From Rhodocyclaceae bacterium (lineage in GTDB: Bacteria; Pseudomonadota; Gammaproteobacteria; Burkholderiales; Rhodocyclaceae), in NCBI GenBank assembly GCA_013791905.1, contig VMSX01000011.1, forward strand, positions 186,001 through 250,000: 64,000 nucleotides of DNA, written 5' to 3'. Below the pieces are notes generated by a model. That model saw only the letters and a list, made by a program, of their open reading frames with translations, did not search any database and was not told the DNA's origin. The stretch's first letter is position 1. Each line of letters begins with the position of its first letter. Shown piece after piece: positions 1 through 64,000 of the stretch. A program made the translations under genes and the position numbers.

Positions 1-1272
1 GCCTTGCCGCTGCTGCGCATGGGGCGCGAGCACTTGCACGGCATGTGGCAACTCGCCTACGACGCCGACTTCGCCCCGGTTGCGCGCGCGGCCCTGCCCG
101 ATCTGCTCAACGGGTTCCCGCTGCGGGCCAAGAACCAACTGCTGGCGAACACGCTCGATCCGCTGCTCAAGGCCGCGCTGCGCTATCTTGACCGCCCGAC
201 GTTGGCCCCCATCGTCTCGGCGCGTCTAGCACAGGGCAGCATGAGCACAGCGCAACGCGTGTATTGGCTGGCATGCGGTATCCTGATCGCACCGCAAACG
301 TATGAAGCATTGCTTGCCGCCCACATTGGCAAGAGCAAGACCTTGGCCGCGCACCTGGGTGGTTTCCTGCATGGTCGTGAATGGCGCCCTGACTGGAGAG
401 ACAGCCTGCCAGAATCTACGCTGGCGATGCTGATTGAACTGCTGGCGCCGGGCAGTCCTCCAGAGCGTTCGATGGGCACACACTGGGTCAGCCCGGCAAT
501 GCAGACCGCTGAGGAGGTACGCGCCTTTATCGACGCCCTGGGTGGCAACCCTGACGACCGTGCCCGGCAACAACTGGAACGGCTGCTGGCGATTCCGAAG
601 CTGATGCCATGGCACAACCGCCTGCGGCATGCCGCCCACACGCAACGTGTCGCGCGGCGCATGGCCGGTTTCCGCCACCTCGAAGTCACCGAGGTATGCC
701 ACACCCTCGCCAACCGCGAGCCGGCCAATGCCGCCGATCTCGCGGCGCTGTCTTACGCGCATTTGCGCGATCTGGCCTACAAGATTCGCGATGGCAGCAC
801 CAACGATTACCGGCAGTACTGGAGCTACGGTGTTAACGGCAAGCCAGAGCGACCGAAGCCGGAGAACGACTGCCGCGACATACTGCTCTCCGACTTGTCC
901 GAACGCCTCGGCCGGCTCGGCGTCGATGCGGTTAAAGAATGCTATTACGCCGATGACAAGCGCGCCGATATCCGCGTCTCCTTCGGTGGTGCGCAGGGCA
1001 TCAACGTGCCCATCGAGATCAAGAAGGACAACCACTCCGATCTGTGGCGCGCGATACGCGAACAGCTGATCGAACGCTACACCCGCGATCCTGGCGCCGA
1101 TGGTTTCGGCATCTATCTGGTGTTCTGGTTTGGCGGCAAGGATATGCCGTTGCCCCAGGAAGGAAAAAAACCGCGTAGCGCGGCCGAACTCGAAGCGCGC
1201 CTGCGACAGACACTCACCGTCGAGGAGAGTCGCCGCGTCCGCGTCTGTGTGATCGACTCTGCGCTGCCCTGA
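1..1272 (+). CDS. C-terminal part of a large protein with a PD-(D/E)XK-like nuclease tail (5' truncated by window)
   Basis: The frame is open from the first base, so the start lies outside the window; about 423 residues are visible. The first ~270 are helix-rich and HEAT-like without a motif I recognise. The last ~130 contain ADIRVSF (bases ~961-981) followed by VPIEIKKD (~1006-1029), then a long helix. The D...ExK spacing is that of a PD-(D/E)XK nuclease core. From memory, similar tails end very large bacterial NTPase proteins (NACHT/STAND type) linked to phage defence, but no NTPase domain is visible here, so that role is inference. It is followed by 400 bp without an intact gene. Confidence 0.6.
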   Translation, partial: ALPLLRMGREHLHGMWQLAYDADFAPVARAALPDLLNGFPLRAKNQLLANTLDPLLKAALRYLDRPTLAPIVSARLAQGSMSTAQRVYWLACGILIAPQTYEALLAAHIGKSKTLAAHLGGFLHGREWRPDWRDSLPESTLAMLIELLAPGSPPERSMGTHWVSPAMQTAEEVRAFIDALGGNPDDRARQQLERLLAIPKLMPWHNRLRHAAHTQRVARRMAGFRHLEVTEVCHTLANREPANAADLAALSYAHLRDLAYKIRDGSTNDYRQYWSYGVNGKPERPKPENDCRDILLSDLSERLGRLGVDAVKECYYADDKRADIRVSFGGAQGINVPIEIKKDNHSDLWRAIREQLIERYTRDPGADGFGIYLVFWFGGKDMPLPQEGKKPRSAAELEARLRQTLTVEESRRVRVCVIDSALP

Positions 1273-1673
1273 TATTCAAAGGTGGAAGATCACCATAGGG
1301 GTGAAGCGGAAACGTCACAACAGTCTGCGACTGTGTATGTCCAGTTAACTGCTCATAGCCATCGGTATTTTTCGTGATATCACCAACCGCTCAGGCCAAC
1401 AAACCGTCACACATAACCCGCAATCGCCGTCCTGCCAGCGCCGACTTTTGAAGGCGGTTTGTCTCTCCCCGCCGAGCCACCGCGCAAGACAAGCGGCTGA
1501 TTCGGCCCACGCCCCGCGAGAGGTATATTGGGCGCTGATACGCGAAACGGGGGATGCCGCCATGTATTTCATCAGTTCCGCTACCTTCAGATTTCTCGAG
1601 CAGCTCGCCGACCACGGTAAATTGGGGCTGACCCAGATTACGCTCCGGTAAATGAAGGCAGGTGCCTTGAGCG
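1273..1673. other. 400-bp gap without an intact gene
   Basis: No convincing coding sequence lies here. It holds one copy of the 25-bp dispersed repeat (1425-1449) and short open frames with no family resemblance. It separates the nuclease-tailed gene from a broken glutathione transferase fragment, consistent with a decayed or rearranged spacer. Confidence 0.5.
1425..1449 (-). repeat. Dispersed 25-bp repeat, copy 1
   Basis: Read on the minus strand it contains AAAAGTCGGCGCTGGCAG followed by GACGGCG. It matches the family consensus AAAGTCGGCGCTGGCG + RGACGGCG with one change in the centre. No gene overlaps it. Confidence 0.85.
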
Positions 1674-1820
1674 TCAGCTGTAGTTCGCATTCACGGCCCT
1701 GAACGCCGGGCTGTGCTGTTCGGCAGTATCCACGGGCACCAGTTCAAATGGCAGCGCGGCCTCTTCGAGGAACAGGGCAAGCTGCATCGGGTTCGGGGTC
1801 GGGTGGTAGTAGAACTTCAA
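1674..1820 (-). pseudogene. Glutathione S-transferase N-terminal fragment
   Basis: The minus strand reads from a TTG at 1820 for about 48 codons: KFYYHPTPNPMQLALFLEEA, then LPFELVPVDTAEQHSPAFRA, then VNANYS and a stop at 1674. This is the start of the thioredoxin-like domain of a GST (beta-alpha-beta up to the AINPNGKVPA region) and then breaks off. A full GST needs about 200 residues, so this is a remnant or a very short product. The intact GST gene next to it is of a different subtype (YghU-like), so the fragment is not a simple duplicate of its neighbour. Confidence 0.7.
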
Positions 1821-1856
1821 CAGGGATTCTGCCTTTTTCCGTTTTAGATAAGCGTC

Positions 1857-2732
1857 TCAAGCAACGTTTTCAGGTGCCAGTTTGTCTTGGGTTTTCAGAT
1901 CGAAATCAGACGCGTCGTGGCGTTCGTGCAGTTGTTCCGCAGGCTCACCCCAATTGCGGTTCACTTTGCGTCCGCGCTGGACGGCCGGGCGTTCAAGGAT
2001 TTCTTCGGCCCAGCGACGCAGGTTCTTGTAGCTTTCGACCTGGAGAAACTCGCCCGCGCCGTAGGCATTGCCCAGCACCAGGTTGCCGTACCAGGGCCAG
2101 GTGGCCATATCGGCGATGGTGTATTCGTCTCCGCCCAGATATCGGTGCCCGGACAATTCGCGGTCGAGTACGTCCATCTGGCGCTTCACCTCCATGGTGA
2201 ATCGGTTGATCGGGTATTCGAATTTCTCGGGCGCGTAGTTGTAGAAATGCCCGAACCCGCCGCCCAGATAGGGCGCTGCGCCCTGCAGCCAGAAAAGCCA
2301 GTTCAGGACCTCCGTGCGCGCCGCCGCTTCCTTGGGCAGGAAATGCCCGAATTTCTCGGCCAGATAGAGAAGGATGGCGCCGCTTTCAAAGACCCGACTG
2401 CCCGTTTCGGTATCCAGGAGCGCCGGGATTTTCGAGTTGGGATTGACTTCGACGAAGCCCGTCGAAAACTGCTCGCCCGCGCCAATCCGGATCAGGTGGG
2501 CGTCATATTCCGCGCCCGTCTCTCCCAGAGCCAGCAACTCTTCGAGCAGGATGGTGATCTTCTGGCCATTGGGCGTAGCCAACGAATATAGCTGCAAGGG
2601 ATGCTTCCCGCGCGGTAGCGTGGCCTCGTGCGTGGGCCCGGCAATCGGGCGGTTGATCTTGGCCCATTCGCCGCCGTTTTCGGCGTCCCAGGTCCAGACC
2701 TTGGGTGGTTGGTATTTGCTGGTGTCAGACAT
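1857..2732 (-). CDS. yghU: Glutathione S-transferase, YghU-like (Nu class)
   Basis: A 291-residue cytosolic protein. After a ~45-residue leader typical of YghU (YQPPKVWTWD...), the thioredoxin-fold domain holds LYSLATPNGQKITILLEELL, then NPNSKIPALLDTE and FESGAILLYLAEKFG. The all-helical C-terminal domain carries WLFWLQGAAPYLGGGFGHF and the YTIADMATWPW motif, as in YghU/YfcG-type enzymes that bind two glutathiones and act as disulfide-bond reductases or peroxidases. The length fits the family. The gene stands alone on the minus strand beside a GST fragment; no regulatory site was recognised upstream. Confidence 0.9.
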   Translation of the reverse strand: MSDTSKYQPPKVWTWDAENGGEWAKINRPIAGPTHEATLPRGKHPLQLYSLATPNGQKITILLEELLALGETGAEYDAHLIRIGAGEQFSTGFVEVNPNSKIPALLDTETGSRVFESGAILLYLAEKFGHFLPKEAAARTEVLNWLFWLQGAAPYLGGGFGHFYNYAPEKFEYPINRFTMEVKRQMDVLDRELSGHRYLGGDEYTIADMATWPWYGNLVLGNAYGAGEFLQVESYKNLRRWAEEILERPAVQRGRKVNRNWGEPAEQLHERHDASDFDLKTQDKLAPENVA

Positions 2733-3068
2733 GATCTTGAATTCCTCAAGGTTTGTTATGCGCGCTCAATCGTGAATTGCGGCCAACGGTTCCAGGATGC
2801 GCGTGTAGTTTTCGACTCCTTGCGCATCAGTCACCCAGTGGCGATGGTTAAAGATTATGCCGGTACGCCGCGAATGCCCTGGCTCTGCATGTAATTTTCT
2901 GCATTGCGCACGTCTGCAAAATCAGCAAAATCAAAGTGGCCAGAATCCAATTAGAGTGTGCCTATCATTGCCTGACAAGGCGCTTGACCTCGCTCCCTTC
3001 GGTCGCTGGACGCTGCGCTATACAGCCGTCAGCGTTACGTTGATGGTCTGCTTTCCATTGGCCGCAAT

Positions 3069-3093
3069 CGCCGACCTGCCAGCGCCGACTTTT
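3069..3093 (-). repeat. Dispersed 25-bp repeat, copy 2
   Basis: The minus strand reads AAAAGTCGGCGCTGGCAG then GTCGGCG, nearly identical to copy 1 at 1425 including the GATTGCGG that follows. It lies upstream of the FNR-type site. Confidence 0.85.
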
Positions 3094-3171
3094 GCTGACC
3101 CAACAGCAAAGCGGCCAGATTCCTCGACGGATCAGGACAAAGCAATATCAGACCAGCTTAATTTCTTTGTT

Positions 3172-3185
3172 TTGATTTCAATCAA
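3172..3185 (+). promoter_or_regulatory. FNR/Dnr-type box TTGAT-N4-ATCAA
   Basis: TTGATTTCAATCAA is a perfect match to the FNR consensus half-sites. Its centre (3178.5) would activate a class II promoter starting at 3220, with a weak -10 (CAACAT, 3208-3213), 57 nt before the GTG of the DsrO-like gene. This suggests induction of the cluster at low oxygen. Confidence 0.65.
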
Positions 3186-3276
3186 TCAATTAATCGCCCG
3201 GTTACGGCAACATCCGGGCAATTTTTTCGGGTCTTTACAAACTCGAACGATTCACTATCCCTACAGGAGAGCCTCT

Positions 3277-4371
3277 GTGGCCATCAATAAAAAAGCCTCT
3301 GCCGGTCCGGTCAAGGATTCCGCATCCGAATGCGTGGCGCAGCCAGCATCGGCGGATCCTTCCAAGGCAGTTCTGAAAACATCGCGGCGCGACTTCCTGA
3401 GGGCGGGCGGCATGCTGAGCATGTCGTCGCTGATGGGAGCTGGCGCGCTCATGGCGCAATCCGACGACACCAAGGCTACCGTCGAATGGGCCGAGCATTT
3501 TCAGAAGAACTACCGCCTGATGACGCAGAAAGAGAAGAACGAGGCACGCCTGCGGCTTGAAAAGCGCTACTCCGCGGAGTACGGCAAGCAAGTCAGCGTC
3601 GACACTGCCGATGCCCAACCCGGCGTGCTCATGGGGTATGCCCTGAACATCAGAAAGTGCATCGGTTGCCGCCGCTGCGTTCATGCCTGCGTCGAAGAAA
3701 ACAACCAGTCGCGCGGCAAGCAACGCGCAGGCGAAAAGATCGAGTGGATCCAAGTGCTGCGCATGGAGCGCGGCGAGTTCTCCGCCGACAAGATGAACCA
3801 CGGCTATCCCGATGGCCTGGGCATCCAGGTTGGCGGCAATGCCTACACCCCGGCTGGCCAGATACTCGAAGGGCAATACCACTACGAACCTGAGGCGGTG
3901 CCGGAAAAAGATGCCACCTACATGCCGATCGCCTGCATGCAGTGCGAGAAGCCGCCCTGCGTCAAGGTCTGCCCGGTACGCACGACCTACCGCGAGGCCG
4001 ACGGCCCGGTGGTGATCGACTACAACTGGTGCATCGGCTGCCGCATGTGCATGGGTGCCTGCCCCTACTGGGCACGTCGCCTCAACGTCACCAACCCGGT
4101 CCTGCCCAAGGAGGAGATGAACCCGGTGACACACTATCTCGGCAACCGGCCACGCATGCGTGGCGTCGTCGAGAAATGCCACTGGTGCCTGCAGCGCACC
4201 CGCCAGGGGCGTTACCCGGCCTGCGTCGAGGTCTGCCCGGTCGGTGCCCGCAAGTTCGGCAACTTGCTCGACCCGGAAAGCGAAGTGAGTCTGATCCTGG
4301 CGCGGAAGAACGTGTTCCGCCTCAAGGCCGAACTCAATACCTTCCCAAAATTCTTCTACTTCTACGATTGA
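3277..4371 (+). CDS. DsrO/NrfC-like Tat-exported iron-sulfur protein
   Basis: A 364-residue periplasmic ferredoxin-type electron carrier. A twin-arginine motif SRRDFLRAGG and hydrophobic stretch near residues 38-60 mark Tat export. Four cysteine clusters follow: CIGCRRCVHAC, CMQCEKPPCVKVCP, CIGCRMCMGACP and CHWCLQ...CVEVCP, as expected for four [4Fe-4S] centres in DsrO/NrfC/PsrB-type subunits. It is 10 bp upstream of an NrfD-like membrane subunit, so the pair should pass electrons between the quinone pool and periplasmic carriers. The start is a GTG with ACAGGAG upstream. No molybdopterin or sulfite-reductase subunit accompanies it, so the substrate is unknown. Confidence 0.85.
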   Translation: MAINKKASAGPVKDSASECVAQPASADPSKAVLKTSRRDFLRAGGMLSMSSLMGAGALMAQSDDTKATVEWAEHFQKNYRLMTQKEKNEARLRLEKRYSAEYGKQVSVDTADAQPGVLMGYALNIRKCIGCRRCVHACVEENNQSRGKQRAGEKIEWIQVLRMERGEFSADKMNHGYPDGLGIQVGGNAYTPAGQILEGQYHYEPEAVPEKDATYMPIACMQCEKPPCVKVCPVRTTYREADGPVVIDYNWCIGCRMCMGACPYWARRLNVTNPVLPKEEMNPVTHYLGNRPRMRGVVEKCHWCLQRTRQGRYPACVEVCPVGARKFGNLLDPESEVSLILARKNVFRLKAELNTFPKFFYFYD

Positions 4372-4381
4372 GGAGCGGGCC

Positions 4382-5605
4382 GTGCTAACCAGTTTCGTTT
4401 CCGACTATATGCGTTACGTCCTCAAGGGCGGCACGAAGTTTTATGCCTGGATGGGCTCACTTGCGGTGCTCATCGTCGGCATGATGTATGTCTTCTACCT
4501 GCAAAATACCGATGGCCTGATCGTCACCGGCATGACCAGCCAGATTCACGACGGTCTGTATTTCGCCAACCTGGTCTTCCTCGTTGGCGTGGCGGCCGGG
4601 GCGGTGACCATCGTCTTTCCTGCCTATGTCTACCATCACGAGGGCATGCACAAGGTGACGGTGCTCGGCGAAATGCTGGCGATCGCCGCAGTGTGCATGG
4701 TCATGATGTTCGTGTTCGCCCACATGGGCCGGCCCGACCGCCTCTGGCACATGCTTCCGATCATCGGCATCTTCAACTTCCCGCACTCGATGCTGGCGTG
4801 GGATGTGCTGGTACTGAACGGCTATCTCATCCTCAACTTCATCTGCGGCTTCTATTACCTGTGGGTGAAATACACGGGCGGCAAGATCAACAACAGATTC
4901 TTTATGCCACTGGTGTATGTCTCGATCGTCTGGGCACTCTCCATCCATACCGTGACGGCCTTCCTGATCGCGACGATGCCGGCACGTCCGATGTGGTTTC
5001 ACAGCATGATGCCGATCCGCTTCATCGTCACGGCGTTTGCGGCCGGCCCCGCCCTGATCATCCTGGCCTTCATCGTCATTCGCAAGAACACCAAGATGTG
5101 GGTCGATGACAGTGCCATCGACCTGCTCGCGACCATCGTCACCTGGTGCCTGGGGCTCGCGATCTTCCTGACCATGTCGGAAATCGTCGTCGAGCTTTAC
5201 GCCCGCACCGAACACGCCAATGGCCTCTATTACCTGATGTTCGGCCTGCACGGACTGACCAATCTGGTGCCCTGGTTCTGGAGTTCCGTGATCCTCATGG
5301 TCGGTTCCTTCCTGTTGCTGATATTTCCCACCATCCGCAGGAACTATAAGCTGCTGCCGATCCTCTGCTTCACGACATTTGCCGGCATCTGGATCGAGAA
5401 AGGCATGGGCCTGATCGTGCCCGGCTTCATCCCGTCCCCGATCGGCGAAGTTTCCCAGTACTACCCAAGTTTCGTCGAAGTCATCATGACCATCGGCATC
5501 TGGGCATGCGGTTTCTTCATCCTGACCATCCTGCTGAAGGGTGCCATCGGCATCCTGCTGGGCGACATCAAATACAGCGGCGCCAAGGCCGTTGTGACGA
5601 AGTGA
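4382..5605 (+). CDS. NrfD/DsrP-like integral membrane quinone-interacting subunit
   Basis: A 407-residue polytopic protein (about ten hydrophobic segments) of the NrfD/PsrC family. These subunits bind quinone in the cytoplasmic membrane and exchange electrons with a partner Fe-S protein. Typical family features are HMGRPDRLWHMLP (about residues 117-129), the NFPHSMLAWDVLVLNGYL segment and a long run of glycine-containing helices. It starts with a GTG ten bases after the Fe-S gene, and GAGGAGCGG precedes it. The tight spacing with the Fe-S gene before and the cytochrome gene after indicates one operon and one complex. Confidence 0.85.
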   Translation: MLTSFVSDYMRYVLKGGTKFYAWMGSLAVLIVGMMYVFYLQNTDGLIVTGMTSQIHDGLYFANLVFLVGVAAGAVTIVFPAYVYHHEGMHKVTVLGEMLAIAAVCMVMMFVFAHMGRPDRLWHMLPIIGIFNFPHSMLAWDVLVLNGYLILNFICGFYYLWVKYTGGKINNRFFMPLVYVSIVWALSIHTVTAFLIATMPARPMWFHSMMPIRFIVTAFAAGPALIILAFIVIRKNTKMWVDDSAIDLLATIVTWCLGLAIFLTMSEIVVELYARTEHANGLYYLMFGLHGLTNLVPWFWSSVILMVGSFLLLIFPTIRRNYKLLPILCFTTFAGIWIEKGMGLIVPGFIPSPIGEVSQYYPSFVEVIMTIGIWACGFFILTILLKGAIGILLGDIKYSGAKAVVTK

Positions 5606-5615
5606 GGCAACGGTT

Positions 5616-6431
5616 ATGAATAATTTTGTATTCCATACGATGATCCTCGCCTTCTGCTGCGAGATGGCCTCCACCGCAGTTGCCGCGGATGCGGCGCCGG
5701 AACCGGCGAAAGACACAGCGAAGGAACCCGTGGTCTGTTTCGAGAGCCGCAAGGGTGCGTCGGAAATCACCCAGCGTGACATCAAGCCGGGCTTGCCCAA
5801 CGTGAAGTGTTCGCCGACCACGGGGGCGGCACTCTGGTACGGCGATCCTTTCGAGGGTACCGTGCCCATGGGCAAAATGCCTTTGCTGGACAAGATCCCA
5901 CCCGGACATGCCCTCGTCAAGCCGCGCTCGGACAAACTCGCCCTCCTGCCGCTGTGCAGCACCGCCTGCCATAACGGTGTTGGCCCCAGTTTCAGTCCAC
6001 CGACCTTACCGAAGGACAAGAAGCCGACGCCGATTCCGACCATGGAAGGACTGCTGCCCGATGCCAAGGATTTGCAGCACGGTCGCGGCCGGATCTGGTG
6101 TCTGGATTGCCACCATACGACCAAGCGCAACATGCTCGTCGACAACTTCGGTGACCCGGTCAGCATCGACCAGCCGCAGATTCTGTGCGGCAAATGTCAC
6201 GGCGACAAGATGCGCGACTGGCGCGACGGCATCCACGGCAAGCGCATTGGCGAATGGGCCAGCAACGGCAAGAAGCGCTGGTTTACCTGCACCGAGTGTC
6301 ACAACCCACACAACGTGCAGGACGGTCATCGCAACCGCGGCTTCGTCCAGTTGCAGCCCGAACCGCCGCCGCAACTGCCCAAAGGCATGAAGGATGCCAA
6401 GTTCGAGAAGACGCATCCGATTCCGCACTGA
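5616..6431 (+). CDS. Periplasmic multihaem cytochrome c with one CX3CH site
   Basis: A 271-residue protein with a signal peptide ending near AVAADA. It has three canonical haem motifs, CLDCH, CGKCH and CTECH, plus CSTACH (bases ~5956-5973), in which three rather than two residues separate the cysteines. If used, that would be a fourth, non-canonical haem site. The sequence ends HPIPH, a possible distal ligand source. It most likely takes electrons from the Fe-S/NrfD pair upstream. The stop overlaps the start of the next gene (TGATG), indicating translational coupling. I recognise no named family; it is reminiscent of DsrJ-like partners in role only. Confidence 0.8.
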   Translation: MNNFVFHTMILAFCCEMASTAVAADAAPEPAKDTAKEPVVCFESRKGASEITQRDIKPGLPNVKCSPTTGAALWYGDPFEGTVPMGKMPLLDKIPPGHALVKPRSDKLALLPLCSTACHNGVGPSFSPPTLPKDKKPTPIPTMEGLLPDAKDLQHGRGRIWCLDCHHTTKRNMLVDNFGDPVSIDQPQILCGKCHGDKMRDWRDGIHGKRIGEWASNGKKRWFTCTECHNPHNVQDGHRNRGFVQLQPEPPPQLPKGMKDAKFEKTHPIPH

Positions 6432-6859
6432 TGTCCGATTCGACTGATCAGCCGAATCCGGTCAGGGGCGACCCCACGTGGGTCGCCCCGGCGCTGACGC
6501 GCGAGGAAAAAACCCGCAATGTCGGCAAGACCCCCGTGTTCTTCGGGCCGCCGCTAGCCATCCTTACCGACGGCCAGAAAAACACCATGGAGATTAGCGG
6601 CAAGCTCAATCGCACCGCCGAACGTTATCTCGAAATCCAGCGTTACCACGGCCTCGAACTCAACGAGCCCGAACGCCAGTGCATCGCGCATATCTGCAAC
6701 ATCGGTTTCATGTCGCCGCTGGAGATCCGCGAATTGCCCTTCGAAGTACGCATGACATCATTTCAGTACGACGGCCTCGATAAGGAGGTGCTGGCGCAAA
6801 AGCTCGATGCGGCCAGTTTTGCCGACCTCGTAGTGGTCGTCGAATCGCTCGGATTCTGA
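6431..6859 (+). CDS. Unknown conserved-looking small protein in the electron-transfer cluster
   Basis: A 142-residue, probably cytosolic protein; no signal peptide or membrane segment is seen. Its ATG overlaps the stop of the cytochrome gene, so it is translated with the complex. The first ~45 residues are proline-rich and polar. The rest is probably helical, with RQCIAHICNIGF around residues 85-96 holding its only two cysteines. I do not recognise a family. Position suggests an assembly or regulatory role for the complex, but nothing in the sequence shows this. Confidence 0.7.
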   Translation: MSDSTDQPNPVRGDPTWVAPALTREEKTRNVGKTPVFFGPPLAILTDGQKNTMEISGKLNRTAERYLEIQRYHGLELNEPERQCIAHICNIGFMSPLEIRELPFEVRMTSFQYDGLDKEVLAQKLDAASFADLVVVVESLGF

Positions 6860-6880
6860 GCGGGCCAAGGAAACAAGACC

Positions 6881-7276
6881 ATGCCAAACCGCGTGCAGTG
6901 GGAGCCAAGCTTCAGCGTCGGACATGCAATCCTGGACGATCAGCACCAACATATCCTGGCGCTGTGCAATGTCCTGGCCGACCATTGCGCGTCGAACGAC
7001 GGCGCAGGCGATGACGCAAAATTTCAGGAAACCTTCGATCAGCTGATGGCCTTCGCGCGCGAGCATTTCGCCGCCGAGGAGGCACTGCTCGTCGATTGCG
7101 CTTATCCAGAAATTGAAGATTCTCGGCACGAGTACGAGGAATTCTCATATCTGGCCGCCGAAATCGTCACGCCGGAAAATTTCGACAAGCTCGAACTCCA
7201 GCGTTTTCTTGCCCTCTGGTGGGTGGGCCATATCCTCGGCGCCGCCAAACAACAGGGCCCCTACCTGACGGCCTGA
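6881..7276 (+). CDS. Hemerythrin-like protein with an incomplete di-iron site
   Basis: A 131-residue bacteriohemerythrin fold. It keeps the N-terminal DDQHQH, the HFAAEE motif and WWVGHIL. The third-helix pair normally written HxxxH is replaced: SRHEYEEF has Ser and Tyr at those positions, with one His shifted by two. The usual Asp five residues after the last His is Ala (HILGAA). About four of seven iron ligands remain, so reversible O2 binding is doubtful; it may bind one iron or act structurally. It lies 21 bp after the unknown gene, apparently in the same operon. Confidence 0.8.
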   Translation: MPNRVQWEPSFSVGHAILDDQHQHILALCNVLADHCASNDGAGDDAKFQETFDQLMAFAREHFAAEEALLVDCAYPEIEDSRHEYEEFSYLAAEIVTPENFDKLELQRFLALWWVGHILGAAKQQGPYLTA

Positions 7277-7290
7277 ACGCAGGGCCGGGC

Positions 7291-7336
7291 CACCGTACCC
7301 CATGCGGGGCATTTCATCCCGCCAGCGCCGACTTTC
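7291..7336 (-). repeat. Dispersed repeat, extended form (copy 3)
   Basis: The minus strand reads GAAAGTCGGCGCTGGCGGGA and continues TGAAATGCCCCGCATGGGGT ACGGTG. The extension with its CCCCGCA/GGGG palindrome recurs near 62355-62389, where 30 of 35 bases match. Confidence 0.75.
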
Positions 7337-7387
7337 AAAGACAAAGGACCGCGATTCGCAGCCCTTTGCATTGATCCGGACAGTGCC

Positions 7388-7430
7388 TTATTTGACGACC
7401 GCGTTCAGCTCGCCCTTCTTGTAACGGTTG
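7388..7430 (-). pseudogene. Orphan 3' end of a class II fructose-bisphosphate aldolase gene
   Basis: These 43 bases match the last 43 bases of the intact aldolase gene (10050-10092) at 40 positions, including the stop codon, and would encode [13 protein letters not shown]. Nothing upstream on the minus strand extends the match. It is a gene-tail remnant from a duplication or rearrangement, 2.6 kb from the intact gene. Confidence 0.8.
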
Positions 7431-7587
7431 CACTTCCGGACAGGTTCCCGTTCAAAACCCTGTATGAATAACTACTGAGTCACCCAGACTCTGGGGGGGG
7501 TAGGATATGTATGTCGCCTAGGCTTCCGATAGCGAATCAGGGCGACAGACGTCGTTACAGAACCCAACAGCTGAACGAGGAGGAATC

Positions 7588-8247
7588 ATGGCAAACGTGA
7601 ATACCGACAAGTATCTGGAAAACAACAAGCTGTACGCCAGTGGCCAAGCCGTACACAAACCTGCCCACCCGGGAAAGCAACCAATCAATCCGGCCAAGCA
7701 CGTCGCGGTCGTCGCATGCATGGATGCGCGCATCGACGTGGAGGATTTGCTCGGCCTGCAGACCGGAGACGCGCACATCATCCGCAATGCCGGTGGCGTG
7801 GTGACCGACGACACGATCCGCTGCCTCATCATCTCGCACCATCTGCTCAATACCAACGAGATCATACTGATCCACCATACGCGTTGCGGCATGCTAGCTT
7901 TCACCGATGACCTGCTCAAGGCTGGCCTGGAGGGCGATCCGGCGGCGGAGAAGCTGCTCGGCCAGGCGACGGGACGCGCGTTTACGAGCCCGAAGAAATC
8001 CGCAGCGATGCCCGCGGCGTTTCATGCGTTCCGTGGTTCGCTCGAGCCGCTCGACGGGCCGTGCGACGCAAAGCAGACCGAGCGCCTCGAGTGGGATGTG
8101 CGGCGGAGCATGTCGTCGATTCTGAACCACCCATGGATTCCGACCAGTGGTCCGGACGCGGTCACGGTGCGCGGCTTTATCTATGACGTGGATACCGGAA
8201 AGCTGAGCGAAGTCAGCTACCCAGGAGCGATGGGGTCGATCGGCTGA
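7588..8247 (+). CDS. Beta-type carbonic anhydrase
   Basis: A 219-residue cytosolic protein that interconverts CO2 and bicarbonate. The zinc-site motifs are CMDAR (about residues 45-49) and HHTRCGM (about 95-101), with RNAGG between, as in beta-carbonic anhydrases. A strong ribosome site (GAGGAGGAATC) precedes the ATG. In an organism with a Calvin-cycle operon 2 kb away it may supply inorganic carbon, but it has its own promoter region and opposite orientation. A 9-bp inverted repeat (CTGCTTGAT / ATCAAGCAG, 8432-8456) lies downstream without a T-run. Confidence 0.88.
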
Positions 8248-8561
8248 GAGCTTACTCAGGCATGAAGGCGAGTGCCTCACCCTACGGTGCGGGCGCTCGC
8301 TTGCAGCATCACTGCAAAGTTGGTTTTTGCTGCAAGCATTGAAATGGAAAAACCGGGTTTTGTCATTTCCCAGAGGTCGCCAGCCACTGCAACGACCTGT
8401 CGGCTGCTGGACATATGGGCGCCACCGGCGTCTGCTTGATTGCAGAAATCAAGCAGCCAGCCGAATGGCGGTTCTGGCCGACAACCCGCCTCTCAACTTT
8501 CCAAAGTCGCCGTCCCGCCAGCGCCGACTTCTCCTGCACCACGCCGGCACAGGAAAAAAGG
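8248..8561. other. Gap between carbonic anhydrase and amidase genes
   Basis: About 310 bp between convergent genes. It holds a hairpin at 8432-8456 (9-bp stem, 7-nt loop, no T tract) and a dispersed-repeat copy at 8508-8532. No gene is supported. Confidence 0.5.
8508..8532 (-). repeat. Dispersed 25-bp repeat, copy 4
   Basis: The minus strand reads GAAGTCGGCGCTGGCGGGAC then GGCG. It sits about 30 nt beyond the stop codon of the amidase gene, in the same orientation as that gene. Confidence 0.85.
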
Positions 8562-9890
8562 CTAAAGCCCGTACTGCTCCCGCACCAGGTCGGCGATGCC
8601 CATGCGCTCGAGTACTGTCAGTGGGCAGAGGAAGGTGACGCGTACCACCCCTGGCAGGCGCGCGATTTCGATCGATCCCGTCAGCGTCGCACGGTTCGAT
8701 ACCTCGTCGTAGGAAAGGCCGGTGGCCTTGGCCGCACGGTTCAGGCCATTGGTCGTCGCGTCATTGAGGTTCGGCCCGCTGCCGATGAAGGTTAGCGGTG
8801 CATTTTCCTCTAGCGCCGATGCGCCGTAGCGGGCGAGCAGCTCGCGCGCCTTGGCCTTGAGTTCGGGCGTGACCGGTCGTGCCAACGGCGGCAAGTCGTC
8901 GAGCCGTTGCAGCAGGATCGGGCCGTCGATGGATAGCCCTTTGAGCAGTTCGACCTGCAATTCGACTTCGCCGGAAACGTCGGTGGTGTGGCCGGCGATC
9001 TCGCCGTTGCCCTGTTGGGCGTGCACGTCGCCGATATAGACACCACCGCCAGGCACCTTGACCGGGCAGATCAGGATCGCGCCGGGGCGCACGGTGTTGA
9101 CGTCCATGTGGCCGTCGGTCTTGTGGCGGTCGAGCTCTGCCTGGGTGAGCCCGTACTCGTGCGGCGCGCCGACGAGGAAAGCGCCGAAGTCGCCGGCGTT
9201 GTGCGAATCGGGCATGTCGCACGAGGGCGTGGTGCCGAGATTGCCGACAAAAGGCGCCATCGGTGCCACCAAACCCGGCAGGTCGGCCACTGCATAGCTC
9301 AGAATCGAGTGCTGCTCTGAAGCAGGCGGAAGACTCGCGTACTTGCGGGCGTCGCCGGCGATCAATTCGGCGACTTCTTTCGGCACCGTCACCCCGACCT
9401 GGGTCTTGGCGTCGAAAACAATGGTGTAGCCGTGGCTCATGCGGAAGGGGCTGGCCTCGGCACCGCATTTGTCGCAATGCACCGCCTGCTGGCCGATGCC
9501 CTCGATATGGGTCGCGGGTGAAAGTGCACCGCAGCCGGGACAGACGCGCTCAACGAAGGGGTCGCCAACAAAGCGGCCATCGAGGCTCTGCATAACGCCC
9601 GAAGCGGTGGCAAGCGAGGTGACTTCGACGCGGCGGATGCGCAAGACCAGTGCGTCGCCGACTTCGGCACCCTCTATCGCGACCGGCCGCGTTACCTCGT
9701 GACCGCCCTTGAACTTGGGTGTAATCATCGGCCCCCAGCAGCCCGGGGCAGTGCTGGCAATCAGGGTACCGCCACTTTTCAATGGGCCGAGCATCGGTAT
9801 GCTCGGGCCGACAATACCTCCCGTAAAACTTTCGACGCGCAGGGTGGCTTGAGCGGTGGCCAGCTGCTGCAGCAGGGTTTCAGTTGTCAT
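8562..9890 (-). CDS. Acetamidase/formamidase family amidohydrolase
   Basis: A 442-residue member of the FmdA/AmdA family, which hydrolyses short aliphatic amides such as formamide or acetamide to the acid and ammonia. Visible family stretches include MPDSHNAGDFGAFLVGAPHE, then HMDVNTVRPGAILICPVKVP and GGGVYIGDVHAQQGNGEIAG, plus a CPGCG...CDKCG pair that probably binds zinc (about residues 118-145). The ATG at 9890 is chosen over an upstream one because GAGGAGGAAAG precedes it. It is monocistronic on the minus strand. The exact substrate cannot be read from sequence. Confidence 0.85.
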   Translation of the reverse strand: MTTETLLQQLATAQATLRVESFTGGIVGPSIPMLGPLKSGGTLIASTAPGCWGPMITPKFKGGHEVTRPVAIEGAEVGDALVLRIRRVEVTSLATASGVMQSLDGRFVGDPFVERVCPGCGALSPATHIEGIGQQAVHCDKCGAEASPFRMSHGYTIVFDAKTQVGVTVPKEVAELIAGDARKYASLPPASEQHSILSYAVADLPGLVAPMAPFVGNLGTTPSCDMPDSHNAGDFGAFLVGAPHEYGLTQAELDRHKTDGHMDVNTVRPGAILICPVKVPGGGVYIGDVHAQQGNGEIAGHTTDVSGEVELQVELLKGLSIDGPILLQRLDDLPPLARPVTPELKAKARELLARYGASALEENAPLTFIGSGPNLNDATTNGLNRAAKATGLSYDEVSNRATLTGSIEIARLPGVVRVTFLCPLTVLERMGIADLVREQYGL

Positions 9891-9993
9891 GACTTTCCTC
9901 CTCGGGAAAAACATACCTAACAACGGTCAATAAACTCCTTCACAAAGGGTAGTCGCCACCTGCCGCTTGTGCAAACGAATTGCGCCTTGGAAG

Positions 9994-10031
9994 CAACAAG
10001 GGCCGCCTGGCAAGCCAGGCGGCCCTTGTTG
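9994..10031 (-). terminator. Strong terminator hairpin after fba
   Basis: A perfect 17-bp stem (CAACAAGGGCCGCCTGG / CCAGGCGGCCCTTGTTG) with a 4-nt loop lies 18 bp beyond the aldolase stop. It closes the cbb operon. Confidence 0.85.
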
Positions 10032-10049
10032 ATCCAGAAAAGGCTTTGC

Positions 10050-11114
10050 TTATTTGACGATTGCGTTCAGCTCGCCCTTCTTGTAGCGGTTGGCCATCGT
10101 TTCGAGGTTGATGACCTTGATCTTGCTGGCCTGGCCGGCGCAACCGAAGGCTTCGTAACGCGCCTTGCAGATGGCTTTCATGGCCTTGCGAGCTTCGGCC
10201 AGATATTTGCGCGGGTCGAAGTTCTTGCGATCCTTGTTGAGGAACTGGCGGATCGCGCCGGTGGAGGCCATGCGCAGGTCGGTGTCGATGTTGACCTTGC
10301 GCACGCCGTGCTTGATGCCTTCGACGATTTCTTCGACCGGCACACCGTAGGTGGAACCCATCTCGCCACCGTTGTCGTTGATGATCTTGAGCCATTCCTG
10401 CGGCACGCTGGAGGATCCGTGCATCACCAGGTGGGTGTTGGGGATGCGCGCGTGGATTTCCTTGATGCGGTCGATGCGCAGCACTGCGCCGGTGGGCGGG
10501 CGGGTGAATTTGTAGGCGCCATGGCTGGTGCCGATGGCGATGGCCAGCGCGTCGACGCCGGTGGCCTTGACGAATTCGGCGGCTTCGTTGGGGTCGGTCA
10601 GCAACTGGTCTTGCGAGAGCGCGCCTTCGGCGCCGTGGCCGTCTTCCTTTTCACCCATACCGGTTTCCAGCGAGCCGAGGCAACCCAGTTCGCCCTCGAC
10701 CGACACGCCGATGGCGTGAGCGATGTCGACGACGTGACGGGTGGTGTTGACGTTGTATTCGAAGGATGACGGGGTCTTGGCATCTTCCATCAGCGAGCCG
10801 TCCATCATCACGCTGGAGAAGCCGGAGCGCATCGACTGGATGCAGATCGCCGGGCTGGCGCCGTGGTCCTGGTGCATTACGATCGGCACGTCCGGATGGG
10901 TCTCGATGGCCGCCTCGATGAGGTGACGCAGATAGGCTTCGCCGGCATATTTGCGGGCGCCGGCCGAACCCTGCATGATCACCGGGCTGTTGGTTTCCTC
11001 GGCGGCTTCCATGATGGCCTGGATTTGCTCGAGGTTATTGACGTTGAACGCGGGTAGGCCATAGCCATTTTCGGCGGCATGGTCCAGCAGTTGGCGCATG
11101 GAAACGAGTGGCAT
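10050..11114 (-). CDS. fba: Class II fructose-1,6-bisphosphate aldolase
   Basis: A 354-residue zinc-dependent aldolase joining or splitting fructose (and sedoheptulose) bisphosphate in the Calvin cycle and glycolysis. Zinc-ligand stretches are MHQDHGAS (about residues 80-87) and [14 protein letters not shown], followed by GTSHGAYK and VMHGSSSVP, as in the CbbA/FbaA type. The length is usual. It is the last gene of the cbb operon, 40 bp after pyk, and is followed by a terminator. A fragment identical to its 3' end is found at 7388-7430. Confidence 0.93.
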
Positions 11115-11154
11115 GAAAGTCTCCTCTTCTCTGTATGGTTGGTTGGTTAGTTTG

Positions 11155-12591
11155 TTAAGTAGTTCGGTGTTCGCCGACCCTGACGAGTTTCAGCGTATTG
11201 GTGCCGCCCGCCTGACCAATCGGTTCGCCATAGGTCAGCACGATCAGGTCGCCCACTTCGACTGCGCCAGAGCGGATTAATTCCTCTTCCGCTTCGAACA
11301 GCAGTTCGTCGCGGTCATGGCCGATATAACGCATCATCAAGGGATGCACACCGCGATAGGCGCTGACCTTGTAGCGCGTGCGCACGTCGGGGGTCATGGC
11401 ATAGATCGGCACGCCGCAATCGATGCGCGAGATCCACAAGGCGGTCGAGCCCGACTGGGTCAGCGTAGCGATGGCCTTGACCTGCAGGTGATGCGCCGTA
11501 AACAGGGCGGCCATGGCGATCGACTGGTCGATGCGGGTGAACACCCGCGACAGGAAATGACGGTCAAGCGCCGCGGCATCGGTTGATTTCTCGGCCTCGT
11601 GGCAAATGCGCGCCATGGCGAGGACGGTCTCGACCGGATAGTCGCCGGCAGCGGTTTCGGCTGACAGCATCACCGCATCGGTGCCATCAAGGACGGCGTT
11701 GGCGACATCGGATACTTCGGCGCGCGTCGGGATCGGACTGTGGATCATCGACTCCATCATCTGCGTGGCGGTGATGGCAAACTTGTTGTGCTCGCGCGCC
11801 AGGCGGATGATCTTTTTCTGCAGGGCCGGCACGGCGGCATCGCCGACTTCGACGGCGAGATCGCCGCGCGCCACCATCACGCCGTCGCAGGCGTGCAGGA
11901 TGTCTTCAAGGTTGGCAATGGCCTCGACACGTTCGATCTTGGCGACCACCAGGGCGGTAGACCCGGCCTTGTGCAGGAGCTTGCGGGCCAGGCGCAGGTC
12001 GCTGCCAGATTTCGGGAAGGACACGGCGACATAATCGACCTGCAGATCGGCGGCAGTCTGGATGTCCTCGATGTCCTTGGCGGTCAGCGCCGGTGCGGAA
12101 AGGCCACCACCCTGCTTGTTGATGCCCTTGTTGTTCGACAGCGTGCCGCCGTGGCGCACGATGCAATGGATTTCGGTATCGATGATGCGCTCGATATCCA
12201 TGACGATGCGCCCATCGTCAAGCAGCAGGGTATCGCCGGCTGCGACATCATCGACCAGTTCGGGATAATCGAGGCCGACGCGCGAGGTATCGCCCATGGG
12301 GCACTGGGCATCGAGAATGAACATCTGGCCGTGCTTCAGCACAACCTTGCCGTCGGTAAACTTGCCGATGCGAATTTTCGGGCCTTGCAGGTCGGCCATC
12401 ATGCCAACGGTGCGGCCATGTGTCTGCATGGCCTGCTGCAGCAGGGCAATGCGCCGCTTGTGGTCGTCGATGGTGCCGTGCGAGAAATTCAGCCGCACGA
12501 CATCGATGCCGGCAAAGACCAGCCGGTCGAGCGTGTCCTGGTCCGATGATGAGGGACCCAGGGTGGCGACAATTTTGGTGGAACGTTGCAT
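11155..12591 (-). CDS. pyk: Pyruvate kinase
   Basis: A 478-residue enzyme converting phosphoenolpyruvate and ADP to pyruvate and ATP. It starts [11 protein letters not shown] and contains [20 protein letters not shown] and ATQMMESMI (the substrate and Mg/K-site motifs), then a C-terminal regulatory domain. It lies between pgk and fba in the cbb operon, which links fixed carbon to pyruvate. A G+C-rich hairpin (12603-12625) separates it from pgk and may adjust relative expression or mRNA stability. Confidence 0.93.
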
Positions 12592-12602
12592 TGGCAGTGA
12601 AG

Positions 12603-12625
12603 CGCGCCGCTTCAGTCGCGGCGCG
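12603..12625 (-). other. Intercistronic hairpin between pgk and pyk
   Basis: An 8-bp GC-only stem (CGCGCCGC / GCGGCGCG) with a 7-nt loop and no T-run. It is more likely a processing or stability element than a full terminator, because pyk follows immediately. Confidence 0.5.
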
Positions 12626-12640
12626 TTCTAAAGTTGGCTA

Positions 12641-13825
12641 TCAAGCCTGGGCGCGCTTTTCCAGGATCTCGACAGCAGGCAGCACCTTGCCTTCAAGATA
12701 CTCAAGGAAGGCGCCACCAGCGGTTGAAATATAGGACACCTTGTCGTAGATGTCGTACTTCTGGATGGCGGCAATGGTGTCGCCGCCGCCGGCCAGGGTG
12801 AAGGCCTTGGTGTTGGCGATGGCCATGGCAATCGCCTTGGTGCCAGCGCCGAACTGGTCGAATTCGAACACGCCGACCGGGCCATTCCACACTACGGTGC
12901 CGGCCTTCATGATGATGTCGACAAGTTCCTGCGCCGATTTCGGGCCGATGTCGAAGATCATGTCGTCGTCGGTGACGGCGCCGGCATCTTTAAGCACGGC
13001 AGGCTCGGCGGCATCGAATTTCTTGCCACAGACCACATCGACGGCGATCGGGATGGTGGCATTGCGGGCGGTCATTTTCTTCATCAGCGCCTGGGCGGTG
13101 GGCACCAGGTCATCTTCGCACAGCGACTTGCCGACGTTCTTGCCGGTCGCCTTGAGGAAGGTGTTGGCGATGCCGCCACCCACCACCATCTGGTCGACCT
13201 TCTCGGACAGCGCTTCAAGCACGGTGAGCTTGGTGGACACCTTCGAGCCGCCAACGATAGCGACCATCGGCCGGGCCGGACTGGCGAGCGCCTTGTCGAG
13301 TGCGTCAAGCTCCCCGGTCAGCAGGATGCCGGCGCAGGCCACCGGGGCGAACTGGGCGATGCCGTAGGTCGAGGCCTGGGCGCGGTGGGCAGTGCCAAAG
13401 GCGTCCATGACAAAGATGTCGCACAGCGCGGCGTATTTTTTGGCGGTTTCCTCGAGATTCTTTTTCTCGCCCTTGTTGATGCGGCAATTTTCCAGCAGCA
13501 CGACTTCGCCGGCAGCCACCTCGAAACCACCATCGACCCAGTCGCGCACCACGCGCACCGGCTTGCCGAGTTTGGCGGACATGACGTCGGCGACAGGCTT
13601 GAGCGAGTTTTCTTCGGAGAACTCGCCTTCGGTCGGACGGCCGAGATGGGAGGTGACCATCACTTTGGCACCGGCCTTCAAGGCGAACTCGATGGTCGGC
13701 ATCGAAGCGGTGATGCGGGCGTCGGAGGTGACCTTGCCGTCCTTGACCGGCACATTGAGGTCGGCGCGGATGAAGACGCGCTTGCCCTTGAGGTCAAGGT
13801 CGGTCATGCGAATGAATTTGGGCAT
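12641..13825 (-). CDS. pgk: Phosphoglycerate kinase
   Basis: A 394-residue enzyme interconverting 3-phosphoglycerate and 1,3-bisphosphoglycerate with ATP; in the Calvin cycle it runs in the ATP-consuming direction. It starts [20 protein letters not shown] and carries the conserved [24 protein letters not shown] and GPVGVFEF segments and the C-terminal [14 protein letters not shown]. The length is typical. It lies 83 bp after gap, with an imperfect hairpin (13861-13888) in between. Confidence 0.94.
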
Positions 13826-13860
13826 GTTGAATCTCCTGAATTTTCTAAATCAGCCACTGA

Positions 13861-13888
13861 AGCGTTGCCCGATGCTCCGGGCAGCGCT
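13861..13888 (-). other. Intercistronic imperfect hairpin between gap and pgk
   Basis: AGCGTTGCCCG pairs with CGGGCAGCGCT (one mismatch) around a 6-nt loop. Without a T-run it is probably a stability or attenuation element inside the operon. Confidence 0.45.
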
Positions 13889-13908
13889 TGGATTGCCGAT
13901 TTACCAGC

Positions 13909-14928
<1,020 letters not shown>

Positions 14929-14935
14929 TTAAAAA

Positions 14936-16951
14936 TTAGACAAATTGCTTGACGGCCTTCACGACGTTCTCCACCGTGAAACCGAATTCCTTGAACAACA
15001 CGCCAGCCGGGGCCGACTCGCCAAAGCGATCGATACCGATCACCGTGCCGGCGCCGCCGACATACTTCCACCAGCTATCGGTGACACCCGCCTCGACGAC
15101 GATGCGCGGTAGACCCTTGGGCAGCACGCTGTCCTTGTAAGCAGTGCTCTGCCGGTCAAAGACATTGGTGCTGGGCATCGACACCACGCTGACGAGAATT
15201 TTCTCCAGGGCAAGCGCAGCCTGCGCCTTGAGCGCCAGCTCGACTTCAGAGCCGGTGGCGATGATGACTGCCTTGGCCGTGCCCTTGACTTCGGAGATCA
15301 CGTAGCCACCCTTCTTGATGTTGGCCAAGGTGGCAGCATCGCGCGGCACGAAGGGCAGATTCTGGCGGGACAGGGCGAGGGAAGTCGGGCCGGTCAGTTT
15401 CTCGACAGCCGAGGTCCAGGCCACCATGGTCTCGACCGTATCGCAGGGGCGCCACAGGTCCATGTTCGGGATAAGGCGCAGCGTGGCGATCTGCTCGACC
15501 GGCTGGTGCGTCGGGCCGTCTTCGCCGAGGCCGATGGAATCGTGCGTGAACACGTAGATCACGCGTTGCTTCATCAGCGCCGACATGCGCAGGGCATTGC
15601 GGGCGTACTCGGAAAACATCAGGAAGGTGCCGCCGAAGGGCAGCAGGCCGCCGTGCAGCGCCATGCCGTTCATGATGTGCGACATGCCGAACTCGCGCAC
15701 GCCGTAGGAAATGTAGTTGCCGCATTCCTTGCCGGAAACGTGCTTGCAGCCAACCCAGTTGGTCAGGTTGGAGCCGGTCAGGTCGGCGGAGCCGCCGAGG
15801 AACTCGGGCAGGGCCGGGGCCAGCGCGTTGATGGCGATCTGCGAGGCTTTGCGGGTGGCGACTGTCTCGGCCTTGGTGTTGGCGCCTTCGATGGCCTTTT
15901 TGGCGTGCTCGGCCCACTGGGCGGGCAGATCGCCGGCCATGCGGCGTTTGAACTCGGCCGCCTCGACCGGAAAGGCCTTGGCGTAGTGCTCGAACTTCTG
16001 GTTCCACGAACCTTCCCATTCGGCGCCCTTCTTCTTGGCATCCCAAGCTTCGTAAACTTCCTGGGGAATCTCGAAGGGGCCGAAGTTCCAGCCGATGTGC
16101 GGGCGGGTCAGCGCAATCTCGATGTCGCCGAGCGGCGCGCCGTGCACGTCATGCGTGCCCTGCTTGGTCGGCGAACCGGCGCCGATCACGGTCTTGCAGC
16201 AGATCAGCGAAGGCTTGTCGGTGACGGCCTTGGCGGCCTCGATGGCGGCGTGCAGCGCTTCCGGATCATGGCCGTTGACGTTCGGCACGACATGCCAGCC
16301 ATAGGCCTCGAAGCGCATGGGCGTGTTGTCGGTGAACCAGCCCTCGACGTGGCCGTCGATGGAGATGCCGTTGTCGTCCCAGAAAGCGGTCAGCTTGCCC
16401 AGGCCCCAGGTGCCGGCGAGTGCACAAGCTTCGTGCGAGATGCCTTCCATCAGGCAGCCGTCGCCGAGGAAGACATAGGTACGGTGATCGACGATCTCGT
16501 GGCCGGGCTTGTTGAATTCGTTCGCCAGCAGCTTCTCGGCCATGGCCATGCCGACGGCGTTGGTGACGCCTTGGCCGAGCGGGCCGGTAGTGGTCTCGAC
16601 GCCCGGGGTGTAACCGAGCTCGGGGTGACCCGGGGTCTTGCTGTGCAACTGGCGGAAATTCTTCAGGTCGTCGATCGACAGATCGTAGCCGGTCAGGTGC
16701 AGCAGCGCGTAGATCAGCATCGAGCCGTGGCCATTCGACAGGACGAAACGGTCGCGGTTGGCCCACTTGGGATTAGTCGGATTGTGGCGCATGTGGTGAT
16801 TCCACAGCACCTCGGCAATCTCGGCCATGCCCATGGGCGCGCCAGGGTGGCCGGAATTGGCCTTCTGCACGGCATCCATGGCCAAGGCGCGAATCGCGCT
16901 GGTCAGATTGTTGAACACAGGTGGCTCGAAATCGCTAAAGGTGGCAGACAT
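14936..16951 (-). CDS. tkt: Transketolase
   Basis: A 671-residue thiamine-diphosphate enzyme moving two-carbon units between sugar phosphates in the Calvin and pentose-phosphate cycles. The TPP-binding [18 protein letters not shown] (about residues 155-172) with downstream N is visible, as are the substrate motifs [32 protein letters not shown] and [18 protein letters not shown]. The length is usual. It lies between prk and gap, as in many betaproteobacterial cbb operons. Confidence 0.95.
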
Positions 16952-17041
16952 AATATTTTCTCCCCGGGAATCCGCAATTATCCGCGAAAACCCGGTTTCA
17001 GGGGTTACAGGTATCGGGAGAGCGGCTACTGAAAGCGCGCA

Positions 17042-17920
17042 TCAAAGCGCCGTGGCGCGCCGCTTGTTCTCCATCAGGCGCAAAATCATCGGGGTGAAGA
17101 TCAGTTGCATCGCCAGTTCCATCTTGCCGCCCGGCACCACAATGACGTTGGGGCGCGACATGAATGAGTCGTGGATCATCGACAGCAGGTAGGGAAAGTC
17201 GATGCCCTTCGGATTGGCGAAGCGGATGACGACGAAACTTTCGTCCGCGGTCGGGATGTCCTGGGCGATGAAGGGGTTCGAAGTATCGACGGTCGGTACG
17301 CGCTGGAAGTTTACATGCGTGCGTGAAAACTGCGGAATGATGTAATTCACATAATCCGGCATGCGCCGCATGATCGTATCGACCACCGCCTCGGTCGAAT
17401 AGCCGCGCGCGGACTTGTCGCGGATCAGCTTCTGGATCCATTCGAGGTTGATGATCGGCACCACACCCACCAGCAGGTCGGCGTGCTGCGCAATATTCAC
17501 TTTGTCGGTAACGACCGCGCCATGCAGGCCTTCATAGAACAGCAGGTCGGCGGGCGGCAGGTCCTGCCAGGGCGTGAAGGTGCCCGGCTCCTGTTTCCAA
17601 GGCGTTGCCTCATCATGGTTGTGCAAGTAATAGCGGCGCTTTCCGGAACCGGTCTCGCCATAGGTCTTGAACAGGTTTTCCAGCTCGTCGAGAACGTTCG
17701 TCTCGGGGCTGAAGTGGCTGAAGTGATCGTTGCCCAGCTTGGTCTGCTCCGCGGCTGCTTCCTTCATCGCCTTGCGGTCGTAGCGGTGAAAGGAGTCGCC
17801 TTCGATGATCGCCGCATTGATATTTTCGCGCCGGAAGACATGCTGGAATGATTTGGTGACCGAGGAAGTACCCGCCCCCGATGAGCCGGTGATGGCGATG
17901 ACTGGATGCTTGACCGACAT
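17042..17920 (-). CDS. prk: Phosphoribulokinase
   Basis: A 292-residue kinase that phosphorylates ribulose 5-phosphate to the RuBisCO substrate, the hallmark of a working Calvin cycle. The P-loop GSSGAGTSSV is at about residues 12-21, followed by EGDSFHRYDR, HFSPETN and YEGLHGAV, as in the bacterial CbbP family (~290 residues). It lies 28 bp after fbp and 90 bp before tkt. RuBisCO is not in this window but should exist elsewhere in the genome if the cycle is complete. Confidence 0.94.
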   Translation of the reverse strand: MSVKHPVIAITGSSGAGTSSVTKSFQHVFRRENINAAIIEGDSFHRYDRKAMKEAAAEQTKLGNDHFSHFSPETNVLDELENLFKTYGETGSGKRRYYLHNHDEATPWKQEPGTFTPWQDLPPADLLFYEGLHGAVVTDKVNIAQHADLLVGVVPIINLEWIQKLIRDKSARGYSTEAVVDTIMRRMPDYVNYIIPQFSRTHVNFQRVPTVDTSNPFIAQDIPTADESFVVIRFANPKGIDFPYLLSMIHDSFMSRPNVIVVPGGKMELAMQLIFTPMILRLMENKRRATAL

Positions 17921-17948
17921 GAGCGTCTCCGAAAAGTAGTAGAAAAGG

Positions 17949-18995
17949 TTAGCGAAAGAGGGATCGCGAGGAAAACAGCGGCATGTTGTAGCCTTCCAGA
18001 TCCTTGCCTTCGATGTATTCCTGATGGTAGCGATGCAGACGCTCGACCTCGCTCTTCGAGCCGAAGATGAAGGGAGCGCGCTGGTGCAGTTCGCCCGGCT
18101 TTATGTCGAGGATGCGGTTGCGGCCGGTAATGGCCGCGCCGCCCGCCTGCTCGATGATGAAGGCAATCGGGTTGGCCTCGTAGAGCAGTCCTAGACGGCC
18201 ACCCTGCTCACGCGTGCGCTCGTCGTGCGGATAGAGGAATACGCCGCCGCGGGTGAGGATGCGATAGGCCTCGGCGACCAGTGAAGCGACCCAGCGCATG
18301 CCGAAATCCTTGCCGCGCGGTCCTTCCTTGCCCGCCATGCATTCCTGCACATAACGGCGCACCGGCGGTTCCCAGAAGCGCTCGTTGGAAGCGTTAATGG
18401 CGAAGGTGGACGCCTCGGTGGGTATGGTGATCTTGGGGTGGGTCAGGATGTACTCGCCGACCTCACGGTCGAGCGTAAAACCATTGACACCCAGGCCGGT
18501 AGTCAGCAGCAACCGGATCGAGGCGCCATACTGGATCAGCCCCGCGCACAGCAGCTGCGCGCCCGGCTGGAGGAAATCCTCCTCCTTGGGCTTGCGCTTG
18601 AGGTCTGGCGCACGCAGGACGGAAAAAATCGTGCCGGTCTGGAAGTTGATGTCCAGGTTGCCCGAGCCATTCAACGGGTCAAAGGTCAGCAGATACTTGC
18701 CGCGCTGCTGGCCGGCCGGAATATGGCTGATGCCCTTCATGTCCTCGGAAGCCATCGCGGCAAGGTGGCCGGTGGCGATACCCGCCTGCAGCATCACCTC
18801 GTTGGCCATGGCTTCGAGCTTGGCATTGAGATCTTTGCCGGTGGCGAGCAATGCACCCTTGCCGACAGCATTGGCAATGGTCTTGCTGGCGATGGCGATG
18901 TCGTTGAGCAAGCCGGTGAAATCACCCGTGGCGCCGGCGATCTGCCGTTGCTCCTCATTAATGAACTGCGTCAGCGTAATACGCCCGACTTCCAT
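17949..18995 (-). CDS. fbp: Class I fructose-1,6-bisphosphatase
   Basis: A 348-residue Mg-dependent phosphatase producing fructose 6-phosphate (and possibly sedoheptulose 7-phosphate). The metal-binding DPLNGSGNLDIN (about residues 126-137) and the C-terminal substrate loop GGRLGLLYEANPIAFIIEQA are diagnostic; the family's usual DPLDGSSN is here DPLNGSGN. It is the first gene of the minus-strand cbb operon. A terminator-like hairpin lies about 90 bp upstream. Confidence 0.93.
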   Translation of the reverse strand: MEVGRITLTQFINEEQRQIAGATGDFTGLLNDIAIASKTIANAVGKGALLATGKDLNAKLEAMANEVMLQAGIATGHLAAMASEDMKGISHIPAGQQRGKYLLTFDPLNGSGNLDINFQTGTIFSVLRAPDLKRKPKEEDFLQPGAQLLCAGLIQYGASIRLLLTTGLGVNGFTLDREVGEYILTHPKITIPTEASTFAINASNERFWEPPVRRYVQECMAGKEGPRGKDFGMRWVASLVAEAYRILTRGGVFLYPHDERTREQGGRLGLLYEANPIAFIIEQAGGAAITGRNRILDIKPGELHQRAPFIFGSKSEVERLHRYHQEYIEGKDLEGYNMPLFSSRSLFR

Positions 18996-19557
18996 GTGCC
19001 CCTCCTCACTTTGTCAGCAACCTGCCGTAGCGGCTGGCCGCAATATTTTTTCTCTTATTTACACGTACCGCAATCCTAGAAAAATCCCTGTCCCCAATCG
19101 GGGACAGGGCCAAGCTGGCAAATGCCAGAGGGAGTGGAAAGCAATAACTACAAACCTGTAGCCCAAGGCTACCGTGTAAGTGAGCAAACTCTAATGGGCT
19201 CGACCTATAAGCACCAGTCATTTTTTCTTATAGATAGAATAAGCATTTGATTATTGCTGTGCAGCAGAAAAACAGAAATCCCCTTTAGCACAGGGGATTA
19301 GACACCATCGCGCCAACGCCGGACTGTCCCGAACAAAACAACATTTGACACCGAAGAGATTCCACACATCTATCAACTTAGACTCAATACAATGGGAATG
19401 TGCAACTTTTATGACCTACTGAATGAATTCACGGATCCATCAACTCACTTGAAAATTTGCAAAATTCGCTGCAAGGAAAAAACAGTGGGTGTCAGCTGAA
19501 GTTCGCACATTCCCTCAATGAATGCTTTCCAACCACAACCCATTAAGGACAAACTTC
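18996..19557. promoter_or_regulatory. 560-bp divergent region between the cbb operon and a DsrE-like gene
   Basis: It should contain the cbb promoter on the minus strand and the DsrE-like gene promoter on the plus strand. A strong hairpin with a T-run on the minus strand sits at 19086-19109. The rest is markedly A+T-richer than the coding regions around it. I see no cbbR gene here. Confidence 0.5.
19086..19109 (-). terminator. Intrinsic terminator or attenuator upstream of fbp
   Basis: A perfect 10-bp stem CCCTGTCCCC / GGGGACAGGG with a 4-nt loop is followed on the minus strand by ATTTTTC. It is in the fbp orientation, ~90 bp before its start, so it either ends antisense transcription through the DsrE-like gene or acts as a leader attenuator for cbb. 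Confidence 0.65.
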
Positions 19558-19980
19558 ATGAAGCGTACCTCACTCATCATTTCTGCTTTGCTCGCCTTTT
19601 CAATGTCCGGCATCGCTGCGGCACAGACCGAGGCGTTTGTCAGTGTCACCAGTGCCGACAATCAATCGCAGGGCATGGCGATGGTTCTGGCGACACAGAT
19701 GGCTGAACAGAAAGCAGCCGTTCGCATTTTGCTCTGCGGCCCGGCCGGGCAACTGGCACTCAAGGCTTATGAGCCGGCAGCCCTCAAGCCACGCAATGTG
19801 ACACCCAAGCAGATGATGCAGAATCTGGTCAAGAATGGCGCAACGGTAGAAGTCTGCGCACTGTTCCTGCCCAATTTCGATCGCACGCCGGCCGACCTGA
19901 TCGAAGGCGTGGCGGTCGCCAAACCTGCTGATGTCGCTTCATACATGCTGAAACCGGGCGTGCGGACGTTCGGCTTCTAA
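19558..19980 (+). CDS. Periplasmic DsrE-family protein
   Basis: A 140-residue protein with a signal peptide (MKRTSLIISALLAFSMSGIA, cleavage near AAAQ). The mature part resembles DsrE/DsrF-like folds: QKAAVRILLCGPAGQLALK, then KPRNVTPKQMMQNLVKNGA and VEVCALFLPN, with cysteines in the two positions common in secreted members. Cytosolic DsrE carries sulfur; the function of exported versions is not established. AAGGA lies upstream of the ATG at 19558. It stands alone between the cbb operon and lolA. Confidence 0.75.
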   Translation: MKRTSLIISALLAFSMSGIAAAQTEAFVSVTSADNQSQGMAMVLATQMAEQKAAVRILLCGPAGQLALKAYEPAALKPRNVTPKQMMQNLVKNGATVEVCALFLPNFDRTPADLIEGVAVAKPADVASYMLKPGVRTFGF

Positions 19981-19984
19981 TCAG

Positions 19985-20036
19985 GCACCAATAGCCCACC
20001 CACCTCTCCCAGCCTCCCCGCACGGGGAGGTGGTGG
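19985..20036. repeat. GC-rich palindromic intergenic repeat (family with 41141-41176)
   Basis: Between convergent genes, CCTCCCCGCACGGGGAGG forms a hairpin flanked by CTCCCAG. On the minus strand, GGGGAGGCTGGGAGAGGTGG resembles the plus strand at 41153-41176 (GGGGGAGGCTGGGAAGGGGT). It may serve as a bidirectional terminator. Confidence 0.6.
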
Positions 20037-20642
20037 TTACTCCCCTACTACATCCGCCCCTTTTGGTGTCACAAAGCGGAAAACGTCCTTGTTCAGGCGC
20101 GGATTCGGCTGAAACTCGGTAAACAGCAGCGTGGTGGTCTGGCCGAAGTTGTCGCGCACCTCCATCAGCCGCGGCAGGTTATCGCGCAGCCCGATGCGCA
20201 CCCGGGCAAATGTGCCGTCACTGGCTTTCGGGGTGGCATCGACTATTTCAAGACCATCGGCAACGCCAGCTTCCGTCAAGACGAAATGCTTGTCGAGCGA
20301 TTCGCCGGTCAGCAGCGCGGCGGGGCTGGCACCAAGGGCCTTGTCCACCTTGCTGATCGTGACCTGATTCAGGTCGGCATCGTAGCTCCAGAGCTTTTCG
20401 CCATCGGCGACCAGCAGCAGCGCATAGGGCTTTTCGTAGGTCCAGCGCAACTTGCCCGGCCGGGCAAAGACAAATTGCCCCGTCGAGTTTTGCGGCTTGC
20501 GGCCCGATTTGGTGGCGACACTCTGGGCGAAGCTGCCTTGCGCCGATTGGGTATTGGCCCAGAAGGCCTTGAGCTGGTCGATGCCGGCAGCGGAGGCGAG
20601 GCCAGGAAAAGTCAGGACGAAGAGAATTAGTAGTGTGCGCAT
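20037..20642 (-). CDS. lolA: Outer-membrane lipoprotein carrier protein LolA
   Basis: A 201-residue periplasmic chaperone that ferries lipoproteins from the LolCDE transporter to LolB. A signal peptide (to about ASAAG, residue 20) is followed by the LolA pattern: AQGSFAQSV, GQFVFARPGKLRWTYEKPY and DLNQVTI. It lies directly downstream of ftsK on the same strand, the widespread ftsK-lolA arrangement, separated by a 32-bp tandem array. It is slightly shorter than E. coli LolA, as usual in betaproteobacteria. Confidence 0.9.
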   Translation of the reverse strand: MRTLLILFVLTFPGLASAAGIDQLKAFWANTQSAQGSFAQSVATKSGRKPQNSTGQFVFARPGKLRWTYEKPYALLLVADGEKLWSYDADLNQVTISKVDKALGASPAALLTGESLDKHFVLTEAGVADGLEIVDATPKASDGTFARVRIGLRDNLPRLMEVRDNFGQTTTLLFTEFQPNPRLNKDVFRFVTPKGADVVGE

Positions 20643-20676
20643 AGGCGCATTATCGCCTATTCGCCGGGCGTCCCTT

Positions 20677-20764
20677 GATGGCGAGGTTCAGGCTGGCGCC
20701 GTCCAAATGTTGGCGGTGCTCCGGCTAGCGCCGTCCAGATGCTGGCGGTGAGCCAGCTAGCGCC
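20677..20764 (-). repeat. 32-bp tandem repeat between ftsK and lolA
   Basis: The minus strand has two complete units starting GGCGCTAGC (20764-20733 and 20732-20701, 27 of 32 bases alike) and part of a third (from 20700). The first unit follows the ftsK stop in a context (GCGTCGGCGCTAGC) that looks like a degenerate copy of the 25-bp dispersed element. Confidence 0.65.
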
Positions 20765-20769
20765 GACGC

Positions 20770-23139
20770 TTACTCGGACTGCTCCGGCACCAGCACTTCG
20801 CGCCCGCCAGCACCGTTCATTGACGAGACGAGGCCGGCCTTCTCCATCGCCTCGATCATGCGCGCGGCGCGGTTGTAGCCGATGCGCAGGTGGCGTTGCA
20901 CCAGCGAGATCGACGGGCGGCGCGTTTTCAGCACCACTTCGACTGCCTGGTCGTACATTGGATCGGACTCGACATCGCTACCATCACCACCAGTCTCGGC
21001 AGTTTCACTGGGCGGCGATGCCAGCACATCGGTGATGAATTCGGGCCGGCCGACCTTGCGCAGGTGCTCGACGACGCGATGCACTTCGTCGTCGGCGACA
21101 TAGGCGCCATGCACGCGCACGGGCAGACCGGTGCCGGGCGCGAGATAAAGCATGTCACCCTGCCCCAGCAACGCCTCGGCGCCCATCTGGTCAAGGATGG
21201 TGCGTGAGTCGATCTTGCTGGACACTTGAAAGGAGATGCGCGTTGGGATGTTGGCCTTGATCAGGCCGGTGATGACATCGACGCTCGGCCGCTGCGTGGC
21301 GAGGATCAGGTGAATGCCGGAGGCGCGCGCTTTCTGGGCAAGACGGGCGATGAGTTCCTCCACCTTTTTGCCCACCACCATCATCAGATCGGCCAATTCA
21401 TCTATGACGACGACGATGAACGGCATGGTCTGGAGTGGTGGCACCCCCGCTTCGGGATCGCCCGGCAGCGCCAGCGGATCGGGGATGGGCGTACCGGCCT
21501 TTTCGGCTTCACGCACCTTGTTGTTGAAACTGCTCAGGTTGCGCACACCCATTGCGCTCATCAGCTTGTAGCGGCGCTCCATCTCGCCGACGCACCAGTG
21601 CAGCGCGTTGGCAGCCTTGTTCATGTCGGTGACGACCGGCGCCAGCAGATGGGGAATGCCTTCGTAGACAGACAATTCCAGCATCTTCGGGTCGACCAGG
21701 ATCATCCGCACGTCCTTCGGCTCGGACTTGTAGAGCAGCGACAGGATCATGGCGTTGATGCCGACCGATTTGCCCGACCCGGTGGTCCCTGCCACCAGCA
21801 GGTGCGGCATCTTGGCGAGATCGGTGACCACCGGCTGACCGGCAATATCCTTGCCCAGCGCCAGCGTCAAATGGGAATGCATGTCGTGATAAACGCGCGC
21901 ACCGAGGATTTCCGAGAGCCGCACGTTCTGCCGGCGCGGATTGGGCAGTTCGAGCGCCATGCAGGACTTGCCCGGCACGGTCTCGACGACGCGGATGCTG
22001 ATGAGCGACAGCGCCCGCGCCAGATCCTTGGCCAGACCGACCACGGTGGCACCCTTGACTCCGACGGCCGGATCGATTTCGTACCGCGTGACGACCGGCC
22101 CCGGATGAGCGGAGGTGACTTGCACCTGTACGCCAAAATCGGCCAGCTTTCTTTCGATCAGGCGCGAGATGAATTCGAGGGTTTCGGCGCTCGGCAGTTC
22201 ATCGTTGCTGTGCTGGGCCTCGTCGAGCAGATGCAGCGGCGGCAGCGCCTCGCCGGGTGCGTCGAAGAACAGCGGCGTCTGGCGCTCTTTCTCGATGCGC
22301 ACTTCTGCCTTCTTCGCCAGGGGAATATCCAGATCGACCGGTTCGATGCGGATCGGCGGCGGCGGGTTTTCTTCGAACTTCTTGCGTTCGACAGCCACCA
22401 CGGCTTCGCGCTGCCCGGCCAGCACGCGCCCATAGCGACGATCCTGCCAGCGGTCCCACAGCGCAATGGCGCCAAACCATGACACTTCGAGCAAGGCGCC
22501 GAATTTTTCGGCCGCCCACAGCCATGACAGGCCGGTTGCCAAGCCCCAGCCCACCATCACCAGCATCAGCAGGATCATGGTGCCACCGGTAAAACCCAGA
22601 AACGTCGCGGTCAGCCGGCTGACTTCGTAACCGAGCATGCCGCCGGGAGCCAGCGGCAAGGGCACTGACAGGCTCCAGAAGCGCATCGCCTCAAGGCCGC
22701 AACTGGCGATCAGCAGGACAATAAAACCGGTCAGGGCAATGAGCAGCGGACGCCGGTCTTCGCCGAACATTCGGCTGATGCGGTGATAGCCCGTCACCAC
22801 CAGCAGAAACAGCAGAACCACCCACCACCAGGCGGACAGCCCGAACAAATAGAGCAGCAGATCGGCGAGCCAGGCGCCGAAACGCCCGCCCGGATTGGCG
22901 ACTGTATCCACCACGACGGCCCGTGACCAGCCGGGATCGGCCTTGTCGAAGCCCCAGAGGATCAGGGCAAGATACAAGCCAAGGGCAGCAACCACCAGCC
23001 AGCGCGCCTCATGCACCAGCGCGGCAATGCGCTCGGGCAGTGGTCGGGCAGAATTGCCCCTTTGCGACATGGAAAGCGAAGCGTAGGACATGGGCGGATT
23101 TCCGGACGGTATGAGACTGTTGGGATTTTCGCGCGGCAT
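20770..23139 (-). CDS. ftsK: DNA translocase FtsK
   Basis: A 789-residue septal DNA pump that moves chromosome ends apart and activates XerCD. Four to five membrane segments occupy residues ~45-210. A short linker leads to the motor with Walker [15 protein letters not shown] (about residues 455-468) and Walker [16 protein letters not shown]. The C-terminal winged-helix gamma domain includes [19 protein letters not shown]. The length is typical of betaproteobacterial FtsK/SpoIIIE. The start is uncertain: methionines at 23139, 23091 and 23070 lack clear ribosome sites. It is divergent from trxB. Confidence 0.93.
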
Positions 23140-23245
23140 TTATCGACTGATCGCCGAAACAGGGAAACATTCCCCCCCCTGACAGATTTTTATACCTGGC
23201 TGCCGGCCATGCCGGCCGTTGATCCGAGGACTCACGGCGCCTTGA

Positions 23246-24243
<998 letters not shown>

Positions 24244-24244
<1 letters not shown>

Positions 24245-24792
24245 TGCCACCAAGCAGGTCGCTCGATGCCGAATCGCGCGCCCTGTTTGAGGCGGCGGTA
24301 GCCGACGCCATTCCCCTGGCCATCGAGCGCATCCACCACGAACCGCCGCCGCCCCTGCCGATTCCACGCCAGCGTGAGCGCGATGAGCGCGCCGCCCTGG
24401 ACGAGTCCTTATCGGATGTCGATCTGCTTGGTCTACACCTCGAAGGCGGTGATGAAGCGGTTTTTCTCAAGCCAGGCATGACACCCATGGTGCTCAAGGA
24501 CCTGCGGCGCGGCCGCTGGGTGGTGCAGAGCCATCTCGACCTGCATGGCATGCACCGCAACGAAGCGCGCCAGCAGGTGGCCATCTTTCTCGCCGAATGT
24601 CTTGACCGCGACCACCGCTGCGTACGCATCGTACATGGCAAGGGCCACGGCTCGCCGGGGCGCATTCCCGTCCTCAAGCGACTGGTGCTGGGCTGGCTGA
24701 CGCAACGTCAGGAAGTGCTCGCCTACTGCCAGGCGCGCACTGTCGAAGGCGGCGCCGGCGCGGTGCTGGTGCTGCTGCAAGGCAAGCGCTGA
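24244..24792 (+). CDS. Smr-domain protein (putative endonuclease)
   Basis: A 182-residue protein with a C-terminal Smr domain: LDLHGMHRNEARQQVAIFL (about residues 98-116), then VRIVHGKGHGSPG and LGWLTQ. The LDLHG and HGKG motifs match the MutS2/Smr family. E. coli homologues such as SmrB cleave mRNA at collided ribosomes; this protein's exact role is inferred. The first ~95 residues are proline- and charge-rich and probably flexible. It is translationally coupled to trxB (overlapping TAATG) and followed after one base by the U32 gene. Confidence 0.85.
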
Positions 24793-24793
24793 C

Positions 24794-26092
24794 ATGACTG
24801 TCACCGAGCTTCTCGCCCCCGCCGGCAGCCTGCGCATGGCCGCCACGGCGCTGGACTTCGGCGCTACGGCCATCTATGCCGGGCAGCCACGTTACAGCCT
24901 GCGCGTGCGCAACAACGAGTTCGGCAAACTGGAAAAACTCGCGGCAGGCATCGAACTGGTCCAGCGGCGCGGTGGCAAGTTCTATCTGGTCAGCAACATT
25001 TCCCCGCACAACGCCAAGCTCAAAACCTATCTTGCCGACATGGCGCCGGTCATCGCGCTCCAGCCGGATGCGTTGATCATGGCCGACCCGGGGCTGATGA
25101 TGATGGTCCGCGAAGCTTGGCCGGACATGCCGATCCATCTTTCGGTGCAGGCGAATACCGTGAACTACGCAGCGGTCAGGTTCTGGCGCTCGCTGGGCGT
25201 ATCACGCGTCATTCTTTCCCGCGAGTTGTCGCTCGACGAGATCGCCGAAATCCGTCAGGAGTGTCCGGACATCGAGTTGGAAGTTTTCGTTCACGGCGCG
25301 CTGTGTGTTGCCTATTCCGGCCGCTGCCTGCTGTCCGGTTATTTCAACCACCGCGACCCGAATCAGGGCAGTTGCACGAACTCCTGCCGCTGGGAATATG
25401 GCGTCAAGCCCGCCGCCGAAAATCCGGCCGGCGATGTTTATTTGCTCGAAGAAGCAACCCGCCCGGGACAACTGATGCCCATCGAGGAAGATGAGCACGG
25501 CACCTATATTCTCAACTCGAAAGACCTGCGCGCCATCGAGTACGTCGAGCGCCTGGTGAATATCGGCATCGATTCGCTGAAGATCGAGGGGCGCACCAAG
25601 TCGGCCTATTACGTTGCCTGCAGTTGCCAGGCTTACCGGCGCGCCATTAACGACGCCGTCGCCGGTCGGCCCTTCAATCCGGAACTGGTTGGCGAACTTG
25701 CCAGCCTCGCCAATCGCGGTTACACCGCCGGCTTTTACGAACGGCATCCCGATCGCGACTATCAGAACTATCTGAGTGGCCTGTCGCAGACGGGCAGCCG
25801 GCTGTATGTCGGGGATGTGATCGCTTATCGGCCGGATGGCCTGGCGGAAATCGAGGTGAAGAACCGCTTCGCGGTCGGCGACCAGCTGGAGCTGATCCAC
25901 CCCGCCGGCAACAGCACGCTGCAGGTCGAACGCATGCTGAAAGTCGGCGCTGACGGGACGGCGTCAGATGTCACCACCGCCCCCGGCAGCGGCCATCGCG
26001 TCCTGATCCCGCTGCCAGCGGAAAAACACGGGGCCTTTCTGGCCCGCCTGCTCGGCAGCCCGAAGACGCCGGTCAGTTCAATGAATAGCTGA
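24794..26092 (+). CDS. trhP: U32 family peptidase-like protein, probable tRNA hydroxylation factor (TrhP/YegQ type)
   Basis: A 432-residue protein. Family stretches are LLAPAGSLRMAATALDFGAT, the U32 signature ELEVFVHGALCVAYSGRCLL (about residues 158-177), and cysteines in QGSCTNSCRWEY and YYVACSCQAYR that could hold an Fe-S cluster. The E. coli homologue TrhP is needed for prephenate-dependent 5-hydroxyuridine at tRNA position 34; the transfer of function is by homology. At about residues 382-389 it carries KVGADGTA, encoded by an in-frame copy of the 25-bp dispersed repeat. Confidence 0.85.
   Translation: MTVTELLAPAGSLRMAATALDFGATAIYAGQPRYSLRVRNNEFGKLEKLAAGIELVQRRGGKFYLVSNISPHNAKLKTYLADMAPVIALQPDALIMADPGLMMMVREAWPDMPIHLSVQANTVNYAAVRFWRSLGVSRVILSRELSLDEIAEIRQECPDIELEVFVHGALCVAYSGRCLLSGYFNHRDPNQGSCTNSCRWEYGVKPAAENPAGDVYLLEEATRPGQLMPIEEDEHGTYILNSKDLRAIEYVERLVNIGIDSLKIEGRTKSAYYVACSCQAYRRAINDAVAGRPFNPELVGELASLANRGYTAGFYERHPDRDYQNYLSGLSQTGSRLYVGDVIAYRPDGLAEIEVKNRFAVGDQLELIHPAGNSTLQVERMLKVGADGTASDVTTAPGSGHRVLIPLPAEKHGAFLARLLGSPKTPVSSMNS
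25939..25963 (+). repeat. Dispersed 25-bp repeat, copy in the U32 gene
   Basis: The plus strand reads GAAAGTCGGCGCTGACGGGA CGGCG, in the coding orientation, translated as (L)KVGADGTA. Confidence 0.8.
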
Positions 26093-26106
26093 TTAGCGCA
26101 ACGCGC

Positions 26107-28201
<2,095 letters not shown>

Positions 28202-28208
28202 TTGTTTC

Positions 28209-28757
28209 TCAGAAGGCCGGTTTGACTTTTGCGTTTTCAAACCGCTCGACACCGACCATGATTTCCTTCTTGGCCTCGGCCGCATCCACCCAGCCTTCAA
28301 CCTTGACGAATTTTCCCGGCTCAAGATCCTTGTAGTGGGCGAAAAAATGCGCAATGGAATCTAGGATGACTTGCGGGAAATCACGCGGCGACTCAATATC
28401 ACGATACATCGGCGTCAGCTTGTCGACCGGCACGGCCAAAAGCTTGGCATCCTCACCGGCTTCGTCGGTCATTTTCAGCATGCCGACCGGGCGGCAACGC
28501 ACCACCACGCCGGGGGGCAGTGCGAACTGCGATACGACCAGCACATCGACCGGATCGCCATCGCCAGCGATGGTATGCGGGATGTAACCGTAGTTGCAGG
28601 GGTAGTGCATCGCCGTCGACATGAAGCGGTCAACGAAGATCGCGCCGGAATCCTTGTCGACCTCGTATTTGATCGGGTCGGAATGCATCGGGATTTCGAT
28701 GATCACGTTGAAATCGTTCGGCAGATCCTTGCCGGAGGGAACATTATTCAAGGCCAC
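28209..28757 (-). CDS. ppa: Inorganic pyrophosphatase
   Basis: A 182-residue soluble family I pyrophosphatase. The active-site stretches [30 protein letters not shown] and the signature DGDPVDVLV (about residues 65-73) are present, giving the expected metal-binding aspartates. The start is GTG at 28757 because CAGGAG lies seven bases upstream and [11 protein letters not shown] matches usual N-termini. nadE follows it after 7 bp on the same strand; hydrolysis of the PPi made by NAD synthetase is a plausible reason for the pairing. Confidence 0.93.
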
Positions 28758-28795
28758 GGGAAACTCCTGCACAAAGGCCCGTGATTATAACTGCC

Positions 28796-29002
28796 TCATT
28801 TTGCCTCGAAGCCGGCGTCGTCGATTGCCGCGCACAGGGCGGCGCGCGCAAGCTGGGCGGGATCGAATTCGACGGTCGCCTGGCCGGGTTCCAGCACCAC
28901 CTCGACCTTTGCCACACCGGGCAGCTCGCTCAGCACCTTGGTCACACTGGCGACACAGCCACCGCAGGACATGCCGTCCACCTTGATCGTCGTTGTTTCC
29001 AT
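28796..29002 (-). CDS. CopZ-like heavy-metal-binding protein
   Basis: A 68-residue single HMA domain with the metal motif GMSCGGC (about residues 10-16), a cytosolic copper chaperone type. It begins two bases after the stop of the copper ATPase gene and would deliver or receive Cu(I) with it. The length is typical of CopZ/Atx1-like proteins. Confidence 0.88.
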   Translation of the reverse strand: METTTIKVDGMSCGGCVASVTKVLSELPGVAKVEVVLEPGQATVEFDPAQLARAALCAAIDDAGFEAK

Positions 29003-29003
29003 G

Positions 29004-31208
29004 TCAGCTCCTCTCAGGTTTCCAGCGGCGCAGCAGCAGGGAATTGCTCACCACCGACACCGAACTCATCGCCATCGCCGCACCGGCGACGACCGGATTG
29101 AGGAAGCCGAGCGCCGCCAGCGGAATGCCGAGCACATTGTAGATGAAGGCCCAGAACAGGTTCTGGCGAATCTTGGCGAGTGTCGCGCGCGACAGCGAAA
29201 TCGCATCGGCGACGCCGTTGAGGTCGTCGCGCATCAGCGTCACGTCGGCGGCTTCCATCGCCACGTCGGCACCCGCGCCCATCGCGAAGGAGACGTCGGC
29301 CGCTGCCAGCGCCGGTGCGTCGTTGATGCCGTCGCCCGCCATGCCGACGGTTTTACCCGCCGCCTTGAGCGCGGCAACATGCGCGGCCTTGTCGCCCGGC
29401 AGCACTTCGGCCTCATAGCGCGACACCCCGGACTCTGCGGCAATTGCGGCCGCCGTAGCCTGATTATCGCCCGTCAGCATCACCACCTCGACGCCCATCT
29501 GCTTGAGTCGGGCAATGGCGGCACGCGAAGTTTCGCGCAGCGGGTCGGCAACACCAATGAAGCCGATGACTTCACTCGCCGTTGCGACGGCGACAATGCT
29601 TTTGCCGGTCAGCGCAGCGGTATCGGGTAGTGTCATGCCCTGCTCGGTCATCCATTTCGGCGAGCCGACGCGGATCGTCTGACCAGCCACCAGGCCGGTC
29701 AAGCCTTTACCTGCGGTGGAAACCACCTCCTGCGGCGTTTCAAGATTCAGGTTTTGCGTCTTCGCAGCGGCAACCAGTGCGGCGGCGAGCGGATGCGTCG
29801 AACCTTGTTCGAGGCTGGCAGCCAGTTGCAATACATTCGCCGTCTCGCCAGCGCCGACTTTTATAACATCAGTCACGACCGGCTTGCCCTGGGTCAGCGT
29901 GCCGGTCTTATCGACCGCGAGCACATTGATTTTTTCCGCCAGTTCCAGCGCCTGCGCATTGCGGATCAGGATGCCGGCTTTCGCACCCAGCCCCGTGCCG
30001 ACCATGATCGCCGTCGGTGTCGCCAGACCGAGCGCGCAGGGACAGGCGATCACCAGCACCGCGACGGCGTTCACCAGGGCCACGGTGAAATCGCCGGCCA
30101 GCCACCACCATAGGACGAAGGTGAGCAGCGCAATCGCCGTCACCACCGGCACGAAAATGGCCGCCACCTGATCGGCAAGCCGTTGCACCGGCGCTTTCGA
30201 ACCTTGTGCCTGTTCAACCAGCCGGATGATGCCGGCCAGCAGCGTATGCGAACCGACACCGGTGGCCTTGCAGCGCAACAGGCCGTCACCGTTCACTGTC
30301 GCCGCGAAAACCTTGTCACCGACCGTCTTCGGTGCCGGCAGGCTTTCTCCCGTCAGCATGGCCTCGTTGGCGCTGGAGTTGCCTGACAGCACTTCGCCAT
30401 CGACCGGCACTGCCTCGCCCGGCCGCACCACCACCACGTCACCCGGAATCAGGCTCGCCACCGGCACTTCGACCAGCTTGCCAGAGCGTTCGACATGCGC
30501 AGTCTGCGGCTGGAGTTTCATCAGCGATTCAATGGCCGCCGAGGTCTTCGCCTTGGCGCGCGCTTCGAGGATCTTGCCCATCAGCACCAGCGTGATGACG
30601 GTGGCCGAGGCCTCGAAATAGACGTGGTGGTGCGTCAGGCCGAGCAACAGGACCGCCGTGCTGTAGCCCCAGGCCATCGTGGTACCCAACGCCACCAGCA
30701 CATCCATGTTGCCGCTGCCGCCGCGCAGGGCATTCCAGCCGCCGACATAGAAGCGCCAGCCGATCCAGAACTGCACCGGCGTCGCCAGCGTGAACTGCAG
30801 CCAGCGCGGCAGGACATCGACATGCCCCGCAGCGCCGAACATGAAAGGCATCTGGGCAATCAACGGCAAGGTCAGCGCCAGGGCGATCCAGAAACGCTTC
30901 ACTTCGGCGCGATAGACGGCCTCCTTGCGCTGTTTCTCTTCGCCGCGCGTATCCGCGCTGGATGGCGTCGCGGTGAATCCCGTCTTGACGATGGTAGCGA
31001 TCAGCCGGTCAACATTGACCTGTGCCGGATCGAAACGGATCTGCGCGCGCTCGGCGGGCAGGTTCACCACCGCCTCGACGCCCGGCAGTTTGTTAAGCTG
31101 CCGTTCGATGCGCGCCGAACAGGCCGCACAGGTCATGCCGCCGATGGCAAATTCGGCGGTTTCGCAGTTGGCAGTGGCATCCGCCGCTGTCTGTCGGGTC
31201 TCACTCAA
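29004..31208 (-). CDS. copA: Copper-translocating P-type ATPase CopA
   Basis: About 734 residues. One N-terminal HMA domain (GGMTCAACS), the actuator motif LTGES, the membrane metal site [12 protein letters not shown], the phosphorylated Asp in DKTGTLTQG, the HP motif (STHPLAAAL) and [10 protein letters not shown] identify a P1B-1 Cu(I) exporter. About 17 residues after DKTGT is KVGAGETAN, encoded by an in-frame copy of the 25-bp dispersed repeat. The start is taken as TTG at 31208, overlapping the end of the rhodanese gene; the open frame continues upstream but within that gene. It heads into the CopZ-like gene. Confidence 0.92.
29838..29862 (-). repeat. Dispersed 25-bp repeat, copy in copA
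   Basis: The coding strand reads AAAAGTCGGCGCTGGCGAGA CGGCG, translated KVGAGETA, in the nucleotide-binding domain before the HP motif. Confidence 0.85.
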
Positions 31209-31581
31209 AGTTGATGGGCTCGGGTATCTCGGTCGGCCGCTGCTCGTTGTTCCAAGCCTCGAAGCCGCCATTCATGGAGATGACGTTGGTGTAGCCGAGC
31301 TTTTGCAACTGCACGGCGGACAAAGCGGCGCGACCACTGGTGCGGCAGTAGATGAGGAAGGCGCCGTCCTTCTTGGCACACTCCGGCACCATGCCGATCT
31401 TGAATTCGAGCACGCCGCGCGGAATGTTGATGGCGCCCGGCAGATGGCTGGCGACATATTCATCGTATTCGCGCACATCGATGATGACGCGCTTGCCGAG
31501 TTGCTGCTGGGCCTCGGCGGGGCCGATTTCCTTGATCTGCGCCTTGGCTTCGACGACCAGTTCGTGGGGGGTCATGGGCAT
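31201..31581 (-). CDS. Rhodanese-like sulfurtransferase
   Basis: A 126-residue single rhodanese domain. It has [20 protein letters not shown] and the active-site loop CRTSGRA (Cys at about residue 85), so it can carry a persulfide; the six-residue loop suits sulfur rather than phosphate substrates. The stop overlaps the presumed TTG start of copA, so the two are probably co-translated. A role in sulfur supply or redox repair is inference. Confidence 0.88.
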
Positions 31582-31663
31582 GAAACTCTCCGTTATTATT
31601 AATGAGGGGGTCGCTGATTATCCCAGATCGCCCACCCCAACGACAACGCACTAGTTTTGCAGC

Positions 31664-32323
31664 TTACGCACGCCAGAGGTTGGCCAGACCATACAAACCA
31701 TAGCCGAGCACGAGCAAACCTGATATCACACGTGTCGTGCGCGCCTGGGCAAAGCGCCGGAAGCGTGACAGCAGCAAGCCGGCCAACAGCAGGTTGGGCA
31801 AGGTGCCGAGCCCGAAAGCCAGCATCAACAGGGCGCCGTCCCACGCCGAAGCGCTGGCGAGCGCCGTGGTCAGTGCGCTATATACCAGCCCGCATGGCAA
31901 CCAGCCCCACAGAAACCCGAGCGGCAGCGCCTGCGTCACGCCACGCACCGGCAAGAATCTTCCCGTAAACGGCTGGATCTTTGCCCAGATCGTCTGCCCG
32001 CCTTTTTCGACGATCGCCAGCGCCTGGGTCGCTCCCAGCAAATAGAAACCCAGCGCCACCAGCATCAGGCTGGCAAAAGCATACAAGCCACGTTGCAAAG
32101 GCAGCAGATTCCCCGCCACGTAGCCGACTGCACCGACAAGTAGCCCAGCCAGCACATAGCTCGCGATCCGTCCGGCGTTATAGGCTAGGTGCAGGGTTAC
32201 TGAAGCCTTGCCCTGCGCCCCTTGCAGGCTCAGTGCAGCGACGATGCCGCCACACATGCCAGCGCAATGCCCGCCGCCCAGCAGTCCGACGATGAACAAG
32301 GCCAGCAGGCTGTTATCGGGCAT
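31664..32323 (-). CDS. SafE/TauE-like (DsbD-type) membrane protein
   Basis: A 219-residue protein with about six membrane helices. Two short motifs with cysteines are typical of the family often found with cytochrome cbb3 genes: GGGHCAGMCGG near residue 16 and WGWLPCGLVYS in the middle. Some members act in copper or cytochrome maturation; the exact role is unproven. It lies between hemN and rhodanese-copA on the same strand, consistent with cbb3 oxidase assembly. Confidence 0.8.
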   Translation of the reverse strand: MPDNSLLALFIVGLLGGGHCAGMCGGIVAALSLQGAQGKASVTLHLAYNAGRIASYVLAGLLVGAVGYVAGNLLPLQRGLYAFASLMLVALGFYLLGATQALAIVEKGGQTIWAKIQPFTGRFLPVRGVTQALPLGFLWGWLPCGLVYSALTTALASASAWDGALLMLAFGLGTLPNLLLAGLLLSRFRRFAQARTTRVISGLLVLGYGLYGLANLWRA

Positions 32324-32337
32324 GATGACGAAGCAGG

Positions 32338-32362
32338 CGCCGTGTCACCAGCGCCGACTTTC
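32338..32362 (-). repeat. Dispersed 25-bp repeat at the end of hemN
   Basis: The minus strand reads GAAAGTCGGCGCTGGTGACA CGGCG. The hemN stop TGA (32363-32361) overlaps the first bases, so the element starts exactly at the gene end. Confidence 0.8.
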
Positions 32363-33752
32363 AGATCACTTTAGAGTAGCGGACGCGCTCGCGGTCGGAG
32401 CGCAGGTAACGGTCGAACACCATGGCGATGACGCGCACCAGAATCCGGCCGCGCGGCTGAACGGTTATCCATTGATCGTCGATGGTCAGCAGACCGGCGG
32501 TTTCCATCTCGGCAAGATCATCGAGTTCGGCGGCAAAATAGGATTTGAAGTCGATCAGATGGGCAATCTGGATCGACTCAATGGATAGTTCGAAGTGGCA
32601 CATCAGCGCCTGAATGATCGAGCGGCGCAGCAGGTCGTCGGCAGTCAGTTCGAGACCGCGCATCACCGGCAGTTCGCCACGGTCGAGCGCGTCGTAATAG
32701 TCGTCGAGGGTGCGGTAGTTCTGGCAATAGGTCGGGCCGACCTTGCCGATGGCCGAGACGCCGAAGGCGAGCAGATCGGCCTCGGCATGCGTCGAGTAGC
32801 CCTGGAAGTTGCGATGCAGCCGGCCCTGACGCTGCGCCACGGCGAGTTCGTCGTCGGGCTTGGCAAAGTGATCCATGCCGATGAAGACGTAACCGGCGTC
32901 GGTCAGCCGGCGGATGCACAGTTGCACGATCTGCAGCTTGGCATCGGGACTTGGCAGGTCGCTCTCGTTGATGCGCCGCTGCGGCTTGGCCAGCCCGGGG
33001 AGGTGGGCATAGTTGTAGATCGACAGCCGGTCCGGGGCGAGCTTGATGATCTCGTCGAGCGTATGGTTGAAGCTGATGACGTTCTGCTTCGGCAGGCCAT
33101 AGATCAGATCGACCGAGATGCCCTTGAAGCCGAATTCGCGCGCGGCCTCGATCACCAGCTGGGTCTCTTCCAGGCTCTGGATACGGTTCACCGCTTGCTG
33201 CACACGTGGGTCGAAATCCTGCACGCCGACGCTCATGCGGTTGAAACCCAAGTCGGCGAGGAGTTTGACGGTTTCGCGATCCACCTTGCGCGGGTCGACC
33301 TCGATGGAATATTCGCCTTCCGGCAGCAGGCGAAAATGCTGCCGTGTCATTTCCATCAATTGGCGCATTTCATCCTGCGACAGGAAGGTGGGCGTGCCAC
33401 CACCCCAGTGCAATTGCACGACATCATGCGGGCCATCGAGCGCCGCCGACTGCAAAGCCAGCTCTTTGCCAAGGTATTTCAGATATTTGGCAGAGCGGCC
33501 ATGATCTTTAGTGATAATCTTGTTGCAGGCGCAGTAATAGCAGATGGTATTGCAGAACGGGATGTGAAAGTATAATGAGAGTGCCCGGCCAATTCCGCCG
33601 ATCGTGCGGCGTTGCAGCCATGAACGATAGGCCGCAGCATCGAAGGCCTCGACGAAGCGATCGGCCGTCGGGTAGGACGTATAACGCGGGCCGCTGACGT
33701 CGAAGCGACGGATGACCTGCGGATCGAAAATCAATTCTTGATAATGGCTCAC
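32361..33752 (-). CDS. hemN: Oxygen-independent coproporphyrinogen III oxidase
   Basis: A 463-residue radical-SAM enzyme making protoporphyrinogen under low oxygen. The cluster motif CNTICYYCAC (about residues 61-70) provides CX3CX2C plus a fourth Cys, preceded by the RYTSYPTA and FHIPFC segments typical of true HemN rather than HemW. GGGTPTFL and the C-terminal HemN domain are present. An FNR-type site lies 97 bp upstream of its start in the divergent gap with fnr. Its centre would place a class II start at 33814, with a moderate -10 (CATTCT). Confidence 0.92.
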   Translation of the reverse strand: MSHYQELIFDPQVIRRFDVSGPRYTSYPTADRFVEAFDAAAYRSWLQRRTIGGIGRALSLYFHIPFCNTICYYCACNKIITKDHGRSAKYLKYLGKELALQSAALDGPHDVVQLHWGGGTPTFLSQDEMRQLMEMTRQHFRLLPEGEYSIEVDPRKVDRETVKLLADLGFNRMSVGVQDFDPRVQQAVNRIQSLEETQLVIEAAREFGFKGISVDLIYGLPKQNVISFNHTLDEIIKLAPDRLSIYNYAHLPGLAKPQRRINESDLPSPDAKLQIVQLCIRRLTDAGYVFIGMDHFAKPDDELAVAQRQGRLHRNFQGYSTHAEADLLAFGVSAIGKVGPTYCQNYRTLDDYYDALDRGELPVMRGLELTADDLLRRSIIQALMCHFELSIESIQIAHLIDFKSYFAAELDDLAEMETAGLLTIDDQWITVQPRGRILVRVIAMVFDRYLRSDRERVRYSKVI

Positions 33753-33848
33753 GACTCAACAATAGGAGGGGCGGTGACAACAGAAAAAAACGGCAATACT
33801 CACCGTCGGGCTAAGCCTGCAGAATGCAGCAAGCCGAACCGATCCACG

Positions 33849-33862
33849 TTGACGCAGATCAA
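33849..33862. promoter_or_regulatory. FNR-type box TTGAC-N4-ATCAA between hemN and fnr
   Basis: TTGACGCAGATCAA lies in the divergent region. Toward hemN its spacing fits activation (-41.5, start 33814). Toward fnr it is only 31 bp before the chosen ATG, so it would repress fnr: negative autoregulation. Confidence 0.65.
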
Positions 33863-33892
33863 AGCCCCCATCATTCCATCCGGCATAAGTCG

Positions 33893-34630
33893 ATGCTCGC
33901 TCAGGTAATTCCTCTCTCCGTTCCCGAGTTGCGCGAGGCCTGCTCGCAATGCAACCTGCGCGAGTTGTGCCTGCCGATGGGCCTAAGCGGGAACGAACTC
34001 GACCAGCTCGACCAACTGGTCGAAGTGCGGCGACGCGTCCAGCGCGGCCAACACCTTTATCGTGGTAGCGATCCCTTCGAGGCTATCTACGCGATCAAGA
34101 CCGGCTTTTTCAAGACCGATGTGTTGCTTGAAGATGGCCGCGATCAGGTCACTGGCTTCCAGATGGCGGGCGAGATACTGGGCATGGACGGCATCGGCTC
34201 GGAAAAGCACACCTGTAACGCCGTCGCACTGGAGGACAGCGAAGTCTGCGTCATCCCCTTTGCCGAGCTGGAACATTATTCGCGTGAAATCAGTGCACTA
34301 CAGCACCATTTTCACAAGATGATGAGCCGCGAAATTGTGCGTGACCATGGCGTAATGATGCTGCTGGGGGTGATGCGCGCCGAGGAGCGACTTGCTGCAT
34401 TTTTGCTGAACCTCTCACAACGCTTCACCGCGCGCGGCTATTCCCCTACCGAATTCAACCTGCGCATGACCCGCAACGAAATTGGCTCCTACCTCGGCCT
34501 CAAACTTGAAACCGTCAGCCGCGCCTTCTCGCGCTTTAACGAAGAAGGACTAATCTCCGTGCACCAGAAACACATCCGGATCCTCGACGCAGCTGGTCTG
34601 AAGAAACTGCTGTCCCAACGGCGAGCCTGA
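33893..34630 (+). CDS. fnr: FNR-type oxygen-sensing transcription regulator
   Basis: A 245-residue Crp-family protein. An N-terminal CSQCNLRELC (Cys 17, 20, 26) and a fourth Cys in HTCNAV (Cys 108) can hold the oxygen-labile [4Fe-4S] cluster. The helix-turn-helix NEIGSYLGLKLETVSRAFSR has the E..SR recognition residues that read TTGAT half-sites. The ATG at 33893 is used, since an upstream TTG would place the FNR-type site inside the gene. It probably controls the boxes listed in this window. Confidence 0.92.
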   Translation: MLAQVIPLSVPELREACSQCNLRELCLPMGLSGNELDQLDQLVEVRRRVQRGQHLYRGSDPFEAIYAIKTGFFKTDVLLEDGRDQVTGFQMAGEILGMDGIGSEKHTCNAVALEDSEVCVIPFAELEHYSREISALQHHFHKMMSREIVRDHGVMMLLGVMRAEERLAAFLLNLSQRFTARGYSPTEFNLRMTRNEIGSYLGLKLETVSRAFSRFNEEGLISVHQKHIRILDAAGLKKLLSQRRA

Positions 34631-34661
34631 ATGGAATCTCTTCGAAGTCCCGTTTCCGGGG

Positions 34662-34687
34662 GGACAAGAGGGCTTGCCCCCTTGTCC
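34662..34687. terminator. Hairpin between convergent fnr and narL
   Basis: GGACAAGAGGG pairs with CCCCCTTGTCC (one mismatch) around a CTTG loop in the 115-bp gap. No long T-run is present, but the location between convergent genes fits a bidirectional terminator. Confidence 0.5.
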
Positions 34688-34745
34688 GGACACTTGCCTT
34701 TGCCGACCTTCCGGAGTACCAATGTGGGGTTCCGACGCGACCGGC

Positions 34746-35405
34746 TTAATTGGTCTCGTTGGCAATTGCCCAAACTGCCGCCTCGACGCGCGAACGGAAT
34801 TTCAGTTTTTTGAAGAGATTTCGCACATGCACCTTGACGGTGCTTTCCATGATGTCCAGTTCGCGGGCAATCAACTTGTTCGACATGCCGGCGGCCAGGC
34901 ATCTCAGGATGGCCGTTTCGCGCTCGGTCAGACTGGCCTGATTGCGACTCTCGCTCTCGCTTTCCTCGCGTAGCGCAGTAGCCAGCAGGCTGGAGAGCTC
35001 CGGACTAATCACGTTCTGGCCCTGCATGGCATCGCAGATCATCTTGAGGATGTTGTCCGGGTCGTTGTCCTTAAGTATGTAGCCATCCGAACCGGCGCGG
35101 ATGGCAGCGAGCAGGTCTTCAGGGGCATTGGATACGGTGAGCATGATGATGCGCGCGTCGACTCCCATGTCGCGCATCGTGCGCAGCGTTTCCAGTCCAT
35201 TGATGCCCTTCATGTTGAGATCGAGCAGGATCAGATCCGGGTCGAGTTGTTTCGCGAGCTCGATGCCTTCCCGGCCACTGGCCGCTTCGCCAACGACAGT
35301 AAAGCCCTCGACCAGGGCAAGCAATTGGCAGACGCCGCGGCGCAGCAGGGGATGATCGTCGATGACGAGAACACGGGTGGTGTCGGGCACGGTATTGGCT
35401 GTCAT
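34746..35405 (-). CDS. narL: NarL-family response regulator
   Basis: A 219-residue two-component regulator. The receiver domain has VIDDHPLLRRG and the phosphorylatable Asp in LILLDLNMKG (about residue 61). The C-terminal LuxR-type domain has LTERETAILRCLAAGMSNKL, then IARELDIMESTVKVHVRNLF. Its start overlaps the narX stop by three bases. Together they respond to nitrate or nitrite. The similarity to NarL over NarP is moderate. No nitrate reductase genes are within the window. Confidence 0.9.
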   Translation of the reverse strand: MTANTVPDTTRVLVIDDHPLLRRGVCQLLALVEGFTVVGEAASGREGIELAKQLDPDLILLDLNMKGINGLETLRTMRDMGVDARIIMLTVSNAPEDLLAAIRAGSDGYILKDNDPDNILKMICDAMQGQNVISPELSSLLATALREESESESRNQASLTERETAILRCLAAGMSNKLIARELDIMESTVKVHVRNLFKKLKFRSRVEAAVWAIANETN

Positions 35406-37252
35406 GGGCTGGGTTGCCGATATTTTTGCGGCAGAAAATGCAAGGTGACGACGGTACCGGCGTCGAGTGCGGTTTCGACATCGAGTCGACCGTCAAGAAT
35501 CAACGCACGGTCGTTCATGATGTTGACGCCGAAATGGTTGGCCGGTGTCTTGCGGATATCGAAGCCCTTGCCGTCATCGGCGATGCGCACGGTAACGACA
35601 TGGTCGGCTGCCGCGGCGATGTCAACCTGGGCACTTTGCGCCGCGGCGTGATGTTCGATATTGGACAGGGCTTCGCGGATGATGCGGATAACGTGCATTT
35701 CCTCATTGCCGGAAAGCACAATGCCTGACAGCCCATTGCTCGACCGGACAGGGAAACCCAGCTTTTTCGAAAACTCGGCTACCGTCCCCTGCAGCGCCAC
35801 GTTAAAACCCTGCGCGCCAATCCGCAGACGGAAGGTGACGATCAGATCGCGCAATTCGCGATAAACGCCATTCAGGCCCTGCTTCAGTTCATCGGCAATA
35901 CTGCGGGTATCTCCGCCGCGATCCAGACTTTTTTCCAGCCGGGTAACCTGGATCTGGAGGTAACTCAGCGACTGGGCGATCGAATCGTGGAGCTCGCGGG
36001 CAATCACCGAGCGCTCTTCGAGCACGGCCAGACGATGCTTTTCCTCGGTACGCCGCATGTTGATCAGGGCATTCGAAATGTGGTGGCCAACGGTTTCTAG
36101 AATGCGCGCTTTTTCCTGGGTCAAAGAATGACCATCTTTCAGCAAGATCGGCAGGATGCCGTGCAGCCGGTCGCCGTCGCCAATCGGCACGGCGATCATG
36201 GAACGTGACTGCGCCTGCGCAACGAGCGCTTCTTCAGCCCGGGCAAAGCATTGGCCGCAGTCGGACCGACCGCACAAGACACGCAACTCTTCCGCCGTAA
36301 GGTCTCCGGTCACCACATGTGCCGGAAAATGTTCGCTCTCACTGATGCAGATCATACTGTGGCCAAGGTCCAGCGCCTCTTCGACCTCGCGCATCACGGT
36401 CTGCACGGCATCAAGTGTCAGATCACTGGCCGAGAGTTGCTGACTGACCCGGTAGAGAAGTTCAAGCGACTGGTTGGTGCGGGTCAACTCGCGTGTCTTT
36501 TCCTCTACCTTGTCTTCAAGGTTGGCATACATGCTGGCGATCTCTGCCACCATCTTGTTGAAGGCACGGCCAAGCTGCCCCAGTTCGTCGGTGGAGACAT
36601 GCTCGACCCGAACCGTGAACGATCCCCGCGTAACCGTGGTTGCGGCCTGCAGCAACTGAGCCAGGGGAAGGATCACTTGCCAGCGCAGCATCCACAAGGT
36701 AAGCAGACTGATCATGACGATGCAGGCAAGCAGCACCAGTTGAATGACATGAAGCAGGCGCGCCTTGCTTTCAAGCTCGATCTCGATCAGGTACACGACA
36801 TGATTGATCTGCTCGACATAGTCGGGAATTTCGTGCGCTATCCGTTTCAGGGCGGATGGATCACCCTCGGCGGCAGCGATTTCGAGCGACCGGAAATGCG
36901 TCTTCCACCTATGCAGAACATCTTGAACGGCAACAACCGACGCTGCACCCTGGGGCGCCTTGGCAGCGACAAAACGCTCCAAGCCCAGCAGGCGATGCTC
37001 GAATATTTCAATGGTTTCAAACGCTTGACTGCGTTTTTCGTGTTGCAGTATCTCGCTGAGCGTGCGGAAGGTCAGCATCCGCAGTGATCCTGAAACATTG
37101 ACCGCATTGGCCCGGCCGCTGATGTCGTCGGCAATTACCGTGGAAATCGCGATGGAGGCGAAGGAAAGCAAGGCCAGCGTACCCATCGCAATGCCCAGCC
37201 GGACCAGCACTGAATCACGAAGTACTTGCGAGATGGATGAAATGAAGATCAC
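35402..37252 (-). CDS. narX: NarX-type nitrate/nitrite sensor histidine kinase
   Basis: A 616-residue membrane kinase. Membrane helices near residues 18-40 and 170-190 enclose a periplasmic four-helix sensor with the NVSGSLRMLTFR P-box-like element. A HAMP domain, a GAF-like central module with the cysteine cluster CGRSDCGQC (about residues 331-339) typical of NarX/NarQ, the HisKA_3 site ARELHDSIAQSLSYLQIQ and an ATPase domain (DDGKGFD) follow. It is the upstream partner of narL. Heptamers of NarL type lie just before its start. Confidence 0.9.
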   Translation of the reverse strand: MIFISSISQVLRDSVLVRLGIAMGTLALLSFASIAISTVIADDISGRANAVNVSGSLRMLTFRTLSEILQHEKRSQAFETIEIFEHRLLGLERFVAAKAPQGAASVVAVQDVLHRWKTHFRSLEIAAAEGDPSALKRIAHEIPDYVEQINHVVYLIEIELESKARLLHVIQLVLLACIVMISLLTLWMLRWQVILPLAQLLQAATTVTRGSFTVRVEHVSTDELGQLGRAFNKMVAEIASMYANLEDKVEEKTRELTRTNQSLELLYRVSQQLSASDLTLDAVQTVMREVEEALDLGHSMICISESEHFPAHVVTGDLTAEELRVLCGRSDCGQCFARAEEALVAQAQSRSMIAVPIGDGDRLHGILPILLKDGHSLTQEKARILETVGHHISNALINMRRTEEKHRLAVLEERSVIARELHDSIAQSLSYLQIQVTRLEKSLDRGGDTRSIADELKQGLNGVYRELRDLIVTFRLRIGAQGFNVALQGTVAEFSKKLGFPVRSSNGLSGIVLSGNEEMHVIRIIREALSNIEHHAAAQSAQVDIAAAADHVVTVRIADDGKGFDIRKTPANHFGVNIMNDRALILDGRLDVETALDAGTVVTLHFLPQKYRQPSP

Positions 37253-37580
37253 GGAGTGGACTGGTTTTTACCCATTTTATTTTTATGGGTATTTATCTGT
37301 ATTTCGTGGTATTCGCCGTATGATGAATCGCCAACACAAACACTCTGAACCACATTGATTTTACGTAATTTATTCCATTCAGCCCGGAAATCTTCATACC
37401 TATTTTGAGGTAGTAGCCAGGCGAAAGTGAAGCTTGCCCAGTCTTTCGTCATCCCTTATTGGGGTCTAGCATGAAGGGAAATCAGCGGTTAGGCACCTTA
37501 CTGCCAGTCTGCACATTACTCAGATAAAAACCGGCTTGGCACTCGATAGCAAACAAGCATTCGTTTCCGGAAACCATCGC
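37253..37580. other. Divergent gap between narX and a Dnr-type regulator gene
   Basis: About 330 A+T-rich bases. Besides NarL-like heptamers I find no clear FNR box and no gene. It must hold promoters for both divergent genes. Confidence 0.45.
37269..37291 (-). promoter_or_regulatory. Possible NarL heptamer pair upstream of narX
   Basis: TACCCAT (37269-37275) and its inverse ATGGGTA (37285-37291) match the NarL heptamer TACYYMT, separated by 9 bp. A further TACCTAT is at 37397-37403. The arrangement is not the canonical 7-2-7, so this is tentative; it would allow autoregulation of narXL. Confidence 0.35.
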
Positions 37581-38420
37581 ATGCCCCAAAATACCGAAAA
37601 TCGCGTCGACACCGCAAAATTATTGGCACGCATGCCGCTGTTCGATGGGTTGCCGCAAGGACAGACGGCCCTCCTCGCGGCACACTCTAGGGGAATGCAT
37701 CTAAGCAGGGGCGAAATGCTGTTCCAGAAGGGCGATGTCGCAAACGGGTTTTACCTTGTCGTCTATGGACAGGTCAAACTCGCCTTCCCCTCATTCAGTG
37801 GCAACGAAAAAGTCGTCGACGTTATTGGGCCGAACCAGAGTTTCGGCGAAGCGGTGATGCTTGCCCAGCGCACCTATCCGGTGTTCGCCCAAGCGATCAT
37901 GGATACCTTGCTTATCCATGTCACCAGGGATGTCGTCTTCGATCTGCTGGAAAACGCCCCCTCCTTCGCCCGCCGCATGTTGATCGGCCTCGCGATGCAC
38001 AATCATTCGCTCGTCCATGACATCGAATCCTTCACACTGCGCTCAAGCGCCCAGCGCGTGATCGACTATCTGCTGCAGCTTTGCCCGAGCGACGGTAACT
38101 GCGAAGGCCGCATCGATATCATCCTGCCGACTTCGAAACAAATCACCGCTTCGCGCCTCAACCTGACGCCGGAAACCCTGTCGCGCATCCTCCACGACCT
38201 GGCAGAAGCCGGACTGATCGAGGTGCAGGGCAAGCGCATCTCGATCAGCAACCCCCAACGCCTGCGCGTCACGCTTGCTGCCACACACATGGACGAGAGC
38301 CACTCTGAAACATCCCGGCCACGTGCGCCTAAACGCACACTGGCTGTCGCGCCAGCCAAAACCCGCGCGAATATCCGCTGTGCCAAAACCAGGAAGCCGA
38401 TCACCGAACTGTGGGCCTGA
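37581..38420 (+). CDS. Crp/FNR-family regulator, Dnr-like (first paralogue)
   Basis: A 279-residue regulator without the FNR cysteine set. The cyclic-nucleotide-type domain has GFYLVVYGQVKLAFPSFSGN and VDVIGPNQSFGEAVM, as in Dnr/NnrR-type sensors of nitric oxide that use haem. The helix-turn-helix is ITASRLNLTPETLSRILHDL. A basic ~45-residue tail (RAPKRTLAVAPAKTRANIR...) is extra compared with the second paralogue at 38978. The ATG at 37581 is preferred over a TTG 45 bp upstream. NO sensing is inference from family and from neighbours narXL and hemerythrins. Confidence 0.82.
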   Translation: MPQNTENRVDTAKLLARMPLFDGLPQGQTALLAAHSRGMHLSRGEMLFQKGDVANGFYLVVYGQVKLAFPSFSGNEKVVDVIGPNQSFGEAVMLAQRTYPVFAQAIMDTLLIHVTRDVVFDLLENAPSFARRMLIGLAMHNHSLVHDIESFTLRSSAQRVIDYLLQLCPSDGNCEGRIDIILPTSKQITASRLNLTPETLSRILHDLAEAGLIEVQGKRISISNPQRLRVTLAATHMDESHSETSRPRAPKRTLAVAPAKTRANIRCAKTRKPITELWA

Positions 38421-38421
38421 C

Positions 38422-38874
38422 TCAGGCGAACAGGCCCAGCGGGTTCTTGGTAAGCGCAACCGAAACAATCCAGCCAAACAGGACCACGGCGGCAAACCCC
38501 GCCGTGGCACGTACGCGCGGAGTTTGCCCAGGCCTGAGGGCCACAGCACCAAGGATAATGTAGGCAATCAGGCCTAACACCTTGGCAGTCAGCCAAGCGT
38601 CAACAAACGGATATTGCCCGATCAACGCTGTCAGTGTCAGTGCTGCCGCCAGCAGAATGCTGTCGTTAATGTGGGGCAGGCTGCGCATCCAGCGCCGTCC
38701 CATCAGCGCCGACTTTTGGCTACGGCCACCGCTTCGCTGATTAACGTTCGCTTCGCTCACATTAGCCTGCGCCGAAACTGCGTTTTGCCAGACCAGCAGT
38801 CCGCGCAGACAGAAACCCGTGATACTCAGAATCACGCAGGCAACGTGCAGATGTTTCACCGCTACATAGAGCAT
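38422..38874 (-). CDS. SirB2-like membrane protein with a repeat-derived insertion
   Basis: A 150-residue protein with four predicted membrane helices. KHLHVACVILSITGFCLRGL at the start and RSLPHINDSILLAAALTLT in the middle match the SirB2 family, of unknown biochemical role. Between them lie about 27 polar residues (NAVSAQANVSEANVNQRSGG... then RSQKSALMG) where I expect only a short loop. This stretch includes a copy of the 25-bp dispersed repeat (38693-38717). It is two bases from the stop of the convergent Dnr gene and 103 bp before the second one. Confidence 0.75.
   Translation of the reverse strand: MLYVAVKHLHVACVILSITGFCLRGLLVWQNAVSAQANVSEANVNQRSGGRSQKSALMGRRWMRSLPHINDSILLAAALTLTALIGQYPFVDAWLTAKVLGLIAYIILGAVALRPGQTPRVRATAGFAAVVLFGWIVSVALTKNPLGLFA
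38693..38717 (-). repeat. Dispersed 25-bp repeat, copy in the sirB2-like gene
   Basis: The coding strand reads AAAAGTCGGCGCTGATGGGA CGGCG. Here the frame differs from the other genic copies (KSALMGRR instead of KVGAGxTA), but still avoids stops. Confidence 0.8.
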
Positions 38875-38977
38875 AAATTAGCGTTATCCAGTAAAAAGAA
38901 TGATAAGGTTGCGCCCCATTCAGAGGCGACCCATGGGTGCCCACTGTCCGCACTTCTATCTTTCCGTTCGTTCAATT

Positions 38978-39685
38978 ATGTCCCAACAACAGGAAAACCA
39001 TATCGACATTCCGGCGTTTTTGATACGCCAGTCCCTGTTTCAGGAACTGACACCCGAGCAGGTGACGCACCTCGCTGCGCATGCCCGGGAGAAACGTCTG
39101 GCGGCGGGCGAAATGCTGCTGCAGAAGGGCGATAACCCACGTGGGTTTTACATCATCATCTTCGGTCAGATCAAACTGGCCTTCCCCTCCGCTACCGGCA
39201 ATGAAAAAGTGGTCGATATTCTCGGGCCACGGCAAAGTTTTGGCGAAACGGTAATGTTCATCGACCGCCCCTACCCGGTGTTCGCCGAGGCCATCACCGC
39301 TACGCAATTGCTGCACGTCAGCAAGGATGCGATTTTCGAACTGCTTGAAACCGACCCTTCCTTCGCCCGGCGGATGTTGGCCAGCATGTCCATGCGTCTG
39401 CACGCACTGATGCGCGACGTCGAATCCTATTCCTTGCGATCCAGTGCCCAGCGCGTCATTGGTTACCTGCTGCAACATTGCCCGAACCAGGGTAACGGCA
39501 CTTGCGCGGGCAGCGTCGAAATCACCCTGCCCACTTCCAAGCAGATCATAGCGTCGCGGCTCAATCTGACACCTGAAACCTTGTCACGCATTTTCCGCGA
39601 TCTCGCCGAAGCGAAATTGATCAGCGTGCAGTCCCGGCGCGTCACCATCAACGATTTCAAGCGGCTGCGCGAATACGATTTTTGA
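38978..39685 (+). CDS. Crp/FNR-family regulator, Dnr-like (second paralogue)
   Basis: A 235-residue regulator similar throughout to the protein at 37581, for example GFYIIIFGQIKLAFPSATGN, VDILGPRQSFGETVM, and the reading helix IIASRLNLTPETLSRIFRDL. It lacks FNR-type cysteines and the basic tail. It probably binds the same TTGAY-N4-RTCAA class of site and senses NO through haem, by analogy with Dnr. Its 3' end overlaps the convergent 12-TM protein gene by 29 bp. No FNR box was found in its own upstream region. Confidence 0.82.
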   Translation: MSQQQENHIDIPAFLIRQSLFQELTPEQVTHLAAHAREKRLAAGEMLLQKGDNPRGFYIIIFGQIKLAFPSATGNEKVVDILGPRQSFGETVMFIDRPYPVFAEAITATQLLHVSKDAIFELLETDPSFARRMLASMSMRLHALMRDVESYSLRSSAQRVIGYLLQHCPNQGNGTCAGSVEITLPTSKQIIASRLNLTPETLSRIFRDLAEAKLISVQSRRVTINDFKRLREYDF

Positions 39686-40943
39686 AGCGGACATAGATGC
39701 GTAGCGCGCCCACCAGATTGAGGCCCAGCCAAGCGCAGTCAAGTGCAAACAGCAACCCGGCAGGACGCGCCAATGACGGCAACCAAACCGCCGCCAGCAG
39801 GAAGGCCAGTGCGGCCAGATGCAGGTAAAACTGGCGGCGCATGCTGCGCTCTGGAATCATCTGGTTCATGGTTGGCGGCAAGGTCTCCAGCCCGCACAGA
39901 CGTTGCAGATGCAACCAGTTAAGAAACGGCACGATCTTGTAAAGCATGCCATTGATGGCTGTTACAAAGACTCCCACAATGGCCAGCATACCCAGCCACA
40001 CAACGGCCCGCGGATCATTGCCAATCTCGGGCAGTGCGGCAAACAGCATGGCCGAAAACAGCAGTACGACCAAACACACCATGGCGACGCGAAAGAACAG
40101 CAATGTCGTATCGCTGACTTTGCGCCGGCGGCGACTTTGCAGATAAAGGGTCGTTCCGCCAAACAATCCTGCCGTCCCCAGGCCGCCCAGCCAGACGAGT
40201 TCGCGCGCGCCATCCGGCAAGCCGAAGAGTTGCAGCGACCACACCAGCAGCAGCGCCAACAACAACAGGGGTACACCGCGTGCCAGCCAGCCCGGATAAG
40301 CCGGCGTCAGCTGAAACATCGGCACCACGAAATAGGCGATGCCCGCCAGCAGTATCAACCCCCACCCGCCGAGCCCCCAAGCGGCATGTACATCGGTCAA
40401 AGCCAGTAGTGGAAGAGTGGTCTGGTACGCCAGTCCGAAGGCCAGCGTCACACCCAACCCTGTAGTTGCCAGCAGGCCGAGCAGCGCGATACGCAAGGCA
40501 ACGATTGAGGCGCCCTGCGCCGGTGTGCGCCAGAGCGCCAGACTGACCACTACCCCGTAAAAACCGAGCGACACGGCAAAACCCGCGCTCGCTGCCATGA
40601 AAAGCACGGGACGCTGAGTCAGGAAGGCCGCCACCAAAAGGCCGGCCGCAATGATCAGCAGTGGATGCACCCAGGCCGCCACCCGCTGCGGCTGCCAGAT
40701 GTTGCCCCCTGTCGCCACCGGCACGAACTGCAACAAGGCACCGCACATCGCCTGCAACATGAATCCGGTGACCAGCAGATGTGTCCCCGCCAGTGCCCCT
40801 GGCGTCCAGCGTGAGGCCAGCATCTCTTCGCCCATGAACGCCAGCAGCAGACCGGCCGCGACGCCAAACCATGGCGCCGTCAGGAAAAACCGGTAGGGCA
40901 CCCCAATCGGCGGCGCCTGCTCGAAGGAAAGGTTCGGCTGCAC
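39657..40943 (-). CDS. Polytopic membrane protein related to NnrS/heme-copper oxidase-like family
   Basis: A 428-residue protein with about twelve hydrophobic helices. Conserved-looking histidines sit in GTHLLVTGFMLQAMCGALLQ (about residue 54), LALTDVHAAWGLGGWGLILL (about 186) and NGMLYKIVPFLNWLHLQRLC. These could hold a haem, as in NnrS-like or oxidase subunit I-like proteins found with denitrification genes. I do not recognise a precise family. The location next to a Dnr-type regulator and hemerythrins suggests a link to nitrogen oxides. Confidence 0.7.
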   Translation of the reverse strand: MQPNLSFEQAPPIGVPYRFFLTAPWFGVAAGLLLAFMGEEMLASRWTPGALAGTHLLVTGFMLQAMCGALLQFVPVATGGNIWQPQRVAAWVHPLLIIAAGLLVAAFLTQRPVLFMAASAGFAVSLGFYGVVVSLALWRTPAQGASIVALRIALLGLLATTGLGVTLAFGLAYQTTLPLLALTDVHAAWGLGGWGLILLAGIAYFVVPMFQLTPAYPGWLARGVPLLLLALLLVWSLQLFGLPDGARELVWLGGLGTAGLFGGTTLYLQSRRRRKVSDTTLLFFRVAMVCLVVLLFSAMLFAALPEIGNDPRAVVWLGMLAIVGVFVTAINGMLYKIVPFLNWLHLQRLCGLETLPPTMNQMIPERSMRRQFYLHLAALAFLLAAVWLPSLARPAGLLFALDCAWLGLNLVGALRIYVRFKNRIRAAA

Positions 40944-41029
40944 GGACGCCGCAGCGTCAGCCGCAGATCAACTGCAGCCTTGCCTCCAGCAGGTTCTTCT
41001 CCCGCCAGGGGGAAGCGAGAAAGCCCGCA

Positions 41030-41176
41030 GTCTCGCCGCCGGGCCGCCCCAAGACGAGACGGCACGCGGCGCCAGCCGCAATCCCCACCTTAACCAAAAC
41101 AACGCTCCCCGTAACAGACGAGCGCAGCGAGCCACAGTCACCTCCCCCGCGAGGGGGAGGCTGGGAAGGGGTGGGC
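41030..41176. repeat. GC-rich intergenic repeats downstream of the DUF2249 gene
   Basis: Two elements: GCCGCCGGGCCGCCCCAAG at about 41031-41050 (core shared with the nadE, ccoI and lpxC-side elements), and a hairpin CCTCCCCCGCGAGGGGGAGG at 41141-41160 followed by CTGGGAAGGGGTGGG (shared with 19985-20036). They fill the gap between the 12-TM gene start and the DUF2249 stop. No gene is supported in 40944-41176. Confidence 0.6.
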
Positions 41177-41407
41177 CTAAACAGCATGGCGGATGCGAAT
41201 TTCGTGCGTACCGTCGTCCAGGACAGCTTCCTGCCAGACGAAACCATTGTTACGCAGGACATTGAACAGGGGAACGGGGTGGCAATACACCAGCAACACC
41301 AGTTCGCCATCCGCCGGCAGGGTATCCAGGGCCGCGAGTGTTTTTTCGAGAGGTTCCGGCGGCTGCAACTCGCGGCCGTCGATCACTTGGCTGGTTGCAG
41401 AAGTCAT
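41177..41407 (-). CDS. DUF2249 family protein
   Basis: A 76-residue protein. The pattern VIDGRELQPPEPLEKTLAAL, then GELVLLVYCHPVPLFNVLRN and DDGTHEIRI is that of the DUF2249 (TusA-like fold) family, often next to hemerythrin or nitrite/NO genes. The start ATG at 41407 overlaps the hemerythrin stop (ATGA), so the two are co-translated. No biochemical role is established. Confidence 0.8.
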   Translation of the reverse strand: MTSATSQVIDGRELQPPEPLEKTLAALDTLPADGELVLLVYCHPVPLFNVLRNNGFVWQEAVLDDGTHEIRIRHAV

Positions 41408-41865
41408 TTTTTCGTCGCACACCCTGGTTCCAGACTATTGCGAAGCTGTGCAGCCAAGTCTGCAGCCTGTTCTGCCAGAGAGCGATCACACATCGGGTAA
41501 AGAATGTTCTCTTCTTTCATGTTGTGTTGCTGCATGAATATCAGCAAGGTCTCGGCCGCCCCGGCGAAGACGTCAGCAGCCTGTGCCGATAACGCGCTCT
41601 GCATCTGCCCGAGCAACTCGCGCATCCGGGCATGCTCGATGCGCATCATCTGGGTTGGCCCGCCCGTCATGCCGGTTGCCGCTTCAAAGGCAGGGAACAA
41701 TACAGTCTCTTCGGTGCGGAAGTGATCTTCAATGGCGTCATGCAAGCGGCTCAGAAGCTCCTGGCACTGCGGCCAGTTTCTTTCTGCCGCAGCAGCCTCG
41801 GCATCAGCGAACAGATCGTCGCAATGCTTATGGTGGAGACGCAGGGGCTCGGTCAGCATGGTCAT
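41404..41865 (-). CDS. Hemerythrin HHE-domain protein
   Basis: A 153-residue four-helix protein with a complete HHE ligand set: LRLHHKHCDDLF, HDAIEDHFRTEETVLFP, RIEHARMRELL and QQHNMKEENILYPMCD. Unlike the protein at 6881 it should bind a di-iron centre. Family roles include iron or NO storage and repair of NO-damaged Fe-S centres. An FNR box 60 bp upstream is positioned to activate it. The start at 41865 is chosen because the earlier ATG at 41919 lies upstream of the expected transcription start. Confidence 0.85.
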   Translation of the reverse strand: MTMLTEPLRLHHKHCDDLFADAEAAAAERNWPQCQELLSRLHDAIEDHFRTEETVLFPAFEAATGMTGGPTQMMRIEHARMRELLGQMQSALSAQAADVFAGAAETLLIFMQQHNMKEENILYPMCDRSLAEQAADLAAQLRNSLEPGCATKK

Positions 41866-41924
41866 GGCTACGCGCAATGAAATGGCAGGAAGGCCTATTC
41901 TCTTCCCAGCGTGCGCCACAAGCC

Positions 41925-41938
41925 TTGATGCGCATCAA
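41925..41938 (-). promoter_or_regulatory. FNR-type box TTGAT-N4-ATCAA upstream of hemerythrin
   Basis: A perfect palindrome, TTGATGCGCATCAA. Its centre (41931.5) is exactly 41.5 bp from a predicted start at 41890, with -10 GAGAAT (41902-41897), 25 nt before the hemerythrin ATG. This is class II activation geometry. Confidence 0.7.
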
Positions 41939-41942
41939 GGGC

Positions 41943-42683
41943 TCAACCCCTGAGAACCCCGACTTCAAGTTGGGCAAACCAGTCGATAAACCGTTTCACC
42001 TGTGTTCCCTGATAGATGGCGCCATGCTGCGGGCACAGCATGTCAATGTCGAGCTGGCTGACGCGGTTGCACCAGTCGCGCTTGGCTTTTTCAGAACCCA
42101 TCCAGCGCCGGTGAAAGCCCTCGGCATGGCGTATGTGGCGATCGAAGTCCTCGACAAACAGGGCATCTTCACCCGACGGCAGCAAAGCGGCGCCGACATC
42201 GCCCGAGAACAGGATTTTGGCTTGCGGATCGTACAGATGAAAATTACCGGGCGAATGCAAATAGTGGGCCGGAATCGCCTGCAGACGCTGGCCACCGACC
42301 CGGATGTCCGCACCGCCGTCTGGAATGGCAACATAAGTCTCTTCACTGCCACCGAAATGCGGCACAAAGCTCGCCCACAACCAGCTGATGTGGCACTTGA
42401 TCTGCGGGTTGAACTCGAGCCATAGTGACAGCGAGGGAACCACATCAGGATCCTGGTGGCTGGCGAATATCTGGCTGATCTTGCGTGGATCGAACTCGGT
42501 CGACAGCGCGGAAAAAACTGCGGGGAAGATCTCGGTACCCCCCGGGTCGAGCAGAATCGCATCGTCACCGACGGCCACCAGATATTCATTGGTGTCGATC
42601 AGATAACTCGGTCGGCTGGGATCGCGCGCAACGACCAGCCAGCGGTGATCACCCTGCGCGTAGATTACACGGGCTGTCTTCAT
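41943..42683 (-). CDS. Metallo-beta-lactamase-fold di-iron protein (ODP/flavodiiron type without flavodoxin)
   Basis: A 246-residue protein with the di-iron MBL-fold pattern: ASHQDPDVV (HxDxD), HSPGNFHLYDP, FSGDVG and CPQHGAIYQG. It lacks the flavodoxin domain of flavodiiron NO/O2 reductases, so it resembles the oxygen-binding di-iron proteins (ODP) described as sensors that work with chemotaxis receptors. It starts three bases after the MCP-like gene, which supports that idea. An FNR box sits just beyond its stop. Confidence 0.82.
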   Translation of the reverse strand: MKTARVIYAQGDHRWLVVARDPSRPSYLIDTNEYLVAVGDDAILLDPGGTEIFPAVFSALSTEFDPRKISQIFASHQDPDVVPSLSLWLEFNPQIKCHISWLWASFVPHFGGSEETYVAIPDGGADIRVGGQRLQAIPAHYLHSPGNFHLYDPQAKILFSGDVGAALLPSGEDALFVEDFDRHIRHAEGFHRRWMGSEKAKRDWCNRVSQLDIDMLCPQHGAIYQGTQVKRFIDWFAQLEVGVLRG

Positions 42684-42686
42684 GGT

Positions 42687-43292
42687 TCAGTCGACCTGTT
42701 GCCTGCCAAGACCGGAGAGGGAATGTTGAATTTCACCGATGGTCCGTTCGAAATCGCTGGAAACCTGTGTCAATGCGGCCGAGAACGGCCCGCCATAGGC
42801 GGCTTCAATCTTCGCCGAACGCGCCAATACACCACCCAATTCGGCCAGTTGTGCGGTGTCGGCAATCATTTGTGTGAGCCGGCGGTTGTGGGCGGCAATC
42901 TGCTCGGACTGGCGAGCATCGGCAGTGTTCTGGCGATTTTTCATGAACTCATCAATCAGCATGCGCCCGGTACCGGTTGATTCATTGCGGGTACGCTCGA
43001 ACACGCGGCTCAAGCGTGCTTGCCTGAGCAGCGCGGTCAGCTTTGCAACACTGCCATGGGTCATTTCGCGTAACTGGGCCATCTGCTTTTGCAGATCCAT
43101 GGCGAACTGGCGCAGTTCATTGGACAACACACCAAAGCCCAGAGCTGATTGGCCGGCGCGCTTGGCGAGAAATATGGCATTCATCGCCATCAGATTGGTC
43201 TTGAATGCCCGCGCCACCACCGTCTTGATTTCTTCGTTGATGCGCACAATGCGCCGCAATTCGCGCCCGGCATCTTCAATCAGTGCCGGCAT
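42687..43292 (-). CDS. Small soluble MCP-signalling-domain-like protein
   Basis: A 201-residue helical protein without membrane segments. The section FKTNLMAMNAIFLAKRAGQS, then ALGFGVLSNELRQFAMDL (about residues 31-68) parallels the hairpin tip of chemotaxis receptors (NLLALNAAIEAARAGE...GFAVVA.EVR.LA). The helix before the tip is only ~35 residues, the part after it ~130, so it is not a normal receptor hairpin. Operon position directly before the ODP-like gene suggests a cytosolic oxygen- or NO-sensing partner pair. Confidence 0.7.
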   Translation of the reverse strand: MPALIEDAGRELRRIVRINEEIKTVVARAFKTNLMAMNAIFLAKRAGQSALGFGVLSNELRQFAMDLQKQMAQLREMTHGSVAKLTALLRQARLSRVFERTRNESTGTGRMLIDEFMKNRQNTADARQSEQIAAHNRRLTQMIADTAQLAELGGVLARSAKIEAAYGGPFSAALTQVSSDFERTIGEIQHSLSGLGRQQVD

Positions 43293-43319
43293 GCCGCTTT
43301 CTCTCCACGGCCCGGGTCG

Positions 43320-44579
43320 TCAGACTTCATTCTTGTCTTCTGGCAAGGCAATGGTGTTGTCCTTGCTGTAGCGATAGTCGTTGAAGATGTGCTCGGCGGT
43401 CAGCAGTGCGTAGCTGTCATCCGGCAGGCGGCGGGTCGTGTCCTTGAGGCGATAGGTGTAATGGCCGCAGGTCCACAGGTCGAAATTGCGCATTTGCGTG
43501 CACAGGCAGGTCTTGTCCCAGACCTTGACCTTCTTGGCGCCGGGATGGGCGGCAACTTCGCGGTTGTAGGACTGGATGTACTGGCAGTTGCCGTTGGCGT
43601 CGAGAATGTAGCCATACGCCTCGCAGTTGGGGCGAATGCCATCGCCGATCGCCGGGCTGTTCTTCAGCATGCGCATCGGATAACCGGTCGGCGATATGCC
43701 ATTGACTTCGATGTCGCCTTCGCTGGCCTTGAAGTATTCCTGTTTGATGTCGTCGGGCAGTCCGCATTCCTTCGCCACGGTAAACCGGGTCGCCACCTGC
43801 ACTGCCGCCGCGCCATGGTCGAGAAAGTCGACGGCGTCACTGCCGGTGAAGATGCCACCCGCTGGAATCAGCGGTATGTCGAGTTGTTCGGCGGCCATCC
43901 AGGCGCGTATTTCGGCAACGATGGTGTGCAGGTCGTATTGCGCCCAATCCATGCCAAATCCCAGGTGGCCACCCGCCAGCGGGCCTTCGACAACCACGTA
44001 GTCGGGCAGGCGCCGGGTGCGGGCGCTCTTTTTCAGGAACAGTTGCAGCGCGCGCAGTGAAGACACGATGATGCCGAGCTTGGCATCGTGGAAGCGCGGA
44101 TGATCCTCCATCATGGCAAACGAGCCCAAGTGCAGGCCAGCCGCCAGCGTAATGCCATCGATGCCGGCATCCAGCGCCGAGCTCAGGCGCACCCGCAAGG
44201 TCTCGCGCGGCGCATTCATCGTCAGCTTTTCCATGCAGTTGATGAGGATCAACCCGGAGCCGCGCTTGGCCTCCATGGTGCTGCCGACATGCATCTGCGT
44301 CGCTTCGGCCAGGCGCGCGAGGTCGAACTGCACGTCAGATTTGTCGTCGTTGGCGACGTTGTATTTGTACTGCTTGAGCTTGTCCTTGACGAAGCGGGTC
44401 TTGAAGCGGCGGTCGGCCACCGTCGGCACCATCGCATCGGAGATGTGTCCAATGCCGCCCAGCCGCGCCGCCTCGAGCGCCAGTTCGGCGGTCGAAATAT
44501 CCACGCCCATGCCGCCAATGACGATCGGCACCAACTCATGTTTGCCCAGTTGCAGGCGAAAGTCATCCAAACGTTTCAT
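43320..44579 (-). CDS. Nitronate monooxygenase family flavoprotein
   Basis: A 419-residue FMN-dependent TIM-barrel protein. It has PIVIGGMGVDISTAELALEA at the start, GPLAGGHLGFG and IPLIPAGGIFTGSDAVDFLD (phosphate-binding) and AAAVQVATRF, as in the NMO/2-nitropropane dioxygenase family. The C-terminal ~110 residues are an extension with several cysteines (KTCLCTQMRNFDLWTCGHY), perhaps metal-binding. It heads the minus-strand set NMO, MCP-like, ODP-like. A role in nitro-compound or nitrogen-oxide stress is inference. Confidence 0.85.
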   Translation of the reverse strand: MKRLDDFRLQLGKHELVPIVIGGMGVDISTAELALEAARLGGIGHISDAMVPTVADRRFKTRFVKDKLKQYKYNVANDDKSDVQFDLARLAEATQMHVGSTMEAKRGSGLILINCMEKLTMNAPRETLRVRLSSALDAGIDGITLAAGLHLGSFAMMEDHPRFHDAKLGIIVSSLRALQLFLKKSARTRRLPDYVVVEGPLAGGHLGFGMDWAQYDLHTIVAEIRAWMAAEQLDIPLIPAGGIFTGSDAVDFLDHGAAAVQVATRFTVAKECGLPDDIKQEYFKASEGDIEVNGISPTGYPMRMLKNSPAIGDGIRPNCEAYGYILDANGNCQYIQSYNREVAAHPGAKKVKVWDKTCLCTQMRNFDLWTCGHYTYRLKDTTRRLPDDSYALLTAEHIFNDYRYSKDNTIALPEDKNEV

Positions 44580-44664
44580 CTTCGCTTTCCACGACCCCGC
44601 CCGGCAGCTTGTCCGTCAGGCTGAAGCCTAAGTTATAGGCTCCAATGATAGCCGATGCCGCCCG

Positions 44665-44689
44665 CGCCGTCCCGCCAGCGCCGACTTTC
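44665..44689 (-). repeat. Dispersed 25-bp repeat directly after phaC
   Basis: The minus strand reads AGTTAGAAAGTCGGCGCTGG, where TAG is the phaC stop; the element (GAAAGTCGGCGCTGGCGGGA CGGCG) begins at the stop codon. Confidence 0.85.
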
Positions 44690-46422
44690 TAACTTTCCAG
44701 AACGTAGGTTCCCGGAGCATCCGCACGGGCCGGGTAGGTCCTGTTGGACAGGGCTTGCGGCTTGCCCAAAGCGCCTGACTGTGGCTTGAGCCAGTGCATC
44801 CAGTCTTCCCACCAGCTGCCGGGGTGATGCTCGGCACGCTCGCGCCAGTCCTCGGCATTATCGTGCCGCTCGGTGTCGCCGACCCAGTATTCGCGCTTGG
44901 GCGGATGCACCACCGGGCTGACGATGCCGAAAATATGGCCGGAGCTGGACAACACGTAGCGTTTCGGCCCGGAAACCAGATTATTCAGGCGAAAGGTCTG
45001 TTTCCACGGCGCGATGTGATCATCGGCTGCCGCCACCGCATAGACCGGCTGAACGATGCGGGCAAGATCGATCGGCTGGCCGGCAATTTCCAGGGCGTCC
45101 TTCTTGACCAGCTTGTTGTCGAGGTAGAAGTTGCGCAGGTACCAGGTGTGCATCTTGGCCGGCATGCGTGTGGTGTCCATGTTCCAGAACAGCACATCGA
45201 AGGGCGGCGGCGTCTCGCCATACAGGTAGCCATGCACGACGTAATGCCAGATCAGGCTGTTCGAGCGCAGCAGGCGAAAGGCGGCGGCCATCTCCTTGCC
45301 ATCGAGGAAACCCTTCTGTTCCATGTTGTGGGCCAGATACTTGAAACTGCCCTCATCCAGAAAGACTTCGACGTCACCCGGCTTGTGGTAATCCACCAAA
45401 GTGGTGAGAAAACTGGCGCTCGCCACCGGCACGTCCTTGGCAGCATAGTGGCGGTTCGCCCAGGCCAGGTAGGCAGACAGGGCCGCCCCACCGATGCAGT
45501 AGCCGGCCGCATGCACCTTGTCGCATTTTGCGATGCTCTGCACCGCCTCGATGGCGGCGCCGATACCTTCGGTAATGTAATCATCAAAACCGACATCGGC
45601 CATCGCGGCATCCGGGTTCTTCCAACTGGTGATATAGACGTCGAAACCCTGGTCGAGCAGGAACCTGACGAGGCTCTTTTTCGGCGTCAGGTCGAGGATG
45701 TAATACTTGTTGATCCACGGTGTGACAATCAGGAGCGGCGTGCGGTAGGTCTGCGTTGCGCTCGGAGCATAGTGGATCACTTCGAGCAGGCGATTTTGCA
45801 GAACCACCTTGCCGGGTGTCGTCGCGAGATTGATGCCGACCTTGAAATCATCCGGTCGCGTCATGCGGATGTTGCCGGCCTGTGCGTCATCCAGGAAAAT
45901 GCGCATGCCGCGCAGCAGGCTTTCGCCATTGGTCTCGACGGCTTTTTGCAGCGCCACCGGATTGCTCAGCAAAAAATTGGTCGGCGCCATCGCATTGAGC
46001 CATTCGCGCCACCAGAACGCCGCACGGCGGCGATCCCGGCTCGACAGGCCGGGTGACTGGTAGAGCATGCCCTGGATATGGTGGGTGGTCAGCAGATACC
46101 ACTGCTTGGCGACATCCCAGGTCGCCGACTCCTGCCACACCGGATCGGCAAACCGGGTATCGTCCGGATGGGGCGTTTCGACATCCTCGCTCGCCAGACC
46201 GAGCAAGCGTTGCCAGGCATGCCACTGCAGCGCCAACACGCGGGTCGATAATTCCGCGGCAGCCTCGGCCAATTCCTGCGGGTGCGTCGCCCAACTCAAC
46301 TGGGCATGCAGCAACGGCACTGCCATGCCCAGCGGATCAATAGTGGTTTCCACCGCCTCATTGATTGCGCGGAAGGTCTGATGTGGCGTCATTGCGGCTG
46401 CCATATGCTTGTTGGTTGCCAT
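44689..46422 (-). CDS. phaC: Class I poly(3-hydroxyalkanoate) synthase
   Basis: A 577-residue polymerase that makes PHA from hydroxyacyl-CoA on granule surfaces. It has the lipase-like box AGYCIGG with the catalytic Cys (about residue 306), TPWINKYYILDL before it, and the Asp and His in AAADDHIAPW and SSGHIFG. The N-terminal domain is of class I type. The length is typical. No phaA, phaB or phasin gene is adjacent. An FNR-type site lies 134 bp upstream, closer to uspA; a role for phaC cannot be excluded. Confidence 0.92.
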   Translation of the reverse strand: MATNKHMAAAMTPHQTFRAINEAVETTIDPLGMAVPLLHAQLSWATHPQELAEAAAELSTRVLALQWHAWQRLLGLASEDVETPHPDDTRFADPVWQESATWDVAKQWYLLTTHHIQGMLYQSPGLSSRDRRRAAFWWREWLNAMAPTNFLLSNPVALQKAVETNGESLLRGMRIFLDDAQAGNIRMTRPDDFKVGINLATTPGKVVLQNRLLEVIHYAPSATQTYRTPLLIVTPWINKYYILDLTPKKSLVRFLLDQGFDVYITSWKNPDAAMADVGFDDYITEGIGAAIEAVQSIAKCDKVHAAGYCIGGAALSAYLAWANRHYAAKDVPVASASFLTTLVDYHKPGDVEVFLDEGSFKYLAHNMEQKGFLDGKEMAAAFRLLRSNSLIWHYVVHGYLYGETPPPFDVLFWNMDTTRMPAKMHTWYLRNFYLDNKLVKKDALEIAGQPIDLARIVQPVYAVAAADDHIAPWKQTFRLNNLVSGPKRYVLSSSGHIFGIVSPVVHPPKREYWVGDTERHDNAEDWRERAEHHPGSWWEDWMHWLKPQSGALGKPQALSNRTYPARADAPGTYVLES

Positions 46423-46555
46423 GCCCCTTCTCCTCTGGCCACCCCACCAGACTGCATCACACCTATGCCCAAGGCGATTTGTGGCTGCGCCGGTTCAACA
46501 ATAACCATGCTTCCAGAATGCGCTATGATTGTGACAAGGGGCAGTGCTGGAAGTG

Positions 46556-46569
46556 TTGATCTGCGTCAA
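46556..46569. promoter_or_regulatory. FNR-type box TTGAT-N4-GTCAA between phaC and uspA
   Basis: TTGATCTGCGTCAA lies 35 bp before the uspA start, too close for class II activation of uspA. Read toward phaC, -41.5 spacing would give a start at 46521 with -10 CACAAT. It is identical over 14 bases to the site at 52693. Direction is unresolved. Confidence 0.55.
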
Positions 46570-46603
46570 GCACTGTCCCCGCGCCAACCTAATGGAGGGA
46601 AAC

Positions 46604-47047
46604 ATGTTCAAACACATTCTCGTTCCGACTGATGGCTCACAACTTTCGACTGAAGCGGTGAAACGGGCAGTCGGATTTGCTGCCGAGTCGGGTGCGCAAA
46701 TCACCTTTTTCTACGCCAAGCCCGAATATCCGATAGCCTTTTTCGGCGAGGGTGCCCTGATTGATCCGACGAGTCCCGAGAAATTCGCCGAAATGGCTGA
46801 CAAGCAGGCCAAAAAAATACTTGGCGCCTGCGAGAAGCTTGCGCAGGAGAACAAGGTCAAGAGCTCGTCACTTGCCGTGACCAGCGATATTCCTTTCGAG
46901 GCTGTCATCGCAGGGGCGGATACCGCCGGTTGCGACCTTATCTTCATGGCATCCCATGGGCGGCGCGGCTTCAGCGGTTTGTTGCTGGGTTCCGAAACGC
47001 AAAAGGTGCTAACGCACTCGAAGATCCCGGTGCTGGTTTATCGTTAA
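46604..47047 (+). CDS. Universal stress protein UspA family
   Basis: A 147-residue protein. FKHILVPTDGSQLSTEAVKR begins the fold, and the C-terminal ATP-binding signature MASHGRRGFSGLLLGSETQK (GxxG-x9-G(S/T)) is complete. GGAGGG precedes the ATG at 46604. The location among FNR-box genes suggests induction at low oxygen, as known for Usp proteins in other bacteria. It ends four bases inside the convergent ccoH gene. Confidence 0.9.
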   Translation: MFKHILVPTDGSQLSTEAVKRAVGFAAESGAQITFFYAKPEYPIAFFGEGALIDPTSPEKFAEMADKQAKKILGACEKLAQENKVKSSSLAVTSDIPFEAVIAGADTAGCDLIFMASHGRRGFSGLLLGSETQKVLTHSKIPVLVYR

Positions 47048-47559
47048 CCACCACCGATAACCGTTTCGTTGGCAGCGGGCAAAACTACGCTGCCCATCAA
47101 ACGCCAGGTTTTCGCTTCATCCTCGATCAACACCAGCCGATGGCCGGACGCCGGCGTTTGCAAGCTCCCGACATAGGCATCGCCAACGGGTTTGAGGAAA
47201 CTTTTCTGGTCCTGCCCTGCACGAGTGGGATGAGATAGCATGACGATTAACGCTGGCGGCATGGGCATGTCCGCCCGCCGGGCGGTGAGCCGGATGCGGA
47301 TGCTGTCATTCGTCAGGCGCAAGCCGGCGGCAATGCCCAGCTCTGCCGCGCGCCGGCTTTGCACGAGCGTCTCCCCGACCATTTGCCCCTGCTTGTAATA
47401 GTCCTCGGTCACCAGTCCATCGTTGGTAACTACCGCCGTCCAGGCAAAGGCAAGTCCCACGACCACAGATGTGGCCGGTAATGCCATCAGGAACCACGGC
47501 CAAGGTTCCCGGTACCATGGTTTTGCATTTTGGATCGATGGAGTGGTCATAACATTCAT
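47044..47559 (-). CDS. ccoH: FixH/CcoH cytochrome cbb3 assembly protein
   Basis: A 171-residue protein with one N-terminal membrane helix (PWPWFLMALPATSVVVGLAF) and a periplasmic domain. DGLVTEDYYKQG just after the helix is the family hallmark. It assists assembly or stability of the cbb3 oxidase. It follows ccoG by 17 bp on the same strand. Confidence 0.88.
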   Translation of the reverse strand: MNVMTTPSIQNAKPWYREPWPWFLMALPATSVVVGLAFAWTAVVTNDGLVTEDYYKQGQMVGETLVQSRRAAELGIAAGLRLTNDSIRIRLTARRADMPMPPALIVMLSHPTRAGQDQKSFLKPVGDAYVGSLQTPASGHRLVLIEDEAKTWRLMGSVVLPAANETVIGGG

Positions 47560-47576
47560 TCGTCTCGCATAGGGGA

Positions 47577-48995
47577 TCAGGGAATCAGGAAAGTGGCTTT
47601 TTCATGCACGGCCATCTTGTCGTTGTTTTCTGCCTTAACATCGAAATAAATCGTGTGCGCCCCCTGCTTGCCGGACTCCAGCGGGACACGGACTGAAAGC
47701 GGGAAGCTCTTGCTCGTGACCGAGGGCACTTCGATGGCGGCGTTGCCCTCCAGCTTGATGCCTTCGAGGCCGGACACGGACACCGTATAACGGTGCGCCT
47801 GTTCGGTGACATTCATCACCTGCAGGCGATAAACGTTTTCAATCAGGCCGCCCTCGACTTCGCGCGACAGGATGGCCCGGTCGCGCAGCACATTGACGCG
47901 CAGATCGGCTTTATTGGCCAGCCCCCAGATCAACGCGAGGGTGATGCCGACGAGGATGACAGTGTAAATGATGATGCGCGGGCGCACGATATGGCCGACA
48001 ACCTCCTTCCAGCCCCAGTGTTGCTCCAACGCATTCTCGGTGGTATAGCGGATCAGACCCTTGGGATAATTCATCTGTGCCATCACGTCGTCGCAGGCGT
48101 CGATACAGGCAGCGCAGCCAATGCACTCGTATTGCAGGCCGTCGCGGATATCGATGCCGGTCGGACAGACCTGTACGCAAATATCGCAATCAACGCAGTC
48201 ACCCTTGCCAACGCTACGTGGGTCTACGCCTTTCTTGCGGGAGCCGCGCGGCTCGCCGCGCTCGGGATCGTAGGTGATTACCAGGGTATCCGGATCGAAC
48301 ATGACGCCCTGGAAGCGCGCGTAGGGACACATGTACAGGCAAACCTGCTCGCGCAAATGTCCGGCAAACGCATACGTGAATGCGGCGTAGAAAAATATCC
48401 AGAAGCTTTCCCACGGCCCAAGATTCCACGACCAGAACTCGCCCCACAAGGTCTTGATCGGCGTGAAATAGCCAACCAGAGTGAAACCCGTCCACAGCGC
48501 CAGCAAAACCCATGCGCCGTATTTAAGGGCGCGCAAACTGAACTTACGGCCATCCAGTGGCGCCTGGTCGAGTTTGATACGGGCGCTGCGCTTGCCTTCG
48601 ATCTTCTCCTCGATCCACATGAAGATCTCGGTATAAACGGTTTGCGGACAAGTGTAGCCACACCACAATCGCCCAGCTACCGCCGTAAACAAAAACAGTG
48701 CATACGCAGAGATGATCAGGATGATGGCGAGGAAAAAAACATCCTGCGGCCATAACACCAGCCCAACAATATAGAACTTGCGATTGACCAGATCGAGCAG
48801 CACTGCCTGCCGATCATTCCACTCCAGCCACGGCAAGCCGTAATAAAGCAACTGGGTAAACCAGACCATGGCCCAGCGCCAAGTGGCGAAAATACCTGTC
48901 ACCGAGCGCGGATGGATTTTTATGCGCGCCTTGTACAAGCCTTCCTCCTGCGCTGGTGGGTCAGCAGGCGAGGCTTTGGAAATTTTCTGGCTCAT
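47577..48995 (-). CDS. ccoG: CcoG (FixG/RdxA) membrane iron-sulfur protein
   Basis: A 472-residue protein with about five membrane helices and two ferredoxin-type clusters: CVDCDICVQVCPTGID (about residues 268-283) and CIGCAACIDACD, preceded by a CGYTCPQTVY membrane motif. The C-terminal ~120 residues form an Ig-like FixG domain. It is involved in copper reduction for assembly of cytochrome cbb3 oxidase. It lies 190 bp after ccoP, with a hairpin in between, and may have its own promoter. Confidence 0.92.
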   Translation of the reverse strand: MSQKISKASPADPPAQEEGLYKARIKIHPRSVTGIFATWRWAMVWFTQLLYYGLPWLEWNDRQAVLLDLVNRKFYIVGLVLWPQDVFFLAIILIISAYALFLFTAVAGRLWCGYTCPQTVYTEIFMWIEEKIEGKRSARIKLDQAPLDGRKFSLRALKYGAWVLLALWTGFTLVGYFTPIKTLWGEFWSWNLGPWESFWIFFYAAFTYAFAGHLREQVCLYMCPYARFQGVMFDPDTLVITYDPERGEPRGSRKKGVDPRSVGKGDCVDCDICVQVCPTGIDIRDGLQYECIGCAACIDACDDVMAQMNYPKGLIRYTTENALEQHWGWKEVVGHIVRPRIIIYTVILVGITLALIWGLANKADLRVNVLRDRAILSREVEGGLIENVYRLQVMNVTEQAHRYTVSVSGLEGIKLEGNAAIEVPSVTSKSFPLSVRVPLESGKQGAHTIYFDVKAENNDKMAVHEKATFLIP

Positions 48996-49143
48996 TATTT
49001 CGTGGTCTTAAGGGTGAGGCGATAGTGCTAACAGGCACCCGCAAGCATGCACTGCTTTTCAGCCCGGGGCAAAAAGCCCTCTGGTCTCGCCGTTTGAATC
49101 TCGCCCATTATCGCCTAAGCGACCCTCTGATTTCGGGCGGAAC

Positions 49144-49166
49144 CCTCGGCCATGATTCGGCCGAGG
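49144..49166 (-). terminator. Hairpin between ccoP and ccoG
   Basis: CCTCGGCC pairs with GGCCGAGG around a 7-nt loop, 20 bp after the ccoP stop. There is no T-run, so termination is likely partial. Confidence 0.45.
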
Positions 49167-49186
49167 CATTCATAACATCTTGCAGT

Positions 49187-50131
49187 CTATTTTTGTGCGG
49201 TTGCAGTAGCCGGATTCACTCCACCCCCCAGTCCCCAGACATAGGCGGTGAGCAGATGCACCTTGGCTTCGCCAAGAAACTCGCCAAACCCAGGCATCTG
49301 GTTCATGCGGCCCTTGGTCACCGTCTCGATCATGCTGCTCTCCCGCGAGCTGTATAGCCATATCTTGTCGGTCAGGTTTGGGTAGCCGGCAGCTTCCATT
49401 CCCTTGGCATCCGCACCATGGCAGGCCGCGCAGGCCTGCGGGAACAGTTCCTGGCCGCGCTGGATGCGCACCGAGTCAGCCGTCAGACCTGACAGGGAAC
49501 GCACATAGTGCACCACGTCCTTGACCTGCTCCGCATCCATGTCTGGCTTGGTCCCCATCGGCGTCATGACCCCAAGGCGACCGACGATGATGCTCTCCTT
49601 GATTCTTTCGGGTGAGCCACCCCATAGCCAGTCACCGTCCTTGAGGTTGGGGAAGCTCGGCTGTCCGCCGGCGTCGCCACCATGGCATTGTGCACAATAA
49701 GTCTGAAACAAGCGGGCACCCATTTCCTTGGCCTCGGGATTGGCAGCCACGGTCATGACATCCTGCTGGAGAAACTGATTGAACTTGGGCCCATACTTCT
49801 GCTCTGCTGCCAGCATCTCGGCTTCATACTGGCCGCGCGCCGTCCAGCCGAAGCTGCCCGCCATGTTGCCGAGGCCGGGGTAAAGCGCCAGGTAAGCCAG
49901 GGCAAACACCACCGTGATGTAAAACATCCAGCGCCACCAACTGGGCAGCGGATTGCTGTATTCCTCAAGGTTCTCGTCCCAGACGTGGCCGGTTACCTCG
50001 CCGGGCTTGTGTTTGGCCGAGCCTTGTACCCACAAAAATACGGCGCAGCTGATGATGCTGACGGCAACGAGAATGATGACGTAGAGGTTCCAGAAACCGC
50101 TGACAAAATCGCTCGTGTTCTTGAAATCCAT
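49187..50131 (-). CDS. ccoP: Cytochrome cbb3 oxidase subunit III (dihaem)
   Basis: A 314-residue membrane-anchored cytochrome with two c-type haem sites, CAQCHGG (about residue 129) and CAACHGA (about residue 215). It has the N-terminal FWNLYVI helix plus a second membrane helix near residue 65, and methionine ligands in MTPMGTK and NQMPGF. It passes electrons to CcoO and CcoN. It is the last structural gene of ccoNOQP, 12 bp after ccoQ. Confidence 0.94.
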   Translation of the reverse strand: MDFKNTSDFVSGFWNLYVIILVAVSIISCAVFLWVQGSAKHKPGEVTGHVWDENLEEYSNPLPSWWRWMFYITVVFALAYLALYPGLGNMAGSFGWTARGQYEAEMLAAEQKYGPKFNQFLQQDVMTVAANPEAKEMGARLFQTYCAQCHGGDAGGQPSFPNLKDGDWLWGGSPERIKESIIVGRLGVMTPMGTKPDMDAEQVKDVVHYVRSLSGLTADSVRIQRGQELFPQACAACHGADAKGMEAAGYPNLTDKIWLYSSRESSMIETVTKGRMNQMPGFGEFLGEAKVHLLTAYVWGLGGGVNPATATAQK

Positions 50132-50143
50132 GACGAATTCCTT

Positions 50144-50323
50144 TCAGTTTTGCTGTTGGCCCGCATCATCCCGCTTGACCGCAGGCTCATCGTCGTCGAC
50201 AGCCAGCCTGGCCGCTTCGTCGAATGCTTGCTTACGCTTGGATGAGTATGCCCAGACCACGATGCCGATGAACGCAGAGAACACCAGCAGCGTGAAAATG
50301 GAACGCAGGTCGTTGATATCCAT
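50144..50323 (-). CDS. ccoQ: Cytochrome cbb3 oxidase small subunit CcoQ
   Basis: A 59-residue protein with one membrane helix (IFTLLVFSAFIGIVVWAY) followed by SSKRKQAFDEAARL and an acidic tail. It stabilises the oxidase. It lies six bases after ccoO and before ccoP; placement and length fit CcoQ. Confidence 0.9.
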   Translation of the reverse strand: MDINDLRSIFTLLVFSAFIGIVVWAYSSKRKQAFDEAARLAVDDDEPAVKRDDAGQQQN

Positions 50324-50329
50324 TTGAGC

Positions 50330-50941
50330 TTAGCGGGTCTGCTTGAGCGCCAGACCAAGACCTTGCAGGTAGGCGATTAGAGCCTCAACCTCGGTCTTGC
50401 CTTCGACCGCCCGTGGCGCATCGGCAATTTCCTGGTCGGTGTAGGGCACCCCCACCTTGCGCAACGCCGCCATGTTGGCACCGATATTCGGCTCCTTGAG
50501 CGGACGATCCAGCCAGTAGTAGGCCGGCATGTTCGACTCGGGAACGACATCACGCGGATTCAGCAGATGAATCTTGTGCCACTGGTCGGAGTAGCGGCCA
50601 CCCACGCGCGCCAGATCGGGGCCGGTACGCTTGGAACCCCACTGGAACGGATGATCGTAGACAAACTCACCCGCCACCGAATAGTGACCATAGCGCTCGG
50701 TCTCGGCGCGGAAGGGGCGGATCATCTGCGAGTGGCAGTTGTAACAGCCTTCGCGGATGTAGATGTCCCGTCCGGCCAAACTCAGTGCGTCGTAGGGTTT
50801 GACCAGTTCGTTCACCGGCGTAGTCAAGGATTTCTGGAAGAACAGTGGCACGATCTCCACCAGGCCGCCCCAGACCAGGACCAGCGTGGTCAGAACGATC
50901 ATCAGGGTATTGCTGGTTTCAATTTTCGCATGCGTCAACAT
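50330..50941 (-). CDS. ccoO: Cytochrome cbb3 oxidase subunit II (monohaem)
   Basis: A 203-residue membrane-anchored cytochrome c. The N-terminal helix ([19 protein letters not shown]) is followed by the haem site [15 protein letters not shown] (about residues 60-74). Family stretches are [35 protein letters not shown] and MPAYYWL. It is 20 bp after ccoN. Confidence 0.94.
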
Positions 50942-50961
50942 GATGATTGTCTCCCTTGCAA

Positions 50962-52386
50962 TCAGTGGGCGTGGGCGGGTGCGAGGACGGGTGCGTCATC
51001 GACCGCGCGACCAGAGGCGATGGTCTTGTACATGTTGTACGCCATGAGGCACATGCCGGTAAGGAACAGCACCCCACCCACGACGCGAATCGTCCAGAAC
51101 GGATAAGAGGCCTTGACGGATTCAACGAAGGAGTAGGTCAGAGTGCCGTCCGCATTGGTGGCGCGCCACATCAGGCCCTGCATCACGCCAGAAATCCATA
51201 GTGCGGCGATGTACAGAACCGTGCCGAGCGTAGCCAACCAGAAATGCACGTTGATCAGCTTGACGGAAAACATCTCGGGCTTGCCGAACAGGCGCGGGAG
51301 CAGATAGTAGATCGAACCGATGGAAATCATCGCGACCCAACCCAGCGCACCGGAGTGAACATGACCAACCGTCCAGTCAGTGTAATGCGACAGCGCATTC
51401 ACCGTCTTGATCGACATCATCGGCCCTTCAAAGGTGGACATGCCGTAGAAGGATAGCGAGGTGATCATGAACTTGAGGATCGGGTCATCACGCAGTTTGT
51501 GCCAGGCGCCGGACAGCGTCATGATGCCGTTGATCATGCCGCCCCATGAGGGCGCCAGCAGAATCAGCGAGAAGACCATGCCGACCGACTGCGTCCAGTC
51601 GGGCAACGCGGTGTAGTGCAGATGGTGCGGGCCCGCCCACATGTAGGTGAAGATCAGCGCCCAGAAATGCACCACCGACAGTCGGTAGGAATAGATTGGG
51701 CGTTCGGCCTGTTTCGGCACGAAGTAATACATCATGCCGAGGAAGGCCGCCGTCAGGAAGAAGCCCACCGCGTTATGGCCGTACCACCACTGGATCATGG
51801 CATCCTGCACGCCGGCATAAGCAGAGTAGGACTTGGTCAGGGTGACGGGGATCGCCGCGCTGTTGAAGATGTGCAACAGGGCGACGGCGATGATGAAGGC
51901 GCCGTAAAACCAGTTGGCCACATAAATGTGCGGGGTCTTGCGGGTGCCGATGGTGCCGAAGAACACCACGGCGTAGGCCACCCAGATCAGGGTGATCAGG
52001 ATGTCGATCGGCCACTCGAGTTCGGCGTACTCTTTGCCCTGGGTGAAGCCCAGTGGCAGCGTTATCGCCGCCAGAACGATGACGATTTGCCAGCCCCAAA
52101 AGATGAAAGTTGCCAGGCCAGGTGCAAATAGCGTGGTGTGGCAGGTGCGCTGCACCACGTAAAAGGAAGTGGCGAACAGTGCGCAACCGCCGAACGCGAA
52201 AATAACCGCGTTGGTATGCAGCGGCCGCAGCCTTCCATACGACAGCCACTCAGCGGCGTTCAATTCCGGCCAGACCAACTGGGCGGCAATGATGACCCCG
52301 ACCAGCATACCGACGATGCCCCAGATAACGGTCATCACGGCGAACTGGCGCACGACTTTGTAGTTGTAAGTCGCTTGCGATTGCAT
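50962..52386 (-). CDS. ccoN: Cytochrome cbb3 oxidase catalytic subunit I
   Basis: A 474-residue, 12-helix haem-copper oxidase subunit reducing O2 with high affinity. Histidine ligands appear in [43 protein letters not shown] and [15 protein letters not shown]. The ATG at 52386 is favoured since GGGGAGG lies upstream; a GTG four codons earlier overlaps that ribosome site. An FNR box about 100 bp upstream fits class II activation. Confidence 0.95.
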
Positions 52387-52485
52387 GATGGTGTTCACCT
52401 CCCCTTAAATAAACAGACTACCACCCTCTCCACGGCCTACCCGTGGAAGCCGGACGTAACATACTCGACCACGAAAGCACGTATT

Positions 52486-52499
52486 TTGATTCAAATCAA
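52486..52499 (-). promoter_or_regulatory. FNR-type box TTGAT-N4-ATCAA upstream of ccoN
   Basis: A perfect palindrome, TTGATTCAAATCAA. Its centre (52492.5) is 41.5 bp from a predicted start at 52451, with -10 TATGTT (52463-52458), 65 nt before the ccoN ATG. FNR control of ccoNOQP is well known in other proteobacteria. Confidence 0.78.
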
Positions 52500-52563
52500 C
52501 TTTACCGGCTGACATGATAACTTATGATGCCATTAAATCCACAATTTATTTGTGGATTTAGGC

Positions 52564-52592
52564 AAAAAAAAGGGGTGCGCGTCGCGCACCCC
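52564..52592 (-). terminator. Intrinsic terminator between ccoS and ccoN
   Basis: A perfect 9-bp stem GGGGTGCGC / GCGCACCCC with a 3-nt loop is followed on the minus strand by eight T residues (52571-52564): a textbook terminator. Confidence 0.9.
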
Positions 52593-52658
52593 CAACCCCA
52601 ACAGAGAGACTAACCGATGAAACGAATCGCCCATTACTGCGAACCATCCGAAACAAAC
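52564..52658 (-). ncRNA. Candidate FNR-activated small RNA (~95 nt)
   Basis: On the minus strand, an FNR-type box (52706-52693), a TATAGT -10 (52670-52665) and an intrinsic terminator (52592-52564) are arranged to produce a free transcript of about 95 nt. The box centre is exactly 41.5 bp before the start predicted from the -10 (52658). No open reading frame of note is enclosed. By analogy, FnrS of enterobacteria and AniS of Neisseria are FNR-activated sRNAs; I claim only the architecture, not sequence homology. The alternative is that the terminator simply serves the ccoI-ccoS transcript. Confidence 0.5.
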
Positions 52659-52692
52659 GCGCGGACTATAGACCTTACGATTGACATAGGCA

Positions 52693-52706
52693 TTGATCTG
52701 CGTCAA
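52693..52706 (-). promoter_or_regulatory. FNR-type box TTGAT-N4-GTCAA downstream of ccoS
   Basis: TTGATCTGCGTCAA starts six bases beyond the ccoS stop. Its position fits activation of a minus-strand transcript starting at 52658, not of ccoN, because a terminator intervenes. Confidence 0.65.
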
Positions 52707-52711
52707 CAGAT

Positions 52712-52903
52712 TCACTGGCTAGGCTTGGAATCCTCATCAACAGAGGGCTTCTCGTCTTGGTGACGGTCATCATCCATCAACACACGATAAGCCGGCCCCT
52801 CCAGATCATCCATCTGACCACTCTTCAACGACCACCAAAAGATCACGCCGATCACGAAGACCAGTACAACCGAAAAAGGGATCAGCAAATAGAGACTTTC
52901 CAT
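52712..52903 (-). CDS. ccoS: Cytochrome cbb3 assembly protein CcoS
   Basis: A 63-residue protein: one membrane helix (LYLLIPFSVVLVFVIGVIFW) followed by WSLKSGQMDDLEGPAYRVL, the CcoS signature. It is needed for cofactor insertion into cbb3 oxidase. It follows ccoI on the same strand, separated by a ~90-bp palindromic repeat. Confidence 0.9.
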   Translation of the reverse strand: MESLYLLIPFSVVLVFVIGVIFWWSLKSGQMDDLEGPAYRVLMDDDRHQDEKPSVDEDSKPSQ

Positions 52904-52912
52904 TTAGGCTCT

Positions 52913-52997
52913 CTCAAGAAACACGCCGGGCCTCCCCATGTATTTATTGGCCCCTTGAGGGGAGAACGACGCGCAGCGACGTTTTCGTGAGTGGGCT
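52913..52997 (+). repeat. GC-rich palindromic element between ccoI and ccoS
   Basis: It starts CTCAAGAAACACGCCGGGCC, then TCCCC, GGCCCCTTGAGGGG and GCAGCGACGTTTTCG. It aligns with the element inside nadE (minus strand of 26788-26873) over its full length, at roughly three quarters identity by eye. It ends at the ccoI stop codon. Confidence 0.75.
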
Positions 52998-55468
52998 CAA
53001 AGCTTCCGCGACAAAGGCTGTGGCATTTTTTTTTGCAAGCGCAGGGCATTCATCACCACCAGCAATGAACTGGCCGACATGCCGATACCGGCCATCCAAG
53101 GGGTGACCCAACCCGCCATGGCCAATGGTATCGCCGTAATGTTGTAAGCGAAAGACCAAGCCAGATTTTGCCGGATGATGGATAAGGTGCGGCGCGCCAG
53201 AACAGCGCCATTGACGAGATGCGCCAGATCGTCCGACAACAATATCACGTCGGCCTGACCACGGGCCAGATCGGTACCCCCGCCCATCGCGATCGATACA
53301 TGCGCCTGCGCCAGCACGGGGGCATCATTCACCCCGTCTCCGACCATCGCGACGGTTTCGCCGCGCGCCTGCATTTCGCTCAGATAAGCATGCTTCCCCT
53401 CCGGGGTCATGCCGCCACGGAAGTGGTCGATGCCCAGTTCCGCAGCCACCGCCGCGACCGTCTCGGGCGCATCGCCCGAGAGAATGGTCAGTTGCAGCCC
53501 CTGTGCGCGCATTGCGCCGAGTGCTGCGGCCGCGCCCGGACGCAAGGCATCGGCAATGCGGAACCAGGCCAGCCAGCCCGTCGTATCGCCCAGTGCCACC
53601 ACGGTGTCGCCAGCGTGCAGCCAGCCAGCCATTTCCTGCGGCAGCGGCACGCCATGCAACTCGGCGACGAATGACGGCACGCCAATCCTTGCCTTGCGCG
53701 AGCCGTCGGCATGGTTCAGTTGCGCCTCGATGCCCTGCCCCGTCAGCGCTCTGAGCCCCGTCATCGACGCCGTCTCGCCAGCGCCGACTTTCTCCAGCAA
53801 GGCACGCCCGAGCGGATGTTCCGACGCACGCTCAAGCGCACGTACCAGTGCAAAGACTTCCGCTGTGTTTGCCGCAGCGTCAAGCTGCAGCGCCACCACC
53901 GTCGGTCGGCCGACCGTCAGCGTGCCGGTCTTGTCGAAAATCCAGTGATTGGCGCGGGCCAGCGTCTCAATGGCATGACCGCGCGTGACCAGCACACCTT
54001 CGCGCGCCAGCGCGCCCGTCGCCACGGTCAGCGCCGTTGGGGTTGCCAGCGCAAGCGCGCAGGGACAGCTCACCACCAACACGGCGACAAACACCCAGAG
54101 CGCCTGATCGGGGTTGGTATTCAGCCAGTACAGCCCCGTCACCGTAGCCAGCGCGAGCAGCACCCAGACAAAGTGAAAGGCAATGCGGTCGGCCAGCAAT
54201 ACCAGCGCGGGCTTTTCCGCCGCGGCCTGCTCCATCAGCCGGCGAATCGACGCCAGGCGCGTCGCCTCGCCCACTCGCGCCAGACGTACCACCAGCGGAC
54301 TCGATACATTCACGCTACCGCCGATCACCACGTCGCCCGGCTGCTTGGCGCGTGGCCGACTTTCGCCCGTCAGCAGCGATTCGTCGCAGCTGCTCGCGCC
54401 ATCGATCACCTCACCGTCGCCGGGAATCACCTCGCCCGGCCGCACCAGCACACAATCGCCTGAGCAAAGATTAACCACCGCCACCCGTTCACCATCACGC
54501 ACCGGCCATTGCGGCAAGCGCTCGGCGAAAGCTGGCAGCGCTCGCGCTAACTCCTCGACGCCGCGCGCTGCCTTCTGTCGCGCCATCATTTCCAGATAGC
54601 GCCCCGTCAGCAGGAAAAACACGAACATCGTCACTGCATCGAAATACACCTCGCCAGTCGCCATCAAGGTCGCCCAGACGCTGGCGGCAAAGGCGCTGCC
54701 CATGCCAAGCGCCACCGGCACATCCATGCCCACCCGCCGGAAGCGCAGATCGCGCCAGGCATTCGCAAAGAATGGCGCGGAGGAATAGGCCATCACCGGC
54801 ACGGTCAGCAGCAGGCTCGCCCAGCGCATCAATTGCTCGATGTCCGCAGTCATATCCCCGTCGGCAAGGTAGGCCGGTAATGCATACATCATTACCTGCA
54901 TCATGCCGAAACCGGCAACGAACAGGCGCCACTGCGCGGTGCGGCGCTCTTTCAGGGCCAACTGCTCGGAGCGGGTGACATCGTAGGGATGGGCGCGATA
55001 ACCGATGGCCTGAATGGCCTCGAGCAGCGCCGAGAGTTTGGTGAGCCGCTCGTCCCAGCGCACCCGCGCGCGGCGCGTCGCGTAGTTGATATCCACCGCC
55101 GTCACGCCCGGCTGGCGGGCGAGATGCGCTTCGTTGAGCCAGACGCAGGCCGCGCAGGTGATGCCTTCGAGAATCAACGCCGCCTCGCGCTCGTGCTCAT
55201 TCACCGGGCGCACGAAATTCTTCTGCACCTCGGGATGGTCGAACAGCCCCAGTTCCTGCAAAGCCTGTGGCATGGCTTCGCGCTGGCTTTCCGGCATAGC
55301 GTCGCGATGCCGGTAATAATCCGTCAGCTGGTTGGCGACAATCGCCTGCGCCACGGCCTGGCAACCGGCGCAACACATCTGACGTGGCACCTTGTCAATC
55401 TCGACATGCCAGTCGGCACCTGCCGGCAGCGGCAGGCCGCAGTGATAACAACTGTCAGTTGAGGTCAA
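52997..55468 (-). CDS. ccoI: Copper P-type ATPase CcoI/FixI for cbb3 oxidase assembly
   Basis: An 823-residue ATPase. An N-terminal cysteine-rich segment (CYHCGLPLP, CCAGCQAV), an HMA domain (GITCAACVW), LTGES, the membrane site SCPCALALATPTALT, DKTGTLTVG, the HP motif SEHPLGRAL and GDGVNDAPVLA identify a P1B copper pump of the CtpA/FixI type. Just after the HP motif is KVGAGETA (about residues 559-566), encoded by the dispersed repeat. The start is TTG at 55468, directly after the stop of the SDR gene. Confidence 0.93.
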   Translation of the reverse strand: MTSTDSCYHCGLPLPAGADWHVEIDKVPRQMCCAGCQAVAQAIVANQLTDYYRHRDAMPESQREAMPQALQELGLFDHPEVQKNFVRPVNEHEREAALILEGITCAACVWLNEAHLARQPGVTAVDINYATRRARVRWDERLTKLSALLEAIQAIGYRAHPYDVTRSEQLALKERRTAQWRLFVAGFGMMQVMMYALPAYLADGDMTADIEQLMRWASLLLTVPVMAYSSAPFFANAWRDLRFRRVGMDVPVALGMGSAFAASVWATLMATGEVYFDAVTMFVFFLLTGRYLEMMARQKAARGVEELARALPAFAERLPQWPVRDGERVAVVNLCSGDCVLVRPGEVIPGDGEVIDGASSCDESLLTGESRPRAKQPGDVVIGGSVNVSSPLVVRLARVGEATRLASIRRLMEQAAAEKPALVLLADRIAFHFVWVLLALATVTGLYWLNTNPDQALWVFVAVLVVSCPCALALATPTALTVATGALAREGVLVTRGHAIETLARANHWIFDKTGTLTVGRPTVVALQLDAAANTAEVFALVRALERASEHPLGRALLEKVGAGETASMTGLRALTGQGIEAQLNHADGSRKARIGVPSFVAELHGVPLPQEMAGWLHAGDTVVALGDTTGWLAWFRIADALRPGAAAALGAMRAQGLQLTILSGDAPETVAAVAAELGIDHFRGGMTPEGKHAYLSEMQARGETVAMVGDGVNDAPVLAQAHVSIAMGGGTDLARGQADVILLSDDLAHLVNGAVLARRTLSIIRQNLAWSFAYNITAIPLAMAGWVTPWMAGIGMSASSLLVVMNALRLQKKMPQPLSRKL
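53768..53792 (-). repeat. Dispersed 25-bp repeat, copy in ccoI
   Basis: The coding strand reads GAAAGTCGGCGCTGGCGAGA CGGCG, giving KVGAGETA about 8 residues after the HP motif, a different position from the copA copy. Confidence 0.85.
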
Positions 55469-56236
55469 TTATTTCGGCTGCATGCGAATGGCGCCGTCGA
55501 GGCGGATCACCTCGCCGTTGAGCATGGTGTTCTCGAAGATGTGCAGTGCCAGTGCCGCATATTCGGCCGGCTTGCCCAGCCGCGAGGGGAACGGCACCAT
55601 TTTACCGAGCGCTTCCTGCACCTCGGGCGGCATGCCCAGCAGCATCGGCGTCTCGAAAATGCCCGGGGCGATGGTCATCACCCGGATGCCGTTGCGCGAC
55701 AAGTCGCGGGCGATCGGCAGGGTCATGCCGACAATGCCGGCCTTCGATGCAGCATACGCCACCTGCCCCAACTGGCCTTCGAACGCCGCTACCGATGCGG
55801 TGCTGACAATCACCCCACGCTCGCCGGCAGCATTCGGTGCGTTGCGGCACATGGCATCCGCCGCCAGGCGAATCATATTGAAGGTGCCGACCAGGTTGAT
55901 GTCGATAACTCGTTTAAAGCTCGAAAGCGCGTGCGGGCCTTCCTTGCCCACGGTTTTTTCGCCGATGACAATGCCGGCGCAGCTCACCAGACCATGCAGC
56001 GCGCCGAATGACGCAAGCGCCGCCGCCACGCAGGCCTGCGCACTCGCTTCGTCGGCTACGTTGGTCTCGACAAACAGCGCGGCACTGCCCAGTTCTGCCG
56101 CCAGGGCGGCACCGTCGGTCTTGTTCAAGTCGGCCAGAACCACCTTGCCGCCCTGTTCCGCCAGCAGGCGTGCCGTACCGGCGCCGAGGCCGGAGGCGCC
56201 ACCGGTAACGATAAATACACTGTCCTTGATCTGCAT
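55469..56236 (-). CDS. Short-chain dehydrogenase/reductase (3-hydroxyacyl-CoA dehydrogenase type 2-like)
   Basis: A 255-residue SDR. The nucleotide motif [15 protein letters not shown], the NNAG-equivalent SCAGI, the catalytic [20 protein letters not shown] (S, Y and K in YAASK) and the tail [19 protein letters not shown] resemble the HSD17B10/FadB2-like branch acting on 3-hydroxyacyl-CoA. The start at 56236 follows GGGGGAGAG. It lies between the aldolase gene and ccoI, ending one base before the ccoI start, so it is probably in one transcript with ccoI-ccoS although unrelated in function. Confidence 0.85.
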
Positions 56237-56256
56237 AGAACGCTCTCCCCCGGAAA

Positions 56257-56955
56257 TTACTGCCGTCCGTAATCCTTGAACTTTTCGCTGACACGCGTCA
56301 TTTCGTCGGCGGATAACAACTTGGGCTGCCCCAGTTGCAGCACGCGCCAGTATTGTTCGCAAAGTGATTCGAATTCGATCGCCAGCGCCAGCGCCTCCTT
56401 GAGGTCACTGCCAAACACCACCATGCCGTGGTGTGCCATCAGGCAGGCACAGCGATCCTGCAGTGCGACGAGCATGGCATCCGAAAGCGCCTGGGTGCCG
56501 AAGGTGGCATAAGCGGCACAGCGCACGGTGGCACCGCCGAAACGGGCGATCATGTAATGGAACGGCGGGATTTCGAGCTGCTGACAAGCCAGTGCGGTGG
56601 CGAAGGGCGAATGGGCATGGATGATCGCCCCCGCTTCGTGCCGTGCGGCATAGATGTCGTGGTGGAAACGCCATTCCGAAGAAGGTTTGCGCTTGCCGGT
56701 CGCCGTTCCCGTGTTGGCGCGCTCCGGCTGCGCCGTCGCGCCAGCGCCGACTTTTGGCGGCGCTCCACTAATGCCGACTTTCACCATATCCGCCGCCTTG
56801 CAGTCGTCGTAAGCCATGCCGGTGGGGGTAATGATGAAGCCGTCATCACAGCGCACGCTGACATTGCCCGCCGTACCGCGATTGATGCCGGCCGCGTTCA
56901 TGGCGCGGGCCGTGGCGAGGACTGCAGCGCCCAGGGCAGCTGCCAGGTCGCTCAT
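56257..56955 (-). CDS. Class II aldolase, probable 5-(methylthio)ribulose-1-phosphate/5-deoxyribulose-1-phosphate aldolase, with repeat insertion
   Basis: A 232-residue zinc aldolase of the fuculose-phosphate type: [11 protein letters not shown] (phosphate binding), [21 protein letters not shown], the zinc histidines in [13 protein letters not shown] and [11 protein letters not shown]. Its start overlaps the mtnA stop, which suggests the DHAP shunt that salvages methylthioribose or 5-deoxyribose. Between MVKVGISG and GKRKPSSEW are about 20 extra residues ([20 protein letters not shown]...) made of one perfect and one degenerate dispersed-repeat unit. Substrate is inferred from neighbour and family. 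Confidence 0.82.
56731..56781 (-). repeat. Dispersed repeat pair inside the aldolase gene
   Basis: The coding strand has a full unit (56755-56731: AAAAGTCGGCGCTGGCGCGA CGGCG) preceded by a partial one (56781-56758: AAAGTCGGCATTAGTGGAGC GCCG), giving [17 protein letters not shown]. Confidence 0.78.
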
Positions 56956-57958
56956 GGCATCACGCTGGCCAGATTGTCGGCGGCGACAACGCCACGTTCG
57001 GTGATGATGCCGGCGATCAGATTTACCGGGGTGACATCGAAGGCCGGATTGGCAGCTGCCGTTGCCCCGACGCCGACCTCCTCAGCGGCACGCTCCTCGA
57101 TGGGAATGTGCGCCCCATCCGGACAGGCGAAATCGATCGTCGAGATCGGCGCAGCCACATAGAACGGCACGCCATGCGCCTTGGCGGCCAGCGCCTTGAG
57201 GTAAGTGCCCACCTTGTTGGCGGTGTCACCATTGGCGGCAATCCGGTCGGCACCGACAATCACGGCGTCGACCTTGCCCTGCATCATCAGGAGGCCGGCG
57301 GCATTGTCGACGATGAAGGTGTGTGGCACCCCGGCCTGGGCAAGTTCCCAGGCGGTGAGCAACCCTTGGTTGCGCGGGCGGGTTTCCGAGACCCAGACAT
57401 GCACCGCGAGGCCGGCAGTCTGCGCCGCATAGATCGGAGCAAGCGCCGTGCCGTGGGCGACCGTCGCCAACCAGCCGGCATTGCAGTGCGTCATCAACTG
57501 GATAGGTTTTTTTTGCTCGGCAAGCGGCCTGAGGATTGCCAGTCCGTGCTGGCCGATGGCCGCATTGGCCGCCGCATCTTCATGGGCAATGGCGCGGGCC
57601 TCGCTCCAGGCGAGTTCGCGCCGCTCTTTGGCAACTGAGGCCAGCGACGACTTTTGTAGCACCCGCTCCATGCGATCAAGCGCCCAATGCAGATTCACCG
57701 CCGTGGGTCGGGTAGCACCGAGCGTGGCCAGGATGGTTTCGAGCAGAATTCCTTCAGCCAGGCCAAGCGCCACGCCATAAGCCGCCGTGGCGCCGATCAG
57801 CGGCGCGCCGCGCACCTGCATGACGCGAATGGCATGCGCAGCATCAGCAAGAGTGGCCAGGCGGACAAACGCGGTCTCTTGCGGCAGCCGGGTCTGGTCG
57901 AGGATGACAACCGCACCGTCATCTTCGGCAATGGTTTGCAAAGTTGGTAACCGAAGCG

Positions 57959-57962
<4 letters not shown>
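56952..57962 (-). CDS. mtnA: S-methyl-5-thioribose-1-phosphate isomerase
   Basis: A 336-residue aldose-ketose isomerase of the eIF2B-related family. It has [20 protein letters not shown], the catalytic-site motif [19 protein letters not shown] (Cys), and [20 protein letters not shown] (Asp). It converts methylthioribose-1-P (or 5-deoxyribose-1-P) to the ribulose form used by the aldolase next door. The start is TTG at 57962, overlapping the secA stop by a few bases. Confidence 0.92.
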
Positions 57963-60709
<2,747 letters not shown>

Positions 60710-60829
60710 GGGAAAGTCACGCCTTGAGGACTTGGGCGCATTGAACTTGGACGTTCTGCACCAAAGGGCGGGATATTATCACGGGGGGGGTTAGACCCCT
60801 TTGAATGGCAGAGCCGAAGTTTGCCGGTT

Positions 60830-60848
60830 GGCCGACGCAAAGTCGGCC
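60830..60848 (-). terminator. Hairpin after the M23 peptidase gene
   Basis: GGCCGAC pairs with GTCGGCC around GCAAA, seven bases beyond the peptidase stop. No T-run, so weak or partial termination before secA. Confidence 0.45.
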
Positions 60849-60854
60849 CGGATG

Positions 60855-61802
60855 CTACTGCCGCTGCGCCAACTGCGATCCCTCGCGGGCAAGGAAACGC
60901 ATGGGATTTTGGGCTGCACCACCCACCCGCACCTCAAAATGCAGGTGTGGCCCGGTCGAACGGCCTGTTGAGCCAACCGTGGCAATGCGCTGGCCACGCT
61001 TGATGAACTCACCTGGCTTGACGAAAATTTGCTGGGCATGCGCATAGCGAGTGACCAAATTATTGCCATGGTCGATATCGATCATGTTGCCGTATTGCGG
61101 GTGGCGCTCGGCCACTTGAACGATACCTGCTGCTGCCGCCAGAATCGGGGTGCCCGGTTCGGCGATGAAGTCGATCCCCTCGTGCATGGCCGCCTGGTTG
61201 GTAAATGGGTCGGGGCGCCAGCCGAAGTTGGAAGTCGGGACAGCTGTGGGTACCGGCAGTGCCGTCGGCAACAGGTTCTTGCGGATGCGCTCTTCGAACA
61301 GGCGACTTTCAAGTATTGCCAAGGAATCGCTGCGCACATCAACCTGATACGACATCTCATCAAGGGCGCGTTGCAGACCGTCCTGGGTCAGGTTGTCCGG
61401 TCGCGTCAAGGGGCCGCCACGACCATCGGCGCCAGCTTTGGCAGTCTGGGCAGCCTTGCCGTCATTCGACTTTACGCCGGCCAGGCCGGCAATCCGCTCG
61501 CCGAGAGAATCGAGCTGCAACAACTGTCCCTGCATCTGCCCCAACCGCGATGCCATATTCGCCAGGCTTTCACGCACCAGATCGTGGGTCTTGCCCGCCT
61601 CTTCAAGACTGACGGTACGCAACAATTCCCGTAGTGCGGGCATGCGGATTTCCGCAGCGTGACGTACCGTCAGGTAGGAAAACATGAATGACAAGGACAG
61701 TATGGCGGCAATCAGGCCGCCAGCAATGAACGCCAGATGGCCGCCAGTCAGCGATATGCTGCGGGCGGTTGCCATTCGGTTGGAGACCAGAATAATATGC
61801 AC
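60855..61802 (-). CDS. M23 family peptidoglycan endopeptidase (membrane-anchored)
   Basis: A 315-residue protein with one N-terminal membrane helix (about residues 22-46), a coiled-coil-like region (residues ~60-110), a linker and a C-terminal LytM/M23 domain: GWRPDPFTNQAAMHEGIDF (first zinc His and Asp), VTRYAH and the GPHLHFEVRVGG motif. It probably trims or remodels the cell wall; all zinc ligands appear present. The upstream-most ATG at 61802 would overlap the divergent gene; the ATG at 61775 (MATARSISL) is an equally good start. Confidence 0.87.
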   Translation of the reverse strand: MHIILVSNRMATARSISLTGGHLAFIAGGLIAAILSLSFMFSYLTVRHAAEIRMPALRELLRTVSLEEAGKTHDLVRESLANMASRLGQMQGQLLQLDSLGERIAGLAGVKSNDGKAAQTAKAGADGRGGPLTRPDNLTQDGLQRALDEMSYQVDVRSDSLAILESRLFEERIRKNLLPTALPVPTAVPTSNFGWRPDPFTNQAAMHEGIDFIAEPGTPILAAAAGIVQVAERHPQYGNMIDIDHGNNLVTRYAHAQQIFVKPGEFIKRGQRIATVGSTGRSTGPHLHFEVRVGGAAQNPMRFLAREGSQLAQRQ

Positions 61803-62312
61803 GCGTTTTCTCCCTTTCTGCTCACCCGGCTTGCCGATATGATATCGCCCCCAAGAATACGCAAAAGCAGCACATTCCCGAACAGCCGTGGCACTCTGAA
61901 AGACTACCTTGCTACCGCCGATGCCGTTGCCCGGTTATCCGAGCAGGCAGGTCGTCTGCAGCACTTACAAACCCTGCTCGATGCCGCGTTGCCAGCCTAT
62001 CTTTCACCGGGCGCACGCATCGCCAATCTCAAGCGGGGCAAAGTCGTTATCCACGCCGACAGCGGCGCGGTCGCGGTCAAGCTCAGGCAACTGGGGCCAC
62101 GGCTCGCCGAAGGTTTTATTCAACAGGGGCAGGAGGTTACTGGAATCGAGGTGAGGGTGCAACCCCGACGAAGACTTTCAACCAGTTCACGCCCGAAGCT
62201 GCCAAAAATCCTGGGGGAGAGGCCGAAGCAGGCACTTACATCACTGGCTAGTGGGCTCGAAGAGGGCTCCCCAATTCGGCTTGCCGTGGAGAAGCTGCTG
62301 AAAAATACTTGA
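61797..62312 (+). CDS. DUF721/DciA-like protein
   Basis: A 171-residue protein (157 if the ATG at 61839 is used, which avoids overlap with the divergent peptidase gene). The pattern LQTLLDAALPAYLSPGARIA, then LKRGKVVIHADSGAVAVKLR and LGPRLAEGF resembles the N-terminal KH-like fold of DciA, the helicase-loading factor found beside secA/lpxC in many bacteria lacking DnaC. The remaining tail is short and basic. The function is inferred from family and location. Confidence 0.75.
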   Translation: MHAFSPFLLTRLADMISPPRIRKSSTFPNSRGTLKDYLATADAVARLSEQAGRLQHLQTLLDAALPAYLSPGARIANLKRGKVVIHADSGAVAVKLRQLGPRLAEGFIQQGQEVTGIEVRVQPRRRLSTSSRPKLPKILGERPKQALTSLASGLEEGSPIRLAVEKLLKNT

Positions 62313-62316
62313 GTCG

Positions 62317-62389
62317 AAAAGTCGGCGTGACCGGAGGAAATCCCCTTTTCGGGACTGGTGGGACGAAATGCCCCGCAGCGGGTACGGCG
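62317..62389 (+). repeat. Extended dispersed repeat interrupted by 27 bp
   Basis: AAAAGTCGGCG (62317-62327) starts four bases after the DciA-like stop. A 27-base stretch (62328-62354, GGAGGAAATCCCCTTTTCGG) intervenes, then CTGGTGGGACGAAATGCCCC GCAGCGGGTACGGCG (62355-62389) continues the extended form seen at 7291-7336. Confidence 0.65.
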
Positions 62390-62390
62390 A

Positions 62391-62576
62391 TCAAACCATC
62401 ACGATCAGCCGTTCAAATGCCAGCAGGGCAAACAAGGCCAGTGCGAGGATCAGGGCATATTTGGCGACACGCCCGGCCAGTCCGAGATAACGCCGGTCCC
62501 CGGTAAATAGATAGGCGAGGATGCCGGCGCCGATCGCGATCACCGCCAGGATGCCGATGATGCGTAAAAACAGCAT
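62391..62576 (-). CDS. Small two-helix membrane protein
   Basis: A 61-residue hydrophobic protein with two membrane segments: FLRIIGILAVIAIGAGILAY and YALILALALFALLAFERLIV around a short polar loop (FTGDRRYLGLAGRVAK). I recognise no characterised family; similar small proteins follow lpxC or lie near it in betaproteobacteria. The ATG at 62576 is chosen because everything upstream is an intergenic repeat. Confidence 0.7.
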   Translation of the reverse strand: MLFLRIIGILAVIAIGAGILAYLFTGDRRYLGLAGRVAKYALILALALFALLAFERLIVMV

Positions 62577-62682
62577 CACGCCGCCGCCGGGCCGCCCCAA
62601 GGCGGCGTGCAACCCCCGTGGGGGGCAGCGAGCCGGGTTTGTGACCGAAGGAAATCCCCGTGGGACGAGCGTGGGGGGGCCA
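62577..62682 (-). repeat. GC-rich palindromic element between lpxC and a small membrane gene
   Basis: The plus strand has GCCGCCGGGCCGCCCCAAGG, then CAACCCCCGTGGGGGGCAGC and GAGCGTGGGGGGGCC, the pattern of a repeat family widespread in Burkholderiales and Rhodocyclales. It belongs with the elements at 26788, 41030 and 52913. Confidence 0.7.
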
Positions 62683-63603
62683 TCAAATAAACTGGAGATC
62701 GGGATAAAGCCGCGCCACACGCGCCGGGGTCGTTTCGGGCAAATCGAAGCTCACCCATTCCCAGGCATCGGCGTCGGCCAGCAACGCGCGCAACAGGCGA
62801 TTGTTCAGCGCATGGCCGGACTTGTGGGCGCTGAAAAGCGCCAGCATGGGCGCACCGACAAGATACAGATCACCGATGGCATCCAGCACCTTGTGGCGAA
62901 CGAACTCCGCAGGCAGTCGCAGTCCCTCGGTGTTCAGTACACGGTACTCATCCATCACGATGGCGTTATCGAGACTGCCACCGAGGGCCAGCCCCTGCGC
63001 ACGCATGGCTTCGACGTCGTGCGTAAAACCAAAGGTGCGGGCGCGGGAGATATCCCGGATATACGACTGATCGGCGAAATCGACCGTCACCTCCATACCG
63101 GAGCGATCCACCGCGGGGTGGTTGAAGTGTATGGAAAATTCGAGGCGGAAACCATCGTAGGGTGAAAGTCGCGCCCACTTGTCACCGTCTTGCACTTCCA
63201 CGGTTTTCTTGATGCGCAGGAAACGCTTGGCGGCATTCTGTTCGACGATGCCCGCCGATTGCAGCAGGAACACGAAGGGCGCCGCCGAACCATCCATGAT
63301 CGGGATTTCCTCGGCATCCACATCGACGTACAGGTTGTCGATGCCCAGACCAGCCAGTGCCGACATCAGATGCTCGACCGTCCCGAGCTTGGCGCCATCC
63401 TTTTCCAGGCATGATGCCATGCGCGTGTCGCCAACCGCATACGGGTCAGCCTTGATGACGACCGGTGGCGTCAAGTCGACACGGGTAAACACAATGCCCG
63501 TACCCACCGCGGCAGGGCGCAGCACAAGCGTCACCTTTTCGCCGGAATGCAATCCGACGCCGGTGGCGCGAATCAGTGTCTTGAGCGTACGTTGCTTGAG
63601 CAT
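62683..63603 (-). CDS. lpxC: UDP-3-O-acyl-N-acetylglucosamine deacetylase LpxC
   Basis: A 306-residue zinc enzyme for the committed step of lipid A synthesis. It starts [20 protein letters not shown]. The zinc histidines are in [14 protein letters not shown] (about residue 78), [13 protein letters not shown] (two ligands: His and Asp) and the catalytic His in [11 protein letters not shown]. The length is typical. A terminator-like hairpin is found upstream at 63757-63786. Confidence 0.95.
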
Positions 63604-63830
63604 GGGAACCAGATCAACTAGGCAGGATGGCGCATTTTAGCCCGAAGAGCGCGGCTAATCATGTGATTTAAAAGTAAAACGATGTTTCAAAGCAGATTAA
63701 AAACCACATTGCGCATGTCAAGCCGCAATGTGCGAATTCCTTTATACATACAAAAGCAAAACGGCGTGCCGTGACACGCCGTTTTGTCCAGTCAATGGAT
63801 TTGTCCAGAGGCTATTGTTCCAAAACCTCA
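63604..63830. promoter_or_regulatory. lpxC upstream region
   Basis: About 150 A+T-rich bases before lpxC should hold its promoter; no specific operator was recognised. A hairpin that ends the upstream gene occupies 63757-63786. Confidence 0.4.
63757..63786 (-). terminator. Terminator hairpin between the DUF2892 gene and lpxC
   Basis: A perfect 12-bp stem CAAAACGGCGTG / CACGCCGTTTTG with a 6-nt loop; the stem base provides T-rich ends on both strands. It lies 45 bp beyond the stop of the minus-strand gene to the right. Confidence 0.8.
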
Positions 63831-64000
63831 TCACTCCTTCTTCATCGGGCAGGTATTCATGCCGAGGATCGGGTAGATCGGGCAAAAACCAATGGCGCCA
63901 GTCGCCAGAGGAACAACGCCAATCCAGGCCCAGACCGGGCCGCCCATCAGGGCCCAGCCAATCAGGCCCAGACCAGCGAGGATACGCAGCGTGCGGTCAA
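63831..64000 (-). CDS. DUF2892 (YgaP-like) membrane protein, partial at window edge
   Basis: The minus strand enters from the right edge reading DRTLRILAGLGLIGWALMGG, then PVWAWIGVVPLATGAIGFCP and IYPILGMNTCPMKKE followed by a stop at 63831. Two membrane helices and the FCPIYPILGMNTC motif match the DUF2892 family (small inner-membrane proteins, sometimes fused to rhodanese). The start lies beyond the window, probably by only a few codons. Confidence 0.8.
   Translation of the reverse strand, partial: DRTLRILAGLGLIGWALMGGPVWAWIGVVPLATGAIGFCPIYPILGMNTCPMKKE

Follow-up and report, generated by a model that had tools for sequence, protein, structure and literature searches.

A putative sRNA gene between ccoS and ccoN

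The region under study lies on the minus strand of the window (the whole 64-kb stretch of DNA that was analysed), between ccoS and ccoN, the gene for subunit I of the cbb3 oxidase. Read 5′ to 3′, its letters contain an FNR box, a −10 element, the segment for an RNA of about 95 nt and an intrinsic terminator (Table 1). The listed start of ccoN is a GTG; the ATG of MQSQ..., 12 bases further, is equally likely. An earlier note on this DNA had proposed an FNR-activated small RNA on the strength of a box, the hexamer TATAGT and a GC stem followed by eight T. All of these are present, the box having been quoted there as TTGATCTGCGTCAA, the reverse complement of TTGACGCAGATCAA.

The centre of the sRNA box falls at 52699.5. 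From there it is 34.5 bp to the final base of the −10 and 41.5 bp to the predicted start at 52658. The class II FNR geometry described in the note is thus confirmed on the sequence, as is a product of about 95 nt (52658 to 52564). Some 65 nt would be transcribed between the predicted start and the terminator stem, to which the last G's of the seed UCUCUCUGUUGGGGUUGGGG, from 52593 on, already belong. Among 8 terminator-like sites in the interval 51000–54000, that of the sRNA has the most pairs (10). The sRNA promoter went unreported in a plain sigma-70 scan, which is no surprise if it relies on an activator and lacks a −35 element. As the note had it, ccoN possesses a box of its own, followed by a possible −10, TATGTT, read by eye at 52463–52458.

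The window contains 7 perfect FNR boxes (TTGAYNNNNRTCAA), where shuffled sequence would lead one to expect 0.16, so that the sRNA box and the ccoN box are unlikely to be there by chance. The same organism encodes an Fnr of the Fe-S type: the predicted protein scores above the NF008365 cut-off and holds the motif CSQCNLRELC plus a later HTC, whose cysteines resemble the known Fe-S ligands.

Table 1. Features of the sRNA locus, its neighbours, the predicted activator and the candidate target.
Feature	Position	Strand	Basis
FNR box of the sRNA promoter, TTGACGCAGATCAA	52693-52706	-	sequence; over-representation compared with shuffles; loci of relatives
-10 element TATAGT	52665-52670	-	sequence; spacing kept in relatives
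Predicted sRNA, about 95 nt; 5′ domain variable, 3′ half conserved	52564-52658	-	sequence, alignment, covariance model, fold
Conserved seed UCUCUCUGUUGGGGUUGGGG, complementary to ribosome-binding sites of predicted targets	52590-52609	-	alignment, pairing
Invariant core of 14 nt, UCUCUGUUGGGGUU	52594-52607	-	invariant in 38 sequences
Intrinsic terminator: 10-bp GC stem 52593-52584/52580-52571, eight T 52571-52564	52564-52593	-	sequence, fold, paired changes
ccoS; stop codon 52714-52712, end 5 bp before the sRNA FNR box	52712-52903	-	TIGR00847, 71.2 bits against 28.35
ccoN, cbb3 oxidase subunit I	50962-52398	-	TIGR00780, 785.6 bits against 583.15
Separate FNR box of ccoN, TTGATTTGAATCAA	52486-52499	-	sequence, box scan
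fnr, predicted activator	33824-34630	+	NF008365, 245.2 bits against a cut-off of 228
Own TusE/DsrC-family gene	G000:C4:340459-340785	-	leader pairing

The RNA is conserved within the family

When 221 bases around the site were used as a DNA query, 29 of 61 genomes matched, the genome of origin included. All belonged to the same family (29/37), and elsewhere in the order the count was 0/24. In most relatives the stretch that matched was the 3′ half of the RNA, and neither ccoS nor the promoter. Alignment of 38 distinct sequences showed UCUCUGUUGGGGUU to be invariant and the terminator arms nearly so; the loop was free, and the tip of the terminator stem varied with it.

From this alignment a covariance model of 55 positions, R1, was built. 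Within the family it matched 197 of 249 genomes at E≤0.01, spread over 55 of 68 genera, and 187 at E≤1e-10, leaving 62 genomes with no match at the latter threshold. In searches of this size stricter filters are applied, by which weak matches can be lost, and this holds for the following counts: 56 of 399 genomes of the order matched at E≤0.01 and 15 at E≤1e-10, these 15 being 13 from this family and 2 from other families (G429 and G448), and among 369 genomes of the class 8 matched at E≤1e-5, with only this genome below 2e-7. The distant hits outside the family, with E from 1e-7 to 1e-2, are presumed to be chance terminators; two of them, L153 and L154, had neither a perfect FNR box nor the seed. 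When the best 80 of 593 loci nearest to this CcoN, from named genomes, were inspected, 13 carried the core and 67 did not. Candidatus Accumulibacter, Denitromonas and Dechloromonas are among the carriers, and no core was found beside ccoN at the Thauera phenolivorans locus (L038). At one locus (L003, G010:C113, core at 1460–1532, minus strand) the seed unit UUGGGG is present in five tandem copies, like a telomere repeat.

Promoter geometry and gene order in relatives

Promoter geometry was scored at 61 distinct loci brought in by the RNA itself, the best-scoring among the matches, with a −10 defined by an A at position 2 and a T at position 6. This −10 rule alone is lenient; the strong part of the result is the perfect box at a fixed spacing. 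The arrangement of box, −10 and terminator, whose conservation the earlier note had made one of the tests of its proposal, is kept at 59 of the 61 loci. There, the box is a perfect 14/14, and the distance from its centre to the −10 is 34.5 bp in 45 cases and 33.5 bp in 14. Gene order is kept to the same extent, with ccoN downstream in 59/61 and ccoS upstream in 59/61. At L001–L003 the box already lay within the DNA match; without these three, both elements are present at 56 of 58 loci. When loci found through CcoN are included, the figure becomes 68 of all 70 distinct loci, at 33.5, 34.5 or 35.5 bp, and the commonest −10 is CATACT (27/68).

Two loci depart from this scheme. L129 has the box and a CATACT at the usual spacing, but 212 nt upstream of the core. 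At L135 (G069) the FNR box lies 749 nt upstream of the core with an extra ORF between them, and the RNA there would therefore be a 3′-UTR product. This ORF ends in ...LLSVGVGYRF, which by eye looks like an outer-membrane protein, and the core follows it directly. Of the two loci without ccoN, one (L016) runs to the end of its contig, and at the other (L018) no ccoN is seen over some 1.1 kb.

In the relatives, the distance from −10 to core ranges from 25 to 74 nt with no common frame. A formal ORF of 60 aa that spans the sRNA region in the window is consequently not a conserved coding sequence, and the view that no gene precedes the terminator was upheld. Box, −10 and a terminator with no gene before it, as expected of a class II FNR-activated sRNA, were thus all found. 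Taking these observations together, the element is very probably the gene of an FNR-controlled sRNA.

Predicted structure

The predicted fold of the RNA (52658–52565) has an energy of −31.9 kcal/mol, with a z of −2.14 against dinucleotide shuffles, and consists of a stem-loop at the 5′ end, a middle part of weak structure and the terminator. Paired changes in the terminator stem amounted to 27 cells; shuffles gave 12.1, and sliding the stem gave no more than 5. They fall in the upper stem, at 3 of 10 pairs, and 95.8% of the cells are paired. Within the seed, the probability of being unpaired is 0.76–0.98 for UGUU and 0.23–0.68 for UCUC, which is about half open. The four free G's of the seed reach 0.05–0.38, being mostly engaged in a weak local hairpin, and the G's that come after them make up the 5′ arm of the terminator. 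The tail of eight U would be compatible with Hfq dependence.

Relation to known sRNAs

To our knowledge, few sRNAs under the control of FNR or its homologues have been described, namely FnrS, AniS and PhrS. PhrS of Pseudomonas is activated by ANR, an FNR homologue, which makes it similar in this respect to the predicted RNA; it was absent from the Rfam matches, an absence that counts only if Rfam has a PhrS model. FnrS represses genes of aerobic life. In Escherichia coli and other enterobacteria, FNR activates it from a class II site whose centre is at −41.5 (sections of PMC3032703), as would be the case here. The two RNAs differ in seed and predicted targets, SodC being no general target of the new RNA. 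The gonococcal FnrS combines a class II FNR site with a 5′ stem-loop, an unstructured stretch and a terminator (sections of PMC3032703 and PMC4423775), and AniS of the meningococcus is annotated as NMB1205 (section of PMC4423775). Both are, like the RNA predicted here, FNR-dependent sRNAs from Betaproteobacteria, whereas in sequence the new RNA stays below the Rfam threshold for AniS.

No Rfam family matched the RNA at its gathering threshold. The AniS model (RF02274) gave 16.5 bits when 50 are needed, and it was chiefly the terminator that agreed; FnrS was not among the matches at E≤10. SorY (RF02651, 21.9 bits against 111) and SorX (RF02784, 17.5 against 46.6) did not reach their gathering scores either. 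A 103-base search gave a weak full-length alignment with these two at 52565–52650 of the minus strand (E of 0.0071 and 0.026, respectively). They share with the new RNA a CUCnCUGUUGG placed before a GC-rich terminator, and differ from it in belonging, by name, to the singlet-oxygen response; we see no evidence that a common descent would account for the likeness. S17S of Bordetella pertussis is a conserved betaproteobacterial sRNA, reported from Aromatoleum as well, that targets ribosome-binding sites; S17 has a glycosyltransferase gene on one side and coq7 on the other, and it follows the state of Bvg (sections of PMC11722255). By this description S17S is set apart by another location and another regulator. 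The Burkholderia ‘toxic sRNAs’ (RF02278) were not among the Rfam matches.

Membership in AniS, FnrS and SorX/SorY is therefore ruled out by the Rfam thresholds. The analogy with FnrS and AniS drawn in the earlier note stands for function and promoter type, and fails for sequence membership. We conclude that the RNA probably represents a new sRNA family that works like FnrS and AniS and is a sequence member of neither. In the open-licence literature, no report was recognised as describing the present RNA, and the DNA string TCTCTGTTGGGG was met only under unrelated titles.

The TusE/DsrC leader as predicted target

Candidate targets were looked for as a seed complement, CCAACAGAGA, followed by an ATG within 2–13 nt. 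The pattern had 60 matches in 121 family genomes, 10 of them on the antisense strand of the sRNA itself, against 12 for the reversed pattern. The longest complements were found before genes of the TusE/DsrC family, before one of the DsrE family and an unassigned gene resembling it (L226, L224), and before a desaturase/ferritin-like gene (L185). With a TusE/DsrC query, 32 of the 121 genomes gave a hit at E≤1e-15, and 21 of these genes are of the close type (L236–L256, one per genome, by a chosen cut).

Pairing energies were compared with a null of 385 gene starts, chosen by a simple start rule in the window and in 20 stretches sampled from this genome, the TusE/DsrC locus being deliberately included. 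With a seed of 25 nt, the null had a mean of −18.2 (sd 4.1), and the organism's own TusE/DsrC leader ranked 1/385, at −34.2 kcal/mol against −28.1 for the next. Bearing in mind that both TusE/DsrC and Lipoprotein_15 (see below) are families found through the seed, the 19 TusE/DsrC orthologues from genomes with the sRNA had a mean of −34.9 kcal/mol, with 16 of 19 below −28.1; once the three that the seed pattern had picked up were set aside, 13 of 16 leaders remained below this value. On the same 19 leaders, 500 shuffled seeds averaged −17.4 (lowest mean −26.7), shuffled leaders averaged −16.9 and the reversed seed gave −24.8. The two genomes that have the gene and no sRNA match gave −24.0 (G035) and −23.6 (G106), and nine more distant DsrC genes ranged from −14.8 to −29.1, one being below −28.1. 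In three genomes with the sRNA (G066, G091 and G128) the TusE/DsrC leaders were weak.

The seed of 25 nt takes in five G's of the terminator stem, and one of 20 nt stops before the stem. With 20 nt, the own leader (−21.1) fell to rank 5/385, the lowest other start being at −23.9. The 19 orthologues then had a mean of −22.6, with 10 below the 1% point of the null (−21.2) and 6 below its lowest value. As a set they still lay beyond all 500 shuffled 20-nt seeds (average −11.1, lowest −18.9). The search for sRNA targets suggested in the earlier note thus singles out TusE/DsrC with the longer seed and places it only fifth with the shorter one. Since the ranking falls without the terminator-arm G's, less confidence attaches to the targets than to the RNA itself. 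For an sRNA that pairs with ribosome-binding sites the picture is divided: the pairing is as expected at 25 nt and weaker at 20 nt, and in the predicted fold the seed is unpaired only in part.

In many genera the pairing overlaps the Shine-Dalgarno sequence, or ribosome-binding site, of the TusE/DsrC leader, and should for that reason block initiation. We lean towards the TusE/DsrC leader being a true target, and in the species that possess the gene it is probably the best supported one.

An IscR-like site at the predicted target

Upstream of the TusE/DsrC starts lies a palindrome that resembles an IscR type 1 site, scored against the consensus of such sites. Of the 21 loci (L236–L256), 19 could be oriented, and their best scores were 18–23 of 25; the palindromes overlap the presumed promoter. 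Among 383 gene starts sampled from this genome, the highest score was 18. The organism's own copy, with a score of only 18, is at the edge of this null, so that control by IscR would be a lead for the relatives.

Other candidate targets

Lipoprotein_15 may be a second, weaker target in other genera. With the 25-nt seed, 18 of 30 leaders were below −28.1 (17 of 29 without the query); with the 20-nt seed, 8 of 30 were below the 1% point and 4 of 30 below the lowest null value. The longer seed let through 2 of 3 leaders from genomes with no sRNA match, compared with 16 of 27 from genomes with one, and as leaders pass without the sRNA too, the gene gives no presence/absence support. No Lipoprotein_15 hit was obtained in the own genome at E≤1e-15.

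SodC had been considered because of a 15-nt perfect match in one genome (G114) and by the logic of FnrS; as a general target it was rejected, only 2 of 30 leaders passing, one of which was the query. A DsrE-like gene was likewise rejected as a general target and kept as a lineage-specific possibility only: 4 of 27 distinct leaders passed (3 of 26 without the query), the rows being 30 in all since L392–L394 repeat the genes of L374, L381 and L378. The DsrE-like gene of the window (19558–19980) gave −18.0, with no site.

In the own genome, a long perfect complement before a start was found on the antisense strand of the sRNA alone, two other places having 3 mismatches. The short pattern had 13 matches at 10 places, one of them the sRNA antisense, against 1 for the reversed pattern. 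Two of these places precede convincing genes, one encoding a DctP solute-binding protein (L177), the other a Tll0287-like protein (L178).

Proposed function and alternatives

The element, its conservation, the geometry of its promoter and the complementarity of seed and leaders, controls included, are computed results. They make it quite probable that 52658–52564 of the minus strand specifies a trans-acting sRNA of a new family, activated by Fnr and blocking ribosome-binding sites, with TusE/DsrC as its best target. At low oxygen, Fnr would bind the box at −41.5 and activate RNA polymerase at the adjacent −10, as at a class II promoter. Transcription would end at the intrinsic terminator and yield an RNA of about 95 nt, separate from ccoS and ccoN. 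The segment UCUCUCUGUUGGGGUUGGGG would pair with CCCCAACCCCAACAGAGAG-like leaders overlapping the Shine-Dalgarno sequence, and translation would be blocked. The target would be a gene of the sulfur relay, of the TusE/DsrC family, whose promoter has an IscR-type-1-like site in most of the relatives examined. For transcription, its dependence on Fnr, the help of a chaperone (e.g. Hfq) and repression as the outcome, we infer what the sequence suggests. Our best guess for the function is translational repression, under oxygen limitation, of the TusE/DsrC gene where it is present and of lineage-dependent genes.

Such an sRNA would add a post-transcriptional arm to the low-oxygen shift, with a specific candidate target in the sulfur relay. 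It would form an sRNA family of its own, carried by most of the genomes searched in a family of soil and wastewater bacteria, relatives of wastewater organisms among them. The same design as in FnrS and AniS (a class II FNR box and an RNA of about 100 nt with a terminator) in the absence of sequence kinship would suggest that an sRNA for oxygen limitation is a recurrent solution. More tentatively, one may picture an oxygen/sulfur switch in the Rhodocyclaceae that bear the gene, in which Fnr, through an sRNA expressed from the cbb3 locus, shuts off translation of TusE/DsrC while the promoter of this gene is under IscR, and in which the seed is fixed by serving several leaders. If this were true, two Fe-S-based regulators would meet on one sulfur-trafficking gene, and the seed would be held constant across the family by several leaders (TusE/DsrC, Lipoprotein_15 and lineage-specific ones).

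A rather unlikely alternative, which has the most in its favour, is that the RNA is real and activated by FNR and acts mainly elsewhere, on other mRNAs or by binding a protein through its G-rich UUGGGGUUGGGG. A close TusE/DsrC gene is found in only 21 of 121 family genomes, yet the RNA is present in most genomes of the family; because the RNA is so much commoner than the gene, other targets must exist. The loss of target support without the terminator-arm G's and the expansion of UUGGGG to five copies at L003 point in the same direction, as do perfect complements of 15 nt which, in single genomes, precede SodC-, YceI- and transporter-like genes (by eye) and a flavodoxin-like gene (Pfam). Against this, the TusE/DsrC leaders as a set out-pair all 500 shuffled seeds at either seed length, and in many genera the pairing covers their ribosome-binding site.

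A terminator just 3′ of ccoS and on the same strand could also serve the operon alone: reads would run from ccoS into the hairpin, the box would be a leftover or an upstream control site of ccoN, and there would be no regulatory RNA. An RNA processed from a 3′ UTR needs no promoter of its own, and at L135 the core directly follows another ORF. A terminator, however, needs no fixed upstream sequence, yet UCUCUGUUGGGGUU is invariant in the 38 sequences, unlike the tip of the stem and the loop. In addition, the perfect box at class II spacing recurs at 59 of 61 loci, and in this genome it comes on top of the separate ccoN box. We regard this explanation as very improbable.

That the region encodes a short protein, in the open frame of 60 aa that starts at GTG 52715, is hardly conceivable, as this frame would begin upstream of the FNR box, the lengths of the 5′ part differ among relatives by non-multiples of three, and the conserved part includes the terminator. 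An Fnr-activated sRNA thus remains the preferred reading of the locus.

Other FNR boxes and Crp/Fnr-type regulators in the window

A perfect FNR box with letters identical to those of the sRNA box lies at 33849–33862 (plus strand), inside the 5′ end of fnr as listed. It is likely to lie upstream of the real, internal start of fnr, and Fnr may thus be autoregulated. Another perfect box (TTGATCTGCGTCAA), at 46556–46569, is found shortly before an ORF at 46604–47047 (plus strand), presumably for a universal-stress-protein-like product, judging from its sequence. Two further regulators of the Crp/Fnr type are encoded near fnr, at 37536–38417 and 38900–39682 (plus strand), their closest NCBIfam model being FtrB, below its cut-off; either of them might also read FNR-type boxes.
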